Of a stretch of 64,000 bases of DNA, positions 1-64,000 are shown one piece after another. Numbering within the stretch: position 1 is the stretch's first letter; each line of letters starts with the position of its first letter. The stretch comes from Acidobacteriota bacterium (lineage in GTDB: Bacteria; Acidobacteriota; Terriglobia; Acidiferrales; UBA7541), in NCBI GenBank assembly GCA_003154775.1, contig PMES01000110.1:41107-105106 (forward strand), in the 5' to 3' direction. A program made the position numbers and the translations under genes. The notes under the pieces were generated by a model. It worked only from the letters and a program-made list of their open reading frames with translations, was not told where the DNA came from and did no database searches.

Positions 1-153
1 CTTGCGATTATCCGACAGGTAGGCCCGGCAAAATCTCCTTGCAAATGCCTTCGTGGAGTCGCGCGCCTCTTCCAGGACGCGCTGTTTGAAAGCCATCCAT
101 TGCAAATGGCGGTTGACGTAAAAACGCGGTTCCTCAAGCGCGATATGATTCAT
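1..153 (-). CDS. ppk1: Polyphosphate kinase N-terminus, partial at window edge
   Basis: The frame is open from an ATG at 151-153 down to base 1, giving 51 residues. The first 32 include FYVNRHLQWMAFKQRVLEEA, which matches the conserved start of polyphosphate kinase 1 (usual form yiNRELSWLxFNxRVLEEA). That enzyme makes and breaks inorganic polyphosphate. After this stretch the expected NPLLERLKFL segment is not seen and the reading becomes Arg/Lys-rich, so a frameshift or a degenerate remnant is possible. The rest of the gene lies outside the window. Identity is fairly likely from the N-terminal motif; integrity cannot be judged. Confidence 0.5.
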   Translation of the reverse strand, partial: MNHIALEEPRFYVNRHLQWMAFKQRVLEEARDSTKAFARRFCRAYLSDNRK

Positions 154-324
154 GAATTATCCTTGGACGGTCAAACACCATGTCTCAGCCGTGTTACGGC
201 CAGATGAACGACCGTTGAGGTGCTACAATGCCGCCCCAGGTGAGGGCAAAATGCGAATGAATCGGCGAATCCTGTTCGCGTTCTTGCTGATTGCGGGGGC
301 TCTGTCTTTGCCGGAGGTTTTGCT

Positions 325-1668
325 TCAGCCCAGGCCGGCGAGCTTGCCTAGCCCTTTCATCTTCGCGCGCGCGGCCATGGCGCCATACTGCTTCATCATC
401 TGCCGCATCTGCATGTATTGCTTGATGACCTGATTGACTTCCTGCACGGAGGTGCCGCTGCCTTTGGCGATGCGCTTGCGCCGTTTTCCGTCGATGACTT
501 TGTGGTCGCGGCGCTCCTCATTCGTCATGGAGTTGATGATCGCTTCGACCTGCTTCAGTTTCTTCTCGTCCACCGACGCATCTTTGGGCAGATTCTGAAG
601 CGGCCCGACTTTCGGCAGCATGTCCATCAACTGGTCCAGCGGCCCCATCTTGCGGATCTGCCGCAATTGGTCGCGGAAATCTTCCAGCGTGAACTCTTCC
701 TTCCGGAGCTTGCGCTCCAGCTCCATCGCCGCTTTCTTGTCGAAGGCTGATTCGGCGCGCTCGATCAGCGAGAGAATATCGCCCATGCCCAGCACGCGCG
801 AAACGATGCGCTCCGGGTAAAAGCCTTCCAGCGCATCGTATTTCTCGCCAAGGCCGACAAACTTCACCGGCGCTCCGGAAACCTTGCTGATCGAAAGGGC
901 CGCGCCGCCGCGCGCATCGCCGTCCAACTTCGTCAGGATCACGCCGGTCAGGCCCAGCCGCTTGTGGAATTCACCGGCCGAGCGCACCGCGTCCTGGCCA
1001 ATCATGGCGTCGGCGATGAACAGCATCTCACTCGGCTGCAATTCCTTTTTCAGCACGGAGAGTTCGTTCATCAAGTCATCGTCAATGTGCAGACGGCCCG
1101 CGGTGTCCACCAGGATGACGTCGCTGGCCGAAAGTTTCGCTTCCTTGATCGCGCCGCGCACAATTTCAAGGGGCTTATCCGTGCCTGCGCCCGGCCAGAT
1201 GGGGATGCCGACGGATTTGGCGACCTGCGCGAGCTGTTCGCGGGCTGCCGGGCGATACACGTCCGTGGAAACCACAATGGGGCGATGCCCGTGCTGCGCG
1301 AGCCATTTGGCGAGCTTGCCGGTGGTGGTGGTTTTGCCCGAGCCTTGCAGGCCCACGATCATCCACACCGAAGGCGGGCGCGAAGCGAAGAGCGGTTTGG
1401 CGTGTTTGCCAAGTAGCGCGAGCAATTCGTCGCGCACGATCTTGACCACCTGTTGATCGGGTGCAAGCTGCAGCATCACTTCCGAGCCCAATGCTTTCGC
1501 GCGGATGTTCGCCAGCAGTTCGTCGGCGACCCCCACGTTGACGTCGCCTTCGAGCAGCGCGTCGCGGATTTCCGCCAGCGCCAGGTCCAGGTGCTCCTCG
1601 GTGAGCTTTCCCTGCCCGCGCAGGTTCTTGAATGTTCGTTGCAGCTTCTCTGTCAGGTTCTCAAACAT
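325..1668 (-). CDS. ffh: Signal recognition particle protein Ffh
   Basis: This SRP54-type GTPase delivers ribosomes making membrane or secreted proteins to FtsY at the inner membrane. The 447 residues have the family's usual length. An N-terminal helical bundle is followed by the G domain with P-loop GLQGSGKT near residues 106-113, then DTAGR and TKLDGDARGG. The C-terminal M domain is methionine-rich (MGPLDQLMDMLP, MQMRQMMKQYGAM) and binds SRP RNA and signal peptides. It starts at ATG 1668. A consensus promoter about 390 bases upstream on the same strand suggests a long leader. No SRP RNA gene was recognised here. Confidence 0.97.
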   Translation of the reverse strand: MFENLTEKLQRTFKNLRGQGKLTEEHLDLALAEIRDALLEGDVNVGVADELLANIRAKALGSEVMLQLAPDQQVVKIVRDELLALLGKHAKPLFASRPPSVWMIVGLQGSGKTTTTGKLAKWLAQHGHRPIVVSTDVYRPAAREQLAQVAKSVGIPIWPGAGTDKPLEIVRGAIKEAKLSASDVILVDTAGRLHIDDDLMNELSVLKKELQPSEMLFIADAMIGQDAVRSAGEFHKRLGLTGVILTKLDGDARGGAALSISKVSGAPVKFVGLGEKYDALEGFYPERIVSRVLGMGDILSLIERAESAFDKKAAMELERKLRKEEFTLEDFRDQLRQIRKMGPLDQLMDMLPKVGPLQNLPKDASVDEKKLKQVEAIINSMTNEERRDHKVIDGKRRKRIAKGSGTSVQEVNQVIKQYMQMRQMMKQYGAMAARAKMKGLGKLAGLG

Positions 1669-2322
1669 GGGTGACCGTTTACTTTAGGCTTCCACCTCTA
1701 TTGTACAGGGTGCGATGCGAAGGTACAGCGGGGTGTAGCTTGTGCGCCCCGGTGCGCTGCGCCGGGAGCAGAGGGATCCCTCCTCGTCGGACGTCGCTTC
1801 GCCTCTCATCCCAAATCGGGATGAAACTGATGTCACCGAAGGTACCTCCTCCCCCCGGGTGTATTTGTGAAGCGTGTCAAAACAAAGGGGTTGCGGGTGC
1901 AAGAGTGCGCAAGAGTGTGAAAATAAGGGACTTAGAAAGTCGCTGTTTTGATTTATAACGCCTTTGTTTTGATACCGATGCGCATTGTTAGTGCAGAGGG
2001 TGAATGTGCTTGGGACCTGTGGAGCAAGGGCGGACTTGTGCCGAGTATTCACAATGCATTATACAGCACTATTTACTAATTGTCAATAGACATTGTGAGG
2101 TACTAGACCCCAAACTGGAATGAGGGCCTGGAGGCAAGGAAAGAAAGGCTCTTCTCAAGCTATCAGACACCCGCTCCTTTGGCTTTCCTAACCCCCAGGT
2201 TAAACTCCACAATGATATCCTGCTCACGCGCAACCCGAATTCAGGGCAGAGGATGCGCAATCCGCTGGAGAGTGAAGACTGCCAGAAGTGATGACATTCG
2301 GCTCATGGGATCGGGGGACACG
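1669..2322. other. Intergenic region, structured leader of ffh
   Basis: No convincing gene lies in these 654 bases. The stretch holds a consensus promoter reading toward ffh (2058-2086). It also has a 12-base inverted repeat TCAAAACAAAGG (1877-1888) and CCTTTGTTTTGA (1961-1972), and a small hairpin with 7-base arms at 1806-1824. A minus-strand frame of 122 codons starts right at the expected transcription start, but it has no family resemblance and no ribosome binding site. Confidence 0.5.
2058..2086 (-). promoter_or_regulatory. Consensus sigma70-type promoter
   Basis: On the minus strand TTGACA (2081-2086) and TATAAT (2058-2063) are both perfect and separated by 17 bases. Transcription would begin near 2050 and run toward ffh, whose start codon is at 1668. 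Such a perfect match is rare in a GC-rich genome. Confidence 0.7.
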
Positions 2323-2997
2323 ATGACTCAGGATGTTTGGACTGCCGTAGACAAGTACATCACAGACTTGCTGGTGCCTTCCGATCCCGCGTTGGAAGCC
2401 TCTCTCCAGGCTGCAAGCGCTGCCGGCTTGCCGCCCATACAAGTCTCTCCGGTTCAGGGCAAACTGCTGCATCTCCTGGCGCGTGCATGCGGGGCTCGCC
2501 AGGTACTGGAGATCGGCACGCTCGGCGGCTACAGCACCATTTGGCTTGCGAGAGCTCTGCCCGCTGGCGGGCGCGTGGTCACCTTGGAGGCCGATCCGAA
2601 ACACGCCGAAGTCGCGCGCGCTAACTTTTCTCATGCCGGGCTAACTGGCGTGATCGAGCTGCGCCAGGGACCCGCGCTGGAGACCTTGCCGAAACTTGCT
2701 GCGGAGGGGCGCGGCCCGTTTGACCTGATTTTCATCGACGCCAACAAATCCAATATGCCCGAGTATTTTGATTGGGCTTTGAAGCTGTCGCGCGCCGGGA
2801 GCGTCATCATCGCCGACAATGTGATACGCAATGGTGCGGTGCTGGATGCGGCCAGCGGTGACGACAACATTCAAGGCGTCCGGCGCTTCAATGAGCGCCT
2901 CGCCGCCGAGAAGCGCGTATCCGCCACGGAGATCCAGACCGTCGGGAGCAAGGGCTACGACGGCTTCGCCTTAGCGGTGGTCAATTCCGATTCCTAG
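2323..2997 (+). CDS. Class I SAM-dependent O-methyltransferase
   Basis: A 224-residue member of the O-methyltransferase family 3 (caffeoyl-CoA/catechol type). It would transfer a methyl group from S-adenosylmethionine to a hydroxyl of an unknown small acceptor in the cytoplasm. The SAM-binding motif VLEIGTLGGYSTIWLARALP is followed by VTLEADP, the metal- and substrate-side FIDANKSNMPEYFDWAL, and IIADNVIRNG, in family order. An ATG at 2323 with GGGGGA five bases upstream is preferred over earlier in-frame starts, whose extra residues do not resemble the family. It stands alone, followed by the convergent ATPase gene. Confidence 0.9.
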   Translation: MTQDVWTAVDKYITDLLVPSDPALEASLQAASAAGLPPIQVSPVQGKLLHLLARACGARQVLEIGTLGGYSTIWLARALPAGGRVVTLEADPKHAEVARANFSHAGLTGVIELRQGPALETLPKLAAEGRGPFDLIFIDANKSNMPEYFDWALKLSRAGSVIIADNVIRNGAVLDAASGDDNIQGVRRFNERLAAEKRVSATEIQTVGSKGYDGFALAVVNSDS

Positions 2998-3036
2998 CGC
3001 ATGCTTCCATCCCCCGGTAGTGGCGTCATTTGCTGT

Positions 3037-4305
3037 TTATCCCTCAAACGGTAAGTAGGGATTGTCGTCTTGTTTCTTCTGACGTCGCACAAAATGTCCC
3101 AAAAGGGGAACGGCCAGCGAATACTTGCCATGCCTGTTCTTGTAAACCAACCCAGCATCTGAAAGCGCAGAGAGTATCTGATTCACATGACTGCCACTAA
3201 ATGACTTATCTGGCTCCTGGTTAGATGGATGTTCAGTGATCTCTTGGACAGTAAACTCTCCATCGCAATTTGGTAATTCTGCAATCACTCGCAATAGTTC
3301 GCGTTGGCGGTCCGTAGCCCTGGCCCATCTGCCTGAGAAGAAATCCGTATCCAGTTTTCTTGTTATCTCGTCCAGCGGAACCGGCGGTGGTTTTTTGCCA
3401 ATCTCGGAGGATTGTACCCACACGTCGAATACTTCCCGACAAACATATTGGACAAAATAGGGGTAACCTCTTGTGAATTCCCAAATTGTTTTGATCGATT
3501 TAGGCACTATTTTGATTGGACAACCTTCTTGCTCGATTGGTTTCCGAATCGCCTCAGTAGTCTCTTTTTCGTTGAGCGGCCCTAGAAAAATGATAGTGAA
3601 CATACGTTCGGCGAACGTGCGCGCCTCAACGAGTTTTGGAAATAGGGTAGGCAGCCCAGTTAGGGCAAGCATGAATCGGCATTCTTTACGCTGCAAAGAT
3701 TGAAAAAGGTCTAGGAGTAGAGATAGAGGAAATTGGTCCTTCGACGTGTGGTCTGCCAAGTTTTGTGCTTCGTCGTATGCAAAAACTATACCTTCATGTC
3801 TAGTATCTTTCAGACTAATCCAGACTATCTCCAATGTGCCCTTGAGCTTATCTGACACAAGGCCGGGGATGCTGTCATAAATCCCTCTCAATGTGGAATA
3901 ATTGAGTGTTACATCCACTTGTTCACGCCGCCGTATAAATCCAGCGCTTGTTTTCTCTTTCGAAGTGTAGACGATAGAACTTGTTGCAACCGCCAAATCT
4001 GTGAGAAGGCGCGTCGCCATGTTGTCTTCGCTTATACTCGTGGATTCTGACAGGTCCGTTCCGGCCCAAAGCCACCCCTCAGACATTGCCATCGGCTTGA
4101 AGGTTTCCAACAGCACGGTCTTGCCTAGCCCCCTCAATCCTGTTAGCACGAGATTCTTAAGTACGGTGTCCTGCTTGAGAAGGTGCTGGAACTCACCGAT
4201 CTCCTTATCCCTTCCAGCTAGATGCGGCGGCATATGCCCCGCCCCCGGGCGGAATGGGTTCTTAAACCTGGCGTATTCCTTTGCCATCTTCATAGTCGGG
4301 GCCAT
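3037..4305 (-). CDS. AAA-family ATPase with C-terminal winged-helix-like region
   Basis: A 422-residue P-loop ATPase of the broad AAA/ORC-like group. Walker A is GLRGLGKT near residue 57, Walker B-like FAYDEAQN falls near the middle, and a sensor-like LALTGLPTLF follows. The last ~90 residues (RQRELLRVIAEL, then HVNQILSALSDAGLVYKNRHGKYSL) look like a winged helix, so DNA binding is plausible. The specific role is unknown. The gene is AT-richer than its neighbours and is divergent from a Panacea-type antitoxin gene, with a palindromic operator-like site between them. This suggests a transferred defence or stress island, but that is inference. Confidence 0.7.
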   Translation of the reverse strand: MAPTMKMAKEYARFKNPFRPGAGHMPPHLAGRDKEIGEFQHLLKQDTVLKNLVLTGLRGLGKTVLLETFKPMAMSEGWLWAGTDLSESTSISEDNMATRLLTDLAVATSSIVYTSKEKTSAGFIRRREQVDVTLNYSTLRGIYDSIPGLVSDKLKGTLEIVWISLKDTRHEGIVFAYDEAQNLADHTSKDQFPLSLLLDLFQSLQRKECRFMLALTGLPTLFPKLVEARTFAERMFTIIFLGPLNEKETTEAIRKPIEQEGCPIKIVPKSIKTIWEFTRGYPYFVQYVCREVFDVWVQSSEIGKKPPPVPLDEITRKLDTDFFSGRWARATDRQRELLRVIAELPNCDGEFTVQEITEHPSNQEPDKSFSGSHVNQILSALSDAGLVYKNRHGKYSLAVPLLGHFVRRQKKQDDNPYLPFEG

Positions 4306-4352
4306 TGTGCTCCTCCTCGCCCAAATCGTATTTAGCTATAATCCTAAAGTTA

Positions 4353-4378
4353 TGTCAAGGCATAAGTTTAGCTTGACA
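4353..4378. promoter_or_regulatory. Divergent promoter/operator-like inverted repeat
   Basis: TGTCAAG (4353-4359) and CTTGACA (4372-4378) form a perfect inverted repeat with a 12-base spacer. Each arm contains a TTGACA -35 hexamer, one per strand. The minus-strand one has TAAATA 18 bases further on as a possible -10 for the ATPase gene. The arrangement would let one repressor control both directions. Confidence 0.45.
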
Positions 4379-4492
4379 TCTAATTCATCCTCATTTCTGT
4401 TCTCGATGGCAGCAGGAATAACAAATTCAGGCTGGGTATCAAAGCATCTGATATGATGATTTGTAGTTTATCCCCGTTCCCGCCGAGGCCGT

Positions 4493-5050
4493 ATGCTTCT
4501 CAACTTCGACATTGAAAAGACAATCGCAGCAGTGGCATATCTCGTCCAGAGAGAAGGTGGGGAATTGGACGTGTTCCTCGCCATTAAGGCTCTCTATGTG
4601 GCGGACAAAGATGCCTTGATTCAATGGGGCAAAACAATCACCGGGGATTCCTTTGTTTCCATGGATAAAGGCCCCGTTTTGAGCACTACCTACAATCTTT
4701 TCAAAGGTGAAGGCCCGGAGTCCGAACAAGCCGTCTGGAATGCAAACATCAGCGGACGGGTGAATCACAAGGTGCACTTATTGCATGACGTTCCCCTCGA
4801 CGCCCTCTCAGAGCGAGAGATCGAGGCTCTTGAGAGCGCACGATTGCAAATTCAGAGCATGCCACCTTGGCGTGTCGCGAGATGGCTCCATGATAACTGC
4901 CCCGAATGGCAAGACCCTCGCGGCAGTTCAATGCCTATTGATCCAAGTGTCATTCTTCGGGAAGCAGGGATAAGCGAGGAAGAAATCCAAGGAATCGAAG
5001 AGTCGAATCAAGCAATTCAGTTTGCCAAATACCTGCTAGGTTCTCGCTGA
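4493..5050 (+). CDS. Panacea (SocA/DUF4065)-domain protein, likely antitoxin
   Basis: The 185 residues match the Panacea (SocA-like, DUF4065) family. The N-terminus (FDIEKTIAAVAYLVQR, then LAIKALYVADKDAL) is followed by the characteristic FVSMDKGPVLSTTYNLF. In this family the domain neutralises many unrelated toxins, and SocA acts as a proteolysis adaptor-type antitoxin. A shorter gene follows after 12 bases, the usual antitoxin-toxin layout. The start is ATG 4493 with GAGG just upstream. Base composition is lower in GC than the adjacent ribosomal cluster, suggesting acquisition. Family assignment is good; antitoxin activity is inferred from context. Confidence 0.8.
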   Translation: MLLNFDIEKTIAAVAYLVQREGGELDVFLAIKALYVADKDALIQWGKTITGDSFVSMDKGPVLSTTYNLFKGEGPESEQAVWNANISGRVNHKVHLLHDVPLDALSEREIEALESARLQIQSMPPWRVARWLHDNCPEWQDPRGSSMPIDPSVILREAGISEEEIQGIEESNQAIQFAKYLLGSR

Positions 5051-5062
5051 AAAGAACTCTCC

Positions 5063-5437
5063 ATGCAACTCGGTGATACGTTTTTGATGCCGTGTCCAGG
5101 TTTCATCCCCAAGATTCCCCATCTTTGGATTGTGATTTCCGATCCAGCAAAGTGCGGCGGCTTCTTCGTCATAGTGAATCTGACAAAGAACGTAAATAGG
5201 GCTGGAAAGGACTGTGAGTTGAACATAGGAGATCATCAGTGGGTAGATCAGAAGTGCTATGTGAATTTCGCGGATGCTCTGGAAATTACCCCAATTCAAG
5301 AGAAAATGATAAATCAACTTATTGCTTCTAAAGCGATTACTATGCATTTTCCCATAGATGGAAACGTCCTCCAACGAATCATTAAGGCTGGCAAGCAGTC
5401 CAAGGCCCTTGCGCCCAAATATAAGAAGTATCTGTGA
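5063..5437 (+). CDS. Putative toxin partner of Panacea protein (MazF/PemK-like barrel?)
   Basis: A 124-residue protein encoded 12 bases after the Panacea gene. The first half (LGDTFLMPCPGF, HLWIVISDP, GGFFVIVNLTKN) alternates beta-strand-like stretches. It recalls the opening of MazF/PemK RNase folds (GDI..., RPalVis...). The second half is helical, ending in a Lys-rich tail (KQSKALAPKYKKYL). I do not recognise a precise family. Position behind a Panacea antitoxin makes a toxin role the best guess. It could instead be an unrelated small accessory protein. Confidence 0.5.
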   Translation: MQLGDTFLMPCPGFIPKIPHLWIVISDPAKCGGFFVIVNLTKNVNRAGKDCELNIGDHQWVDQKCYVNFADALEITPIQEKMINQLIASKAITMHFPIDGNVLQRIIKAGKQSKALAPKYKKYL

Positions 5438-5669
5438 GCCAAGCACTCTTCAAATGACACCACAAATCATCCCGCCGTTTTCTTGACCCTGTGCGCGCCG
5501 CGCAAGTACACTAGTGAATTCGGAAAGCTGCCTGGAATCAGACAGTCAGGCTTAACGAACACGACCCCAAGGCCATCCTGGTTCGCTGTGTGAACAGGCG
5601 GCAAAAAGCTGCCGCGGGATGAAACTTGGGAAGTTCGCGGGCCGTATCCAGATCGTAAGGGGGAGTGCT

Positions 5670-5810
5670 TTGCCAAAGCGTACATTTCAACCGCGGAAAC
5701 GCCGCCGCGCCAAAACGCACGGATTTCGTTCGCGCATGAAGACCAAAGGTGGCCGCAAAGTCCTTGCGGCACGCCGCAAGAAGGGACGTCATCGCCTTAC
5801 TCCCGAGTAA
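5670..5810 (+). CDS. rpmH: Large-subunit ribosomal protein bL34
   Basis: A 46-residue, Arg/Lys-rich protein of the 50S subunit with the full family signature ([22 protein letters not shown] and a [14 protein letters not shown] tail). It starts at TTG 5670, preceded by AGGGGGAG. The in-frame ATG at 5619 would add 17 residues unlike bL34. It heads the conserved rpmH-rnpA-yidD-yidC-jag string usually found beside the replication origin. The next gene, rnpA, appears to start inside it. Confidence 0.95.
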
Positions 5811-6177
5811 TGGGGCAGCCCCAGCATCGCCGCTGGCGAAGCGGGGCCACACGTTTCTGCGTGAGGCGCGCTTGGTGCGCAAGAGCGAATTTGACGCGGT
5901 TTACAACACCGCTAAGCGCCGCTCCAATGCCTACTTCACCGTGTTCGTTCGTGCCAATGAACTGCCACTGAGCCGCTTCGGTTTCAGCATCAAGAAGGCA
6001 CTCGGCGGTGCCGTGGTACGCAACCGCATGCGCAGAAGGTTGCGCGAGATGGTCCGCTGCCACCGCGAGGAGATACCAGCAGGATGGGACATCGTCATTC
6101 ACCCGAAGCGTTCCGTCGCGAAGGCGCCCTTTGCGGCGCTGACGGCGGAGTTTCTGCGCCTGTTGAAGAGCCCGTGA
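5749..6177 (+). CDS. rnpA: Ribonuclease P protein component
   Basis: RnpA is the protein cofactor of the RNase P ribozyme, which trims tRNA 5' ends. Family features are visible: [17 protein letters not shown], then [27 protein letters not shown] containing the RNR-type motif, and the closing [12 protein letters not shown]. The only ATG start (5749) lies 62 bases inside rpmH in another frame and gives 142 residues, somewhat long. A CTG, TTG or GTG start further in is possible. It overlaps the GTG start of yidD by four bases. Confidence 0.92.
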
Positions 6178-6527
6178 ACGCCTCGGCAAACGGGGCGCAG
6201 CATCATGCTGCGCCGCTACAAGAAGAAATGCGGCAAACGCCGAAATCGGCGGGGGTGCGCGCGGCACTCTTTGCGCTCGGTTTCTACAAGGCTTATCTGT
6301 CGCAGCTCTTCGCCGGCACTTGCCGCTACGAGCCCACCTGTTCGCGCTACGCCTACGAAGCGATTGAACGATTCGGAGTGTGGCGCGGCATCTGGCTTGG
6401 GACAAAGCGCCTGCTGCGTTGCCATCCGTTATCCCGCAAATTCGGATTCGACCCGGTTCCCGAGAAATGGCAAGAGATGCGAGCGAATTCGACGATGACA
6501 ACTGAAGCGCATGAGGTCCGCCCGTGA
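6174..6527 (+). CDS. yidD: Membrane protein insertion efficiency factor YidD
   Basis: YidD is a small membrane-associated protein that helps YidC insert proteins. The family core is clear: [32 protein letters not shown], then [21 protein letters not shown]. The GTG at 6174 overlaps the rnpA stop (GTGA) and is the preferred start (117 residues). An ATG at 6228 would give a 99-residue form nearer the family length. The stop overlaps the yidC start in another GTGA junction, indicating tight translational coupling. Confidence 0.93.
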
Positions 6528-8305
6528 GCACCCCGCCAGTGAATCAATTCCCGCCAATCGGGCCCAAGAAGGATAAGTTCACGCCAGAGTTGCGTATCCT
6601 CGTCGCCTCCCTGCTTTCCGTGGCGGTAATCATTCTGTGGACGAAGTACTTCGGGCCAAAGCCTCCCGCGCATGTGCCACAACAGAATCAGCCGGTCGTC
6701 TCCGCGCCAGCGATCAGTGGACCTTCTGCGGCGACTTCTGAACCGGCCGAGCCGACTCCTTCCGCGGCGCCTTCAACCGTTTCCGCTGCTGCACCCCCGG
6801 CGGCCCCGCTGACTGAAGATACCCAGGAGCGCACCATCGTTGTTGAGAACGACCTGTACCGCGTGGAGTTTTCCAATCGCGGTGCGGTCGTCAAAAGCTG
6901 GCAGTTGAAAAAGTACACGGATGATTCGAAGCCCCAGAAGATTCTGGACCTGGTCCACCCGAAAGCGGCTGCGGACACGGGCGGCTGGCCCTTCTCCATG
7001 GTCATTGACGACCCGCAATTGGAAAAAGCGGCGAACAGCGGCCTCTACAAGCTTTCCGGCGATGCCGCTTCCTTGGCTGCACCTGCGGACCTGGCTTTTA
7101 CCTGGAGCGACGGTCATCTTGAAGTGTCCAAGAAATTCCACTTCGACCATTCCTATGTCCTCACCGTTGAAACTTCCGTAACCCACAACGGGACGCGCTT
7201 GCTCGGCGGATTGGCCTGGCGCGGCGGCTTTGGCGACCTTACGGTCACCAATCCCATTCCGGTCGAGACGGTCAGCACGTTCTATAGCGAAAATGGCAAG
7301 CTCTCCACGTTCGCTCACAAGAAGCTCGATGCCCCAGAAAAGTGGGGCAATATATGGATGGGTGGAAAGACGTTCGCGGGCATTGCGGATCGCTACTTTA
7401 CCGTGGCCTTTCTGCCGCCCAACGATTCGCCCGGTACGCTCCTGGAAACGCGCTATTGGAAGGTATTCCACTCGATTCAGGTCGATGGTAAAGACCAGTC
7501 CGAACCGGTACCGGAAGTGGCCGTCGTTACGCGTTCCCAGCCGATGGCTCTGCGCGTGTACGTGGGTCCCAAGGACTATGACGATCTCAAGGCGATCCAT
7601 CCGCCGTTGCATTCCCTGGTTCAGTTCGGGTGGCTCGAGATTATCGCCGACCCATTGTTCCACGGTTTGAAGTGGCTGCACACCTACGTCCCCAACTGGG
7701 GCTGGGCGATTGTCGTTCTTACGCTGATCGTCAATATGGTCCTCTTCCCGCTGCGCATTTCCAGCTACAAGACGACCATCAAGATGCAGCGCGTGGGGCC
7801 CGAGATTAAACAGATCCAGGAAAAGTACAAGAAGTACAAGATGAACGACCCGCGCAAAGCGGAAATGAACAAGGAAGTGATGGCCATTTACAGCCGCGAA
7901 GGGATCAATCCTATCGGCGGCTGCCTCCCCATGGTCCTTCAGTTTCCCATCTGGTTCGGGTTGAACCGCGCGCTGAGCTACGCCATCGAACTACGCCATG
8001 CCAACTGGCTCTGGGTGCGCGACCTCGCCTCAAAGGATCCTTATTACGTCTTGCCCGTGATGGTGGGCGTTTCCATGTATCTCGTCTCCAAGATGACCCC
8101 CATGACGATTACGGATCCGCAGCAGGCCAAGATGATGAAGCTCATGCCTGTCAGCATGGCCGTGATGTTTGTGGTTTTTCCGTTTTCCAGCGGCCTGGCG
8201 TTGTATATTCTCACCAGCAGCTTGGTGGGAATCCTGCAACAGTGGTACCTGAACCGGACGCACCCTCTTCCTGCCCCGGTCAAACCCGTCCACGCCAAGA
8301 AGTAA
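6524..8305 (+). CDS. yidC: Membrane protein insertase YidC
   Basis: A 593-residue Gram-negative-type YidC. It has an N-terminal membrane segment ([17 protein letters not shown]), a Pro/Ala-rich linker and a large periplasmic domain (about residues 100-350). The C-terminal insertase begins at [20 protein letters not shown] and includes the signature [20 protein letters not shown]. The enzyme inserts and folds inner-membrane proteins alone or with SecYEG. The start is GTG 6524, overlapping the yidD stop. The large periplasmic domain supports a diderm organism. Confidence 0.97.
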
Positions 8306-8360
8306 GGGACGGTGTGATAGCGCAGTCTGCTTGGGTCAAATCAGAAGTTTCGAGAGTCTT

Positions 8361-8879
8361 ATGACCAAGGAATTCGTACGCGATGGCAAGCTGGACCGTT
8401 TGGCCGCAGCCGACGCCCTGCGTGATTTTCTGCCGAGGATTGTGCGTGCCGCCGGTTTGGAACTCTCCGTGAACGTGCGCGTCGCCGAAGCGGGCGCCGG
8501 CTCGGTGGAAGGCGAGGCGGAGATTTTCGCCGACCTCGATGGCAAGGATAACGAGTTCCTCATGGCGCGAAGTGGAGAAGTTTTGAAGGCCCTCGAGCAT
8601 ATCGCATTCCGCGCGCTTGGCCTGGAGCCCGTTTTCCATGAAAAGATTCACCTTGATTGCGGCGGCTTCCGCGCTCTGCGTTTCGAGGAACTGCGCATGA
8701 CCGCCCGCGTGGCCGCGGAAAGGGTTCAGGCTACGCATCAGCCCTTCCGGCTCAATCCCATGTCTTCGCGGGAGCGGCGCATTGTACATCTCGCTCTGAA
8801 GGATTTGCCCAGCGTGCGCACCGAAAGCGTCGGCACGGGCGAAGAACGTCAGGTGGTTATTCACCCGGCGAAGACTTAG
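8361..8879 (+). CDS. Jag/KhpB-like KH-R3H RNA-binding protein
   Basis: A 172-residue protein in the conserved position after yidC. The central part resembles the KH fold (MARSGEVLKALEHIAFRALG). The C-terminus carries the R3H-like PMSSRERRIVHLALKD followed by VGTGEERQVVIHP, as in Jag/KhpB proteins that bind RNA. The N-terminus lacks the Jag_N domain in recognisable form. ATG 8361 is taken as the start; TTG 8331 is an in-frame alternative adding ten residues. It is convergent with the next gene. Confidence 0.85.
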   Translation: MTKEFVRDGKLDRLAAADALRDFLPRIVRAAGLELSVNVRVAEAGAGSVEGEAEIFADLDGKDNEFLMARSGEVLKALEHIAFRALGLEPVFHEKIHLDCGGFRALRFEELRMTARVAAERVQATHQPFRLNPMSSRERRIVHLALKDLPSVRTESVGTGEERQVVIHPAKT

Positions 8880-8932
8880 CCCTCCGCAAAGCGATAGACC
8901 CCAGGGCAATTGCAGCGTCACGGTACTCGTCT

Positions 8933-10147
8933 TTACCGGCGCACCCAACCCTGCGCGATCACGCTTCCGTCACCCGAAAACCGCACGCGATACGTGAACG
9001 ACGCCGGCCGGTCTGGCCGTATGTGCGGGAAACGCAAATCCGAAAACTCCACCACCGCTTCATCGCCTTCCTTGTGAAAGAGGGTCACGGGAAACCGCGC
9101 GAACCATAAAACCTTCTGAACTTCCGGCAAATGCCGTGCCTGTTCAATCCAGGGATTCGGAAACGAGTCAGGATAGTACGTGTGCGCAATCATGTTGGGA
9201 TCGGAATAGCCGGCGCTTGGTGCGTTTTTCTGGAATAAGCCTTCGCTTAAATCCATGCGCATTTCGTAGACTCCGCGCGGCGCTCGTACCAGCCCATCCC
9301 AGTGCCACAACGATGGCGGCAAAGGCAGCGCACCAATCGCTTCGACCTGCAGGTTCTCTTGCGCGGCGAACTGCTGGATCCGCCCGAACGCCGCGTGGTG
9401 CGCATAGGTGGCCGCAACGAGATAGCCCACCGCCATGACAAGACCCGCGCGATTCCAGTTGGCGTAGGCCACGCGCAAGCCCCAGCCCCGCACTGCCGGG
9501 AGCAGGAAGAGCACCGCAAACAGGACGGTGGCCACAAGAATCGTGACATTGGAAATCGGCGCGCCGACAATTTGGCCAATTTTGGCAATCAGGAACGGCG
9601 CCGGCGTGAACACCAGCCACATCAGAAGGGCTCGCCACCGGATATGCGCCGGATCTTCATAAGTCCAGGAGAGGAGTTGCGGAATCAGCAGGATGGCCGT
9701 GAAGCTGAAATCGACGATGAAAATAATGTCCCAGGCGGGCCGCGACCATGCGAGCGGCGACCAGATCATCGTACCGAAGGTGGTCACCAGATCCAGGAAG
9801 ATGTGGCTCAGGATTCCGATTGCCCAGATACCACATAGCGCAAGGAAGGAGGGCGCTTCCCACTTTCGCCACTTTGCCACCACGATCGTCAGCCCCGCCA
9901 GGATCACGGTCCAGACTGGCAGGCAGAGCAACGAATGCGTGATGCTGCGATGCCAGGTGAGCATCAGCAATTCATTGTGCGAAAAGAAATCGCGCAAGAC
10001 ATCGCTGTCCGGGAAAACCGCGCCCAGCATCAAGCACCAGGTGATGAGGCGCTGCTTGCTCAGCGACCGCGGCGAAAACAGGTCTCGCCCGCCAAACACC
10101 GCTTTGCTGATCAGCGCCCCTGCGATGCCGTGTGTGATGGTGTCCAC
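8933..10147 (-). CDS. YdjM-like membrane-bound metal-dependent hydrolase
   Basis: A 404-residue integral membrane protein of the YdjM/DUF457 family. It opens with MDTITHGIAGALISKAVFG and carries the second histidine motif WHRSITHSLLCL near residue 85, plus LSHIFLDLVTTFGT. These His/Asp residues are the expected metal ligands. Several hydrophobic segments follow, then a soluble C-terminal domain of about 150 residues. Substrate and role are unknown in this organism; the E. coli relative is LexA-regulated. It sits 22 bases downstream of selD on the same strand. Confidence 0.85.
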   Translation of the reverse strand: MDTITHGIAGALISKAVFGGRDLFSPRSLSKQRLITWCLMLGAVFPDSDVLRDFFSHNELLMLTWHRSITHSLLCLPVWTVILAGLTIVVAKWRKWEAPSFLALCGIWAIGILSHIFLDLVTTFGTMIWSPLAWSRPAWDIIFIVDFSFTAILLIPQLLSWTYEDPAHIRWRALLMWLVFTPAPFLIAKIGQIVGAPISNVTILVATVLFAVLFLLPAVRGWGLRVAYANWNRAGLVMAVGYLVAATYAHHAAFGRIQQFAAQENLQVEAIGALPLPPSLWHWDGLVRAPRGVYEMRMDLSEGLFQKNAPSAGYSDPNMIAHTYYPDSFPNPWIEQARHLPEVQKVLWFARFPVTLFHKEGDEAVVEFSDLRFPHIRPDRPASFTYRVRFSGDGSVIAQGWVRR

Positions 10148-10169
10148 TGTGTGCTCGTCGTCTCCGCTC

Positions 10170-11246
10170 TTAGACCACCATCAGGAGCTTGGATGTCTTT
10201 GGCACGACGCGGCCGATTCGTTTGGCGCTCACACCATGACGCTCCAGACTCTCCCGCGCCGCTTTCTCATGTTCGGGGGCGAGCGCGATCAAAAGCCCGC
10301 CAGACGTCTGCGGGTCGAAAAGTAGCGCGCGATTCTCTTCCTCCACGTTTGCTGCGAAGACAACGCAGTCGCCTAAAAACTCACGATTGTTTTTCAGTCC
10401 CCCGGAAATCATCCCCTGGCGCGCGGCATCGAGAGCACCGGGAAGCAACGGCACATCCGCAGCGACAATTTCGAGTCCTACTAACTCAATCCCCGAAGCC
10501 GCGTCTCCCAACCCCATTTCCCGCGCGTGCCCCAGCAATCCGAAACCGGTAATGTCTGTTACTGCGTGCACGCAGCGATTCCCTGCTTGCACCTCCAGTT
10601 CGCGCAAAGCTTCGGCCGCCGTGCGATTCAATTGCGTCATCGAAGCGATGGCCGCATCCAGCGAACTCCTTTCGGCCCGCCCATTCTTAAGTGCTGTGGA
10701 GATCACGCCGGTGCCCAGCGATTTTGTCAGAAGAAGTACGTCATTTGTCTGCGCGCCGACATTTCGCCAAACCTGCAACGGATTGATCACGCCCGTGACG
10801 GCATAACCAAACTGGATGTCGTCGTTGCGAATGGAATGCCCCCCAATCACGCTGCATTTCGCTTCACTCATCTTGTTGAGCCCGCCGCGCAGAATCTGCT
10901 CCAGAATCGCTGGATCCCCTTTTTCGGGAAATCCCACGATCGACAGCGCGGATATCGGACGCCCGCCCATTGCGTACACATCGCTCAGCGAATTGGCCGC
11001 CGCGATTTGCCCGAACGTGAACGGGTCGTCCACAATTGGGGTGAAGAAATCGACCGTCTGCACCAACGCCAATTCTTCGCCGAGCAGGTACACCCCGGCG
11101 TCGTCGTTGGTGCTGAACCCAACGAGCACGTTCGGATCAGTTGGCAGTGGCAGGCGCCGTAGTATTGAGTCCAGCGTCCCGGGACTCAGCTTGGCCGCTC
11201 AACCCGCTGCCTTGACCATCGCCGTGAGTTTCACGGAATCGGTCAA
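10170..11246 (-). CDS. selD: Selenide, water dikinase SelD, itself a selenoprotein (in-frame UGA)
   Basis: SelD makes selenophosphate from selenide and ATP, the selenium donor for selenocysteine and selenouridine. Conventional reading starts at GTG 11129 and misses the catalytic N-terminus. Upstream in the same frame is VKAAG-TGA-AAKLSPGTLDSIL, the SelD active site with UGA (11199-11201) where Cys or Sec belongs, followed by VLVGFSTNDDAGVY. Reading UGA as Sec gives 358 residues, normal for the family. The start is TTG 11246 with GGGAGG seven bases upstream; GTG 11234 is an alternative. A SECIS-like hairpin follows the UGA. Later motifs (DIYAMGG, GGHSI, DITGFGLLGHA, DPQTSGGLL) are intact. Confidence 0.92.
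11167..11187 (-). promoter_or_regulatory. Bacterial SECIS-like hairpin in selD
   Basis: Reading the minus strand, 11 bases after the UGA comes GAGTCC, a nine-base loop CGGGACGCT, then GGACTC. The six pairs are perfect and the loop is G-rich near its 5' side. Distance and size fit a bacterial SECIS element that recruits SelB to recode the UGA. Confidence 0.65.
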
Positions 11247-11370
11247 GCCACACCTCCCTGTGCTGCGCTTTGATTATAGCGATGCCGCGCCCTTCCTGCG
11301 CGCCACCAGATAAAAACTTGGCCTTCGAGACAACTTGCGCGGGTTGCCCGGAAAGTGTTCTTATCAATCA

Positions 11371-12078
11371 ATGCCTTGGGACTTCTGGCTGATCTTTTTT
11401 TTTCTTGGAATTGTCGTGCCCTGGCGCGGTGCCGTGCGGCTGAAGAAACTCCTCGCGCTCCCTTCCGTCAGCACTAAGGAAAAGCTCGTTCTCTATGGCT
11501 CGACCATCGCCGGTCAGTGGGTGATCACGGGTTTTGTCGCTTGGCGTGCTCTTGCACGAGGTTTGTCATCGAGTAGCTTGGGTTTAGCCAACTATGGCGG
11601 CCCCAGCACAATTCTGGGGAGTCTGGCCTTGGCTGCGATCGCTGGGGCTTTGCACTGGCTGAACCTCCGACGGGTCGGCAAATCTCCGGGCAAAGACCCA
11701 GAGCTGATGCGCTCGCTCGCGTGCCGGATTTTTCCTGTCAATTCCGTGGAACTGCTCCCCTACTGTGCACTCGCTGTGACCGCCGGCGTCTGTGAGGAAT
11801 TTCTTTATCGGGGATTTGCCATGGGCGTGCTCTTTCGCGTGGGATTCCCCGCTTGGGCCGTCGTGATTCTGACCGCAGCCCTCTTCGGCTTAGCCCACGC
11901 TTATCAAGGTCGCAGCGGAATCCTGGGCACTTTTGTGATGGGCATCCTTTTCGGCGTCGTCCGCCTGGCCTACGATACACTGGTGCCGGTGATGATGATG
12001 CACGCGATAGTGGATCTGGTGGCTGGGATTGCGGGGCCGCACTACTTCTTGCCGAGGGTCGCGGAAGAGCAGAAGTGA
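11371..12078 (+). CDS. CPBP-family intramembrane metalloprotease
   Basis: A 235-residue, multi-pass membrane protein of the CPBP (CAAX protease/Abi) family. Key motifs are CEEFLYRGFAMG near the middle (EExxxR) and FGLAHAYQG with the second histidine site. A third, HAIVDLVAG, lies near the C-terminus. Members cleave prenylated or other membrane peptides, or act in bacteriocin self-immunity; the substrate here is unknown. ATG 11371 is chosen because the preceding 12 in-frame residues from TTG 11335 are not hydrophobic or family-like. It lies 34 bases before rsmG. Confidence 0.85.
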   Translation: MPWDFWLIFFFLGIVVPWRGAVRLKKLLALPSVSTKEKLVLYGSTIAGQWVITGFVAWRALARGLSSSSLGLANYGGPSTILGSLALAAIAGALHWLNLRRVGKSPGKDPELMRSLACRIFPVNSVELLPYCALAVTAGVCEEFLYRGFAMGVLFRVGFPAWAVVILTAALFGLAHAYQGRSGILGTFVMGILFGVVRLAYDTLVPVMMMHAIVDLVAGIAGPHYFLPRVAEEQK

Positions 12079-12112
12079 TTCGGAATCGGATCGTTGCGGG
12101 ATAATTACTCTT

Positions 12113-12769
12113 ATGACAACAGAAGTCGAAAAGCCTATTTCGGAAGTGACGATCCGGCGCGCCTTGGGGGAATTTCAAGTCACCCCAAATGAACAGCAAG
12201 TCATTTATATTCAACAATATATAAAGATATTGCGGCACTGGAATGAGAAGCTGAACTTGACCGCTATCCGCGATCCCCTGGAGATACTATATCGTCACTT
12301 CTGCGAATCCATGTTTGCGGCCGTTGCTGTGCCGGTCGAAAACGGTCGGTTCGCCGACATCGGTTCAGGCCCCGGATTTCCTGGCATTCCGATAAAGATT
12401 TTGCATCCGGAGTTGGAGCTTTTCCTGGTGGAATCGAACATCAAGAAGGGCACATTTCTCGCTGAAGTCATCCGCGAGTTGGGACTTGACAACACCCATG
12501 TACTGATCAACCGCTATGAGGAATTGGGAGAGGAACTGGCCCCGCTGGATTTTGTCTGCTCCCGTGCCCTCGGGGAGTTCGGCCCATTCCTCGAGTGGGC
12601 CGCGTCGGACAATGTCGCGGCCTCCCGCGCGATTCTGTGGATCGGCGGCCGCGACCTCGAGGAAGTTCGTAAGTCGGATCGGTGGGAATGGCAAGAACCA
12701 ATCGCCATGCCGCAGTCGTTGCAGCGCTATCTTCTCGTGGGCAAGAAAAAGCCTCTTTTGTCGGCGTAA
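12113..12769 (+). CDS. rsmG: 16S rRNA (guanine-527-N7)-methyltransferase RsmG
   Basis: RsmG (GidB) methylates G527 of 16S rRNA using SAM. The 218 residues match family length. Motifs include LRHWNEKLNLTAIRDPLEI, the SAM site FADIGSGPGFPGIPIKI, and FVCSRALGEFGPFLEWA. ATG 12113 is chosen; an upstream open stretch overlapping the previous gene adds only unrelated residues. It is followed by the parS cluster and parAB, the classic origin-proximal order, although mnmE and mnmG are absent here. Confidence 0.95.
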   Translation: MTTEVEKPISEVTIRRALGEFQVTPNEQQVIYIQQYIKILRHWNEKLNLTAIRDPLEILYRHFCESMFAAVAVPVENGRFADIGSGPGFPGIPIKILHPELELFLVESNIKKGTFLAEVIRELGLDNTHVLINRYEELGEELAPLDFVCSRALGEFGPFLEWAASDNVAASRAILWIGGRDLEEVRKSDRWEWQEPIAMPQSLQRYLLVGKKKPLLSA

Positions 12770-12844
12770 CGACATAATAACAAAAGGCTTTTCACAATTT
12801 ACCTCGGGTGTGTTTCGATTCTTGCGCGATTTTTCTCTCGCGAC

Positions 12845-12858
12845 GTTCCACGTGAAAC
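12845..12858. promoter_or_regulatory. parS site 1
   Basis: GTTCCACGTGAAAC, close to the ParB-binding consensus TGTTTCACGTGAAACA. First of five sites between rsmG and parA. Confidence 0.9.
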
Positions 12859-12891
12859 ATCCCGTCTATCGAAGGAATTTCAGACCCCTTT

Positions 12892-12905
12892 GTTCCACGT
12901 GGAAC
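12892..12905. promoter_or_regulatory. parS site 2
   Basis: Perfect palindrome GTTCCACGTGGAAC, a ParB nucleation site, 34 bases after site 1. Confidence 0.9.
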
Positions 12906-12969
12906 TCTCCACCCCATGCGCATCGCGATGTATCTTACGGGTCACTTCGCCTACTTTCGCAAAATCCTT

Positions 12970-12983
12970 GTTCCACGTGGAAC
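12970..12983. promoter_or_regulatory. parS site 3
   Basis: Perfect palindrome GTTCCACGTGGAAC, identical to site 2. Confidence 0.9.
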
Positions 12984-13059
12984 GAAAACAGCCTCACGGT
13001 CTCGTGTTAGAGCAAGACTAAATATGTTTCGCCAATCCCGCCAAGTTCGGCCCTGGACT

Positions 13060-13073
13060 GTTCCACGTGGAAC
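13060..13073. promoter_or_regulatory. parS site 4
   Basis: Perfect palindrome GTTCCACGTGGAAC, identical to sites 2 and 3. Confidence 0.9.
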
Positions 13074-13110
13074 ACCCACTTTCCAACAGAATTCCCGCAG
13101 CTCAGTCCCT

Positions 13111-13124
13111 GTTCCACGTGAAAC
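13111..13124. promoter_or_regulatory. parS site 5
   Basis: GTTCCACGTGAAAC, identical to site 1, 54 bases before the parA start. The two outer sites carry GAAAC and the three inner ones GGAAC. Confidence 0.9.
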
Positions 13125-13177
13125 ATCTTGCGTCTAGCCGACGGCTCTGCTAGTTTCCCTAGGTTGGGGAGACCGTC

Positions 13178-13984
13178 TTGGCCCGGGTCATTGCTGTTGC
13201 TAACCAAAAGGGTGGGGTAGGTAAGACCACCACCGCAGTTAACCTTGCAGCCTGCCTCGCGGCTGCTGAGCAGTCCACTCTCCTCATTGATTGCGATTCC
13301 CAAGCCAATGCTACAGCCTCTATCGGATTCCAGAAGGACCCTGCCCGCCACACCATCTATCACGCCCTGATCTTGAACGAATCTTTTGAGAAGTTGGTAC
13401 AAAAATCCCAAGTGGAAGGCTTAGATGTCGTCCCTGCCGACAAAAACCTTGCGGGAGCTGCGGTAGAGCTCGTTCTTGCTGAGAGCCGTGAATACAAACT
13501 GCAATCCTTCCTGCAAAATGTTCGGCCAAATTACAAATTCATTGTGCTGGATTGCCCGCCTGCGTTGGATCTACTTACCCTGAATGCGTTAGTGGCAGCC
13601 GATGCCGTGATGATACCCATCCAGTGCGAATACCTGGCCCTGGAAGGCGTATCGGAATTGCTGGATACCCTGATGCGTATTCGTCGTACGCTCAATCCCA
13701 GCCTCGAAATCGAAGGTATTCTACTAACGATGTACGATGAGCGCACTACTCTTTCAAGGCAAGTGGCCACCGACCTACGCAGTTTCTTCGGCACTCAGGT
13801 CTTCCAGAGCCTGATCCCGCGCAACGTCCGCCTTGCCGAAGCACCTAGTTTTGGCAAGCCTATTATTTTCTATGATATCCATAGCAAGGGCGCAGAGGGC
13901 TATACGCAGCTCGCCCAGGAGGTTATTGGCAATGCCGAGAAACGCGTTGGGGCGGGGGCTCGGAGCGCTCATTCGGGAGCCTGA
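13178..13984 (+). CDS. parA: Chromosome-partitioning ATPase ParA (Soj)
   Basis: A 268-residue deviant Walker ATPase that binds nucleoid DNA and moves ParB-parS complexes to segregate origins. The Walker A KGGVGKTTTAVNLA sits at residues 11-24, followed by LLIDCDSQANA and FIVLDCPPALDLLTLNAL. There is no N-terminal helix-turn-helix, as expected for chromosomal ParA. It starts at TTG 13178, preceded by GGGGAG. It overlaps the probable parB start by 53 bases and follows five parS sites. Confidence 0.96.
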   Translation: MARVIAVANQKGGVGKTTTAVNLAACLAAAEQSTLLIDCDSQANATASIGFQKDPARHTIYHALILNESFEKLVQKSQVEGLDVVPADKNLAGAAVELVLAESREYKLQSFLQNVRPNYKFIVLDCPPALDLLTLNALVAADAVMIPIQCEYLALEGVSELLDTLMRIRRTLNPSLEIEGILLTMYDERTTLSRQVATDLRSFFGTQVFQSLIPRNVRLAEAPSFGKPIIFYDIHSKGAEGYTQLAQEVIGNAEKRVGAGARSAHSGA

Positions 13985-14873
13985 ACCGACAGCTCCAGCA
14001 ACGCCAGCCACATCGACAACTCCACACGCTGCTCCCGTGGCGCACAGCTCGGGCGGCGCTGCAACAGCTGCGGCACCGGCCTTGAGTCCCGTATCTTCGG
14101 GCCCGCTGCAGATCGACATCGACCTGATCGACCCCAGTCCCTATCAGCCGCGCACACGGTTCCGCGAAGAGGCACTCGATGAGCTGGCCCGCTCAATTCA
14201 AACCAGCGGCATCATCCAGCCACTCGTCGTACGGCCCATCGGCCAGCGCTTTCAACTGATCGCCGGCGAACGGCGGTGGCGTGCTGCGCAGCGTGTCGGC
14301 CTCAACAAGATCTCTTCCATTGTTCGCCAGGTTTCCGACGAACTGGCGCTGGAAATGACACTGGTCGAAAACATCCAGCGCGAAGACCTCAACGCCATGG
14401 AAGCGGCGCGCGCGTTTGAACGGTTGATGGACGAATTCCAGCTCACCCAGGAATCGGTGGCCGAGCGCACGGGCAAGGATCGCGCGACGGTCGCCAACGC
14501 CATCCGGTTGCTGAAGCTTGAGCCGACCATTCAGGAATGGATTGAAGAAGGGAAGCTGAGTGCGGGGCACGGACGCGCGCTCCTCGCTGTCGCCGAGCCG
14601 CAGTTGCGCATGCGCTATGCGCAACGCGCCGCTCGCGGTGGGCTCACTGTGCGCCAGATTGAACGCCTGGCTTCACGACGCAGCCGCGGGGCAAAGCTGC
14701 CCACAGAAGTCCATCTTGATCCCAACATCCGCGAGGCCGTGGAAGAACTGCAGCGGCACCTCGGTACGAAGGTACTTTTGCGGCAGAAAACAAAATCACG
14801 GCCGGGCCAGCTCGTCCTTGAGTATTACGACGACGCGCAACTCATGGGCATCTACGACCGCCTGATGAAATAG
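13932..14873 (+). CDS. parB: Chromosome-partitioning protein ParB (Spo0J)
   Basis: ParB is a CTP-dependent clamp that loads at parS and recruits ParA and condensin. It starts MPRNALGRGLGALI, the usual N-terminus, at ATG 13932 inside the end of parA; an upstream frame start at 13833 is not family-like. An Ala/Pro-rich linker is followed by DPSPYQPRTRF, the CTP-binding GERRWRAAQRVG, and LVENIQREDLNAMEAARAFERLM. The helix-turn-helix is TQESVAERTGKDRATVANAIRLL. A short dimerisation domain closes the 313 residues. Confidence 0.96.
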   Translation: MPRNALGRGLGALIREPEPTAPATPATSTTPHAAPVAHSSGGAATAAAPALSPVSSGPLQIDIDLIDPSPYQPRTRFREEALDELARSIQTSGIIQPLVVRPIGQRFQLIAGERRWRAAQRVGLNKISSIVRQVSDELALEMTLVENIQREDLNAMEAARAFERLMDEFQLTQESVAERTGKDRATVANAIRLLKLEPTIQEWIEEGKLSAGHGRALLAVAEPQLRMRYAQRAARGGLTVRQIERLASRRSRGAKLPTEVHLDPNIREAVEELQRHLGTKVLLRQKTKSRPGQLVLEYYDDAQLMGIYDRLMK

Positions 14874-15003
14874 CGCCGTAGCAGCAGCGCGCTGCCACTG
14901 CACCAACGTTCAGGCATTTCATTCGACAACTCCCTCTGCAACGTGCGTTGACTTCTCGCCGCTTCACGTTACATTGGAATCAGCACACACAGGGAGTCTA
15001 TCT

Positions 15004-15417
15004 ATGGCTTGGAAGTGGCCAGGCACGTCGAAGGATGGTAGCAGTGAAGAGTGGACCGGTTTCATTGATCAAGGCGTGTCGCTCGAAGGCACGCTGACAC
15101 TCACCGGAACGTTTCGCATTGACGGACACATCAAGGGCAACATCATCTCCGAACAGACAGTGATCCTGGGTGAGAACGCGAAAGTCGAAGGACAGATTGA
15201 AGGCAATCGCGTGGTCATCGCGGGTCGGTTTGATGGCGTCATCTTCGCCCGAGGTCGCGTGGAGATTCAGCCCAAGGGGGTCGTAACGGGCGAAGTACAC
15301 TCGCCCTGCATGGTCATCGATCCTGGGGGCATTTTCGACGGACGTTGTCACATGCTGGCGTCCTCGGAGGCAGCAGCCGGTGTGACGATTCCCATTCGAG
15401 CAGTGAGCCAGGCGTAG
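15004..15417 (+). CDS. Bactofilin
   Basis: A 137-residue polymer-forming bactofilin (DUF583). The core GFIDQGVSLEGTLTLTGTFRIDGHIKGNI is followed by repeated short beta units (VEGQIEGNRVVIAGRFDGVIFA, VTGEVHSPCMVIDPGGIFDG), the right-handed beta-helix pattern. Bactofilins form cytoskeletal filaments near the membrane; in Myxococcus they help position ParABS, which fits the location just after parB. The start is ATG 15004 with AGGGAG seven bases upstream. Confidence 0.9.
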   Translation: MAWKWPGTSKDGSSEEWTGFIDQGVSLEGTLTLTGTFRIDGHIKGNIISEQTVILGENAKVEGQIEGNRVVIAGRFDGVIFARGRVEIQPKGVVTGEVHSPCMVIDPGGIFDGRCHMLASSEAAAGVTIPIRAVSQA

Positions 15418-15569
15418 AGTTGCAAGGTCCGGGAAAGAATAGAGTTGCCATACTAACCATTAAAGTATAATACAGCAGTTAGTATGCGCTACGTTTCTTT
15501 CTCTGCGCATCCCGTTTCAATAATCAATAATTAGAAGAAAGCCCCTTAGCGGGGCGCCCCAGCAGGGAC

Positions 15570-15917
15570 CTAAGTCAGGGCGCGTCCGGCATCCTGCAGG
15601 CTAGCCTGAATGTTTGACTCCCAATCCAGATGGGGGACCTTGGAAGGTGTCGCGGTCTTGTAGAACTTCAACGCATCTTCCGGACGATTCAGTTTTTTCA
15701 AGCACACACGCCCAGCCGCCAATAACGCCAGCAGCGATTGTTTTTCTGCGGGGTAGTTTTCAGCAAGGCGCTCGTATTCGCAAACGGCACGATCGAAATG
15801 CTGCTGCGATTTGATGGAGCGGATGATCTCCAACCAGGTGGCCGCCGGCATCTTGTCAGGATTCTGCTGTTTCAGGTTAAAGGTGCAACGGGCAGAACGT
15901 ACAGAACCGAAGTACAG
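15570..15917 (-). pseudogene. TPR-like protein remnant
   Basis: A frame open from 15917 down to 15570 contains an ATG at 15851 giving 93 residues. The sequence has two tetratricopeptide-like helices (FDRAVCEYERLAENYP, then ALLAAGRVCLKKLNRPEDALKFYKTA). Coding resemblance continues upstream of the ATG (FNLKQQNPDK) until a stop at 15918-15920, so this appears to be the C-terminal end of a longer TPR protein that lost its front. Function cannot be assigned. It could also be a short functional TPR protein. Confidence 0.5.
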
Positions 15918-16083
15918 CTACAGATAAGTAGTTAGCTTGACGGACACGTTACGCGGTGAGGCGTGCAATCAACCTTGGTGCAGAGCCGATTTGAGGGGAA
16001 GCGCCCGGTAACATGGCGAGCTCAATTGACAGTCCCTGACCGGCAGACTATCGTTCGGAAGACGTGATTATGAGGCGAAATTC

Positions 16084-17373
16084 ATGAAGATTTTGGTAAT
16101 TGGCGGTGGCGGGCGCGAACACGCACTGGTATGGAAACTGCAGCAAAGCGCGGGCGTGGAGAAGGTCTGGTGTGTGCCCGGCAACGGCGGAATCGCAGAC
16201 GAGGCCGAATGCGTGGCCGCGGATGCAGGGGATGTTGCGGCGCTGGTGGCGCTGGCGGAGAAGATCTCGCCGGATTTGACGGTCGTCGGGCCAGAGCTTC
16301 CCTTGGTAAACGGCTTGACCGACGCCTTCCGGCAGCGCAAGTACGCGGTCGTTGGGCCGTCGCAACAAGCGGCACAACTCGAAGGCAGCAAGATCTTCGC
16401 GAAGGAGTTCCTGCAGCGGCACAGCATTCCCACGGCGGCGATGTATGGCTCCTACGATTCACCCGGGGCCGCGTATTCGGCGCTTTGCGCTGTGGATTGG
16501 CCCGTGGTCATCAAAGCCGATGGCCTCTGTGCGGGAAAAGGCGTGTTTCTGGCGGACGATCCCGACGCCGCCACGGGATTCATCGAGCGCGTCATGGAGA
16601 AGGACGAACTGGGCGCGGGAGGCAGGCGCATTCTGCTGGAAGAAACGCTGGAAGGCGATGAGCTATCGTTTATCCTGCTGACCGATGGTGAGCGTTCCAC
16701 TTCACTCGTGCCCACACGGGACCACAAGTGCGTCTTCGACAACAATGAAGGCCCGAACACAGGCGGTATGGGCGCGTATTCCTCGGACGAGCTTTTGCCG
16801 GAGGCTTTGCGCCAGACGATTCAGACCACCATTGTGGAGCCGACCTTGCGCGGCCTGGCCAAAGACGGCCTGCGCTATCAGGGGTTCCTCTACGTCGGCC
16901 TGATGCTGACTAAGAAGGGTCCCAAGGTGTTGGAGTTCAATTGCCGCCTGGGCGATCCAGAAACACAGGCGATTGCCGCGCGCATGGATTTTGACTTGGC
17001 CGAGATGCTTGCTGACGTTGCGGCGGAGAGACTGGAGCCCGCCAAGCTGAAGTGGAAGCGCGGCGCCAGTGTTTGCGTGGTATTGGCATCCGGTGGGTAT
17101 CCGGGAAGGTTTGAAAGCGGCAAAGAGATTAAGGGGCTCGCGGAGGCTGGGCAAATTCCCGATGTAAAGGTATTGCACGCGGGAACGCGCCGGCAAGGCG
17201 ATGCCATCGTCACGAGTGGCGGGCGAGTCCTGGGCGTCACGGCAACCGGCGATTCGCTTGCCTCGGCTCTCCAGAAAGCCTACCAGGCTGCCGCAAAGAT
17301 TCATTTTGACGGCATGCACTACCGCAAAGACATCGGCCGACATCACCAGCAAAGCACGACTGCGGGAGATTGA
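16084..17373 (+). CDS. purD: Phosphoribosylamine-glycine ligase
   Basis: PurD (GARS) joins phosphoribosylamine and glycine with ATP in step two of purine synthesis. The 429 residues have the family length. They begin MKILVIGGGGREHALVWKLQQS and carry the ATP-grasp motifs VIKADGLCAGKGVFL, GGMGAYSSDELLPE and LEFNCRLGDPETQAIAARMDFDL. GAGGCG lies upstream of ATG 16084. It stands apart from other pur genes; its stop overlaps or abuts the MOSC gene. Nothing unusual is seen in the sequence. Confidence 0.97.
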   Translation: MKILVIGGGGREHALVWKLQQSAGVEKVWCVPGNGGIADEAECVAADAGDVAALVALAEKISPDLTVVGPELPLVNGLTDAFRQRKYAVVGPSQQAAQLEGSKIFAKEFLQRHSIPTAAMYGSYDSPGAAYSALCAVDWPVVIKADGLCAGKGVFLADDPDAATGFIERVMEKDELGAGGRRILLEETLEGDELSFILLTDGERSTSLVPTRDHKCVFDNNEGPNTGGMGAYSSDELLPEALRQTIQTTIVEPTLRGLAKDGLRYQGFLYVGLMLTKKGPKVLEFNCRLGDPETQAIAARMDFDLAEMLADVAAERLEPAKLKWKRGASVCVVLASGGYPGRFESGKEIKGLAEAGQIPDVKVLHAGTRRQGDAIVTSGGRVLGVTATGDSLASALQKAYQAAAKIHFDGMHYRKDIGRHHQQSTTAGD

Positions 17374-17378
17374 CGCCT

Positions 17379-17831
17379 TTGGCTAAGATCCTGCACCTGT
17401 TCCGCGCACCGAAACGCCACGCGCCTATGGAAAAACTCGCCACCGCCCGCGCCGTCGAGAATTCAGGATTGCAGGGCTGTGCCCACGCGCGTTCGGGTGG
17501 CAAGCGCCAGGTGCTGCTGGTGGATGCGGAAACGCTCGGGAGCTTGAATCTGGTGCCGGGAATCATTCGTGAAAACATCACCGCACAGGACCTGGACGTT
17601 GACGCCTTGCAGGTGGGGCAGAAACTGCGCATGGGCAGCGTGGTTCTGGAGGTCAGCGCCGTCTGCGAACCTTGCGAGTTGATGGAGGCGATCCGCCCCG
17701 GTTTGCAACAAGAACTGCAGGGGCGACGCGGGATGCTGTGCCGCGTCTTAAGTGGCGGCACGTTGAAGTGCGGGGATGCGATCGTTTTGCAGGCAGCGCG
17801 AAGCACGCCACAGTCGGATGTGGCATCTTAA
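17379..17831 (+). CDS. MOSC-domain protein
   Basis: A 150-residue stand-alone MOSC-domain protein. Typical pieces are NSGLQGCAHARSGGKRQVLLVDAETL, then GIIRENITAQDLDVDALQVGQKLRMGSVVLEVSAVCEPC and GRRGMLCRVLSGG. The conserved cysteine that binds sulfur or molybdenum-cofactor sulfide in the family is present in CEPCELM. The TTG at 17379 is preferred because GGGAGA lies nine bases upstream; TTG 17370 overlaps the purD stop. Substrate is unknown; relatives deliver sulfur or reduce N-hydroxylated compounds. Confidence 0.85.
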   Translation: MAKILHLFRAPKRHAPMEKLATARAVENSGLQGCAHARSGGKRQVLLVDAETLGSLNLVPGIIRENITAQDLDVDALQVGQKLRMGSVVLEVSAVCEPCELMEAIRPGLQQELQGRRGMLCRVLSGGTLKCGDAIVLQAARSTPQSDVAS

Positions 17832-18784
17832 GGCGTTGGCTTGCGCCGCAGCGTGGGCGCGTCTGGAGGCCGATTTTTGTCCTCGGCCGGTTTTTCCTTC
17901 TCGATCGGCTCCTCCGGCGGAACAATCCACTGGAACGTGCCGCTCTCGCCCATAGCTCCCTCGAAGAAGTTCGCTCCGCCCGCCAAGAGCGGCAAAACCG
18001 CCTGCATGAAATCGGCCGAATCTTTGCTGTCGGCCTTTTGCGCCTGGCCGCGCTTGATCAACTCGATCAGCTTCGCAAAACGCTGTTCGGAGGACTTCAA
18101 GCGCGCAATGCGGGGATCGTTCCGTTGAATAAGCCCCAAGAGAGGCACATCCTGGGAGTCGTTCGGAAAACGCACTTCGACCAGTGTGTGCGCTTCGCGC
18201 TTTTCCGGGGGATAGAGCTGTGTAAACCGCGGGCGTAACGGGCGCGTCTGCAAGTAATCGGCTTGCGAGCCGACGGACTCCTGCTCCACGCGATACTCAA
18301 TCAGCCAGACTTCCGGACCGTACTGCTTTGGCGCGTAACCGATTAGCACGATTTCCAGGAGCGGTTCGTCGGGTTTCAAATCAATTTTGTGGTGAAGCTG
18401 AGAAACGAGCGGCCGCAGTTTTTCGAGGAATATCACGCCGAGCTGTTCCAGATCGCTTTCGCTTTCGGTGGGCTGCTGGTAGTGCGGGTCGGCCCGGCCG
18501 ACATGTTCGATGTCGCGATCCAGGCGAATGGGCCGCGGCTGGGCGGGCAACTGCCACTCCTCGGCACCAAAGAGAATGCCAATATGTCCCGTGTCAATTT
18601 GCGCCACGCGCGGGGGGACGCCATTTGCTTCCAGCGGTTGGTTGATCGCGCCAAAGATGATGGAGTCGCGGGCCACGTGGACAAGGACTCTCCCGCCAGA
18701 CAGGTTGGCGACAATCTCGTCCTCCTGTGCCCGGGTGGACCCAGCCGCCAACAGCATTGCGCCAAGAACCAGCAACTCCCGCAT
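17828..18784 (-). CDS. Secreted hypothetical protein
   Basis: A 318-residue protein not recognised as any named family. ATG 18784 gives a good signal peptide (MRELLVLGAMLLAAGSTRAQ, cleavage after AQ), so the product is probably periplasmic. The middle has LLEIVLIGYAPKQYGPEVWLIEYRVEQE and RPLRPRFTQLYPPEKREAHTLVEV. The C-terminus is Pro/Lys-rich (EEPIEKEKPAEDKNRPPDAP). It is convergent with, and four bases overlapping, the MOSC gene. Similar secreted proteins of unknown function are common in acidobacterial genomes. Confidence 0.7.
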   Translation of the reverse strand: MRELLVLGAMLLAAGSTRAQEDEIVANLSGGRVLVHVARDSIIFGAINQPLEANGVPPRVAQIDTGHIGILFGAEEWQLPAQPRPIRLDRDIEHVGRADPHYQQPTESESDLEQLGVIFLEKLRPLVSQLHHKIDLKPDEPLLEIVLIGYAPKQYGPEVWLIEYRVEQESVGSQADYLQTRPLRPRFTQLYPPEKREAHTLVEVRFPNDSQDVPLLGLIQRNDPRIARLKSSEQRFAKLIELIKRGQAQKADSKDSADFMQAVLPLLAGGANFFEGAMGESGTFQWIVPPEEPIEKEKPAEDKNRPPDAPTLRRKPTP

Positions 18785-18958
18785 CGCAATCCCTCGGCCG
18801 CAGACCAGACCCCCGCTGCCTCTAGCATACTCCGTCCGCTGCCCGTTCAGGCGTTCAAGCAAACTCGGCGGGGCGGGGGCAATGAGTCAGTTTCCAGCTG
18901 GCACGGCTTACCGGTAACTTGGGTACCGGGACCAACTTTGCCGGTTACCGCTGCCGGC

Positions 18959-19669
18959 TCACTTCTTCTGGGTTCCGATGGGTTTGACGCAGGTCAGCTG
19001 TCCAGACTCGGTTCTCGTCAGCGTCACCGGTTTCGGGCAGGCTCCGAATATGATGCGGTTATTGTCCGCGAGTTCCACAAAGTCACGGACAAACTCTGAG
19101 AATTTGGTGACTTTATACACGACGAAATGGATGTCGCCCTCGGAGTTCCCAGTCAATCCACTCGAATCCCACCGCCACGCGTCGTCGTAGGTGACATAGA
19201 AAGGCTTTCTATGCTGAAAGGCCGCGAGAGCACAGCCTGACGAAGTACTAGCGTCTTGCCCCGGTTTCACTCGCCCGCAATTGACCGCCTGAGTCCCGGC
19301 AAACATAGCTAATCTGCTCTCGAAGCTGCTTGGTACAGCCCATTCCGTGAGCAGAAGTGGTTCGAGAGCACGCGCATCCTGCAAGAGTATCTTCGCGCCA
19401 TCGAAAGCTTGATACCTCAGGTCCCGCTTTTGGGCTTCGCGTCCGGCACCCGAGAGCACGAATAGACCGGCCAAGAGGACTGCGCCAGACCTGTCGTCGT
19501 AGATTGTGCATCGATTCGCATGGGAAGTTTCCTCAATCGAACAGTCGATGAAGGCTCCGTCAACCCGAACAGCACCAGCAGGGACGTCAGAAGGACGATG
19601 CTGAGACTTGCTACAACCGCATAAGAAGATAAACAAGGACAGAAATGCAGCACTGATTCTACGAATCAT
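18959..19669 (-). CDS. Putative lipoprotein, unknown function
   Basis: A 236-residue protein starting MIRRISAAFLSLFIFLCGCSKSQ, with a lipobox LCGC placing the mature cysteine near residue 19. It is thus probably anchored to a membrane from the periplasmic side. Several cysteines (FIDCSIEETSHANRC, QAVNCGRVKPG, SSGCALAAF, FGACPKPV, LTCVKPIG) suggest disulfides. No family was recognised. It lies alone between the hypothetical gene and a 222-base spacer that shows nothing clear. Confidence 0.6.
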   Translation of the reverse strand: MIRRISAAFLSLFIFLCGCSKSQHRPSDVPAGAVRVDGAFIDCSIEETSHANRCTIYDDRSGAVLLAGLFVLSGAGREAQKRDLRYQAFDGAKILLQDARALEPLLLTEWAVPSSFESRLAMFAGTQAVNCGRVKPGQDASTSSGCALAAFQHRKPFYVTYDDAWRWDSSGLTGNSEGDIHFVVYKVTKFSEFVRDFVELADNNRIIFGACPKPVTLTRTESGQLTCVKPIGTQKK

Positions 19670-19891
19670 CGAAGCCCCGCTCGGGACACGGAAAGCCGAA
19701 ACGGTGAGTATCCACTCACACTATAGTAGACACTGGCGAGAATAAAATAGTGCCCAACGGCGACTTGCTGTTGGCAAACCGGACATCTTCGTACTGGGAC
19801 CCGAACGACCAACTCAAGCGTCGCCTGATCGCAAACTGGCCCACTACCCAGGCGGGTTCGGCGTTTACCGCCCGGCGTTTCTTCCGTTAAA

Positions 19892-20485
19892 ATGGAGGAA
19901 CACTTACAAGACAAGAGAAAACATCACACTATGGGACTTCGGAAACTCAAAAGCATTCAGCATAACGGTAAGAGCGTGGCGGCCATCCTAGAGGCGCACA
20001 AACGCTTCTTCAGTGGGAAAGAAGGCGGAGCGCGGGCCGATCTCACCGGTGCAAACCTTTCCCGCGCGGATTTTACGAAGATCGATCTCGCCGGGGCCAT
20101 TCTGCGCAATGCCAATCTCGAAGGAAGCGACCTTCGCGGCGCGCGCCTGCCGGGCGCGGACCTCAGCGGGGCGCGGCTGCGCAAGGCCGATTTGCGCAAC
20201 ACGGACATGACCGAGGCGGTGCTTCCAGGGGCGGACCTGAGCGCAGCGCAAGCCAGCGGCGTGGAATTCTTCCGCTGCGACCTGACCGGCGCTAATTTCC
20301 AGAACGCTTCGCTGCGGAATGCCAACTTCCGCGATGCACGCGTGGATGGCGCGAAATTTTCCGGTGCGGATATGGGCATCAGCATTCTGCGCGAGACGGA
20401 TCTGAGCAAGGTGGATTTGACCGGCGTTGATCTGTCCACGGCGCTCCTGCCCCCGGGATACTCGGCGAAGGCGCGCGGAGCATAA
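19892..20485 (+). CDS. Pentapeptide-repeat protein
   Basis: The 197 residues hold about 25 consecutive A(D/N)LxX pentapeptides from residue 49 on (ARADLTGANLSRADFTKIDLAGA, SDLRGARLPGADLSGARLRKADL). They predict a right-handed quadrilateral beta-helix. Such proteins range from DNA mimics (Qnr/MfpA) to proteins without known role; nothing here singles one out. The N-terminal 48 residues are polar. ATG 19892 is the upstream start; ATG 19931 (MGLRKLKSIQHN) is an alternative. The spacing to the next gene is about 110 bases. Confidence 0.85.
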   Translation: MEEHLQDKRKHHTMGLRKLKSIQHNGKSVAAILEAHKRFFSGKEGGARADLTGANLSRADFTKIDLAGAILRNANLEGSDLRGARLPGADLSGARLRKADLRNTDMTEAVLPGADLSAAQASGVEFFRCDLTGANFQNASLRNANFRDARVDGAKFSGADMGISILRETDLSKVDLTGVDLSTALLPPGYSAKARGA

Positions 20486-20595
20486 GGGCCGCAGGACCTG
20501 CAGACTCGCTCTGCACCACGGGCGCCATCGGCGGGGATGGCAAATCGCCGGAGCGCGTGTTAGCCTCTCGCGAAGCCCACAATTCAGGGGAAACC

Positions 20596-23532
20596 TTGGC
20601 GACCATCTCGACACAATTGGACCTGCCGGGCGTACGCGAGCGCGTGCTGGAGGTGCTGCGCGGGCTCCTCGAAGAACTCGGCAGCCAAGGCGCCATTCCA
20701 CAGCTCTCCATCACCTCCAACCTCGATCGCGATTTGGGACTCGGCAGCCTGGAGCGCGTGGAACTCCTCACGCGACTGGAGAACGCCTTCGACATGCGGC
20801 TTCCTGACACGCTTTCGGCAGAAGCGAGCACGCCCGAGGAACTTATCCGGGCCATCCTGACGGCTCCTGGCACGACTGTGAGCGAAGAGGAAGAGACCTC
20901 CGCATTGCGTGCCTCCGCGGCGGTGCAGATCTTGCAGCGGGAAGCCGAGGATTCCATCGTCGAAAAAGCAGAAACGCTTATCGATGTCATCCGCTACCGC
21001 GGAATTCACGACGCCGACCGCGCGCACCTGCTGATCACCGAGGACGACGAGCACGGCGAACATCACTACACGCTGACGTTTGGCGAGCTCTACACCGCCG
21101 CACAAAGGTGCGCCGAAGAACTGGCGCGGCGAGGCGTTCCCGCGGGAGGGCGCGTGTCGCTGATGCTGCCCACTTCGCGCCAGTTTTTCATTTGTTACAC
21201 CGCCATTTTGCTGGCGGGCGCCATTCCTGTGCCCATCTACCCGCCGTACCGCGCGGACCGCATCGAGGAGTACGCACAGCGGCAGGCGGCTATTCTGAAC
21301 AACGCGCGAGTGTGCCTGCTGCTGACGTTTCGCCGCGCGGAAGCCGTCGCCAAACTGCTGAAGCCGCGCGTGAAATCACTGCTGGGAGTTGTGGACGCGC
21401 GGAAATTACTGGAAGCCGCCGAAAAAGAGCCGCCGCCGGCACCTGGCGCCTTGCCCGCGTTCCTGTCGGGCAGTCGCATGCGCAAGGGCAGCGACATCGC
21501 GCTGCTGCAGTACACTTCGGGTTCCACGGGCAATCCGAAGGGTGTGGTGCTGACCCACGCGAACCTTCTGGCGAATATGCGCGCTCTTGCGGAAGCGGTG
21601 CGGATGGGGCCGGGAGACGTCGCCGTAAGCTGGTTGCCGCTCTATCACGACATGGGATTGATTGGCGCGTGGCTCACTCTATTTCTCCACGGCCTTCCAG
21701 TGGTGGTGATGTCGCCCCTCGCTTTTCTGACACGCCCGGAGCGCTGGCTGCACGCGTTCAGCAAACACAAAGGTACGATCGCCGCCGCGCCGAATTTTGC
21801 CTACGAATTGTGCGTGCGCAAGATTTCCGATAAGGCGATGGAAGGGATTGACCTTAGCTCCTGGCGCGCGGCGATGAATGGCGCGGAGCCCGTCAATCCG
21901 GAAACGCTGGAGCGCTTTGTCCAGCGTTTCGGGAAGTACGGCTTCCGGCGGGAATCGCTGTTGCCGGTTTATGGGCTCGCGGAGGCGTCTTTGGGCGTAA
22001 CCATGCCGCCGCTCGATCGCGGGCCGCTGGTGGATTGCGTGGAGCGCGACGCTTTCACGATGCAGGGGCGCGCCGTTCCCGCGTCATCGGACGATGAGGG
22101 GAGCATCTCGTTTGTCTCGTCGGGGAAGCCGCTGGCGGGCCATGATGTGCTCATCGTGGACGCCGAGGGAAGCGAACTGCCGGACCGCATGGAAGGTTTT
22201 CTGTGGTTCCGCGGACCTTCGGCGACAAGCGGCTATTACAGCAATCCGGAAGAGACCGCGAAGCTCTTTCCGCGCGGCTCGGCAACCACGCCGGGCGAGT
22301 ATCCGTGGCTGAATTCCGGCGACCGCGCCTATCGCGCCGATGGCGAAATCTACGTCACCGACCGCGTAAAGGACATCATCATCAAAGGGGGACGAAATCT
22401 TTACCCGCACGAAGTGGAAGAGCTGGCGTCAAACGTCGAGGGAATCCGCAGAGGTTGCGTGGTGGCGTTTGGATTGAAGGATGAGGATAGCGGGACGGAG
22501 AAGCTGGTGATCGTTGCGGAATCGCGCGAAACGCAAGCGTCCGGCCGCGCCGCGATTGCCGCGAAGATTACGGACCAGGTTTCGCGCGGCCTGGGCCTTC
22601 CCCCCGATCGCGTGGAGTTGATTCCGCCCGGCAGCATCCCGAAAACGTCCAGTGGCAAATTGCGCCGCGATGAAACGAAACAACTCTACCTGGCGGGCAC
22701 GCTGACGGCGGCGAAGCCTCCGGCATGGGTGCAAATCGTGCGACTCGGCCTGGGTTCCTCCGTGAAAGGGGCGTTGCGCACTACTGGGGGCGGCCTGCGC
22801 AAGGCATTTGAGAAGGTCTACGGTGTCTATTTCATTGTCGTGTTTATCCTTTGGATTGTGCCGGCATGGCTGATGGTAAGGCAATTCAAGGATCACAAGG
22901 CCGCGGGGCGCTTCACTTCGGCGGCGCTGAAGGTCCTGTTTGTGCTGGCGGGAATTCGCGTGAAGGTCGTCGGGAAAGAGTACATGGATACGCCGGGGGC
23001 AAAGGTTTATGCCTCCAACCACGCCAGCTATTTCGATGTGCTGCCGTTGATGATGGGCCTGGGCGTGCCGTATCGCTTCGTTGCCAAAGGCGAAGTGAGC
23101 GCAATGCCACTCATCGGAACTTTTCTCAACAAGATGGGGCATCTTTCGTTCGATCGCCATGACGCGGGCTCGCGGCTGCGCCAGGTGCATGAGATCGAGC
23201 AGTACTTGCGCCAGGGCGACTCCGTGTTTGTTTTTCCCGAGGGCACCTTCGTGCCGGAGGAAGGCGTGCGGCCATTTCAGCTCGGAGCGTTCCGCGGAGC
23301 CATAGCCACGGGCACGCCGGTTGTGCCGGTATCGTTGGCTGGCACGCGGAGGTTTCTGCGTGACCGCACATTTCTGCCGCGCCCCACGAGCGTCACGATT
23401 ACGCTTTCACCGCCGATTTATCCTTCGGCAGCGATGCCCAGCGGCGGTCCTCGCCATTTGCCAGAGATTGTGCGCCTGCGTGATCTTTCCCGCGAAGCGA
23501 TAGCGCGGCATTCCGGCGAGCCGATTACTTAA
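20596..23532 (+). CDS. ACP-fatty acyl-AMP ligase-lysophospholipid acyltransferase fusion
   Basis: A 978-residue, three-module protein. First an acyl-carrier-like domain (SNLDRDLGLGSLERVELLTRL, with Ser for phosphopantetheine). Then an acyl-AMP-forming ligase with LQYTSGSTGNPKGVVLTHANL, WLPLYHDMGLIGAWL, NGAEPVNPETLERF and a C-terminal subdomain containing DRVKDIIIKGGRNLYPHEVEE. A membrane segment (YFIVVFILWIVPAWLMV) leads to a PlsC-type acyltransferase with NHASYFD (HX4D) and FPEGTFVPEEG. It may activate a free fatty acid and pass it to a lysolipid at the inner membrane, comparable to Aas. TTG 20596 (AGGGG six bases upstream) is preferred to GTG 20557. Confidence 0.88.
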   Translation: MATISTQLDLPGVRERVLEVLRGLLEELGSQGAIPQLSITSNLDRDLGLGSLERVELLTRLENAFDMRLPDTLSAEASTPEELIRAILTAPGTTVSEEEETSALRASAAVQILQREAEDSIVEKAETLIDVIRYRGIHDADRAHLLITEDDEHGEHHYTLTFGELYTAAQRCAEELARRGVPAGGRVSLMLPTSRQFFICYTAILLAGAIPVPIYPPYRADRIEEYAQRQAAILNNARVCLLLTFRRAEAVAKLLKPRVKSLLGVVDARKLLEAAEKEPPPAPGALPAFLSGSRMRKGSDIALLQYTSGSTGNPKGVVLTHANLLANMRALAEAVRMGPGDVAVSWLPLYHDMGLIGAWLTLFLHGLPVVVMSPLAFLTRPERWLHAFSKHKGTIAAAPNFAYELCVRKISDKAMEGIDLSSWRAAMNGAEPVNPETLERFVQRFGKYGFRRESLLPVYGLAEASLGVTMPPLDRGPLVDCVERDAFTMQGRAVPASSDDEGSISFVSSGKPLAGHDVLIVDAEGSELPDRMEGFLWFRGPSATSGYYSNPEETAKLFPRGSATTPGEYPWLNSGDRAYRADGEIYVTDRVKDIIIKGGRNLYPHEVEELASNVEGIRRGCVVAFGLKDEDSGTEKLVIVAESRETQASGRAAIAAKITDQVSRGLGLPPDRVELIPPGSIPKTSSGKLRRDETKQLYLAGTLTAAKPPAWVQIVRLGLGSSVKGALRTTGGGLRKAFEKVYGVYFIVVFILWIVPAWLMVRQFKDHKAAGRFTSAALKVLFVLAGIRVKVVGKEYMDTPGAKVYASNHASYFDVLPLMMGLGVPYRFVAKGEVSAMPLIGTFLNKMGHLSFDRHDAGSRLRQVHEIEQYLRQGDSVFVFPEGTFVPEEGVRPFQLGAFRGAIATGTPVVPVSLAGTRRFLRDRTFLPRPTSVTITLSPPIYPSAAMPSGGPRHLPEIVRLRDLSREAIARHSGEPIT

Positions 23533-23581
23533 GCTGCGTTTCCACTCGATTCTGCAATCATTGCCGAATCCGAACAAATTC

Positions 23582-23621
23582 CAGCCCGAGTCCCACTCGC
23601 ATTTGAATGGGCCTCGGGCTG
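23582..23621. terminator. Hairpin between converging genes
   Basis: CAGCCCGAG (23582-23590) pairs with CTCGGGCTG (23613-23621), nine perfect pairs between two convergent genes. There is no clear T-run, so termination is only likely. Confidence 0.4.
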
Positions 23622-23669
23622 TCGATGAATTGCCGTTTCCCGCTACACTAGGGTTGTGGGCACTGACGC

Positions 23670-24455
23670 TCAGTGATTCAGCGTATAGATCACACTGATT
23701 TGCGTCTCGACCTCGACGGCATGTCCATCCAGGATAGTGGGCCGGTATCGCCACTCGCGAACCGCAGCGAGCGCGGAAGTATAGAAGAGCGGATCGCCGG
23801 ACTCAACTTCAAGCGCTTGGATCGAGCCGTCTGTTGCAATGATGGCGCGAAGCTCCACGCGGCCTTCGCGGTGCATCTGCAAAGGCAGTGTCGGATAGAC
23901 CGGCTCCACGCGATGAACCAATGCGGCTGCTTCGATGTGGCCAAGACTGATGCGCCTTTTCTCAGTGTGCGCCACCACTTGTTGCGGCGGCTGAGGAACT
24001 CTGTCTGGTCCTGTGGCGGACGGAGCACCTGGAATATTCGGTCCATCCAGCACGCCTGGGATCTGCGGGCCAATGGGCTCGCTTGGGTCACTTGTCGGGT
24101 TTCCGGGAACCGTGGCCGCGATTGTCGTCGGGATACTAGCGGGCTCGCAGAACCGGCAGACCGTTGTTGGAGTCTTCCCCGGTTGCGTGTTGTTGCCCGG
24201 CGGGCGTGCGGGCCCTCCGGGATATGAGTAGGGTGTGACAGGAGTGAAGACGGTAAACGCGAGGCGTTCGCCGTGGCTTAGCAGCGGGTACATCACCAGC
24301 ATGGCGAGTACCAGTATCTGTACGATGATGGACGCAATCAGTGCGCGGCGGCGTGCTTGGCGTGCGCCTTTCTCCTCATCCGCGTTGCCTTCCATCAGAC
24401 AACTTGTCAGGGAACCCAGACCTTCTTTGGAGACACTCGTTCGGTCTTGACTCAT
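23670..24455 (-). CDS. TonB-family energy-transducer-like protein
   Basis: A 261-residue TonB-like protein. A cytoplasmic N-terminus with many charged residues precedes one membrane helix (ALIASIIVQILVLAMLVMYPLL). A Pro-rich periplasmic stretch follows, with VCRFCEPAS. The TonB C-terminal domain is HRVEPVYPTLPLQMHREGRVELRAIIATDGSIQALEVESGDPLF, ending AAVREWRYRPTILDG. It would couple inner-membrane energy to outer-membrane receptors or act as a secretin-like partner. No exbB/exbD is nearby. The start is ATG 24455 with AGAGGTG upstream. Confidence 0.85.
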   Translation of the reverse strand: MSQDRTSVSKEGLGSLTSCLMEGNADEEKGARQARRRALIASIIVQILVLAMLVMYPLLSHGERLAFTVFTPVTPYSYPGGPARPPGNNTQPGKTPTTVCRFCEPASIPTTIAATVPGNPTSDPSEPIGPQIPGVLDGPNIPGAPSATGPDRVPQPPQQVVAHTEKRRISLGHIEAAALVHRVEPVYPTLPLQMHREGRVELRAIIATDGSIQALEVESGDPLFYTSALAAVREWRYRPTILDGHAVEVETQISVIYTLNH

Positions 24456-24765
24456 CACACACCTCTGTAGACTGGCCCGCGAGCGACGGGGAAGTTTTGC
24501 GGCACCAGCCTCCTGTGGTTGCCTACAGGAGGCCGGCACCGCGCTCGCAGGGATGTGAGGTGCGCGCGTCCTCTATTCCATTGGACACCGTGACGCAACA
24601 CAAGTTCCCCGGGAAGGCCGGCTCTTCGCTGCTTTTCGCCAGGGGCCGCTTTCACGAACGCCGAATTCTTCAAACCATTCGCCGGCCAGCGGGTTCTTCC
24701 GGGGTGCATCTAGCCTTGTTCCCCAAGCATCTAATTTGTTGGACGTGGATCCGAGGAGAAACCCA

Positions 24766-25077
24766 ATGGACAGGCGTATTCCCGAAGTTGTCGGTGTGCG
24801 CCGCACGGGCTGGGCGGCTCTGGCCCGCGATCCGCAGTTGGACCTTATTGAATTCATCTGTCCTCATTGCGGCGCGGAAAGCCAGAAGAAGGCGCGGCGC
24901 GAGCGCACCGAGTATCGCTTCACGGATGGCTTCATGCAGGATCTGCAGGGCGAAGGAGTGCAGTGCCACCACTGCCGGCAGTCGTTGCGTATCGTGCCGG
25001 TGGTGATGCTGCACGATCAGGAAGAGGTCAAACGGTTTGAGGCAATGCGCGCGGAAGAGCACGTGCCGGCGCAATAG
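24766..25077 (+). CDS. Small zinc-ribbon-like hypothetical protein
   Basis: A 103-residue cytoplasmic protein with two CxxC knuckles, ICPHCGAES and VQCHHCRQS, 37 residues apart, the spacing of a zinc ribbon. The ends are charged. I do not recognise the family. ATG 24766 is supported by GAGGAG about eight bases upstream; TTG 24736 is an alternative. A strong hairpin terminator follows directly. Confidence 0.65.
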   Translation: MDRRIPEVVGVRRTGWAALARDPQLDLIEFICPHCGAESQKKARRERTEYRFTDGFMQDLQGEGVQCHHCRQSLRIVPVVMLHDQEEVKRFEAMRAEEHVPAQ

Positions 25078-25090
25078 TTCGCTCCAAGAA

Positions 25091-25127
25091 AGAGAGGGCG
25101 CTCCGGTCAGGCCGGGGCGCCCTCTCT
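25091..25127. terminator. Bidirectional hairpin terminator
   Basis: Sixteen-base arms (25091-25106 and 25112-25127) around a five-base loop pair with one mismatch. The site lies between two convergent genes ending at 25077 and 25155. Confidence 0.75.
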
Positions 25128-25154
25128 GGTAGAGATGTTGCGCGGGATGCGGAA

Positions 25155-26030
25155 TCAGTACGCCTGCAAAACAGGGTCTACCGGCAACCCGAACTTTTCC
25201 AGGCGCTCGCGAACCGTTTTAAACGCTTCGTCGACGGTATCAGCAAAGCTCAATTTGCCAAATTCTTCCCGGTTGATCGTGCCCCATCGCACCATGGCCT
25301 TCAAGTTCAGCACGTCATTCCAGTATTTGCGTCCGTAGATCAGGATCAGCGTATTCTTGTTCATTTTCCCCGTTTGCGAAAGCGTCATCATCTCCCACAT
25401 TTCATCCATTGTGCCGAAGCCGCCGGGGAATACGATCAGGGCTTTGGCAATCTGAGCAAACCACAATTTGCGCATGAAAAAATAATGGAAATTGAGGCTC
25501 AGCTCGGGGCTGATGTAAGGGTTCGCGAACTGCTCGTGTGGGAGTTCAATGGATAGTCCGATGGATTTTCCTCCGGCCTCGTAGGCCCCGCGATTCGCCG
25601 CTTCCATGATGCCGGGGCCGCCACCGGAGCAAATCACAAAGCGCCGCGGTTTGGGCCCCAGGGAAAGGGCCCAGGTGGTGATTCTGTGCGACAGTTGGCG
25701 CGCTTCTTCGTAATAGCGGGACATCTCCAGAGCGCTCTTGGCTTCACGCAAGGCCATGCGGTGCAGCTTCAAGCGTTTTTCGCTGAGGTTGCCGGTTTTC
25801 TCCCTTTTCAGGCGTGTGTAGCGCGCTGCCGCGGTTTCGTGCGATTCGATGCGCGCCGAGCCGAACATCACGATGGTGTCGCCGATGCCTTCCTTCTTGA
25901 GTTGTGCCAGGGGATGAATATATTCCGCGAGGATGCGGATGGGCCGCGCGGGCGTGCTGGCCATGAAATGGCGATCGTCGTGCGGGGCTTTGGGGGCGTG
26001 CTGAGGTTTGGGCCGTTTTCCGTCGGGCAT
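25155..26030 (-). CDS. LOG-family (TIGR00730-like) nucleotide phosphoribohydrolase
   Basis: A 291-residue Rossmann-fold protein of the LOG / so-called lysine decarboxylase family. It has FVICSGGGPGIMEAANRGAYEAGGKSIGL and the signature PGGFGTMDEMWE. Family members release adenine-type bases from nucleoside 5'-monophosphates. The N-terminal ~100 residues (HPLAQLKKEGIGDTIVMFGSARI) are longer than in plant-type LOG and match the large bacterial subgroup. The substrate in this organism is unknown. Confidence 0.88.
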   Translation of the reverse strand: MPDGKRPKPQHAPKAPHDDRHFMASTPARPIRILAEYIHPLAQLKKEGIGDTIVMFGSARIESHETAAARYTRLKREKTGNLSEKRLKLHRMALREAKSALEMSRYYEEARQLSHRITTWALSLGPKPRRFVICSGGGPGIMEAANRGAYEAGGKSIGLSIELPHEQFANPYISPELSLNFHYFFMRKLWFAQIAKALIVFPGGFGTMDEMWEMMTLSQTGKMNKNTLILIYGRKYWNDVLNLKAMVRWGTINREEFGKLSFADTVDEAFKTVRERLEKFGLPVDPVLQAY

Positions 26031-26194
26031 GAGCGGTTCTCCAATCGAGACGAACTATGATTGTAGGCAGCGCGCGAGGCCCCCGGCAACGTCTTTGGCC
26101 CTGGGTGCGTCGAAACAAGTACGCAGTGCATCCCGGAGGCAATCTATCCGCACGCGGGTTTTCCGAACGGACTGTGCTAGCGTGAACCCCTAAC

Positions 26195-27340
26195 ATGGGA
26201 AAATCACACCATTCGTTGAGGTTTTCATTCATTCTCGTGCTGGGCTGCTTTGCCGCGACAGCCCATGCCCAGGCGCCCGAGGGCCCCATGACACCTCCGC
26301 CGGGCGTCGCCATCCAGCAGGCACCGCCGCAGACAAAATTCAAGCTGCAAAGCATTCTGGTGAATACGCCGGTGACCGTGCGCGATGCCAAGGGCGAAAT
26401 GGTCCACGATCTGGAGAGCAGGAATTTTCGCCTCACGGATAACGGCGTCGAGCAGAAAATCTCGCACTTCGATTTGGGCAGTGATCCCCTTTCCTTGGTG
26501 GTTGTTGTCGAAACGAGCTCGCGCCTGGACGCTATTCTTCCCGAAATGCGCAAGGCGGGTATCCTGCTGACGCAAACGGTCATGGGCCCGAGTGGCGAGG
26601 CGGCACTCGTGGGCTTTAACGATTCCGTGGACAAGTTGCAGGACTTCACGGTGAACGCCGACGCCATCGAAACCGCGATGACGCGCCTCAAGGAAGGAAC
26701 GTCCGGGGCGAAGCTTTACGATGCCATGGGGCTTGGCGTGGAAATGCTCAGCGGCAGGCCAATGGCCACGCCAACGCAACCCGGGCGCCGCCGCGTGATA
26801 CTGGTGCTCGCGGAAGCCCACGATGAAGGAAGCAATGCGAAGCTTGGTGAGGTGCTTCGCCGCGCGCAATTGGCCAACGTGACGATTTACAGTGTGGGGA
26901 TTTCTTCGACGCGCGCGGCGTTGCAGAAGAAGGCCGAATACAAGCGCCCGCCCAATCCCGCGCCGGATGGCACGTTTGGCTTGCCGCCTATTCCCGGCAG
27001 TGTGCAGACGCCCACAACAGAAAACGACCGCTACGGAAACATTGATCTGATGGCGCTGGCAGTTTGGGCCGTGCAGCACATCAAGGATCAGATAACCGAC
27101 CACGCGCTGGAAATTGCCGCCACGGCCACCGGCGGCGCGCACATGGCCACGTGGAAAGACCGTTCGATTGAAAACGCGATTGATGAGATCGGCGGGGAGC
27201 TGCACTCGCAGTATTCTCTAACGTACACGCCCAGCGACACGGAAGCCACCGGCTATCACGAGATCAAAGTCGATGTGGATCGCGCAGGCCTGAAGGTCCG
27301 CGCCCGCCCAGGCTACTACCTCGCCGGCCCGGAGAGCTGA
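26195..27340 (+). CDS. Secreted VWFA-domain protein, acidobacterial type
   Basis: A 381-residue protein with a signal peptide (SFILVLGCFAATAHA, cleaved near AQA). It has the acidobacterial VWFA-related architecture: VNTPVTVRDAKGEMVHDLESRNFRLTDNG, then LSLVVVVETSSRLDAILPEMR. The usual VWFA metal site DxSxS is altered to ETSSR, so metal binding may be lost. The C-terminal IENAIDEIGGELHSQYSLTYTPSD and VDRAGLKVRARPGYY are family hallmarks. Function is unknown. The family (TIGR03436) is strongly expanded in Acidobacteriota and is a useful taxonomic pointer. Confidence 0.88.
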   Translation: MGKSHHSLRFSFILVLGCFAATAHAQAPEGPMTPPPGVAIQQAPPQTKFKLQSILVNTPVTVRDAKGEMVHDLESRNFRLTDNGVEQKISHFDLGSDPLSLVVVVETSSRLDAILPEMRKAGILLTQTVMGPSGEAALVGFNDSVDKLQDFTVNADAIETAMTRLKEGTSGAKLYDAMGLGVEMLSGRPMATPTQPGRRRVILVLAEAHDEGSNAKLGEVLRRAQLANVTIYSVGISSTRAALQKKAEYKRPPNPAPDGTFGLPPIPGSVQTPTTENDRYGNIDLMALAVWAVQHIKDQITDHALEIAATATGGAHMATWKDRSIENAIDEIGGELHSQYSLTYTPSDTEATGYHEIKVDVDRAGLKVRARPGYYLAGPES

Positions 27341-27415
27341 GAGATACTCTCGCTTTTCGGGGCACAACGAAGAGTTTCCTCAGGGCCTAAAGCCCAAATT
27401 ATGGCGAGCCAATAT

Positions 27416-27435
27416 GTCGGAGCTAAAGCTCCGAC
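27416..27435. repeat. Intergenic hairpin repeat GTCGGAGCTaaAGCTCCGAC
   Basis: A perfect nine-base-arm palindrome with a two-base centre. Just upstream GGGCCTAAAGCCC (27383-27395) is a second CTAAAG-centred hairpin. Both look like members of dispersed intergenic repeats rather than unique regulators. Confidence 0.55.
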
Positions 27436-27462
27436 CCCCAAGACAAAATTCACGAGCAAAGC

Positions 27463-27837
27463 TTAGGCGATCTGCTGCCAGAAGGTGGCTTCGCGCGCGG
27501 CCAGCAGCGCATCTTTGCGGGCGTTCCAGCGGAGAAAATGCGGCGTCCTCGTATGCGCGGTGTGGTGCTCGCGCGTCTCCCAGACTTCATGCAGGAAAAA
27601 CTGGCCCGTCAGATCCGTCGAGCGGTGCAAATCGTATTGCAGGCAGCCTTCTTCCCGCCGCGTCGGCGCCACAAGCGCGCGCAACTCCGCTTCCAGGAGC
27701 AGTTCCTGGCCCTCTTTGGCACGGACTATTGCGGCAAGCGTCACCGCGTGCTTGGGAAGTTTGGCGACCCTCACGCCTCTGGGCCTTCTGCGGGTGGCCC
27801 GGGGCCGTGCGCTTTTCTTCGCTTTTCGTTTGGCCAT
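27463..27837 (-). CDS. Antibiotic biosynthesis monooxygenase (ABM)-domain protein
   Basis: A 124-residue protein. A basic N-terminal tail (KRKAKKSARPRATRRRPRG) precedes a dimeric alpha-beta ABM domain: VTLAAIVRAKEGQELLLEAELRALVAPTRREEGCLQYDLHRS, then FFLHEVWETREHHTAHTRTPHF. Stand-alone ABM proteins include quinol monooxygenases and stress-related haem or aldehyde enzymes; the substrate here is unknown. The basic tail is unusual and could bind nucleic acid or be a mis-set start. It is isolated from the neighbouring genes. Confidence 0.8.
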   Translation of the reverse strand: MAKRKAKKSARPRATRRRPRGVRVAKLPKHAVTLAAIVRAKEGQELLLEAELRALVAPTRREEGCLQYDLHRSTDLTGQFFLHEVWETREHHTAHTRTPHFLRWNARKDALLAAREATFWQQIA

Positions 27838-28045
27838 GTCGGCGGGGATTGTACTCCATCTGGGGCCAAGAGCAACTGGGATTTGTGAGTGGAATTGGAA
27901 GGGTACATCCTTACCCCCTGGTGGAGTTGAGATGTGCCCAGGCTTGCCTAAACCTGTCTTCCTCTAAGCAAAGGCGGTTTCGGCTCCCTTCCTATCGATG
28001 CCAGTGCCCGCAATTCGCGCTGCAAGACGCCGCTCAATCCATCGC

Positions 28046-29158
28046 TCACTGGCCTTTCAGAATCGTCTTCAGGAATCCCGTCTCCTGCGCATTGTAAGGC
28101 GTCCCATCCATCTGAAAGATGTCGTGGTGCCACTGCGCGGGCGCGTGATCCGTGTACGGCTTCTGCCAGGAATCCCAAGGAAAATACGTTTGGGTCTTCC
28201 CGGCCACCAATCCCCAGTTGTACGCCGCCACATGATATTTTTTCGCCAGCGGCAGAATCCCCTGGAACGTGCTCCCATTCCCCCGCGCCATGTATTCCGT
28301 GCAAAGAATTGGCCGGTGATACGTCTGCAGCCACTTCACGCGTTTCTCGAACTCCGCCGGCTTGTCGTAATTGTGAAAGGAAATCACGTCCGAGAGCTCC
28401 AATTGTATCTTCGTCATCGCCCCCAGCTTCTCCGGCTCTGACCAGTCTCCCTCCCAAACCGCGCTGGTGAGAGGTTGCGTTGCCCCGGCCGCCCGCGCCC
28501 ACGAAAAAACTTTGGGCAGTAATGCCTCAACCAGCTCCTTTTTGTTAGTCGCCTCTTCCTTTTCGTAGCTTCCCTCGTTCGTGTTGCTCGGCTCGTTCCA
28601 CACATCCCAACCCAGCACGCGCTCATCCCGGCCAAACGCCCCGACGACTCCTTTCACATACGCTTCCAACCGCGGGTATTGCGCCTCGTCCTTCAGCGCC
28701 GCCGCCCCCGGACTTTGCACCCAGCCGGAATTGTGCACGCCCGGGGTCGGCTCATGTTGTTTTCCGAGTTTAGGATTGGGATCCCAGCACGAATCAAACA
28801 GCACAAACAGCGGCCGGATGTGGTGCTTCTTGGCGATGTTCAGAAATATATCCAAACGCTTCTTGAAGCCTTCGGGGTCATGTTGCCACAGCAGATCGTG
28901 GAGGAACACCCGCATGGTGTTGAATCCCAGCGACTCCGCCCAGCCCAACTCCAGATCGATCCGCTGCGGATCAAACGTCTCCGCCTGCCACATTTCCAGT
29001 TCGTTGATGGACGTCGCGGGAATGTAATTGCTGCCCACCAGCCACGGTTGCTTCGCATACCACTCCTCGGCCTTCTGTTCGCTCCACCGTGACGTCTGCG
29101 CCGGGCACCCCATCGCCACCACCAGCAAAACGATCGCGCCTAACCCCAGCTTCCGCAT
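28046..29158 (-). CDS. Secreted or lipid-anchored glycoside hydrolase (GH5-like)
   Basis: A 370-residue TIM-barrel glycosidase. The signal sequence ends VVAMGCPAQT, possibly a lipobox. LGFNTMRVFLHDLLW, LGWDVWNEPSN (acid/base Glu of clan GH-A) and PILCTEYMARGNGS (candidate nucleophile Glu in TEY) occur in the expected order. Related genes are annotated as cellulase or xylanase; the actual glycan is unknown. ATG 29158 has AGGAG upstream; GTG 29164 is an alternative. It follows the E1 beta gene on the same strand but is probably separate. Confidence 0.8.
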   Translation of the reverse strand: MRKLGLGAIVLLVVAMGCPAQTSRWSEQKAEEWYAKQPWLVGSNYIPATSINELEMWQAETFDPQRIDLELGWAESLGFNTMRVFLHDLLWQHDPEGFKKRLDIFLNIAKKHHIRPLFVLFDSCWDPNPKLGKQHEPTPGVHNSGWVQSPGAAALKDEAQYPRLEAYVKGVVGAFGRDERVLGWDVWNEPSNTNEGSYEKEEATNKKELVEALLPKVFSWARAAGATQPLTSAVWEGDWSEPEKLGAMTKIQLELSDVISFHNYDKPAEFEKRVKWLQTYHRPILCTEYMARGNGSTFQGILPLAKKYHVAAYNWGLVAGKTQTYFPWDSWQKPYTDHAPAQWHHDIFQMDGTPYNAQETGFLKTILKGQ

Positions 29159-29177
29159 CGGCACTCCTTTTTCTAAC

Positions 29178-30152
29178 CTAATACCTCGCCAATTCCTTCG
29201 CCGTCGCGAACACCTTCTGCGCGTTCGGCAGAAACGCTGCTTCCAGCGTCGGCGCGTACGGCACCGGCGTATCCAATGAAGTCACCCGCAACACCGGCCC
29301 ATCCAGTTCTTGAAACGCCTTTTCGCACAGCAACGCGGTAATTTCCCCGGCGATGCCTCCCGTTTTCGTGTCTTCGTGCACCACCAGGCACTTGTTCGTC
29401 TTTTTCACCGACTGCAGAATCGTCTCTTCGTCCAGCGGCAACAACGTTCGCAGGTCAATTACCTCCGCCTCGATCCCTTCTTTCGCCAGCGCCTCCGCGG
29501 CTTCCAACGACGTGTGCATCATGGCCGCGTACGAAAGGATCGTCAGGTGTTTGCCCTCGCGCCGCACCACGGCCTTCCCGAGCGGCACCGTGTAATCCCC
29601 CGCGGGAATCTCTTCCTTGAGACGGCGATACAGGAATTTGTGCTCGAAGAACAGTACCGGATTGTTGTCGCGGATGCTCGCTTTCAGCAGTCCCTTCGCA
29701 TCGTACGGCGTCGAGGGGTACACCACCTTCAGCCCCGGCGTGTGCACGAAGTACATCTCCGGATTCGCGGAGTGAAATGGCCCGCCATGCACTCCGCCGC
29801 CCGACGGACCGCGAATCACCAACGGCGTCGGCGCGTTCCACAAATAATGCCCCTTGGCCACGAAATTCGTGATCTGGTTGAACGCGCACACAATGAAATC
29901 GATGAATTGCATCTCCGCGATCGGACGCAGCCCCAGGTAGCTCATCCCGCATGCCGCGCCGATGATGGCGCTCTCGCTGATCGGCGTATCGATCACGCGC
30001 TCCCAACCGAATTTCTCCAGCAATCCTTCGCTGGTCTTGAACGCGCCGCCGTATACCCCCACATCTTCCCCGATCAGCACCACGCTCGGGTCCACGGCCA
30101 TCTCTTCAAACATGGCCTGCTTGATCGCTTCCAGGAATGTGATCGCAGCCAT
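29178..30152 (-). CDS. pdhB: 2-oxoacid (pyruvate) dehydrogenase E1 component, beta subunit
   Basis: A 324-residue transketolase-type beta subunit. It contains VVLIGEDVGVYGGAFKTSEGL, RVIDTPISESAIIGAACGMSYLGLRPIAE, FIVCAFNQITNFVAK and the C-terminal VIDLRTLLPLDEETI and VTSLDTPVPYAPTLE. With E1 alpha it decarboxylates pyruvate (or a branched or acetoin-type substrate) on thiamine diphosphate and acylates lipoyl-E2. It begins just after the E1 alpha stop. The substrate cannot be fixed from sequence; pyruvate is assumed from the lipB/lpd context. Confidence 0.92.
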   Translation of the reverse strand: MAAITFLEAIKQAMFEEMAVDPSVVLIGEDVGVYGGAFKTSEGLLEKFGWERVIDTPISESAIIGAACGMSYLGLRPIAEMQFIDFIVCAFNQITNFVAKGHYLWNAPTPLVIRGPSGGGVHGGPFHSANPEMYFVHTPGLKVVYPSTPYDAKGLLKASIRDNNPVLFFEHKFLYRRLKEEIPAGDYTVPLGKAVVRREGKHLTILSYAAMMHTSLEAAEALAKEGIEAEVIDLRTLLPLDEETILQSVKKTNKCLVVHEDTKTGGIAGEITALLCEKAFQELDGPVLRVTSLDTPVPYAPTLEAAFLPNAQKVFATAKELARY

Positions 30153-30154
30153 GG

Positions 30155-31390
30155 TCAGCGCCCGCCTTTCTTTGCGCTCTTTGTTGCAGGCTTCCTGTCG
30201 GACTTCTTTGCGGCCCGTCCCTTAGTCTCCTGTGCCTTGTGTTCCGGTTGCACATCGCCAAAATGAATCGGCGCGTTCTTGCCGGAGGAACTCTTCCCTT
30301 GCCCAAATCCTTCCACCTTCCACACCGGTTCGACGCTGCTCTTTGGCGGCATCACCTCCGCAATTGGCCGCTCCCATTTCGGACGAATCTTGTGGCAATC
30401 ATCCCCGCTGCAGTAAACACCTCCGTGGACGGTCTCCTCCGGCGGCATCGGCGAATTCTCCGCAAACTCACGCTCCTTCTCCAGCAGGCTCGTCAGTTTC
30501 CCCTCCATCTCTTTCTTTCCCTTCGCGTCCAGCAGCTTTTCCTTCAGCAAAAAGGCTTCGCACAACGCAATCGGGTCGCGCTTCTCCCAGAATTCGCGCT
30601 GCTCCGTGGGAATGTATTCCGCGGGATCGTGCTGCGCGTGTCCGCGCCGCCGGAAAGTCTTCGCTTCAATCAGAATCGGCCCTTCGCCCGCCCGCGCACG
30701 TTCCACCGCCTCTTTCGCCGTGGTGTACACCTCCACCACGTCATTCCCATCCACAATGTAGCTGGCGATGCCGTAGGCCTTCGCGCGGTCCGCCAGATTC
30801 TCCAGCGGCACCTGCCTCTGCACCGGCGTGGAGTACGCCCACTGATTGTTCTCCAGGATCAGCACAAACGGCGCTCTCTGCGACGCCGCAAAATTCAGCC
30901 CCTCGTGAAACACACCCGTCGAGCTGCCGCCATCTCCGATCCAGGTCATGGTCACAATCTTCTGCCCAAGGTACCTTCCCCCGATGGCCACACCCGTCAT
31001 CACCGGAATCAAGTCTCCCAGCATGGAGATCGGTGAAACGATGTGCAGGTTGTCCAGGTCTCCGAAGTGGCTCGTGCCATCTCTGCCCTTCGTCGGCGAC
31101 GTGTATTTCGCCATGTGCTGCGTGAAAATATCCCGCGGCGGCACGCCCTTCACCAGCAGCGCTCCGATGTTGCGGATCATCGGCGCCATCCAGTCGCGCT
31201 TTTCCAGCGCGTACGCCGTCCCCACCGAAATCGCTTCCTGTCCCAGGCTGGAGTACAGCCCGCCGACAATCTTGTTCTGCCGGAACAACCGCGTCATGGT
31301 CTCTTCGACCTCGCGGTTCAGGCGCATGTAGTAGTAAAGATCCAGATACTGCTGGCGCGTGAGCGGCGCTTTCTTCCGGGGCTCAGGCAT
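30155..31390 (-). CDS. pdhA: 2-oxoacid (pyruvate) dehydrogenase E1 component, alpha subunit
   Basis: The 411 residues carry the thiamine diphosphate motif WIGDGGSSTGVFHEGLNFAA...ENNQWAYSTP. They also carry the phosphorylation-loop-like TFRRRGHAQHDPAEY and the N-terminal NREVEETMTRLFRQNKIVGGLYSSLGQEA. A C-terminal extension of about 80 residues has CSGDDCHKIRPKWERP and ends in a Lys/Ala-rich tail (GRAAKKSDRKPATKSAKKGG), not part of the usual fold. ATG 31390 is the natural start. It is transcribed together with pdhB. Confidence 0.92.
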   Translation of the reverse strand: MPEPRKKAPLTRQQYLDLYYYMRLNREVEETMTRLFRQNKIVGGLYSSLGQEAISVGTAYALEKRDWMAPMIRNIGALLVKGVPPRDIFTQHMAKYTSPTKGRDGTSHFGDLDNLHIVSPISMLGDLIPVMTGVAIGGRYLGQKIVTMTWIGDGGSSTGVFHEGLNFAASQRAPFVLILENNQWAYSTPVQRQVPLENLADRAKAYGIASYIVDGNDVVEVYTTAKEAVERARAGEGPILIEAKTFRRRGHAQHDPAEYIPTEQREFWEKRDPIALCEAFLLKEKLLDAKGKKEMEGKLTSLLEKEREFAENSPMPPEETVHGGVYCSGDDCHKIRPKWERPIAEVMPPKSSVEPVWKVEGFGQGKSSSGKNAPIHFGDVQPEHKAQETKGRAAKKSDRKPATKSAKKGGR

Positions 31391-31498
31391 GGTCGGCGCT
31401 TCTCCGAATTGGCATTCGGCCCTTTATCTTAAGGCCAAGCGCACGCCATGCCTAATCCGTGCGAGCCCCTGTTGGTGCTGCCGATGCTCAGCTTCGGA

Positions 31499-32236
31499 CT
31501 ATTGGGCTGTGACGTGCATCGATTCTTCAACTTGGGTGAGCTGATTCAGCAGGGAATCACGCGGGACCGCATGGGGCTCAAGGCCAAAAAGCTGCGCGAA
31601 ATGTTGCACCAGCCGCGGTTTGACCTCTTCTGTGGAAATATTCCGCGAAAGCAGTTTCTCGAGCGATGTCGCCTTTCGATCCGCGATCCCGCACGGCACA
31701 ATCAAATCAAAATAGCGCAAGTCCGTCGAAACGTTGTACGCAAACCCGTGCGTCGTCACCCACCGGCTGATGTGCACCCCGATCGCGCCCAGCTTTTCTT
31801 CCGTGGCTGCGGCGCGCTCGCCAACTTGCACCCAGATGCCGGTCTTCCCTTTCACGCGAAGCGCCGTCACCCCAAACTCGCCGCTTGCCCCGATCATCGC
31901 CTCTTCCAGCGTGCGCACATACCAACCCACATCCCGCTTGATGGCTCCGAGATTCAGGATTGGGTAGCCCACAATCTGCCCTGGCCCGTGATATGTAATA
32001 TCCCCGCCGCGATTGGTCGCGTGCAGCTCAATACCCTTCTGGCGCAGCACGTGTTCCGACACCAGCAGATTTTCCCGCTTCGCGTTCCGCCCCAGTGTGA
32101 TCACGTGCGGGTGTTCGCACAGCAGCAGCACGTCCCCAATCGCTTCGGCCTTCCGCGCCGCCGCCAGGCGTTGCTGCAGAGCATAGGCTTCGGTGTATGA
32201 GATGAGACCAATGTCGCTGATAAGGAGAGGATTCAT
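31499..32236 (-). CDS. lipB: Octanoyl-[acyl-carrier protein]:protein octanoyltransferase
   Basis: LipB moves octanoyl from ACP to lipoyl domains, the first step of protein lipoylation. The 245 residues include HPHVITLGRNAKRENLL, TNRGGDITYHGPGQIVGYPI, and the catalytic pair IVPCGIADRKATSLEKLL (Cys and Lys). It lies between lpd and pdhA on the same strand, so the cluster both builds and uses lipoylated enzyme. No lipA was seen. Confidence 0.95.
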   Translation of the reverse strand: MNPLLISDIGLISYTEAYALQQRLAAARKAEAIGDVLLLCEHPHVITLGRNAKRENLLVSEHVLRQKGIELHATNRGGDITYHGPGQIVGYPILNLGAIKRDVGWYVRTLEEAMIGASGEFGVTALRVKGKTGIWVQVGERAAATEEKLGAIGVHISRWVTTHGFAYNVSTDLRYFDLIVPCGIADRKATSLEKLLSRNISTEEVKPRLVQHFAQLFGLEPHAVPRDSLLNQLTQVEESMHVTAQ

Positions 32237-32251
32237 AGGGAAGAGCGGTTT

Positions 32252-32357
32252 TAAGTTGTAAGTTCTCCGTTTTTAGTAAAGCAAGGGCACATCCCTCGCT
32301 CCGCCCGTGCGCTGCCAGCTGTGACGGATCTTGCTTCGACTAAGAACTGACAACTTA
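32252..32357. repeat. 106-base imperfect palindrome (MITE/REPIN-like)
   Basis: TAAGTTGTAAGTTCT (32252-32266) faces its inverted copy AGAACTGACAACTTA (32343-32357) with one mismatch. A second inner pair, TAGTAAAGCAAG versus CTTGCTTCGACTA, continues the symmetry. It occupies the gap between lpd and lipB. Confidence 0.5.
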
Positions 32358-32367
32358 TTACTTAAGA

Positions 32368-33771
32368 CTAGACGTTGATTTGCAGACCGCGGACCGACGC
32401 GAACGCATCCCCCATCGCTTCCCACACCGTCGGGTGCGCGTGGATCATGTTCATCATGTCGTCGATGGTGCCTTCGAGATGCAGCACCGTGGTGGCCTCC
32501 GCAAGAATTTCCGTGGCCAGCGGCCCGATGATGTGAATTCCCAGCACTTCGCCGTAGGTTTCGTCGGAAACGACCTTGACGAATCCTCCATGATTTCCTA
32601 GGATCGTCGCTTTGCTGTTGCCGACGAACGGGAATTTCCCGATTTTCACCTTGTAGCCCGCTTCCCGCGCCTGCTTTTCCGTCAGCCCGATGGAGCCGAT
32701 CTGCGGCTCGCAATACGTCGCATTCGGTATGCGCGTCTTCACGATCGGCTGCGTCGGCTTCCCCGCGATGTGCGTGACCGCGACGATGCCCTCCATCATT
32801 GCCGCGTGCGCCAGTTGCGGTAATCCCGCCACGATGTCGCCTACCGCATACAAATTCGGCTCCGCGGTTTCCATGAACTCGTTCACGTGCACGAATCCCC
32901 GCTCCACCTTCGCTTTGGATTTTTCCAGCCCGCAATTTTCCGTCATCGGCTTGCGCCCGACCGCCAGTAGCAGCTTTTCCGCCCGCAGTGTCTGCGCCTT
33001 CCCGTCCTTATCCTTAAACGACACCGTCACGCCTTTGGCGTCCTTCTTCACGCCGTCCACCGTGCATCCCGTCTGAATGTTGATGCCCTTTTTCCGGTAG
33101 GTCTTGTCCAACTCCGCCGAGATCTCCTCGTCTTCCACGGGCACAACGCGAGGCAGCGCTTCCAGAATCGTTACCTGCGAGCCAAAGGAATTGAAAATCG
33201 ATGCGAACTCCACTCCCACCGCGCCCGCGCCAATCACAATCAGCGTCTTGGGAATTTCCGGCAACTCCAGGATTGACCGGTTCGTCAAGATCGTTTTATG
33301 GTCCGGCTCGATTCCCGGCAGCGCCTTCGCCTCCGAACCGCTCACCATTAAAATGTTGTTCGCTTCGATCGTCGATTTCTTGCCGTCCTTCTCGACGCTC
33401 ACCTTGCCGGGGCCTTCATACTTTCCCCAGCCCTGCACCCACTCCACCTTGTTTTTCTTGAACAGAAACTCGATGCCTTTGGAGTGCTTCGTGACAATTT
33501 TCGATTTGCGCGCCAGCACCTTGGCCCAGTCGATCTTCAGCCCGCTGACCTCTAAACCCAGCTCCGCGGCGTTCTTCATATGATCGTAAACATCGGCGTG
33601 ATGCAGCAGCACTTTCGTCGGAATGCATCCCACGTGCAGGCACGTTCCGCCCAGGAAAGGATCCTTCTCCACGACCACGGTTTTCAGACCGAGCTCGCCC
33701 GCGCGTATCGCCGCCACATAGCCACCCGGTCCGCTGCCGATTATTGCGATGTCGTACTTAGCCACGCGCAT
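32368..33771 (-). CDS. lpdA: Dihydrolipoyl dehydrogenase
   Basis: This E3 flavoprotein reoxidises dihydrolipoamide with NAD+. The 467 residues begin MRVAKYDIAIIGSGPGGYVAAIRAGELG. The redox disulfide follows in GGTCLHVGCIPTKVLLHH, then the NAD site VIGAGAVGVEFASIFNSFG, YAVGDIVAGLPQLAHAAMMEG, and the C-terminal HAHPTVWEAMGDAF catalytic His-Glu pair. ATG 33771 is chosen; the longer frame adds 40 unrelated residues. It heads the minus-strand lpd-lipB-pdhA-pdhB series. Confidence 0.95.
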   Translation of the reverse strand: MRVAKYDIAIIGSGPGGYVAAIRAGELGLKTVVVEKDPFLGGTCLHVGCIPTKVLLHHADVYDHMKNAAELGLEVSGLKIDWAKVLARKSKIVTKHSKGIEFLFKKNKVEWVQGWGKYEGPGKVSVEKDGKKSTIEANNILMVSGSEAKALPGIEPDHKTILTNRSILELPEIPKTLIVIGAGAVGVEFASIFNSFGSQVTILEALPRVVPVEDEEISAELDKTYRKKGINIQTGCTVDGVKKDAKGVTVSFKDKDGKAQTLRAEKLLLAVGRKPMTENCGLEKSKAKVERGFVHVNEFMETAEPNLYAVGDIVAGLPQLAHAAMMEGIVAVTHIAGKPTQPIVKTRIPNATYCEPQIGSIGLTEKQAREAGYKVKIGKFPFVGNSKATILGNHGGFVKVVSDETYGEVLGIHIIGPLATEILAEATTVLHLEGTIDDMMNMIHAHPTVWEAMGDAFASVRGLQINV

Positions 33772-34241
33772 TCTCCCATCTGAAAGGCCGAGGCCGATTT
33801 GGATTGTGGGCCGGGCCGGAATGCCGCTGCCGCCGAAATTGCCGCGTCGGCAGCGGAAAGTCACGCAGGGATGCCGGTGTGGCGCCCGCAATTCGCAGCC
33901 TGTGCCACGTCAAAAAAACAACCGACAATTCTGCAGTGTAGCAGCCCGTTGCAAAAGTTAGCAACTTGCCGCTCCCTCGACTCCGGCCCGCCTGTTTGAG
34001 CCCCAGGCAGCCCGTTGGCGTTCCGAAATGGAACTCCTTCACACTCTTTTTCGGCATCCCTAGCGAAGGAAACGGGAAACTCCGCAGCCTTCCCAAATTG
34101 GAAACTCTCTTTCCCCCGCAACCGCTTTTATTTTAATTTTTTCTCTTGCGTCTATTACTGCATAGGTATATGAGACACAATATACATTCCCAGGAAGTAC
34201 CACCGTTTACTGTGGACGTTTTAATAACCGTGGGGTCCGTT
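33772..34241. other. Intergenic region, no gene seen
   Basis: These 470 bases separate the divergent lpd gene and a small plus-strand gene. They should hold promoters for both. The right part is AT-rich (CTTTTATTTTAATTTTTTC near 34125-34143). No RNA gene or repeat was recognised. Confidence 0.4.
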
Positions 34242-34454
34242 ATGGTGAAAACAGAGGAAGCAAATTGGCTTTGCGAAAATCATGATTGCCATTGCTCCGT
34301 AACCTTGTCCCTGTCGTTAAGGGAAGAGATTATCCCCCGTTGCGTCTGCGGCTGGCCTTTGAAGCGTGCTAACGCACCCATAGCCTCTACCTACCTGGAG
34401 TTTCTCCACAATGACGAATCGTTAGGGAAGCAACGGCAAACCCGGAAGGAGTAG
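34242..34454 (+). CDS. Small cysteine-rich hypothetical protein
   Basis: A 70-residue protein starting at ATG 34242 (VKTEEANWLCENHDCHC, later IPRCVCGWPLKRAN). The C-x4-C-x-C and C-x-C groups could bind zinc. An upstream ATG at 34146 would add 32 residues that look non-coding. It lies six bases before the next gene, so the two are probably co-transcribed. No family was recognised; confidence is moderate. Confidence 0.45.
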   Translation: MVKTEEANWLCENHDCHCSVTLSLSLREEIIPRCVCGWPLKRANAPIASTYLEFLHNDESLGKQRQTRKE

Positions 34455-34460
34455 TCTTCC

Positions 34461-34859
34461 ATGCGCATCATTCGAAGTGATTCAGAAGTTGCTCACTGCA
34501 AAACACCGTTGGTGGTTCGCGCCAGCCTCCCACGCACGTTTTGGAGCCTCGGCGCGTTTGTCGAGCTCGGCCTCATCTTCTGCGGAGTCTATTTGCTCGC
34601 GGAGGCCAGCCTCAAGCCTCTCGAAGCCGATCAAGTTTCCATCATATCGGCAGGCGTGATCCTCGCGTTGGCCAGTGTTCTGCTCTTTTATATGATTCGT
34701 CCGCGACGCAAGCAGGTTCTCCCCAGACCCGAGGCATCCCGCCTTTCAAGCGATCGGTCTAATAAGTTGCCCCTCACAGCGCATGGAATTGCCGTCCCGG
34801 CGCGTCGGGAAGCCGGACGCGCGCTGCAAAAAAACCACGATCTGCCCGGCCCCATGTGA
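34461..34859 (+). CDS. Hypothetical two-pass membrane protein
   Basis: A 132-residue protein with two hydrophobic segments, FWSLGAFVELGLIFCGVYLLA and VSIISAGVILALASVLLFYMI, the second ending in a basic IRPRRKQ stop-transfer. The C-terminal 55 residues are polar. Family unknown. It follows the Cys-rich gene after six bases, with a GGAAGGAG ribosome site upstream of the start. It ends near the convergent DinB-like gene. Confidence 0.55.
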   Translation: MRIIRSDSEVAHCKTPLVVRASLPRTFWSLGAFVELGLIFCGVYLLAEASLKPLEADQVSIISAGVILALASVLLFYMIRPRRKQVLPRPEASRLSSDRSNKLPLTAHGIAVPARREAGRALQKNHDLPGPM

Positions 34860-34866
34860 TGGATAG

Positions 34867-35400
34867 TCAGCCTCGCGGCAACCCCGGAAAGTACCGCTCC
34901 TGCAGCACCACACGATGGTGACGCTCGTGCCCCGCAATGATGAACGCCTGCGCTCGCACGCTGATCTCTTTCTGATTGGCCACGCCCCGCCGCAACCACG
35001 CCGCTTCGTCCAGCGACCTCGCTAACGCGATCGTCGCCCGCCGCGCAGCCGTAAACTCTTCCAGAAGTTCCGCCAGCGGCCGCGCCGAAAAATTCCCCGT
35101 CTTCACGTAATCATCCTGCTCAAATCCCGCCAGCGGCGTCTGGTTTCCGCGCGCAATCCGCAGCATCCGGTAGGCAAAAATCCGTTCCGTATCGCTGATG
35201 TGTCCCAGCACCTCTTTGATCGACCATTTCCTCGCGGCGTACTGAAACTCCGCCCCTTTCTCGCTCAGGGTTCCTAGCAGCAGCTTCATTTCTCTTAGCT
35301 GCGCCTCCAGCGTTTCCACAATCTCCCCATCGGGCACCAGCGCAACATACTTTTCGTAATAGGGCGCGTATTCGCTCGCTTGCGGACGATTCTGTGTCAT
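34867..35400 (-). CDS. DinB-family (YfiT-like) putative metalloenzyme
   Basis: A 177-residue four-helix-bundle protein of the DinB/YfiT superfamily. It has WSIKEVLGHISDTERIFAYRMLRIA, FSARPLAELLEEFTAARRATIALARSLD and AFIIAGHERHHRVVLQERY. The histidines in GHISD and GHERHH are the expected three-His metal site. Family members use thiols (bacillithiol, mycothiol) or act on damaged compounds; the role here is unknown. ATG 35400 is chosen over a start 12 codons earlier. Confidence 0.85.
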   Translation of the reverse strand: MTQNRPQASEYAPYYEKYVALVPDGEIVETLEAQLREMKLLLGTLSEKGAEFQYAARKWSIKEVLGHISDTERIFAYRMLRIARGNQTPLAGFEQDDYVKTGNFSARPLAELLEEFTAARRATIALARSLDEAAWLRRGVANQKEISVRAQAFIIAGHERHHRVVLQERYFPGLPRG

Positions 35401-35490
35401 GATGCATTCGCCTCCCAAACAGTGACAGACCGCCAATTATAGCCGGCCATGGCGCGCAGGAGACAACATGCCGGCTGACGGAAGCCAAAC

Positions 35491-36402
35491 ATGGGTGAAC
35501 TGAACTTCAAGACCATGCGCGTTGCCTTTCAGGGCGAACCCGGCGCCTTCAGCGAAGCCGCCGCCGTGCAATTGCTCGGTGAATCCATCCACACGGTTCC
35601 TCGCCCCACCTTCGACTCTACCTTCCGCGCCATCGCCGAGGGCGCCGCCGATGCTCTGCTCTTGCCGCTCGAAAACACCCTGGCAGGATCCGTCGTCCGT
35701 GTTTATGACCTCTTGCTGGAAAGCCCCCTCGAAATTTGCGGCGAAACCATTCTCCCCATCGAGCATCACCTCATCGCCTGCCCCGGCTCGACCTTCGATC
35801 TGCTCCGTTCTGTCGCTTCCCATCCCATGGCTCTTGCTCAGTGCGAGCGCTTCTTTGAATCATTCCCCCATCTCAAGCGCGTTCCCGCCGAGGACACTGC
35901 CGGCAGCGTCCGCGAAATGATGGCCCGCAAGGACAATTCCTGCGCGGCTATTGCAGGACGCCGTGCCGCGGAATATTACAGTGCGGTCATCCTCCGCGAA
36001 AGCATTCAGGACAACGCCGAAAACTTCACCCGCTTCGTCCTGCTTCTTCCGCCCAACCAGGCCATGCAGTTTCGCCAAACCGGCGCCACCAAAGTCTCTC
36101 TGGCCATGCGCCTCGCTCACAAGCCCGGCGCCCTCCTTGCTTCCCTTGAGCCATTCGCCAAACACGGCGTCAATCTCCTCAAAATCGAGAGCCGCCCTAT
36201 CCATGGCAAGCCTTTCGAGTATCAGTTCTATCTGGATGTCGAAGCCGGTCGCCAGGATGAGCTCGAACATGCTTTGAAGGAAGCGCGCCAAGCCACCAGT
36301 GAGTTGCGCGTCCTGGGCCGCTTTGCTCCCGCTAGCCGCTACTCCATGGGCGCAAGAAAATCCAAGGTGGCCAGTTTCTCTGCTACATTCACCACATGCT
36401 GA
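35491..36402 (+). CDS. pheA: Prephenate dehydratase with ACT domain
   Basis: This enzyme converts prephenate to phenylpyruvate for phenylalanine synthesis. The catalytic part (residues ~9-190) shows RVAFQGEPGAFSEAAAVQLLG, EGAADALLLPLENTLAGSVVRVYDLL and ENFTRFVLL (the TRF motif). The ACT domain follows: KVSLAMRLAHKPGALLASLEPFAKHGVNLLKIESRP, including the ESRP phenylalanine-binding motif, so feedback inhibition is expected. No chorismate mutase domain is present. The stop overlaps the next gene by seven bases. Confidence 0.95.
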   Translation: MGELNFKTMRVAFQGEPGAFSEAAAVQLLGESIHTVPRPTFDSTFRAIAEGAADALLLPLENTLAGSVVRVYDLLLESPLEICGETILPIEHHLIACPGSTFDLLRSVASHPMALAQCERFFESFPHLKRVPAEDTAGSVREMMARKDNSCAAIAGRRAAEYYSAVILRESIQDNAENFTRFVLLLPPNQAMQFRQTGATKVSLAMRLAHKPGALLASLEPFAKHGVNLLKIESRPIHGKPFEYQFYLDVEAGRQDELEHALKEARQATSELRVLGRFAPASRYSMGARKSKVASFSATFTTC

Positions 36403-37166
36403 CGGCCATCACCCGCGAAGTAAGTTCCTCGCTCGCAAACTGCGAATTGAGTTTCATCCCCCGCCAGCCGATCGATCTTGCCAAGGCGCGCGCGCAACAT
36501 CACTCGTACGAAGGTGTCCTGCGTAATCTCGGCGCCCAAGTGGTTTCTCTGCCCGAGGAGCCGGATCTCCCGGACTCCATGTTCGTCGAAGATCCCGCCA
36601 TCGTCCTCGATGAGCTGGCCGTGATCTGTTCGCTGGGCACGGAGACGCGCAGGAAAGAAACACCTTCCCTGGCGGCCGCCCTGGAGAAATACCGCAAATT
36701 GGCATGCGTGAAATTGCCGGGACTTCTGGAGGGTGGGGATGTCTTGCGGGTGGGGAAAAGAATATTCGTGGGCCTCACGCGCCGCACCAATGCGGAGGGC
36801 ATTCGCCAACTCGCGGTAATCGTTTCGCAGTTTGGCTATGACCTTACGGCCGTACCCGTATCGGGTTGCCTGCACCTGAAATCAGCGGTCACCTACCTGG
36901 GCCGGAACACCCTTTTGGGGAATCGCGTGTGGTTTCAGTGGTCACGAATGGCTGGCTTCGAATGGATCGACGTCGACCCGGCCGAGCCGCATGCCGGCAA
37001 CGCGCTTGCCATCGGCGATACCGTCGTTTTTCCCGCTTCGTTTCCGCGTTCGCGGCAGCGCATTGAGGCGAAGGGCTTCCATGCTACCTCGATCGAAATC
37101 GGTGAACTCCAGAAAGCGGAATCGGGATTGACCTGCTCCAGCCTGCTCTTCGATGCCCCGGAATAG
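36396..37166 (+). CDS. Dimethylarginine dimethylaminohydrolase-like protein
   Basis: A 256-residue amidinotransferase-fold hydrolase. LPDSMFVEDPAIVLDELAVI, KLPGLLEGGDVLRVGKRIFVGLTRRTN, catalytic His in SGCLHLKSAV and catalytic Cys in GLTCSSLLF are all present. DDAH hydrolyses methylated arginines to citrulline and an amine; related proteins are arginine deiminase-like. It begins inside the end of pheA (ATGCTGA), so it is translationally coupled, an odd partnership. Its physiological substrate is not known. Confidence 0.88.
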   Translation: MLTAITREVSSSLANCELSFIPRQPIDLAKARAQHHSYEGVLRNLGAQVVSLPEEPDLPDSMFVEDPAIVLDELAVICSLGTETRRKETPSLAAALEKYRKLACVKLPGLLEGGDVLRVGKRIFVGLTRRTNAEGIRQLAVIVSQFGYDLTAVPVSGCLHLKSAVTYLGRNTLLGNRVWFQWSRMAGFEWIDVDPAEPHAGNALAIGDTVVFPASFPRSRQRIEAKGFHATSIEIGELQKAESGLTCSSLLFDAPE

Positions 37167-37292
37167 CTCCGCGAAACCTGCGTGAAAAGTGGAAGGTCAC
37201 TGTATTCCTGGAAACACCCGCCTGCGCGCCGTCAGATTCCGGTTGGAATTCTCAGTTGGTGTGCTACTCTATTGAGGATGTCGGCTAACCTC

Positions 37293-37397
37293 ATGAAGCG
37301 AAAGCCCTCCTGTGCCACGCGGTCGATCATTTCGGCTACGACTATTACTACGATTATGTGCACTACCACCGCTTCGGGCGACGGGAGAAACGGCTAG
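37293..37397 (+). CDS. Thr/Ile-rich leader peptide of lysC-asd (attenuator)
   Basis: A 34-codon frame starting at ATG 37293 (or five codons earlier at ATG 37278) contains SATTITTIMCTTTASG, eight Thr and three Ile within 17 codons. This strongly recalls the E. coli thr leader. Its TAG stop at 37395-37397 lies 16 bases before a strong intrinsic terminator, and lysC-asd follow. Ribosome stalling when threonyl- or isoleucyl-tRNA is scarce would be read out as antitermination. GAGG lies just upstream of 37278. No clear antiterminator pairing was found by eye. Confidence 0.6.
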   Translation: MKRKPSCATRSIISATTITTIMCTTTASGDGRNG

Positions 37398-37413
37398 CTA
37401 CCAGAAAGTTTCC

Positions 37414-37451
37414 AACCCACCGCCAGAAGCGAAACTGGCGGTGGGTTTTTT
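37414..37451 (+). terminator. Intrinsic terminator in front of lysC
   Basis: AACCCACCGCCAG (37414-37426) pairs perfectly with CTGGCGGTGGGTT (37435-37447) around an eight-base loop. It is followed by a T-run (37446-37451). It ends 56 bases before lysC, so it must be regulated or leaky. Confidence 0.85.
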
Positions 37452-37507
37452 AGTTTCTGCCCTCCCCAAGAATCGCTTCCGCGGTACACAACCAAGGAGC
37501 ATTTGCC

Positions 37508-38548
37508 ATGTGCCCGGAACGCCAGGAAGTATCTCTAGCAGCAGGGGACCATTTAGCCCCGCCCAAAGCAAACGCACTCTTCCCACGGGATGTAACCGCC
37601 GCAACGTCGACTCGCTGCCCAGAGCGCGGCATCGCCTTCAAGTTCGGCGGCTCTTCCCTGCTCGGGGCCGATTGTATATTGCATGCCGCCGCGTTGGTGC
37701 GGGATGCGGCCGCTGCCTCACCCGTGACAGTGGTTGTCTCCGCGATGAAGGGAGTTACGGATACGCTCTTGGAAATCGCCGGAAAACTCGCGCGCAACGA
37801 TTTCGCAAAAGCGCGTGAAGCGGCGGAGCACCTCGTCGTGCTTCATCTCGACGTCCTCAATGCCTTGCAACTTCCCGAACATGACCATGCGCAGGTCAGG
37901 CACGAATTGAAACTTCTCGCCCGCGACCTGCTCCATGAAACGCCGAAGCGCGGGCCTGTGGCTGTGGACCCCGCTCTCTTTGACCGGTTGGCCTCCTTTG
38001 GCGAACGCTTTAGTGCCCGCCTGTTCGCTGCCGCTCTGAACAAGCTCGGCATCGTCGCGGTTCCCGTGGCTTCCTCGGACTTCGTCCTTACCTGTGACAC
38101 TTTCCAGGACGCGAAACCCCATCTCCGGCAGACCAGAGAGCGCGGCCGCGAGGTCCTCGTGCCATTGCTGGAATCGGGTATAGTGCCGGTCGTCACAGGC
38201 TTCATCGGCGCGACCCTCGACGGCCGCATCACCACCCTTGGTCGCAATAGCTCCGATTTCTCTGGCGCCCTCATCGCCCATGTCGTGGACGCCGAAGAAC
38301 TCGTCATCTGGACCGACGTGGACGGCATTTTCACTGCCAGCCCGCACGAAATCGCGGGGGCCAAACTGCTCCACGAATTGAGTTACGATGAAGCCCACGC
38401 TTTGGCCGCAAGCGGGGCAAAAGTGCTTCACCCGCACGTCTTGCCACTCGCGGCAGAGCACGCAATGACTGTGTGGGTCAGGAATACATTCAAGCCGCAC
38501 CTGCGCGGAACGCGCATTGGGCCGGCGAAGGACGGGGGTGCAGCATGA
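37508..38548 (+). CDS. lysC: Aspartate kinase, catalytic domain only
   Basis: The enzyme phosphorylates aspartate, opening the Lys/Thr/Met/Ile pathway. The 346 residues contain FKFGGSSLLGADCI, VVVSAMKGVTDTLLEIAGKL, FGERFSARLFAAALNKLGI, VTGFIGATLDGRITTLGRNSSDFSGALIAHVV and WTDVDGIFTASPHEI. It stops at VRNTFKPHLRGTRIG, so the usual two ACT regulatory domains are missing and allosteric feedback is unlikely. AAGGAG lies eight bases before ATG 37508. A leader peptide and terminator precede it; asd follows with an ATGA overlap. Confidence 0.93.
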   Translation: MCPERQEVSLAAGDHLAPPKANALFPRDVTAATSTRCPERGIAFKFGGSSLLGADCILHAAALVRDAAAASPVTVVVSAMKGVTDTLLEIAGKLARNDFAKAREAAEHLVVLHLDVLNALQLPEHDHAQVRHELKLLARDLLHETPKRGPVAVDPALFDRLASFGERFSARLFAAALNKLGIVAVPVASSDFVLTCDTFQDAKPHLRQTRERGREVLVPLLESGIVPVVTGFIGATLDGRITTLGRNSSDFSGALIAHVVDAEELVIWTDVDGIFTASPHEIAGAKLLHELSYDEAHALAASGAKVLHPHVLPLAAEHAMTVWVRNTFKPHLRGTRIGPAKDGGAA

Positions 38549-39660
38549 GCGCTCTTGCAAACGGAAAAAAATGGCGCACAGGAGTTTTGGGTGCCACCGG
38601 AATGGTGGGGCAGCGCTTGGTGAAGCTACTCGCCGATCACCCGTGGTTCACTTTGACGGAAGTCGCCGCATCGGAGCGTTCCTCCGGTAAATGCTATGCC
38701 GAAGCCGTGCGTTGGCACCTCGAAGGACCGGTTCCGGAAGTCGCTCGCGGCCTCGTCGTGAAGGAACTCGAACCCAACCTGGATTGCGATTTCCTCTTTT
38801 CGGCGCTCGATTCTTCGGTAGCCGGCCCGGCGGAAGAGGAATACGCGCGGCGCGGCTATCCCGTCGTAAGCAATTCACGGAATCACCGCATGGACCCGGA
38901 CGTTCCTCTGCTCATTCCGGAAGTCAATGCAGCGCACCTGAACGCCATCCCGGTGCAACAGAAAAACCGCGGCTACGACTCGGGATTTATCGTCACGAAT
39001 CCCAACTGTTCCACGGCCGGGCTTGTCGTCGTGCTGAAGCCTCTGGCGGATGCCTTTGGACTTGAGAAAGTGTTTGTCGTCACCTTGCAAGCTATCTCTG
39101 GTGCAGGCTATCCCGGCGTCCCCGCACTGGACATCCAGGGAAATGTCGTGCCGTTCATCAGCGGCGAAGAAGAAAAGATGGAAGCGGAGCCGCAGAAGCT
39201 ACTTGGCAAATGGGATGGCAACCGTTTCATCGAAGCGGGGCTCGGCATCAGCGCCCACTGCAACCGCGTCCCTGTGGTGGATGGCCACCTGGAATGCGTT
39301 TCCTTACGCCTCAAGAAGACCGCCACGCTCGACGAAGTTCGCGAAGCGCTGCGCTCTTACCAGGTTTCAGACCAGTTGGCCTCTCTGCCCACCGCGTTGA
39401 AACATCCCGTTGTCGTTCTCGACGAACCCGATCGTCCGCAGCCCCGCAAGGATGCCAACACCGGCCACGGCATGGCCGCCGTCGTCGGGCGCATTCGTGA
39501 GTGCCCGCTGTTCGACGTCAAACTCACCTTGCTTTCGCACAATCTGGTCCGCGGCGCGGCCGGCGCTGCATTGCTCAACGCCGAACTCCTGGCGGCGCAA
39601 GGCTTCCTGAAATCGCGCAATGAAGCGCGCGAGCAGAGCGTGGAACCAGTTTCGCGCTGA
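38545..39660 (+). CDS. asd: Aspartate-semialdehyde dehydrogenase
   Basis: The enzyme reduces aspartyl phosphate to the semialdehyde with NADPH. The 371 residues show RTGVLGATGMVGQRLVKLLADHPWF (nucleotide binding), SNSRNHRMDPDVPLLIPEVN, catalytic Cys in IVTNPNCSTAGLVV, and GISAHCNRVPVVDGHLE with the catalytic His/Arg region. It belongs to the archaeal/fungal-like subgroup by the SNSRNHRM and NPNCST forms. ATG 38545 overlaps the lysC stop. A GC-rich hairpin repeat lies downstream. Confidence 0.94.
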   Translation: MSALANGKKWRTGVLGATGMVGQRLVKLLADHPWFTLTEVAASERSSGKCYAEAVRWHLEGPVPEVARGLVVKELEPNLDCDFLFSALDSSVAGPAEEEYARRGYPVVSNSRNHRMDPDVPLLIPEVNAAHLNAIPVQQKNRGYDSGFIVTNPNCSTAGLVVVLKPLADAFGLEKVFVVTLQAISGAGYPGVPALDIQGNVVPFISGEEEKMEAEPQKLLGKWDGNRFIEAGLGISAHCNRVPVVDGHLECVSLRLKKTATLDEVREALRSYQVSDQLASLPTALKHPVVVLDEPDRPQPRKDANTGHGMAAVVGRIRECPLFDVKLTLLSHNLVRGAAGAALLNAELLAAQGFLKSRNEAREQSVEPVSR

Positions 39661-39752
39661 TTCCAGTCCGTGCCGCTCGTAGGGGCGCAGCACCCGCCGA
39701 AGGCGGGCGCCCTATGTCCGCACGTTCTCTGTGTCATAACTCCTCGGCAAAT

Positions 39753-39781
39753 TTGGAGTGCGGCGGCTTGCCGCCGCTTTT
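39753..39781. repeat. Dispersed GC-rich hairpin repeat, copy 1
   Basis: TTGGAGTGCGGCGGCT-T-GCCGCCGCTTTT. The arms GCGGCGGC/GCCGCCGC are perfect and a T-run follows, so it may also terminate the lysC-asd transcript. A near-identical copy lies at 51864-51892. The rest of the 282-base gap holds another hairpin (CCGCC...GGCGG near 39693) and no gene. Confidence 0.65.
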
Positions 39782-39942
39782 GCAGCTCCAAGCGTCACTA
39801 TCAAACTGCGTCTCCTCCCCGCATCCCTTCCCCGAGGCACAGTTCTCTTGTAGCCCAGGCCAACTCGCGCTTCACCAGCCCGCCATCTTCTGGTGAAAGC
39901 CCTGCAGCTTTTATCTTTCTGAGTATCCCGGAAGTTTATGGA

Positions 39943-40899
39943 TTACGGCACGAAGTAGTACCGCACCAAATGGAAAAAAATCGGCGCGGCAAAACACAGC
40001 GAGTCAATGCGATCCAGGATTCCGCCGTGTCCTTCGATCACTCTGCCGAAGTCCTTAATCCCGATGTCCCGCTTGATCGCGCTCATCACCAGGCCCCCGC
40101 AAAATCCCAAAATGCAAATGGTGAACGACATTCCCGCGGACTGCAGCGGCGTAAAAGGCGTGGCCCACCAGAGCGCCGCGCCCAGCGCCGTCGCGCTCAA
40201 AACCCCGCCGAAAAACCCTTCCCAGGTTTTGTTGGGACTCACGCGCCAGGCGATTTTGTTCCGCCCGAGCAGTTTGCCCCACACAAATTGCAGGACGTCG
40301 CTCATCTGATCCACGATCACCAGATAGAGCAGCAGCCGCGCATTCTGCCCTTCGTAGCCTGGAATCTTCAGCAGCAGCAATGCCGGTGCGTGGCTCAGGC
40401 AGTACGCGCACACCATGATCCCAAACTGAATTTTCGCGGCACGCTCCAGAAAATGCGCCGTGTCTCCCGCAATCGCGATCCGTGTCGGCACGTAAACAAA
40501 CGCCAGCACTGGAATCATGATGGCGAAAAAGCCGTACCACTGGATGCCAATCAGGTAATACTGCAGCGGCATGATCACAAAGAAGCTCCAGAAGAGCGTC
40601 CGGTGATCTCCACGCCGCGTGGGCACCAGGGTCATGTACTCGCGTAGCGCCAGAAATGAGATCAGGCCAAACAGGACCAGCGAACCCACGCGCCCGACCA
40701 GGATGGCCAGGGCAAAAATCGCGCACATCTTCCACCACGCCCGGATGCGCTCATTCAGGTTATCGATCGTGGCCCGGTTTGCTTCGCCCTTCCGGCGACG
40801 CTTCAGCCATCGGCCAATCAGGGTGGAAACGAGAAGCAGGAACAGCACGCCGCCGAACAGCCACGCCAGCTTCGCATCGTGAATCGCTGGCAGCATCAT
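39943..40899 (-). CDS. cdsA: Phosphatidate cytidylyltransferase
   Basis: CdsA makes CDP-diacylglycerol from phosphatidate and CTP in the inner membrane. The 318 residues have about eight hydrophobic segments. The family signature is near the C-terminus: RVSPNKTWEGFFGGVLSATALGA and GGLVMSAIKRDIGIKDFGRVIEGHGGILDRIDSL (S-x8-K-R-D-x2-K-D-x10-GHGG-x2-DR-D). It overlaps plsC by four bases and closes a five-gene minus-strand lipid operon. Confidence 0.93.
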   Translation of the reverse strand: MMLPAIHDAKLAWLFGGVLFLLLVSTLIGRWLKRRRKGEANRATIDNLNERIRAWWKMCAIFALAILVGRVGSLVLFGLISFLALREYMTLVPTRRGDHRTLFWSFFVIMPLQYYLIGIQWYGFFAIMIPVLAFVYVPTRIAIAGDTAHFLERAAKIQFGIMVCAYCLSHAPALLLLKIPGYEGQNARLLLYLVIVDQMSDVLQFVWGKLLGRNKIAWRVSPNKTWEGFFGGVLSATALGAALWWATPFTPLQSAGMSFTICILGFCGGLVMSAIKRDIGIKDFGRVIEGHGGILDRIDSLCFAAPIFFHLVRYYFVP

Positions 40900-41555
40900 G
40901 CCGATCCAATCCGCCGCAGGCTGCTAACGGCTTCCCGCGCGCGTTCCAGGAACGTTTCCTTTTCTTCCCCCGGCTCCACTTGCAGCGGCTTGCCAAAGGT
41001 CAAAAGGCTCAGCATGGGCACGGGCAGAACTTCTCCTTTCGGCAAAATACGGTTCATATTTTCAAGATACGCCGGAACCAGTTCCACATCCGGCCGGCGC
41101 AACGCCAGGTGATACAGCCCCGCTCGGAACGACCCGACCTTTTCGCCGTTGCCCCGCGTCCCCTCGGGAAAAAGAATCAGCGAGTATTGGTCGCCCAGCG
41201 CCGCGGCCATCTGCTCGATCAATGCTCGTCCAGCATAGCGCGCTTCTTCGGGACTTTTGGCTTGCGCCATCACGCCCCGCTGCAGCAACACGGCGTTGAA
41301 CACATTCGTCACCACGTAACGTCGCAGTGCCGAAATTTCCCAATAGTCCTGCGCGGCCACGGGTCGCGTATGCGCCCGCAAATCCGAAGGAAGCGCCGAC
41401 CACAGCACCACGAAATCCAGATGGCTGGTATGGTTTGCGAAGTAAATGCGTTGTTTTTCGTCAGGTTCACATCCCGCCCACTGCACCTGCACCCCGGTAA
41501 TTCCGCGGGCAACCGCCGCCAGGAGACTCGCGAACGGATGAATGCGATCGTTCAT
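40896..41555 (-). CDS. plsC: 1-acyl-sn-glycerol-3-phosphate acyltransferase-like protein
   Basis: A 219-residue PlsC-family enzyme that would acylate lysophosphatidate. It has FANHTSHLDFVVLWSAL (HX4D), FPEGTRGNGEKVGSFRAGLYHLAL and VPAYLENMNRILPKGE. ATG 41555 overlaps the stop of the CDP-alcohol phosphatidyltransferase gene (ATGA) and is preferred over a longer frame. Adjacent cdsA and a CDP-alcohol transferase give a complete lysophosphatidate-to-phospholipid route. Confidence 0.88.
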   Translation of the reverse strand: MNDRIHPFASLLAAVARGITGVQVQWAGCEPDEKQRIYFANHTSHLDFVVLWSALPSDLRAHTRPVAAQDYWEISALRRYVVTNVFNAVLLQRGVMAQAKSPEEARYAGRALIEQMAAALGDQYSLILFPEGTRGNGEKVGSFRAGLYHLALRRPDVELVPAYLENMNRILPKGEVLPVPMLSLLTFGKPLQVEPGEEKETFLERAREAVSSLRRIGSA

Positions 41556-42184
41556 CAGGACGTGCGACCTCGAATTTCCCGCAGCGCGCCACGCGTTCGG
41601 TTCACGATTGTCACGAGCAGGAGCGCCAGAACAATCCACTGGACGGGGATGACTACTCGAAAGATAGGCAATTGCATCCCCAGAAGCAATCCCAGTGCCC
41701 CGAAAACAAACGCGCGGTCGCTTTTCCCCATCGGCCCCTCGTACCGCCGCGAAGCCCCAATCTGCACCGCCACGACTCCTGTCATCTCGCTGATCACGGC
41801 GAACAGAACGATCAGCACCATCAGCTCGGCATCGAACGGAAGAAAAATGGCCAGCGGCAGGTAAAGAGCCGCATCCGAAAAGACATCGCCAAGCTCATTC
41901 AGAATCGCGCCCAAAGCGCTTTTCTGATTGTGTTCTCGCGCGAGCATTCCATCGATTGCATTCAACGCCATGCGCAGGAAGAGCGCGGCCGGAAGCAATA
42001 ACAAGACGCGCATACTGCGAAGATGGAAAATCGCCAAACCCGTCGCGAAGGAAAGCAGCATCGCGCCAATCGTCACTATGTTCGCGGTCACTCCCGCCCG
42101 GGCAAGGCCGTTGCTCAACGGCCGCAGCAGACTCTGAAATTTGGGCTTGAGTCCGTAGATGCTGGGCATGGCGATTAACCTCAT
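41555..42184 (-). CDS. CDP-alcohol phosphatidyltransferase family protein
   Basis: A 209-residue integral membrane enzyme. The signature DGMLAREHNQKSALGAIL followed by NELGDVFSDAALYLPL matches the metal-binding CDP-alcohol motif (DGx2ARx8Gx3Dx3D-type). It would swap CMP for an alcohol such as glycerol phosphate or inositol phosphate; the acceptor is unknown. An internal ATG at 42169 (PSIYGLKPKFQSLL) may be the true start. It overlaps plsC and follows a DedA/YqaA-like gene by 15 bases. Confidence 0.88.
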   Translation of the reverse strand: MRLIAMPSIYGLKPKFQSLLRPLSNGLARAGVTANIVTIGAMLLSFATGLAIFHLRSMRVLLLLPAALFLRMALNAIDGMLAREHNQKSALGAILNELGDVFSDAALYLPLAIFLPFDAELMVLIVLFAVISEMTGVVAVQIGASRRYEGPMGKSDRAFVFGALGLLLGMQLPIFRVVIPVQWIVLALLLVTIVNRTRGALREIRGRTS

Positions 42185-42199
42185 CCTACCCGCAAAGTG

Positions 42200-42811
42200 T
42201 CAGCGGTAAACGATGCGTCCCCAATAAAATGCGTAAGAGGCAATCCAGATCACGGCGTGAATATATACGAGCTTTCGAGTTGCAAGCGCGTATTTTCTTC
42301 GCAGCCAGCCGGCAGCGGCCCCGAAAATCATCCACACCAGAGTGAATCGCACCGCGCGCGCCGGCGGTGTGGCCAGCAGAAAGGCAAACTGCGTCGAGAT
42401 CCTCGGTGCTTCGACCGCGTAGAGTTTGTAAGGTATACCGGAAACAGAACCGGACAAGACGGCCAGCAAGCCCATCTTGTCGAAGCCAGAATTCACTTTG
42501 GCGAACATTCCCGGAGTGATGAATGGGACGCGTGCAACCGCGGCGTGTGCCGCTTCAGGATCTGCCTGCGCCCAGTGGAATAGCAGCGCTCCCCCGAGGA
42601 GAGCACCAGCAAGCGCGGCAACGATGTGCTTCCATGTCGAACGCCAGTCGAGCATCGCGACGAACGAAAGAAGAACGTCCGGGATAATAAAGAAAAAAGT
42701 CGCTTCCGCCAACCCCCACAAAAACGCCACGGCTAGGCCTGGGCGGCCAAGCATTCGCCGCTCCCACAGCGGGCGCGGCGGATTCAGCCGCGAAGCAGCG
42801 ACCGCGATCAC
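42200..42811 (-). CDS. YqaA/DedA-like membrane protein
   Basis: A 203-residue multi-pass membrane protein. GLAVAFLWGLAEATFFFIIPDVLLSFVAML begins the conserved region, with an acidic residue within the membrane segment. GLLAVLSGSVSGIPYKLYAVEA recalls the DedA/YqaA amphipathic loop. Such proteins are linked to lipid or undecaprenyl-phosphate flipping, which suits its place in a phospholipid operon, but this is an inference. The start overlaps the stop of the upstream B3/B4 gene. Confidence 0.7.
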   Translation of the reverse strand: MIAVAASRLNPPRPLWERRMLGRPGLAVAFLWGLAEATFFFIIPDVLLSFVAMLDWRSTWKHIVAALAGALLGGALLFHWAQADPEAAHAAVARVPFITPGMFAKVNSGFDKMGLLAVLSGSVSGIPYKLYAVEAPRISTQFAFLLATPPARAVRFTLVWMIFGAAAGWLRRKYALATRKLVYIHAVIWIASYAFYWGRIVYR

Positions 42812-43470
42812 GAAACGACCTTCGTCTCAATGGCGTGGCCCTGCGCGTATTGCTGCAGCAGCGTGGTCATTCGCTGGCACCAGCGCTCCAGTCCTTCGCT
42901 GCCGCCAAATCCCACCAGAATCGCGGCAATGCGTTTCGTCGCTGGCGTCACCATCGTGCGCTCGGAATCGCTCGTAGGGCTCCCATGCGGCCCCGCCGCG
43001 TCGCAAAACACCGGCAGCCCTTCCAGATTCAAGTCGTACTTCCCGATCCCTTTGTAGGTTTCCCCGGCGCGGCCCGCCCGCAACACGATGTCGCCCTGTA
43101 CGTTGGCCAGATCGTAGAGCCCGATAGGCAGGCGGCTTTCTACCGAAACCAGATTGATGACGTCCACAACCGCGCCAATCTGCGGAAAGCTCTTTCCGCT
43201 CAGAATGCGCCTTAGCAGCGCTTCGGCTGAACCGCGGTAGCGCGCCGGATCCTTGCCCAACGCCTTATATCCGGCGCGCGTCGCCGAAATTTGCGGCCCC
43301 TCCAGCACAGCCCGTGGTTCCGGCAGCCCAAGAATTTTCGCTTCGCACGCCTTCATCTCCGCAAGTAGCGCGGCCGGCGTTTCCACCACCTCTACATTGC
43401 CCATGATGCAACCAAGCGTCACCCGTGGACACTTCGCCTTCAGCGCGCCATCAATCGTCACAGTAAACAT
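42808..43470 (-). CDS. B3/B4 tRNA-binding-domain protein
   Basis: A 220-residue stand-alone B3/B4 domain, the editing-like fold of the phenylalanyl-tRNA synthetase beta subunit. RAGYKALGKDPARYRGSAEALLRRILSGKSFPQIGAVVDVINLVSVESRLPIGLYDLANVQGDI is typical. Function of the free-standing form is not established. ATG 43470 with GGAGGAG upstream is chosen; an earlier start adds 50 residues that do not match. It heads the lipid operon without an obvious connection to it. Confidence 0.85.
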   Translation of the reverse strand: MFTVTIDGALKAKCPRVTLGCIMGNVEVVETPAALLAEMKACEAKILGLPEPRAVLEGPQISATRAGYKALGKDPARYRGSAEALLRRILSGKSFPQIGAVVDVINLVSVESRLPIGLYDLANVQGDIVLRAGRAGETYKGIGKYDLNLEGLPVFCDAAGPHGSPTSDSERTMVTPATKRIAAILVGFGGSEGLERWCQRMTTLLQQYAQGHAIETKVVS

Positions 43471-43529
43471 GCTCCTCCAGAACACCCGAGACGCAACCTC
43501 CTGCACAGAGCGCCTTTTCTCCTGCAAGC

Positions 43530-44642
43530 TTAGCGGATCGACGGGTCCTTGAGTGTCTGGCTTCTTACGGAAGCTGGATTGGCAAGGAATTGCGCCACGA
43601 TAGGTCCCACCGAGATGCACGAAAGGCTCAGGTGGCCGCAGACCGAGTCCAGACTCACAACCGGCGCACCAATCGCCCCCGCAAACTCCACGGCAGGACT
43701 CGGGTTCACCATGTGATCTTCCGGCGAAACGATTACCAGCATCTTCGAGCGAACGCGCTTCGCCGCCTGTTCCAAAGTCACACCGAATTCCCGAGGGATA
43801 TCCAGGGAGATGATAGTCTCTCGTTGACGAATTTGATCGCTCACCGCCCCTTCTTCACTTCTGCCGCTCTTCCGGATCTCTCCCAGAAAGCTCTCAAAGT
43901 CCGCAGCCTTCGTATGTGTCGCGCGATACACGGGCGAAGTGAGGTTCATGGAATCGATTTCCTCTGCAAGCGCGATCCCGCGAGTCAGTGGCCCCGCGGG
44001 ATTTCCGTTGTTCCAGGCCGGGTCAAGCTCGATCGCATCAATCTCGGATGTCCAGAGCAGCTTGTCGTACGAAGTGGACTGCGGCGAACCCTCCATGGGA
44101 ATCGTCACGTCCATGAAATCCGGATACGCCACAGCCCATTCAAACGTTTGCATGCCTCCCATCGAAAGCCCCATCACGGCGTGGAGGTGCGTAAGCCGGA
44201 GCACATCGGTCGCTAGCCGATGCTCGGATTCCACCATGTCGCGAATCGTGAATTGGGGAAACTTCATCCGCGGTCGCGCCGCACTTTTGGAGGGCGACGT
44301 GGAAACCCCATCGCCCATCGCATCCGCCACAATGACGAAGTACTTGCTGCTATCCACCACTTTCCCCGGCCCAACGAACTCTAACAGGTCTTCGCTCTTG
44401 CCTCCCAGCCACGTCGGCCAAAGCACCGCATTCGATTTCTCCGCATTCAATTTGCCCAGCGTGCGATACCCGATGCGAAATTCATGCACCACAGTTCCAC
44501 TCTGCAGTTTGAACTCGCCGAGCTTGGCGAACTGTTGTGCTCCTTCCGCAGCTTGCGCGGGGGATTGGCTGCACGCTTGTTCGCAAGCACAAAAAACGAG
44601 CAGCCATGCAATCGCTACGAAAAGTGGTTTCGCACGTCTCAT
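43530..44642 (-). CDS. Exported MetX-like alpha/beta hydrolase
   Basis: A 370-residue alpha/beta hydrolase of the homoserine O-acetyltransferase-like group. The N-terminus (PLFVAIAWLLVFCAC) is a signal peptide with a possible lipobox (FCAC), so it is exported, unlike true MetX. RIGYRTLGKLN, the nucleophile elbow VMGLSMGGMQTFEWAVAYPDF, Asp in VSPEDHMVNP and His in CGHLSLSC form the triad. A periplasmic esterase or acyltransferase is likely. ATG 44642 is preferred to TTG 44657. Confidence 0.8.
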   Translation of the reverse strand: MRRAKPLFVAIAWLLVFCACEQACSQSPAQAAEGAQQFAKLGEFKLQSGTVVHEFRIGYRTLGKLNAEKSNAVLWPTWLGGKSEDLLEFVGPGKVVDSSKYFVIVADAMGDGVSTSPSKSAARPRMKFPQFTIRDMVESEHRLATDVLRLTHLHAVMGLSMGGMQTFEWAVAYPDFMDVTIPMEGSPQSTSYDKLLWTSEIDAIELDPAWNNGNPAGPLTRGIALAEEIDSMNLTSPVYRATHTKAADFESFLGEIRKSGRSEEGAVSDQIRQRETIISLDIPREFGVTLEQAAKRVRSKMLVIVSPEDHMVNPSPAVEFAGAIGAPVVSLDSVCGHLSLSCISVGPIVAQFLANPASVRSQTLKDPSIR

Positions 44643-44706
44643 CTGGTGAGTGGCCAATCGAAGTCTTCCTTCTTCACCTCTTTAAGTTCGCAAGACCCTC
44701 CACGCT

Positions 44707-45111
44707 TCAAGGTACTGTTTCGGGCAGCCGATACAACCGAAGCGGCGCAACGCGCGCGAGGAGAGAAAAATCCTTGTCCAGACTGAATAGACTCGCATCG
44801 TGTTCCATCGCGATTGCCGCGATCAACGTGTCGATGGTCGTCAGACTGATGCCTTTGGACCGCGCCAGCCTGAAAATCGTCGCTGCTTCGCGGTAAGTCG
44901 AGAAACCGCTCGGTTCGAGCATCTCCCACATCGCGAGATACTCTTCTACACGGCTCTCATCACGGGTGAGCCCCTGAAGAACCTCTGCGACCACCACTCC
45001 GGTGAGCGCGAACGGCTCGGCTTCCTCGATGATTCGCCGCAGTTCGTTGCCTGCACGGCCGGGCGAGGAACTGAAAAAATCGATCCAGACCGAACTATCC
45101 ACCAGGATCAA
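44707..45111 (-). CDS. vapC: PIN-domain ribonuclease toxin VapC
   Basis: A 134-residue PIN-domain RNase. The first Asp is in LVDSSVWIDFF, the conserved Glu in VVAEVLQGL, and TTIDTLIAAIAMEHDASLFSLDKDF supplies the remaining acidic residues. Its TTG start (45109-45111) overlaps the stop of vapB (TTGA) with AGGA seven bases upstream. Toxins of this family cleave tRNA or rRNA when the antitoxin is degraded. The pair is complete and looks functional. Confidence 0.9.
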   Translation of the reverse strand: MILVDSSVWIDFFSSSPGRAGNELRRIIEEAEPFALTGVVVAEVLQGLTRDESRVEEYLAMWEMLEPSGFSTYREAATIFRLARSKGISLTTIDTLIAAIAMEHDASLFSLDKDFSLLARVAPLRLYRLPETVP

Positions 45112-45308
45112 ACGCGATTCCTTCGCATCTTCTTGAGGTCGCCCTTCCAAATCCCGCTTCCGTAATAGCGCAGAATGGCCTTGCGGCTCTCCGAGCGCAC
45201 CAGCAATTCCAGAGCTTTGCCGACAATCTCTCGCTTCGTCTTAAGGCGCGTGAGCTTGCGGGCTTTCTGCACCAATTCGTCATCCAGTTCTATGTTGGTC
45301 CGGCTCAT
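45108..45308 (-). CDS. vapB: VapB-type antitoxin
   Basis: A 66-residue ribbon-helix-helix-like antitoxin: MSRTNIELDDELVQKARKLT, then KREIVGKALELLVRSES, typical of the VapB/DUF2191 group. It would bind its own promoter and cap VapC. ATG 45308 is the start; the upstream extension to 45383 is not conserved-looking. It overlaps vapC by three bases and ends the gap to the tryptophanase gene, with which it is not obviously co-transcribed. Confidence 0.87.
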   Translation of the reverse strand: MSRTNIELDDELVQKARKLTRLKTKREIVGKALELLVRSESRKAILRYYGSGIWKGDLKKMRRNRV

Positions 45309-45372
45309 AAAATGACTATACACCACTTCTCGAAAAATATGTGTATGGGCTAAAATAAACCCCGGCGGGCTC

Positions 45373-46731
45373 TTACCGTGCAATCGGCTTCAGCTTCGCC
45401 GTGAAGTGCCGCAAGAATGGCGCCTGATGCACCAGTTCGTACCCCGGAATCTTTTCGCGCCGCCGCCACACGTCCAGAATCACTTCCACCACATACTCAA
45501 TGTGGCTCTGCGTGTACACCCGCCGGGGAATAGCCAGCCGCACCAGGTCCATCTGCGCGTGCTCGCCAAACATGAGCGAACCAATTTCAACCGACCGGAT
45601 GCCACCTTCCAGATAAAGCTCCACCGCCAGCGCCACACCGGGAAATTGCGACGTGGGAATGTGCGGCAGAAACGCCCGCGCATCCAGATAAATCGCGTGC
45701 CCGCCGGGAGGCTGCACAATCGGCACGCCTTCGCTGGCAATGTGGTTGCCCAGAAACGCGGTCGAGGCGATGCGGTACTTCAAATACTCTTCCTCAAGCG
45801 CCTCGTTCAACCCCACCGCGATTGCTTCCAGGTCGCGGCCCGCAAGCCCACCGTATGTCGGAAATCCCTCAGTCAAAATCAGCAGATCCTTTTCCTGTTG
45901 CGCCAGAAGGTCATCGTTGGTGCAGAGGAAACCCCCAATATTCGCCAAGCCATCTTTCTTCGCGGACATCGTGCAGCCATCGGCATGGGCAAACATCTCC
46001 CGCGCGATGTCGCGCGGCGTTTTGTCCGCATACCCCTCTTCGCGAAGCTTGATGAAGTACGCGTTCTCCGCGAACCGGCACGCGTCAATGTACAGCGGAA
46101 TGCCGTGCTTCCGGCACTCCTGCTTCACTTCCCGGATATTAGCCATGGAAACCGGCTGGCCCCCGCCGGAATTGTTGGTGATCGTCAGCATCACCAGCGG
46201 AATTTTCTTCGCCCCTTCCCGCGCAATCACTTCCGCAAGCCGTTCCACGTCCATGTTCCCCTTGAACGGGTGCAGGTGGCTGGGCTCCTTCGCTTCCGGG
46301 ATGGGTAGATCCAGCGCCGTAGCGCCCACAAATTCGCAGTTGGCGCGCGTCGTGTCGAAGTGCGTGTTGTTCGGCACGATGTCGCCCTTTTTGCACATCA
46401 CGTTGAACAGGATGCGTTCCGCCGCGCGCCCCTGGTGCGTTGGAATCACGTGCCGAAATCCGAAAATCGATTGCACCGATTCGCGGAACCTCGTGAAGCT
46501 CGGCGACCCCGCGTACGATTCGTCCCCGCGCATCATCGCCGCCCACTGCTCCGTGGACATCGCCGACGTGCCCGAATCCGTCAGCAGATCAATCAGGATC
46601 GCTTCGGACGCGACGAGAAAAAGATTGTAGCCCGCCGCTTCAATCAGTTTTTGCCGCTCTTCCCGCGAGGTCCCGCGGATTGGTTCAACGCTCTTGATGC
46701 GGAACGGCTCGATGATGGTGCGAATTGCCAT
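45373..46731 (-). CDS. tnaA: Tryptophanase (beta-eliminating lyase)
   Basis: A PLP enzyme that splits tryptophan to indole, pyruvate and ammonia, or a close relative. The 452 residues include EPFRIKSVEPI, HVIPTHQGRAAERILF, TNNSGGGQPVSMANI, YIDACRFAENAYFIK and the PLP lysine in CTMSAKKDGLANIGG. Tyrosine phenol-lyase has an Arg in the GVRSMERG region; here the equivalent is GGIRSVEIGSL, as in tryptophanase. That supports but does not prove indole production. No tnaC-like leader was noticed upstream. Confidence 0.88.
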   Translation of the reverse strand: MAIRTIIEPFRIKSVEPIRGTSREERQKLIEAAGYNLFLVASEAILIDLLTDSGTSAMSTEQWAAMMRGDESYAGSPSFTRFRESVQSIFGFRHVIPTHQGRAAERILFNVMCKKGDIVPNNTHFDTTRANCEFVGATALDLPIPEAKEPSHLHPFKGNMDVERLAEVIAREGAKKIPLVMLTITNNSGGGQPVSMANIREVKQECRKHGIPLYIDACRFAENAYFIKLREEGYADKTPRDIAREMFAHADGCTMSAKKDGLANIGGFLCTNDDLLAQQEKDLLILTEGFPTYGGLAGRDLEAIAVGLNEALEEEYLKYRIASTAFLGNHIASEGVPIVQPPGGHAIYLDARAFLPHIPTSQFPGVALAVELYLEGGIRSVEIGSLMFGEHAQMDLVRLAIPRRVYTQSHIEYVVEVILDVWRRREKIPGYELVHQAPFLRHFTAKLKPIAR

Positions 46732-46998
46732 GACGGAACTTGGCTCCTCTCCGAGACACTACCACAGAATCCTCAAGCGCTTCCGTGAGGGCGATTTTTC
46801 CACGCTCGCCGGCTGCACAGGCGGTCGCACGGACTTCTCCGCGGCCCTCCGCCGCACTCTCTCCCTCTCTCTGTTTCCATCGTAGTACCCAAGTACTATA
46901 GGCCCCCCTGCCCACCCACCCCACCATAAAGAAGTAGATCAGGGGAGCTCTGTCTTCACAGGGCTGCCATTCCAAATTCCTTTTTGAGCGAGCGCGCT

Positions 46999-49200
46999 AT
47001 GCCACCCATTGTGAAAGATTCCGAAACTGCGGTTGCAACGCCCATCTCTGCCGCTCCGGCCACCACCGTCGCGAAAACCAAGGACGAATCCCCGGCCCGG
47101 CCTCAGCCTGTCGCTCTGGAAATCCCGGTTACCGTGAACGGCGCCCGCACCGTTGAAGGCTCGGACAAGCGCGAGCCTTTTTCCGAAAACACCATGACCG
47201 TCCTGGTCTTCAGCCACGGCGCCGTCATCCGCCTCGCCTCTTCCCTCGCGCCCGGCCAGCTCATTTTCCTGACCAACGAAAAAACCAAAAAGGAAGTCGT
47301 CTGCCAGGTCATCAAATCGAAAAATTATCGCAGCGTGACCGGATACGTGGAACTCGAATTCACCGAGCCTGCCATCGGTTTCTGGGGCATGCGTTTCCCG
47401 CCGGATCGCCCCGTTCCCGCAGGAGCCGTTCCTGCAATCGCGCCCGCCGCACCGCGCGCAGTTGTCTCCGCCGTCCCTGTTCCACCCAAGGTCGCTCCAC
47501 CTCCTCCGCCCGCTCCTCCGGTTGCCGCAAAGCCCGCTGCGCCAGTTTCTCCCCTGCCTGCCATTCCTGCGCCAGTGAAGCTTGTTGTTGTGCCGCCACC
47601 TCCTCCGGCTCCGAAACCCGCGGCCCCCATTTCTCCCACTCCCGTGAACATTGTCACGCCGCCTCCTGCTCCACCTGCCATAGCCCCTGTGGCCGGACAA
47701 GCTGTCACCGTTGCCCGTGTCGTTCCCTCGCCTCCGCCACCAGTAGCCGCAAGACCGGTACCCGTCGTCACAAAGCGCGTATTTCTTCCCCTCCCGTCGC
47801 CAGATTTCGCGGCTGCAATCTCTGCTCTTTTCCAATCCCCGGCCGTTTCCGAAGCCAAGCCCGCAGCCACCGAACCTCCCAAGATCGCAGCCGTTCCCGC
47901 ACCTGCCGATCTCTCCACCGAGCAGCTCAAGCTGCAAACCGCGCGCCTTCAGGAACAGCTTAGCTCTCTTCTCTTCACGGAGACTCCCGTAAAGCCGCCG
48001 TCTGCACCAGCTCCTGCAGGCATTGCGAAAACAGAATCCCCCTTACCGGAAGTTGCCGATAAGCTCCTGCAATTCGCACAAGCAGGCCTGAAGCCGACTG
48101 CCCCTCCCGAGATCAAGCCGGTTGCCCCGGCACGCAATTTCGTGCCTCCCTCGCTTGCTGCCGAACAGGTCAAGGTGCCTGCCTGGCTCGCTCCTCTGGC
48201 GCGTGAATCGGAATCCACAACCGCCGAACCCGTTGCTGTCCCCGAGCTTCCCGCACTCTCCGATTCTCTTCCGGCTTCGCTTTCTGCTTCTGCGGACTCT
48301 CTCACGATTGGCGTCACGGAGTCCCATCACCGCCAGCATTCCTCCACCTTCGGTGGACAGTTACTCGGCGAATCCAGCGCCGTCCCCATGCCAGTCATTG
48401 CCTCCCGCTCAAAGAAGGGCCTCTTCATCGGCATTGCCGCCACGCTCCTTCTTGCTGCTGGTGTTGTGTGGTACATGCGCCAGCCGGACAATCTGATTTC
48501 CAGCCTGCTCGCTTCGAAGACCGCTCCCGCGCAGGCCGCAAATTTCTCTCCCGCTGCCGTGTCCCCTTCCGCGTCGCGGCCCGCCGCTCCCCCTGTCGGC
48601 ATAATCAAGCCGGCTCCCGCACCAGCAAGCGCACCTGTAATTCATAGCGAGTCTCCTGCGAACATCGCTGCAACCGCTGTACCGGCAGCTCCGCCGGAGG
48701 CCAAGAATCCCAAAGCGACCGCCCGTACTACTCCGCCTGTCGAGGAGCCCAAAAAGTCCGCTGTTGGCGAAGTCCACCTTGCCACTCCTGTTGTCAATCG
48801 TGCCGGTGAATCTCAGGAGGGCAACGAATCCGAGCCCTCCATGGACGTCAATCAATCTGCCAATGCGGATCCCCTCGCCGGTCTGGCCGCTGGCCATCGC
48901 CAGGAACCCACCGCTCCTCTTCCCGTCGGCGGCGACCTCAAGCAAGCTCGCTTGCTCAAATCGATTCCTCCCATCTATCCGGCAACCGCCAGAGCCGAGA
49001 ACGTCTCGGGTGACGTCAACATCGACGCCCTCATCGACGTAACCGGCAATGTCAGCTCCGTCAAAATCATCTCAGGCCCCGCTTTGCTCCATCAGGCGGC
49101 TCTGAACGCCGTCAAGCAATGGAAATACGAGCCGGCGCAGTTGAACGGCAAAACCACAGCAGTCCACATCACCGTCACTCTTCATTTCCGCGCCCAATAA
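46999..49200 (+). CDS. PilZ-like/TonB-domain envelope protein
   Basis: A 733-residue protein. Residues ~55-140 look like a PilZ-type barrel (GQLIFLTNEKTKKEVVCQVIKSKNY, then VELEFTEPAIGFWGMRF), cytoplasmic. A long Pro/Ala-rich region follows, then a single membrane helix (KGLFIGIAATLLLAAGVVWYM) near residue 475. The TonB C-terminal domain is IPPIYPATARAENVSGDVNIDALIDVTGNVSSVKIISG, ending AVKQWKYEPAQLNGK. The PilZ part lacks an obvious RxxxR c-di-GMP motif. ATG 46999 is chosen; TTG 46984 adds five residues. Confidence 0.75.
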   Translation: MPPIVKDSETAVATPISAAPATTVAKTKDESPARPQPVALEIPVTVNGARTVEGSDKREPFSENTMTVLVFSHGAVIRLASSLAPGQLIFLTNEKTKKEVVCQVIKSKNYRSVTGYVELEFTEPAIGFWGMRFPPDRPVPAGAVPAIAPAAPRAVVSAVPVPPKVAPPPPPAPPVAAKPAAPVSPLPAIPAPVKLVVVPPPPPAPKPAAPISPTPVNIVTPPPAPPAIAPVAGQAVTVARVVPSPPPPVAARPVPVVTKRVFLPLPSPDFAAAISALFQSPAVSEAKPAATEPPKIAAVPAPADLSTEQLKLQTARLQEQLSSLLFTETPVKPPSAPAPAGIAKTESPLPEVADKLLQFAQAGLKPTAPPEIKPVAPARNFVPPSLAAEQVKVPAWLAPLARESESTTAEPVAVPELPALSDSLPASLSASADSLTIGVTESHHRQHSSTFGGQLLGESSAVPMPVIASRSKKGLFIGIAATLLLAAGVVWYMRQPDNLISSLLASKTAPAQAANFSPAAVSPSASRPAAPPVGIIKPAPAPASAPVIHSESPANIAATAVPAAPPEAKNPKATARTTPPVEEPKKSAVGEVHLATPVVNRAGESQEGNESEPSMDVNQSANADPLAGLAAGHRQEPTAPLPVGGDLKQARLLKSIPPIYPATARAENVSGDVNIDALIDVTGNVSSVKIISGPALLHQAALNAVKQWKYEPAQLNGKTTAVHITVTLHFRAQ

Positions 49201-49593
49201 CGCACCACGCCCTTGCGCATTACAGACTGCTCTCCACCTAGCTTCTCTTGGGCGAAATCCCCTTACGGGATCACTCTATTTCACTGCCCCGCGCAGCTCG
49301 GCTCTCCTCCCAGCCGGGCGGCCATCTCCTTCCGCCTCTTCGGACTCACCGAGCTAATCCCTGCTGGTGTGTAACGATCTATCCTTGCAATTCAAATCTG
49401 TATCCCTTCCTTGCGATTGGCCATTCCCCTTCGTATACTGGCCCCCCGGCCAATTGGCAGGTCTAGCGGGTGGGTGGCCTGCCTCCGTTCATCCCACTTG
49501 GCCCTTCTTTTCGCGCCTGCGCGTCTCTCACAGGCCGAATTTCGCAGCCCCGTTGGTAGCAGGGTGGTCCGACTGGGCAGAGGAGACTTTTGC
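49201..49593. other. Intergenic region, no gene seen
   Basis: These 393 bases precede the glutamate dehydrogenase gene. They contain pyrimidine-rich tracts and GGCCCCCCGGCCAATTGGC near 49440-49458. A reading frame continuing from glutamate dehydrogenase upstream is open but not family-like. No RNA element was recognised. Confidence 0.35.
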
Positions 49594-50865
<1,272 letters not shown>

Positions 50866-50978
50866 TTTTTTCTTGGTTTTCGGCGCCACCCGGCGTACTC
50901 TTTGTCCCACTTGGCGTCCGCCGTCGCCTGATTTACACTGAATCGTACCGCTTTACGGTCGAGGAAGGAGTCCTTACA

Positions 50979-51788
50979 GTGCCCTCGGACTCATCGTCTG
51001 GAACTTCTGCACTCTTGGAAGATCAGTATCGTCGCGAGATTTGCCGCGTTGGCCGCTGGTTGTACGAACGCGGCTACATCGTCGCCGGTGAAGGCAATCT
51101 CTCCGTTCGTTTGGATGCCGAACGCATTCTCACCACTCCCACCTGTGTCAACAAAGGCATGATGGCGCCCGAGGACCTCGTCATCATGGATATGGAGGGC
51201 ACGCATCTTCAGGGTGACCGCAAAATCTCTTCCGAGGCCGCCATGCATCTTCTCTTTTATCGCATGCGCCCCGATGTCAACGCGATTTGCCATAGCCATC
51301 CGCCGACCGCCACGGGTTTCGCCGTTGCGGGCCTCGGCCTCGACCAAGCGCTTCTGCCCGAAGTGATCGTCGGCCTCGGCAAGGTTCCTCTCGTTCGCTA
51401 CGCCACCCCTGGCACGCCAGATTTGTGCGCGGTACTCGAGCCTTACGTGCCTCACTACGACGCGCTCCTTCTCGCCAATCATGGGGCCACCACCTGCGGG
51501 CCCGATCTGCTCACCGCCTTCTTCCGCATGGAAACGCTCGAGCACTTCGCGAAAATCATCCTTGCCGCCAAGCTCGTCGGCGAACCCCAACTCCTCTCCA
51601 CACGCGAAGTCGCCAAGCTCATGGCCGCCCGCGCCAGGTATTTCGTTACCCCGCCTCCCGGCGGCGGCGCTGAGTTGCCGGAAACCTGCGACACTGGCGA
51701 ATCCAGCGCCGACGAAGTCACGCTCACCCGCGCGGAACTCGAAGCCCTCATCGACGAAGCCGTCCGCAAGGACCGCTCCCGCCGCTAA
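50979..51788 (+). CDS. Class II aldolase/adducin-family protein
   Basis: A 269-residue zinc aldolase of the fuculose-1-phosphate type. GYIVAGEGNLSVRLDAERILTTPT, KISSEAAMHLLFYRMRPDVNAICHSHPPTATGFAVAG (Zn ligands in HSH and Glu) and LLANHGATTCGPDLL (third His) are present. It would cleave or epimerise a sugar phosphate; the substrate is unknown. It starts at GTG 50979 with GGAAGGAG eight bases before. A C-terminal acidic tail (residues ~225-269) is outside the fold. Confidence 0.88.
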   Translation: MPSDSSSGTSALLEDQYRREICRVGRWLYERGYIVAGEGNLSVRLDAERILTTPTCVNKGMMAPEDLVIMDMEGTHLQGDRKISSEAAMHLLFYRMRPDVNAICHSHPPTATGFAVAGLGLDQALLPEVIVGLGKVPLVRYATPGTPDLCAVLEPYVPHYDALLLANHGATTCGPDLLTAFFRMETLEHFAKIILAAKLVGEPQLLSTREVAKLMAARARYFVTPPPGGGAELPETCDTGESSADEVTLTRAELEALIDEAVRKDRSRR

Positions 51789-51863
51789 TCTGAGTTTTTC
51801 ACATGAAAAGGTGTCGGGCGGGTTTGCGGAGCTGACGGCAGTAGGTAGCCACAGTCAAGGATC

Positions 51864-51892
51864 TTGGAGTGCGGCGGCTCGCCGCCGCTTTT
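51864..51892. repeat. Dispersed GC-rich hairpin repeat, copy 2
   Basis: TTGGAGTGCGGCGGC-TC-GCCGCCGCTTTT, matching copy 1 at 39753-39781 except in the loop. It lies in the 301-base gap (51789-52089) after the aldolase gene. That gap also has a GGCCCG...CGGGCC hairpin near 51980-52002 and no gene. Confidence 0.65.
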
Positions 51893-52089
51893 ATGCCGCA
51901 AGCAACTCCGCCAGAGTGGCGTTCTCCTGAGGATGCGGCGCCACCAAAAGGCCGGCGGGCTTTCTCTTGGGTTTGTAGGGCCCGTCCTTCTGAGGCGGGC
52001 CGCTATTGCGTTCCTTCGACTCCCCTCTTGGGTTTCTCTTGCACCGCTCTTGCGTTTCTCTCGCCTTTGTAGGTACAAGTGCCCGATCT

Positions 52090-54186
52090 TCACATCGGCT
52101 CTTTTCCGCGCGCTGCTTCTGCTTCGCTGTCCGCTGAATCGGGCTCTTCCGGGGTTTCCAGCAGACCGGCTCGCCCCAATTCCCGGTAATAACCGGGCCG
52201 CGTGTGCCGGTAGTGGTCCGCCGGTATTTTTCCGTCGATCCATGCCGTGTCCATCGGATAGACCGCAGGATCGAAAATCACCAGGTAAAAGTGCCAGATC
52301 AGGATCGAGAAGGTCGCCAGCAGCGCTTCATACCAATGCACGGCGGTCGCGGCGTCGGCCACCCACTTGGGGAAATGCCGCAACGTGAAATTGTTGAACC
52401 ACAGCAGAAAGCCGGTGAGAGCCATCACTCCCGTGCCCCACAGAAAGGCCCAATACTCCATTTTTTCCGCATAGTTGAACTTCGCGAATTTCGGCCCTTC
52501 CTTGGTGAACCCCAGGTTATAACGGAAAACATCCAGGATGTCCGTCGCGTCTTTGATCGTGGGGATCATCGCCGTAAGGAATCTGCGGTCGCCCTTCTTC
52601 AGCGCCAAATGAATAAAATGATAGAGCGTCGCCGCAATCAGCACGATCGCCGCCGTGCGATGCAATCCGCCTCGCAATCCCGGGTTCGATTCCCACATCG
52701 ATAGTGGACGCGCCCACCAGCTCTCCGGGTACTTCAGCGCAAACCCCGTCACTACCAGTGTGGGGAAGCTCGCCATCACCCCCCAGTGCGCGATCCGGAA
52801 TCCCAGATTCATCCGCACCGCAACTTCGCTGGTTTCCTGCCGCGGCCGCCGCCGAATCAGTTTCGCCAGCAGGTCCAGCAGGTTGTGCAGCAGCATGAAT
52901 CCCAGCGTGAACGGGATCAACACCCAGTACGTCCAGCGGATCCATTTCACTACCGGATGATTGGGGCCGGCGTTGGTCTGCACGTGCACGGGCCCAATGG
53001 CATAGCGCGCCTCCGCCGCCCCCTTGTGGCACTGGCCGCAGGTTTTGCCGAGGTTGGCGCTGTTCACCGTCGAGCGCGGGTCACTGGACCTGAAGATGTT
53101 GTGCACGCCGTGGCACGACGCGCAATTCGCTGCCGTGAGTTTTCCCCCCTTCAGCGCCAGTCCGTGATAACTGTCCGCATAGGACGGTACGCGATCTGCC
53201 GGCAGATCATACAGCTTGGCGATCCGCGCGCTCGCGTGGCAACGCCCGCAGGTTTCCGCCGAAACATTGGCCGCGTTCACCGGCGACGCCGGATTCTTCG
53301 GATCCAGGATCAGGTGCTCACCATGGCAATCCACGCACACCGGCGCGTCCTTTACGCCCGCTTTTGCCGCCACTCCATGAATGCTTGCCCCATAAATCTT
53401 GGCAATCTCTGTGTGGCACTCGCCGCAGGTGTCCGCCACCTTCCAGTGATTCACCTGCGAACGCTCATCCCGCGCCGGGTAGATATTGTGGCTCCCGTGG
53501 CAGTTGTTGCAGCTGGCCGCCTTCTCATTTCCGTTCGCAACCGCCCGCCCGTGCACGCTCTGCTTGTAGGCCTCCACCGGATGCGCCACGGGAATTTGAT
53601 GACGCGAAAGAAATCCGGCATCGCTATGACATTTTGCGCAAGTATCCGCCAGGTTCTTGCGAGCAACCGTAGAGTCCGGCTCGCTCGTGGCCTTCACGGC
53701 ATGAATGGCGTCATGGCATGAGGTGCATTTAGGCGCATCGGGATCGCCCTTTTTTGCGGCCTGGCCATGGATGCTCTCCGCAAGACTTTTCACTTCGTCT
53801 GCATGACACTCCGAGCATTTGCCGGGTATGAGTGCGGCGGCGGAAGTCAATTCATGCACGCTGCCATGGCACGTGGCACACGCCGTTTCACCCAAAATCG
53901 CGTGCACGCTCCCAGTGTAGGCCTTCGCTTCGTCTGCGTGGCACGTCGCGCACTGCACCTTGGCAATCTTGGCGGCGTGCGGGAAATCCTTGATGGCGGT
54001 GTGGCAATCGGAACAACCCAAAATCGCATGCGCGCTGGCCGCATGTTTCGCGGGATTTATGTAGATGTCCTTGCCCTTGTCGGACTTCATCCCCGCCTGC
54101 CCATGGCACGCCAGACATCCCTGATCGGCGGCCGGCGCGGGCAAAGCCAGAGTCAGATAAACCAGAGCAACCAGCGTCGCGAGCAT
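52090..54186 (-). CDS. 13-haem cytochrome c fused to cytochrome b (CbcL-like)
   Basis: A 698-residue membrane protein with a signal peptide (MLATLVALVYLTLALPAPA). Thirteen CxxCH haem motifs occupy the first ~375 residues (CLACH, CSDCH, CATCH, to CGQCH). A di-haem cytochrome b domain of the FdnI/HydC type follows (WTYWVLIPFTLGFMLLHNLLDLL, FRIAHWGVMASFPTLVVTGFAL, HRTAAIVLIAATLYHFIHLA, AVHWYEALLATFSILIWHFYLVIF). The layout matches Geobacter CbcL, a quinol-oxidising cytochrome for low-potential electron export. ATG 54186 is chosen; it follows the cytochrome b gene closely. Confidence 0.85.
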   Translation of the reverse strand: MLATLVALVYLTLALPAPAADQGCLACHGQAGMKSDKGKDIYINPAKHAASAHAILGCSDCHTAIKDFPHAAKIAKVQCATCHADEAKAYTGSVHAILGETACATCHGSVHELTSAAALIPGKCSECHADEVKSLAESIHGQAAKKGDPDAPKCTSCHDAIHAVKATSEPDSTVARKNLADTCAKCHSDAGFLSRHQIPVAHPVEAYKQSVHGRAVANGNEKAASCNNCHGSHNIYPARDERSQVNHWKVADTCGECHTEIAKIYGASIHGVAAKAGVKDAPVCVDCHGEHLILDPKNPASPVNAANVSAETCGRCHASARIAKLYDLPADRVPSYADSYHGLALKGGKLTAANCASCHGVHNIFRSSDPRSTVNSANLGKTCGQCHKGAAEARYAIGPVHVQTNAGPNHPVVKWIRWTYWVLIPFTLGFMLLHNLLDLLAKLIRRRPRQETSEVAVRMNLGFRIAHWGVMASFPTLVVTGFALKYPESWWARPLSMWESNPGLRGGLHRTAAIVLIAATLYHFIHLALKKGDRRFLTAMIPTIKDATDILDVFRYNLGFTKEGPKFAKFNYAEKMEYWAFLWGTGVMALTGFLLWFNNFTLRHFPKWVADAATAVHWYEALLATFSILIWHFYLVIFDPAVYPMDTAWIDGKIPADHYRHTRPGYYRELGRAGLLETPEEPDSADSEAEAARGKEPM

Positions 54187-54224
54187 CTCAACACCCTTCT
54201 CCACAATTCGACCGCAATTCGGCT

Positions 54225-55070
54225 CTAGCGGTACGCAAACAACATCGCATAAATGATCCACAGCACAATGCTGAATCCCACCGCCAGCGCTCCCCAGGCG
54301 AAGGCTCGAATCGCCCGGATAACGATCCGCGGATAAGCCTCCTCCATTTTTCCCTCCAGCTTCCCGTTAGCCACCAGCGCTTCATACTCCCTTGGCTTGT
54401 CCCTTTTTAACTCATCCAGCGGCATGCGCCCGGTGAATATGGTGACGTCCATGGGAAACTTTTCGGGCCGCAAGTGGGTATTGAAGAAATGCACGGTAAA
54501 GATGAAGCCGGTGGCGAGCAGGGCCTCGTCGCTGTGAATGATGGTGGCGACGTTGAGGAACCACCCCGGCAAGAAGCGCGTGAAGAACACCGGGAACCAC
54601 AGCGTGAGTCCGGTAGAGCCGATCACTGTGATCCCCCAAAACACTGCGAAATAGTCGAATTTTTCCCAGTACGTCCAGCGGCCATAGGCAGGCCGTTCGC
54701 CTTGGCCTACAAACCACTTCAGCGTGCCCACAAACTCAGCCAAGTCTCTTCGGGTGGGGAGCATGCTGCTGGGTCCCAGCAGCAGCGCGCGCCACGAACC
54801 GTGCTCCCTTTTCTTCAAGCGGTACAGGTCCACCAGATGGGTGATGAAAACTCCGAACATCACCACCGCGGCACTCCGGTGAATGTACCCGGCGCTCTCG
54901 AATCCCCCGAGCAGATGAGAAAGCACCGCCGCCCATTTGGTGTAGGAGAACTTCAGGGTTAACCCCGTCAATGCCAGGCTCATGAAGCTCACGATCATGC
55001 AGATGTGCAGGATCCGCTGCAGGCGGGTGAAGCGGATGAACTGGCGTTCTGCCGTTCCGCCGTTAGACAT
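54225..55070 (-). CDS. Membrane-bound cytochrome b (FdnI-like)
   Basis: A 281-residue cytochrome b561/FdnI-type protein with four to five membrane helices. RFTRLQRILHICMIVSFMSLALTGLTLKF, IHRSAAVVMFGVFITHLVDLY, VFWGITVIGSTGLTLWFPVFF and IHSDEALLATGFIFTVHFFNTHLRPEKFPMD carry the haem-ligating histidines. It would pass electrons between the quinone pool and the neighbouring multihaem proteins. ATG 55070 overlaps the stop of the 19-haem gene by eight bases, so the genes are coupled. Confidence 0.88.
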   Translation of the reverse strand: MSNGGTAERQFIRFTRLQRILHICMIVSFMSLALTGLTLKFSYTKWAAVLSHLLGGFESAGYIHRSAAVVMFGVFITHLVDLYRLKKREHGSWRALLLGPSSMLPTRRDLAEFVGTLKWFVGQGERPAYGRWTYWEKFDYFAVFWGITVIGSTGLTLWFPVFFTRFLPGWFLNVATIIHSDEALLATGFIFTVHFFNTHLRPEKFPMDVTIFTGRMPLDELKRDKPREYEALVANGKLEGKMEEAYPRIVIRAIRAFAWGALAVGFSIVLWIIYAMLFAYR

Positions 55071-57117
55071 CGGGGCTCTCCTTGCTTGCGGGAGTTTCAG
55101 GCGTTGCGGCGGGTTGCGCTTCGGCGGCGCGCAATTCCCGGCGCATCTGGAATGCCCGGGGCAGCCAGAGCAGGGTGTGGACGCCTCCCAGGACAAACGT
55201 TCCCAACAACAATGCGGTCATCCCCCAAAATGTGTAGAACAACAGGGGGTACTTGCGCGGGTCGTGGTGAGTGGCGTGTGTCAGGTACCCCGCAAAGCGG
55301 CGCGTCGCGCCCGCATGGCATTTCTGGCAGGTTGCCGCCACGTTTGCCCGGCTGAGGTGCGAGCGTGGATCCGTCACCGCAAGCACGTCGTGAGCTCCAT
55401 GGCAGTCGTAGCACTTTGCCGTTTTCGTGTACCCCAAGCGCGAGACTTTCCCATGATAGGTATCAAAATAGGTCTTGGCGATCTCCGCGTGGCAGCGTCC
55501 GCACTCGTCCATGATGTCCAGCCGGAATCTGTCTTCATCCGTGCGGCGGATGGCGTGAGCGGTGTGACAGTCGTTGCAAACGGGAAGTTCCTTGGCGGAC
55601 CCGCTCACCCGCTTGGCATGGATGCTGTTCTCAAACTGCTCCTCGATGCCGTGGTGGCACCGGCCGCAGGTGGCCGGCACGTTGGCTGCGTTGACACTCG
55701 ATTCCGGATCCGTTCGGGGAAGGACATGGTGGGCGGTGTGGCAACTCGTGCAGGTCGCGGTGACGGTCAGACCACCCTTCAGTAAACCCTTTCCGTGAAT
55801 GCTCTCCGTATAGTTCGCGATGATTTCGTGCTGCCGCCCGGTGTAGCGCACCGCGGCCTTCTGGCCCTCCCGGTGACACCGCGCGCAAAGTTCAGGAACA
55901 TTGATCGCAAAAGTCGGCGACTGTGGGTCCTGTCTGCCAAGCACACCATGCGTACCATGGCATTCCTTGCAGTTGGGGGCATTCGGATCATTCTTGCTGA
56001 CAAGCTGCCCGTGGGTGCTGCCCATGTACTGCCTGCCAATTTCATCGTGGCAAGAGGTGCAGTCCACTTTGCGGGAAATCGTCTCGCAAGGTCGCACGCG
56101 GGAGGCATTTACTTCGGAGTGGCACTGGCTACAGGCAACTTTGCTGTGCCGCGAATGGCTCAACTCGCCCAAGTTGACGTACATGGATTGCCCGTCGCGC
56201 GCGCGGCGCAGCTTCTCGTCTGCGTGGCAATGCAGGCAGTCCGCATCGGCCATACCCTGCGAATAGAAGACATTCCTTATCTTATGCGGCTGATGGCAAT
56301 CCACGCACGCGGGCAGGACATTTGCTTCCTTTTCCCATAGCTCTCCACGAATGATCTTCCGGTGCACCGCTTCGATCAGCGAGTGGCATTTCGTGCAGGT
56401 GGCGGCAATGTTCCGGCGGGCGATCGAGGAAGCGGGGTCGGTGTGGGGCAAGATCAAATGCGGTGTGTGGCAAGTCGCGCAGTTGGGGGCCACCGACAGT
56501 CCCTTTTTCAACAACGCCTCTCCGTGGATGCTCTCGGAGTAGTTCTCCAAAATATTGTCCTGGTGAATAGGGCGGTTGCGTTGAACAGGAGTTCCTTCGC
56601 GATGGCACTGGCCGCAAACGAATGGCACTTTCAGCGGCGCCACCGCTGACCGCGGGTCCTTTACCGGATAGATTTCGTGGTTCCCGTGGCAATTCACACA
56701 GCGGGGCGCCAGCGGGTCGCCGTGCGCAATGGCCTTCCCGTGGACCGACCGGGCATGTTGCTCCCGCTCCGTCTCGTGGCACGTGCCACAATTTACTCGC
56801 GCCAGCGGCGTTTCGTGCGGCAATTCTTTTCCTTCCAAATCGGCGTGGCAACCCGTGCACCCGAAGCTGCCATGAACAGACGTCGCAAATTTCTTCCCGT
56901 CCACGTACCGCGAAACCGTTTTGCCGCCTCGCGTCGCGCTCATGCTCTTGTCGCCGTGGCAGGCGAGACATTGCGCCCCCGGTTGCTCGGTTTCGGGCCG
57001 CGCCGCGCGGCCGCGGCATTCCGAAAACAGGAGGGACAAAACTGTCGCGAGGAGCGTCGCAACGATAATTCCCAGCCCTGCACGCCACTTCCTTCGCACA
57101 ACTTTTGTTTCAGCCAT
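55063..57117 (-). CDS. 19-haem membrane-anchored cytochrome c
   Basis: A 684-residue protein with 19 CxxCH motifs from CLACH (about residue 50) to CQKCH. It has an N-terminal signal or anchor (GLGIIVATLLATVLSLLF) and a C-terminal membrane helix (LLFYTFWGMTALLLGTFVLGGVHTLLWL). The haem motifs come in repeats with SxHG and HxxLPxxDPxSSxxxxN spacers. The first part resembles the neighbouring 13-haem protein, suggesting shared origin. It likely acts as a periplasmic electron wire between the quinol oxidases and later carriers. It follows the NapC/ImcH-like gene by 19 bases. Confidence 0.9.
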   Translation of the reverse strand: MAETKVVRRKWRAGLGIIVATLLATVLSLLFSECRGRAARPETEQPGAQCLACHGDKSMSATRGGKTVSRYVDGKKFATSVHGSFGCTGCHADLEGKELPHETPLARVNCGTCHETEREQHARSVHGKAIAHGDPLAPRCVNCHGNHEIYPVKDPRSAVAPLKVPFVCGQCHREGTPVQRNRPIHQDNILENYSESIHGEALLKKGLSVAPNCATCHTPHLILPHTDPASSIARRNIAATCTKCHSLIEAVHRKIIRGELWEKEANVLPACVDCHQPHKIRNVFYSQGMADADCLHCHADEKLRRARDGQSMYVNLGELSHSRHSKVACSQCHSEVNASRVRPCETISRKVDCTSCHDEIGRQYMGSTHGQLVSKNDPNAPNCKECHGTHGVLGRQDPQSPTFAINVPELCARCHREGQKAAVRYTGRQHEIIANYTESIHGKGLLKGGLTVTATCTSCHTAHHVLPRTDPESSVNAANVPATCGRCHHGIEEQFENSIHAKRVSGSAKELPVCNDCHTAHAIRRTDEDRFRLDIMDECGRCHAEIAKTYFDTYHGKVSRLGYTKTAKCYDCHGAHDVLAVTDPRSHLSRANVAATCQKCHAGATRRFAGYLTHATHHDPRKYPLLFYTFWGMTALLLGTFVLGGVHTLLWLPRAFQMRRELRAAEAQPAATPETPASKESPDV

Positions 57118-57136
57118 GTCAAACTCTCGGCAATGC

Positions 57137-58585
57137 TTACTTCATGCCAAGATCCGTAAGCACTTTCGGGTTTTCCTCCTGAACCGCCAGCAGGTTGTGG
57201 CAGGCGCTGCAATCGTTGGAAATCGTCTGGCCGTCCGCGCTCGTATGCGACCCATCGTGGCAGCGGAAGCACCCCGGAAAATCATTGTGGCCCAGATTGT
57301 TGGGATGCACGCCCCAGGTCACCTTCATATCGGGGAAAATGTTCTGCATGTAGATGCTGGCGACATTCTCCGCGGACTGCTCCACCAACGCGCGTTTCGT
57401 GTTGTAAATATCCGGATAAGTACCGCGATAGTAGCTCGTGACCCCTTCCACGATCTTCTTCTGCGCCGTCTCTCGGTCCGGATAGTCTGCTTTGAGCAAT
57501 TCCACCGCTTTTTTCTTGATGTACGGCAGATCCGCGCTGATCAGCCCGCGGGAGATGCGCAGATCCACGGCGCTTTCCGGCAGCTCAAAAGCGTGCGTCG
57601 GCCGGTTATGGCAATCGATGCAGTCCATCACGCGCTTTTCGCTCTTTGCCAGTTCCTCTTTGCTGACCTTGATATCCGTTGAGACGTATTCGACCGTCTT
57701 GCCCTTGTCATCCGTGTAGTACACGACCGGGATCACCTGCCGCTGCTCGTCCGTGGAAATGTAGCGGATGCGCGAGCCCGCATCCAGGTGCCGTCCGTGG
57801 ATGCCGACTGCCCCCTGCCACGTCCGCCCGCCGATCTTCAGCACCAGCGCGGTGGTTTCCGGGGTGTTTTTCTCGTCGTCCTTGTAATTCGTCTTCACGA
57901 TGAACTTGTCCCCGGAGAAGCGTTGCGGCCAGTGGCACTGCTCGCACGTTTCGCGCGCGGGGCGCAGGTACTTCACGGGCGAGGGTATGGGCCGAGAGTA
58001 AGTCTTGAAGGTTACGGCAAAAACCTGGCGCACGCCCGACAATTTCGATTTGACGAACCAACCGGCGCCCGGACCAATGTGGCACTCCACGCAGCTCACC
58101 CGCGCATGCGGCGAATTCTGGTACGCCGTGAACTCCGGCTGCATCACCGTGTGGCACGTCTGTCCGCAGAACGTGGTCGTGTCCATGTACGCCACGCCTT
58201 GGTACGAAGCGAATGTAAAAATCAAAATATTCAAAACCGTCGCTATACCGATGAACAGAAGGCCGCTGCGGACCATCGGCACCCGTAGATCGATTTCCGG
58301 GTAGGCGATCGGCAATTCGCCCGCGCCGCGCAATTTTTTCCGCCGCAGCAGAATTCCCAGCGGAATCAACAACAGTCCGAGGACGAACAGCCCGGGAAGG
58401 ATCAGGAAAATCAGTATGCCGACGTACGGGTGCGGCGGGCCCTGCAGCATGAAATCGTAAATCCAGAAGGCAATCATCGTGATTGCCGTGCTCGTCGTCA
58501 GAACCACGCCAATCAAGCTGATGACGTTCTGGCTTAGGAAGTAGAGCAGTCGTGCCCAATTTCGAACAGTATTCTGCGGACTCAT
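57137..58585 (-). CDS. NapC/ImcH-like multihaem quinol dehydrogenase
   Basis: A 482-residue protein with three N-terminal membrane helices (VISLIGVVLTTSTAITMIAFWIY, VGILIFLILPGLFVLGLLLIPL, GLLFIGIATVLNILIFTFAS). A periplasmic part has six haem sites: CGQTCH, CVECH, CEQCH, CIDCH, CFRCH and CSACH. YQNSPHARVSCVECHIGPGAGWFVKSKLSG is typical of the NapC/NirT superfamily; the size and three helices fit Geobacter ImcH. The first motif has three residues between the cysteines (CxxxCH). It would oxidise menaquinol and reduce the 19-haem protein. Confidence 0.85.
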   Translation of the reverse strand: MSPQNTVRNWARLLYFLSQNVISLIGVVLTTSTAITMIAFWIYDFMLQGPPHPYVGILIFLILPGLFVLGLLLIPLGILLRRKKLRGAGELPIAYPEIDLRVPMVRSGLLFIGIATVLNILIFTFASYQGVAYMDTTTFCGQTCHTVMQPEFTAYQNSPHARVSCVECHIGPGAGWFVKSKLSGVRQVFAVTFKTYSRPIPSPVKYLRPARETCEQCHWPQRFSGDKFIVKTNYKDDEKNTPETTALVLKIGGRTWQGAVGIHGRHLDAGSRIRYISTDEQRQVIPVVYYTDDKGKTVEYVSTDIKVSKEELAKSEKRVMDCIDCHNRPTHAFELPESAVDLRISRGLISADLPYIKKKAVELLKADYPDRETAQKKIVEGVTSYYRGTYPDIYNTKRALVEQSAENVASIYMQNIFPDMKVTWGVHPNNLGHNDFPGCFRCHDGSHTSADGQTISNDCSACHNLLAVQEENPKVLTDLGMK

Positions 58586-58638
58586 GAGGTGGATGCTCCC
58601 ACATCGCCTGCTTTATGCGCTTCCATACGCGCCATTAC

Positions 58639-58673
58639 AAAAAGGAGCCCCAGCGAAGGATCCGCCGGGGCCC
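58639..58673 (-). terminator. Intrinsic terminator after small cytochrome genes
   Basis: On the minus strand a GC-rich hairpin (GGGCCCC...GGGGC-CC) is followed by TTTTT. It separates the two small cytochrome c genes from the large cytochrome operon that begins at 58585. Confidence 0.65.
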
Positions 58674-58725
58674 TGAGACCTTCTGATTTTTTCGTGTTCC
58701 TGCAGTCGCGGGCTCACCGGCGCTC

Positions 58726-59052
58726 TTACTTGCACAAACTCCGCATGTAAGCGATGACGTCCTTGACTTCGGCGTCGGTGATCTTCTTGTCGTAGCTGGG
58801 CATCTTGTTCTTGCCCTTCACGATGATGTCCGTCCAAGCCGCGTCTGTTTCTTTCTTCACTTCGGCGGAGCAGATATCCCTCGCCTTGGTAGTCTTACCC
58901 GTAGCCGTTTCTCCCTTGCCATCCGGTCCGTGGCAAATGGCGCACTTCGCCTTGTACACTTTCTCTCCGCTGGCCTTATCTTGTGCGCGAACAACCGAAC
59001 CCGCCAAACACAGTACCGCTACCGCCACGATCCCTGACAGTACCTTCTTCAT
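58726..59052 (-). CDS. Class I cytochrome c, periplasmic
   Basis: A 108-residue protein with a signal peptide (LSGIVAVAVLCLAGSVVRAQ). It has one haem site KCAICHGPDGKGE and the axial Met region KMPSYDKKITDAEVKDVIAYMRSL. An extra Cys pair (DIC, SLC) is unusual. AGGAGG lies just before ATG 59052. It follows another small cytochrome of the same design by 88 bases; both could be soluble carriers for the adjacent membrane complexes. Confidence 0.92.
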   Translation of the reverse strand: MKKVLSGIVAVAVLCLAGSVVRAQDKASGEKVYKAKCAICHGPDGKGETATGKTTKARDICSAEVKKETDAAWTDIIVKGKNKMPSYDKKITDAEVKDVIAYMRSLCK

Positions 59053-59140
59053 TATTTCCTCCTGGTTTTTTATGATGGCACGAAGCGCGTAGGAGCGAAT
59101 GCGCCTCGTGCCGCAATCCATCTCTGCAACCCTTCGTGTC

Positions 59141-59470
59141 TTACTTCTTCAGCGAACGGATGAAGGCCACCAGATCCTTCACCTGCTCGGGAGTCAGCGT
59201 CTTGTAGGCGGGCATTTTGCCCTTCCCATTCGTGATCATCCCCGACAGATCCGCGTCGCTCATCTTCTGAACGTCAGCCGAGGCCAGGTCGCGTGTCTTC
59301 ATCGCTTCCTTGCCCTTGCCATCCGCCCCATGACACATGGCGCACTTGGCCTTAAACGTCGCCTCACCCGCCGCGACATCCGCTCTCGCCGGCGTGCTAA
59401 CCAGGCATGCGCCTGCCAGCAGGGCCGCGACCAGCGTCGCTGTCCCGAGGTTCTTCCTTGTTGTCTCCAT
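59141..59470 (-). CDS. Class I cytochrome c, periplasmic
   Basis: A 109-residue cytochrome with a signal peptide (LVAALLAGACLVSTPARA). Its haem motif is KCAMCHGADGKGK and the Met-ligand region is KMPAYKTLTPEQVKDLVAFIRSL. It is similar throughout to the cytochrome downstream, so the pair arose by duplication. It is the first gene of the transcription unit, with a porin-like remnant upstream on the same strand. Confidence 0.92.
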   Translation of the reverse strand: METTRKNLGTATLVAALLAGACLVSTPARADVAAGEATFKAKCAMCHGADGKGKEAMKTRDLASADVQKMSDADLSGMITNGKGKMPAYKTLTPEQVKDLVAFIRSLKK

Positions 59471-59530
59471 GTTTTGCTCCCTGTCTAGATTTTGGCGCGG
59501 ATTAAGTGAGTTTGCCTCCGTGCCGTCTTC

Positions 59531-59770
59531 CTAGAGTGCATATCGTATCGAAACTGTGACCACATTGCTTCGGAAATTCCGGGGTAGGGTGGGACCTACA
59601 TCCGAATTCTCTTTGTAATCATAATAGTTCCAATTAGTCTTAAATAGGAAGCCCTTGCTGTTCGCTTTTTCTTGGGACACTGCCCCGGCTTGGAGCTCCA
59701 CTCTCAGTGTTGTTGGTACTAGACCATTTCGGACTTGTTCTACCTTTCCTTTCTTTTCTGTCCTATAATT
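59531..59770 (-). pseudogene. C-terminal remnant of an outer-membrane beta-barrel (MtrB/PioB-like?)
   Basis: In a stretch otherwise without genes, 79 codons are open on the minus strand and end in TAG. They have no ATG and no plausible N-terminus. The translation includes LVPTTLRVELQAGAVSQEK, FLFKTNWNYYDYKENSDVG and NFRSNVVTVSIRYAL at the very end. The alternating strands, aromatic girdle residues and a final strand running to the last residue are typical of outer-membrane porins, including the MtrB/PioB family that works with multihaem cytochromes. It lies 60 bases upstream of the small cytochrome genes. The barrel call is solid; the family is inference. Confidence 0.55.
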
Positions 59771-59844
59771 CTATCCGTTAGGCTCCTGCCCACTACTCAA
59801 AACCAACTCGACTAGCGCTTCTTATTCCTTCAAGGAGTCACGTC

Positions 59845-60543
59845 ATGAAAAAAATCTGGATTTCGCTTGTGGCCATGGCCTTTGTGGCTTCGGTCAGCTA
59901 TGCGGACAATAAGAAAGAAGTGGATCGCGTGGAGAATTCTGGAACCGTGATCACCGAAATTCTCAATATCCCCGATAACATTCCCCAGGATCTTCTCGAC
60001 AAAGCCGAGTGTGTCGTCGTATTGCCGTCCGTCGTGAAGTTCGCCATCGGCATTGGTGGCAGCTATGGCCGCGGCGTCATGACCTGCCGCAGCGGCGAAA
60101 AATTCAATGGGCCGTGGGGCGCGCCTACCATGATCGCACTCGAAGGCGGCAGCTTCGGTTTGCAGCTAGGCGGTCAGGCCACGGACTTTGTACTCTTGCT
60201 GATGAATGCGCGCAGCGCCGAAGGCGTTCTTACCAGCAAGGTGAAGTTGGGCGGCGATGCCGCCGCTGCGGCTGGTCCCAAGGGCCGCGACGCCTCCGCA
60301 GAAACGGATGCCACCCTCCGCGCGGAGATTCTCAGCTATTCGCGCTCCCGTGGCTTGTTTGCCGGCATTTCCCTCGAAGGCTCTACGCTCCGCCCGGACA
60401 ACGACGCCAACATGCATTTGTATGGCAAGGACGTCCCCGCCAGGGACATCGTGCTGAAGGGCGTGGTCCCCGCGCCGCCCAGCGCCAGGCAGCTCCTGGC
60501 CACCTTGAACAATCGCTCGCCAAAGAACAAGTCCTCCAACTAA
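59845..60543 (+). CDS. SYLF (Ysc84)-domain lipid-binding protein
   Basis: A 232-residue exported protein: signal peptide (WISLVAMAFVASVSYA), then the SYLF domain. Its features are CVVVLPSVVKFAIGIGGSYGRGVMTCR, WGAPTMIALEGGSFGLQLGGQATDFVLLLMN, KVKLGGDAAAAAGPKGRDA, and ILSYSRSRGLFAGISLEGSTL. SYLF proteins bind membrane lipids; in bacteria they are small envelope proteins of unclear role. AAGGAG lies upstream of ATG 59845. A strong terminator follows. Confidence 0.9.
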   Translation: MKKIWISLVAMAFVASVSYADNKKEVDRVENSGTVITEILNIPDNIPQDLLDKAECVVVLPSVVKFAIGIGGSYGRGVMTCRSGEKFNGPWGAPTMIALEGGSFGLQLGGQATDFVLLLMNARSAEGVLTSKVKLGGDAAAAAGPKGRDASAETDATLRAEILSYSRSRGLFAGISLEGSTLRPDNDANMHLYGKDVPARDIVLKGVVPAPPSARQLLATLNNRSPKNKSSN

Positions 60544-60575
60544 ACGGTCCCCCCATCGTTTGCAGTTTCATCCCT

Positions 60576-60608
60576 GGACGGCCATCCGTTTGCCGTCCGG
60601 GCTTTTTT
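60576..60608 (+). terminator. Intrinsic terminator after the SYLF gene
   Basis: GGACGGC (60576-60582) pairs with GCCGTCC (60592-60598) and a TTTTTT run ends at 60608. Confidence 0.8.
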
Positions 60609-60658
60609 CTGCCCGCACCACCACTCGCTTTCCGCCAACACCCCTTTGGGTGTTCGCG

Positions 60659-62245
60659 CTATTGCTGAGAACCGGGCGCGGAGGCGTCGCTTGCAGTGTT
60701 GCCTATGGCGCTGCCGTTGACGACCAGTTCAACGCGGCGATTGCGCTGCCGGCCTTCGGGCGTGTCGTTGGAGGCGACCGGCTGGGTTTTGCCGAACCCG
60801 CGGGCGGTGATGGAGGAGACGGGAACGCCCTGCTCGGCAAGAAAATCGCGCACGGAGTCGGCGCGGCGTTCGGAGAGCTGCTGATTGAATTCGTCGCCGC
60901 CAACGCTGTCGGTGTGACCTTCGATTTGCAGCGTGAGGCCGGGATGCGCGAGAAGAATCCCGGAAATTTTGGCCAGTTTTTCGCGGGCACCGGGCTTGAG
61001 CGTGTAGCTCCCGGTATCGAAGAGGACATCCGACATGTTGACGATGAGGCCGCGGGCGGAATCGCGCGTCTGCAAAATGGAATTCAACTGTGCCAGAAGT
61101 TGCGCGCGAAGCTGGCCCTTTTCCGCTTCGGCTTGCGCGGCCGCCTGCCGCGCTTTTTCGGTTTCGGCTTGCGCGGCTTGTTGCTGGGCTAACGCTGCGG
61201 CGCTGGCTTTTTCGGCTTCCGCTTTCTGGCGCCCAGCTTCCTGCGCGGCCTGTTCCGCTTCCTGCTTCATGCGCACGGCTTCGGCTTGCGCTGCTTCGGC
61301 CTGTTTGCGAGCCTCCTCGGCTTCCAGGCGGCGCTGGGCTTCGGCGGCGGCATCGGCTCGGGCCTTGGCCTCGCGCTCCTCGGCGGCTTTCTTGTCGGCG
61401 GCAATTTTGGCCTGAGCGTCTTCCTCGGCCTTTTGTTTCACGGCCATGACGCGGGCTTCTTCGGCGGTTCCCACAACTTCACGGGCGGCCGCTTCGACGG
61501 ATTTTTTGTCGCTCTTGCGTGCGTAAACTTCTTCCACATTCCGAAGCTGCTGTTCTGCTTTGCCAAGAGTGGCCGCGGCATATTTGTCGGCCAGAGCGAT
61601 GTGTGCGATGCGCACGGCGTTGCGGGCCTCAAAAAGTTCCAGCGGCGTCTTGCGATCGATTCCGAAGATGGCGTTTTCAATTTTGGTGTTGGAGGAGGAG
61701 TAGATGCCCCGGCCCAGGAGTTCGTAGCTTGCGTCGATGTTCTCGACTTTCCCGAGCGTGGCAGGCCCAAAAACGTTTTCCAGGACCACGGTGTTACCGG
61801 GTTGCGTGACCGCAAAATACGGCTCGGCGGTGACGATCATGCCGAACGTTTGCATGTCCGTGATCGCCTTGACCTCACCGCTCCCGTTCTTCAGGACTAC
61901 TTCACCAAGGTTTACGGCACGGCCCTGGGGAGAAACGGCCCATAAGACGTAGGTCAGATATTCGAGGCCGAATTTGGTGGCCTCGTCCAGGCCCATAAAT
62001 TTTGCTTCAATCTCGATGCGGTTGCCTTTGTTCTGCACTTTGGCTTCGCCTCTAGCCGCGGTCATCAATTCCGTTCCTTGAAAGTCGATCTTCGTCGAGC
62101 CTCCGGCGCGGCGATAGTTCACCGCCTTCGTGGTGCGGGAGACTTTTTGCGCGGGGCTGCCGGATGGCGGCGCTTGACCGAGCGCGGGAGCAGCCAGCAT
62201 GCCCAGCATTCCGGCTAGCGCGAGAGATAGCGATGCGATTTTCAC
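60659..62245 (-). CDS. OmpA-family peptidoglycan-associated protein with coiled coil
   Basis: A 528-residue exported protein: signal peptide (IASLSLALAGMLGMLAAPALG), an N-terminal domain of about 180 residues without recognised family, then an Ala/Glu/Lys-rich coiled coil (residues ~230-370). The OmpA C-terminal domain follows: VLFDTGSYTLKPGAREKLAKI, LTLQIEGHTDSVGGDEFNQQLSERRADSVRDFL and GRQRNRRVELVV. It should bridge envelope and peptidoglycan. It is convergent with the SYLF gene. Confidence 0.88.
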   Translation of the reverse strand: MKIASLSLALAGMLGMLAAPALGQAPPSGSPAQKVSRTTKAVNYRRAGGSTKIDFQGTELMTAARGEAKVQNKGNRIEIEAKFMGLDEATKFGLEYLTYVLWAVSPQGRAVNLGEVVLKNGSGEVKAITDMQTFGMIVTAEPYFAVTQPGNTVVLENVFGPATLGKVENIDASYELLGRGIYSSSNTKIENAIFGIDRKTPLELFEARNAVRIAHIALADKYAAATLGKAEQQLRNVEEVYARKSDKKSVEAAAREVVGTAEEARVMAVKQKAEEDAQAKIAADKKAAEEREAKARADAAAEAQRRLEAEEARKQAEAAQAEAVRMKQEAEQAAQEAGRQKAEAEKASAAALAQQQAAQAETEKARQAAAQAEAEKGQLRAQLLAQLNSILQTRDSARGLIVNMSDVLFDTGSYTLKPGAREKLAKISGILLAHPGLTLQIEGHTDSVGGDEFNQQLSERRADSVRDFLAEQGVPVSSITARGFGKTQPVASNDTPEGRQRNRRVELVVNGSAIGNTASDASAPGSQQ

Positions 62246-62536
62246 TTCAGCCCCCTGATCGCCGGACTAGGCGATGGAATTCCAACGGCCCACAAGCTGT
62301 TATGCCTTTGGAAAAGTGATCCGCCCCGAACCAAAGAGTTTTAGAAAAACCGTGATCCGGGGGATGTCGTTTCGTATCTACAGGCTAGCAAAGAACCAGG
62401 CGAATAGAGGCCCCCGCGAACGGGGTCTTGTGCAAATAATCATCACCAAGAAACGCTGGAAGCGAAGACCGGACGCTGGAGCTGCGACTCCCCGGCTACC
62501 GGGTTGCAGTTCTCCAAACTTGCGGGACTCCCATGG

Positions 62537-62572
62537 CAGGAATGGTAGGCCCGTGGGGATTCGAACCCCAGA
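62537..62572 (-). repeat. tRNA 3'-end direct repeat, copy A
   Basis: Read on the minus strand, a T-arm (TGGGG-TTCGAAT-CCCCA) is followed by acceptor strand CGGGCCT, discriminator A, CCA and ATTCCTG. No matching 5' acceptor strand AGGCCCG is found. The 36-base copy differs by one base from copy B, 317 bases away, with the GIY-YIG gene between them. Confidence 0.75.
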
Positions 62573-62598
62573 GCGGGCCGACCAGGTCGGCCCGCTCT
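62570..62598. repeat. Perfect 14-base-arm palindrome at the end of the GIY-YIG gene
   Basis: AGAGCGGGCCGACC and GGTCGGCCCGCTCT flank a single central base. The palindrome covers two bases of the gene's stop codon and abuts the T-arm of repeat copy A. It may act as a terminator or as a recombination feature. Confidence 0.65.
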
Positions 62599-62851
62599 AA
62601 CCACCGCGTGCAGAAATGAGGGCGCGAATCATGCGTGACGACTTCCAACGCTTGATTGCCAATTCTCGCCGCCGCACCTCCAACAAAGTAGCAAACTCCT
62701 CTTTGTAAACAAGTTTCCACGGGTCGCGACCGCGTGTCGAGGGTGTGTGGCCCCGGGCGTGTTTAGAAATCCTGCGATCAAGATCGTCCGTGGAACCCAC
62801 ATAGAATTTGCCGGAGGTTTTGCTCTGCAGGATGTAGAGAAAGGCAGCCAT
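62597..62851 (-). CDS. GIY-YIG nuclease-domain protein flanked by tRNA-end repeats
   Basis: An 84-residue protein with a single-domain GIY-YIG nuclease (UvrC-N/YhbQ-like): FLYILQSKTSGKFYVGSTDDLDRRISKHARGH (Y...G-YVGST with Arg), then DPWKLVYKEEF, EVRRRELAIKRWKSSRMIRALI. The family is linked to homing and mobile elements and to DNA repair. ATG 62851 starts one codon into an upstream GTG frame. It sits exactly between two 36-base copies of a tRNA 3' end, as an inserted cassette would. Confidence 0.85.
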   Translation of the reverse strand: MAAFLYILQSKTSGKFYVGSTDDLDRRISKHARGHTPSTRGRDPWKLVYKEEFATLLEVRRRELAIKRWKSSRMIRALISARGG

Positions 62852-62853
62852 CA

Positions 62854-62889
62854 CAGGAATGGTAGGCCCGTGGGGACTCGAACCCCAGA
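62854..62889 (-). repeat. tRNA 3'-end direct repeat, copy B
   Basis: Same T-arm, acceptor strand and CCA as copy A, with TTCGAGT instead of TTCGAAT in the loop. The minus-strand sequence just before it (TTTGACACGGTAGAGGTC) looks like the 3' half of a tRNA-Val(GAC) anticodon arm, but the 5' half does not pair. The tRNA is therefore broken. Confidence 0.7.
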
Positions 62890-63107
62890 CCTCTACCGTG
62901 TCAAAGGGCCGTGATCACGTACTTCCAACAACTTGAGAAGCGTTGGGGACTGCCTTAGTACGCGGAAACACGGCCAAGCCGGAGTTCTTACAGGTGAAAT
63001 TGCAGGTGAGAAACTCCCGCTCGCTCCGGAGGAAAGCACAGGGAGTAGCCGCAAAAAGGTACTGCCAGCCTATTTACTCTATGTTTAATGGTACGCTATG
63101 GTGAACG

Positions 63108-63128
63108 GCGTTCCAAAAGGAGGAACGC
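63108..63128 (+). promoter_or_regulatory. Hairpin holding the ribosome binding site
   Basis: GCGTTCC and GGAACGC pair around AAAAGGA just before ATG 63132. The AGGAGG ribosome binding site (63118-63123) is split between the loop and the 3' arm. Translation of the small gene may depend on this fold. Confidence 0.45.
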
Positions 63129-63131
63129 AAA

Positions 63132-63341
63132 ATGAAAACGAAGAAAGCAAAGGCAGTAAGAAAAGCGAAGAAACCCGTGAAGCAAACGCAAGTGAGGCCG
63201 AAGGCGGCCCGTGCGAGCATCGCCGAAGGCACTCGGCTCTTCACTCTGGCCGGACGTCCCACCAAGGCTCAGTTCGTCAAAGTGTACGGACCGAGGGGAC
63301 CGATGATGACGTGGGCGCAGCGAGCCAAAGGCGGGTATTAA
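63132..63341 (+). CDS. Small basic hypothetical protein
   Basis: A 69-residue protein. The N-terminus is Lys/Ala-rich (KTKKAKAVRKAKKPVKQTQV). The C-terminus looks folded (EGTRLFTLAGRPTKAQFVKVYG, then RGPMMTWAQRA). No family was recognised. A perfect AGGAGG lies eight bases before ATG 63132, so it is probably translated. It precedes a truncated IS21 gene and may belong to an accessory region. Confidence 0.6.
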   Translation: MKTKKAKAVRKAKKPVKQTQVRPKAARASIAEGTRLFTLAGRPTKAQFVKVYGPRGPMMTWAQRAKGGY

Positions 63342-63374
63342 TGCCAAGCACTTCCAGGAGGCGCTCAAGGCGAA

Positions 63375-63875
63375 GTGCTAGAACTGACGCGGTGTGAGTT
63401 TCTTTTGCGGCGGGAGAACGTGCTGCTGCTGGGTAACTCGGGCACGGGCAAGACGCACCTGGCGCTGGCGCTCGGTCTGGCCGCTTGCCAGCGAGGTCAT
63501 CGTGTGCGCTTTACGACGACCGCGGCGTTGGTTCACGAACTGATGGAGGCGCGGGACGAGAAGCGACTGCTGCGCTTCCAGAAACAGATGGCCAGCTACG
63601 AACTGTTGCTCGTCGACGAGCTGGGGTTCGTGCCGCTATCGAAGACCGGTGCGGAGTTGCTGTTCGAGGTTTTCAGTCAGCGCTACGAGCGCGGCTCGAC
63701 GCTAGTGACCAGCAACCTGCCCTTTCAGGAGTGGACCGAAGTGTTGGGCTCGGAGCGGCTGACCGGCGCGCTGCTGGACCGGCTCACCCACCACGTGCAC
63801 ATCCTGGAGATGAACGGCGAGAGCTACCGCCTCAAGCAGAGCAAACACAAACGCAACCCTCAGCCCGGCCGCTAA
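63375..63875 (+). pseudogene. istB: Truncated IS21-family helper ATPase IstB
   Basis: The frame carries most of an IstB ATPase: Walker A LLLGNSGTGKTHLALALGLAACQRGH, LLLVDELGFVPLSKTGAELLFEVFSQRYERGSTLVTSNLPF, ERLTGALLDRLTHHVHILEMNGESYRLK. It begins at TRCEFLLRRENVLL, so roughly the first 80-90 residues (the IS21-specific N-terminal helical region) are missing. No istA is seen upstream. This is an insertion-sequence remnant and is probably inactive. Confidence 0.85.
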
Positions 63876-63912
63876 ATCACAGCTACATTCCCCTCGCGGC
63901 AGAATACCTCGC

Positions 63913-63991
63913 GGAGGGTGGCGTCTTCCGCTCCGGCCTAAACGCGGTCCGCACCCCGGACCGCAGGCCTCCGCTTCCGACGCCACCCTCC
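63913..63991. repeat. Nested palindrome beside istB remnant
   Basis: GGAGGGTGGCGTC (63913-63925) and its inverse GACGCCACCCTCC (63979-63991) enclose an inner hairpin, GCGGTCCG-caccc-CGGACCGC. The whole 79 bases could fold into one long stem with internal loops. It lies 37 bases after the istB remnant. Confidence 0.6.
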
Positions 63992-64000
63992 CTGTTAATC

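Follow-up and report, generated by a model that had tools for sequence, protein, structure and literature searches.

Among described systems, the closest textbook case is the enterobacterial thr attenuator, in which a Thr/Ile-rich leader peptide (thrL), translated from a Shine-Dalgarno-led start, stops shortly before an intrinsic terminator with aspartate-pathway genes downstream. Leaders with other codons exist too: mycobacteria carry Cys-rich uORFs, on which there is also a later experimental paper. The sections of two studies that deal with these uORFs present them as leaderless codon runs proposed to attenuate the matching pathway (PMC4633059; PMC1262725), and those of the Actinobacteria study report no conserved terminator hairpins (PMC1262725). 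A third group, covered in part of PMC8632094, comprises uORFC-8-2 (before cysS, in Rhodobacterales) and uORFC-13-1, predicted ribosome-mediated attenuators that combine uORF codons with an intrinsic terminator; they belong to other phyla and genes than the locus reported here, and are likened to it by description, not by sequence. For phyla such as Acidobacteria, the relevant passage of Naville and Gautheret 2010 states that almost all predicted attenuators are without associated function (PMC2965389), a pool to which the present element may belong. For one acidobacterial attenuator, the present analysis proposes which signal it reads, which operon it controls and a mechanism open to testing, and it yields a model that finds more. 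Literature searches, confined to open-licence papers of PubMed Central, listed none whose title or displayed abstract deals with an acidobacterial attenuator of lysC-asd or of the Thr kind.

We analysed a stretch of 64,000 nucleotides from an Acidobacteriota genome (the window), in which a short Thr/Ile-rich frame precedes lysC and asd, whose products catalyse the first steps that the syntheses of threonine, isoleucine, methionine and lysine have in common. The arrangement is most likely a ribosome-mediated attenuator of lysC-asd, its mechanism and signal being read from the sequence. Its parts are:

37243..37248, + strand: possible -35 element TTGGAA, inferred by reading the sequence, 16 nt 5' of the -10 element
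37262..37270, + strand: extended -10 element TGCTACTCT, whose end lies 7 nt 5' of the start codon of the leader
37278..37397, + strand: leader ORF, 39 codons plus TAG (ATG at 37278, TAG at 37395-37397), predicted to be leaderless
37295..37302, + strand: region 1, GAAGCGAA (codons K R), with region 2 as possible partner
37326..37370, + strand: control codons Ile17 to Thr31, IISATTITTIMCTTT
37370..37391, + strand: region 2, CGCUUCGGGCGACGGGAGAAAC, the tail of the ORF
37408..37431, + strand: region 3, the antiterminator partner, made of GUUUC, the 5' arm of the terminator and part of its loop
37414..37447, + strand: intrinsic terminator stem-loop with 13 pairs and an 8-nt loop, followed by a T-run to 37451
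37435..37447, + strand: region 4, the 3' arm of the terminator
37494..37499, + strand: Shine-Dalgarno sequence AAGGAG of lysC, read from the sequence
37508..38548, + strand: lysC, aspartate kinase of 346 aa, with the kinase domain only in Pfam
38545..39660, + strand: asd, aspartate-semialdehyde dehydrogenase of the TIGR00978 type, in ATGA overlap with lysC at 38545

The peptide read from the leader ORF (37278-37397) is MSANLMKRKPSCATRSIISATTITTIMCTTTASGDGRNG. Its Thr and Ile density (at least 10 in a 16-residue stretch) is unique among 733 short ORFs on both strands of the window, a comparison that took ORFs of 25-60 aa, one per stop codon, and counted the leader from an in-frame TTG at 37272. 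The preliminary description was right that the Thr/Ile frame ends 16 bases (37398-37413) before a 13-pair terminator with a T-run (37414-37447), and that it lies directly upstream of an aspartate kinase and an aspartate-semialdehyde dehydrogenase: both identities hold above cut-off (LysC, TIGR00657, 248.7 bits against 208.7; Asd, TIGR00978, 445.1 bits against 301.2). Folded alone, the segment 37270-37455 is more stable than its dinucleotide shuffles (z -2.99; 1 of 200 shuffles as stable). No cis-regulatory family of Rfam, T-box and lysine riboswitch included, reached its gathering score in the window.

The locus shares with the enterobacterial thr attenuator a Thr/Ile-rich leader, a stop codon near the terminator and aspartate-pathway genes downstream. 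It differs in its target (lysC-asd), in its predicted leaderless start and in the sequence of regions 2, 3 and 4, and many relatives of the window leader add Lys and Met codons. The earlier reading, which saw an attenuator with the architecture of thr, is supported by what follows, with corrections: the Rfam family Thr_leader (RF00506) scores 15.6 bits in the window where its gathering score is 55 (E 4.1), the start is probably leaderless, and in most relatives Lys and Met codons, with many Ser codons, accompany those for Thr and Ile. We reject membership in RF00506 on that score. Of the two origins that had been offered, independent or ancient, the first fits better because there is no RF00506 match (E 4.1), bearing in mind that a missing match does not prove a separate origin. 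The element is thus a real, conserved, predicted attenuator with no detectable relation to the enterobacterial thr leader, and its core resembles that of leaders with Cys codons (see below).

Other aspartate kinases are controlled by their end products through allostery. A Pfam search matched no ACT domain in the window LysC, and so, from known enzymology, the attenuator would supply the end-product control. The short LysC has the motif GRNSSD in all 11 aligned proteins (alignment A2, 11 LysC proteins), at the place where other aspartate kinases usually have GRGGSD. The same genome carries a second, longer aspartate kinase (contig C87, open frame of 485 aa). The closest named relative is Candidatus Acidiferrum typicum UBA7541, with a LysC 93% identical; in the closest relative (L002, in G035) the LysC match is reported with one internal TAA. 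A LysC match was found in 54 of the 61 genomes searched first, and matches of at least 65% identity all fall in the same genus.

Conservation was followed through 36 genomes of that genus, Candidatus Acidiferrum. The short lysC is clear in 29 of them, with fragmentary copies in two more (L031 and L032), and at all 31 short-lysC loci the leader ORF, in the same frame, occurs together with a hairpin of the type CCCACCGCC...GGCGGTGGG. A T-run follows at 30 of these 31. At the exception, L028 (G005, contig C10), the ORF and the hairpin arms are kept, the T-run is absent, and the GAAAC/GUUUC helix is altered on both sides. From these 31 leaders we built a covariance model of the core, R1, that runs from region 2 to the T-run, and obtained one match of at least 58 bits in each of 34 of the 36 genomes; the three loci beyond the 31 (L138-L140) have leader and hairpin before asd alone. 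The two genomes in which no R1 match of at least 58 bits was found are G015, 63% complete, and G021, 77% complete. An Asd match is present in 31 of the 36 genomes, all within the 34 that have the leader. The leader precedes lysC-asd or asd in 34/34 loci; a homologue of the gene upstream of it in the window adjoins it in only 11 (0.4-1.4 kb of upstream sequence available), so that the leader unit goes with lysC-asd. Alignment A1 holds 31 of the 34 leaders. The hairpin is not all that relatives keep: as the preliminary description had required, the Thr/Ile codons stay with it, with 6-14 Thr codons in each of the 34 leaders.

From its evolution, the leader ORF appears to be translated. The Thr frame is open in 34/34 leaders, frame +1 in 26/34 and the Tyr-rich frame +2 in 9/34, which bears out the earlier preference for the Thr/Ile frame; we rejected frame +2 as a coding frame for that reason. 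The distance between regions 1 and 2 takes ten lengths from 54 to 93 nt, and is a multiple of 3 in all 33 leaders measured (L012, in which region 1 is one base different, was excluded). In contrast, the terminator core follows the stop codon after 13, 18 or 20-24 nt. Two start codons were chosen by hand: in L016 the ATG 35 codons before the stop, not the first ATG, and in L031 a GTG. The check on synonymous changes that had been suggested for the Thr/Ile frame did not discriminate: in the 15 leaders of equal length among the 34, the synonymous fraction is 0.37 in frame 0, 0.37 in frame +1 and 0.185 in frame +2, and with equal values in frames 0 and +1 the Thr frame is not set apart by this check.

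Translation of the leader is probably leaderless, judging by the bases before its start codon. The motif TGnTAnnnT ends 6-12 nt 5' of the start codon in 34/34 leaders, and a Shine-Dalgarno-like motif before that codon is absent in 34/34. A sigma-70 consensus scan (-35/-10) of this part of the window found no promoter site. With the usual spacing from -10 element to start, the transcript would have its 5' end some 0-6 nt ahead of the leader start codon, and the ribosome would therefore begin at the 5' end of the transcript without a Shine-Dalgarno sequence. Leaderless genes make up 13.3% on average in three acidobacterial genomes, as given in the part of the source that concerns them (PMC3160421). 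A leaderless ribosome as sensor would be an entry point unlike that of the textbook thr leader.

Region 2 has alternative partners: the start of the ORF (region 1), or the terminator 5' arm and loop (region 3). In the window, the calculated energies are -31.0 kcal/mol (1:2 fold), -26.8 (region 2 with region 3) and -25.8 (terminator). All three folds were compared among the 31 aligned leaders. Terminator cells are 98.0% paired, and double changes are few (2 pairs and 4 cells in one count, 2 pairs and 8 cells in another). Antiterminator cells are 93.4% paired, against at most 44.6% in slid versions of the structure, and 4 cells show double changes where shuffles give 0.5. The antiterminator fold that the preliminary description had called for thus exists and is conserved. 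The 1:2 pairing holds in 79.6% of cells (at most 44.0% when slid), but double changes, in 9 pairs and 14 cells, are no more frequent than in slid versions (up to 11 and 22).

In the antiterminator, the pairing with the terminator loop covaries over a wider set, alignment A4, which joins 17 of the 34 Thr cores to 28 of the 29 weaker R1 matches described below (L165 was left out). Over these 45 Thr and Cys cores, there are 31 double-change cells against 10.9 in shuffles, and 0 of 500 shuffles reached as many. Twenty-nine of the 31 fall in the five pairs that join region 2 to the terminator loop; the same five pairs hold 67 unpaired cells, and after a slide of +3 there are still 22 cells with double changes, against the 31 of the unslid structure.

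We also folded the 34 leaders with a simulated ribosome. With the ribosome on the control codons, the antiterminator folds before region 4 is made in 33/34; with the ribosome on the stop codon, the terminator folds in 34/34; and without a ribosome, the terminator folds in 28/34 and the antiterminator in 5. For the complete RNA at equilibrium, the terminator still wins in 26/34 leaders despite the stalled ribosome, and therefore the switch would have to be kinetic.

The locus thus combines the features of the attenuator class, i.e. a Thr-run leader with a conserved frame, an intrinsic terminator and a mutually exclusive antiterminator that overlaps the ORF. It is very likely, on this comparative evidence, that transcription of lysC-asd depends on the speed of the ribosome over this conserved Thr/Ile ORF, whose tail can pair with the terminator arm and loop. 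As long as charged tRNA-Thr and tRNA-Ile abound, the ribosome would run through to the stop codon and mask region 2; regions 3 and 4 would then pair, and the polymerase would terminate at the T-run. If the ribosome stalled on the control codons, region 1 could not hold region 2, which would instead pair with region 3 before region 4 exists, and the polymerase would read on into lysC-asd. If the leader were not translated at all, the 1:2 hairpin would let the terminator form.

Which amino acids are sensed is a separate question, for which we analysed the composition of the leaders. Over the 34 leaders, residues are Thr 25.6%, Ser 20.4, Ile 9.9, Ala 9.0, Lys 8.6 and Met 4.5. The 590 central codons comprise 240 for Thr, 138 for Ser, 66 for Ile, 62 for Lys, 39 for Met and 45 others, and were compared to position-wise shuffles. 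Lys (62 against 23.0), Ile (66 against 38.3) and Ser (138 against 100.6) lie above expectation, Asn (1 against 22.6) and Thr (240 against 278.1) below it, and Met is level (39 against 37.5). These numbers open a serious alternative to a Thr/Ile sensor, namely that Thr, Ile, Lys and Met codons together report a shortage of any amino acid of the aspartate family, a reading to which we would give somewhat less than even chances. The excess of central Lys and Ile codons speaks for it, as do the near absence of Asn, which does not come through LysC-Asd, and the presence of all four amino acids in 24/34 leaders. The window's own leader, however, has Thr, Ile and Met and no central Lys; Met does not exceed its shuffles; and Ser, not a product of the LysC-Asd pathway, is above its own and as prominent as Ile and Lys combined. 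Part of this signal could also come from RNA structure: as AAG UCG complements ACG ACU, the Lys and Ser codons may have a part in RNA pairing, and likewise the Ser codons (TCG), complementary to part of the Thr codons (CGA), may do so. As the window leader is without central Lys, we commit to a sensor of Thr and Ile, and keep the four-product reading beside it. A point against the attenuator reading is that in the window leader and L031 the first five codons after region 1 include no Thr or Ile.

R1 also led beyond the Thr leaders. Among 299 genomes of the class it matched 48, of which 29 belong to the genus. The weaker matches number 29, with nine in the genus and twenty spread over 19 other genomes, and span the 92 model positions. 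In 28 of these 29 there is a short ORF in which a stretch of 12 codons includes at least 3 for Cys, and in 26 at least 4; at seven shifted positions used as control, such runs occur in 0 or 1 of 26-29. The downstream genes checked include those of a rhodanese-domain protein (L141), a nitrite/sulfite reductase (L150) and a sulfate-binding protein (L166), and, by a best match below cut-off, another nitrite/sulfite reductase (L162). A combined model, R2, gave more matches in the genus. We examined 40 further ones, down to E 1.8e-4, and found at least 3 Cys in 12 codons in 38 (a count that includes L238 and L239, better read as aromatic leaders in another frame) and at least 4 in 28; among the genes behind them are a CysD-like protein (L212, a fragment, below cut-off) and a uroporphyrinogen-III methyltransferase (L234). 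An Rfam scan of five Cys-leader loci gave only tRNA at gathering score. In all, Cys-run leaders with a similar terminator core (L141-L169, L201-L236 and L240) were seen in the genus, in other genera and in other families, before sulfurtransferase, nitrite/sulfite reductase, sulfate-binding, CysD-like and siroheme genes.

These acidobacterial leaders are the nearest relatives that we found for the window leader. Since R1, a model made of Thr leaders only, also finds Cys leaders before sulfur genes, one core appears to carry different control codons. Like the mycobacterial uORFs, as far as the available text of those studies describes them, the Cys leaders found here precede sulfur genes (PMC4633059; PMC1262725). 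The differences are the strong predicted terminator and antiterminator, the other phylum and, in the window, the other codons. A similar terminator-antiterminator core with different codon runs amounts to a natural experiment on how attenuator specificity evolves.

Three other explanations do without a ribosome reading control codons of lysC-asd. A structured RNA that senses a metabolite or a protein, the codons being incidental, would account for the strong structure conserved across the genus; we hold it to be very improbable, as the frame, the multiple-of-3 spacing and the control codons are all conserved with that structure, no Rfam family reached gathering score in the window, and the same core occurs elsewhere with Cys runs before sulfur genes. 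It is highly implausible that the peptide acts in trans and has been retained for its sequence: its C-terminal motif ASG(A/D/E)(W/G)RN is indeed conserved in most leaders, but the pairing of region 2 itself demands this motif, which in Cys leaders changes together with its pairing partner. Finally, the hairpin lies 247 bases past the stop codon of an upstream gene on the same strand, yet the idea that it is that gene's ordinary terminator, next to a Thr/Ile ORF that arose by chance, has a negligible probability and was rejected, given the conserved codon content and frame and an upstream homologue near the leader in only 11/34 loci, against lysC-asd or asd behind it in all 34.

Attenuation by a ribosome on control codons remains our preferred reading, and asd loci in other genera of the family may hint at how a Thr leader came about. 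There are 22 such loci, of which 20 were examined, one with only 44 bases upstream. An R2 match lies upstream of asd in six of the 20 (E 2.6e-6 or better, all in the direction of asd), and none was found upstream in the other 14. Their leaders are mixed: L274, for example, MSYRDQIATIMCTTMKCMCPLSGAGTLPS, stands before a reductase-like gene with asd 1.8 kb further on, and L282, MSNRRQMRTTIMGTCHKCIRPPSGAGTLPS, before asd. Both have Thr, Ile, Met, Cys and Lys codons, and ATTATGTGCACTAC is common to L274 and the window leader. By their sequence, these mixed leaders look like intermediates between Cys and Thr leaders.

Across the phylum, R2 matched in 29 of 396 genomes, and 21 loci were inspected among the 33 matches listed. 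Cys runs were found before a phosphoadenylyl-sulfate reductase (L178) and a PALP enzyme (L191), a YYWWW leader ahead of a gene that resembles trpE by a best match below cut-off (L177), a WYWW leader before a DAHP synthase (L183), and a Val/Leu/Ile-rich short ORF with a terminator before an ilvD-type dehydratase (L185, in G177).

A broader scenario, tentative and in our view rather doubtful, would unite these cases as a phylum-wide set of leaderless attenuators that share one interchangeable core of regions 2, 3 and 4 and are retargeted by a swap of the codon run: Cys for sulfur-assimilation genes, Thr/Ile/Lys/Met for lysC-asd, aromatic codons for DAHP synthase and trp, and Val/Leu/Ile for ilvD. 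The lysC-asd switch would then be a Cys attenuator retargeted via mixed Cys/Met/Thr/Lys leaders like those of neighbouring genera, and would respond simultaneously to several end products of a branched pathway.

Some phylum-wide R2 matches, such as L189, are without a clear codon run and may be plain terminators. Leaders with aromatic codons (e.g. YSYWFRFW, YYWWW and WYWW) were seen at L237-L239, L183, L177 and L181, where they precede a DAHP synthase, a trpE-like gene and a PALP enzyme resembling the beta subunit of tryptophan synthase.
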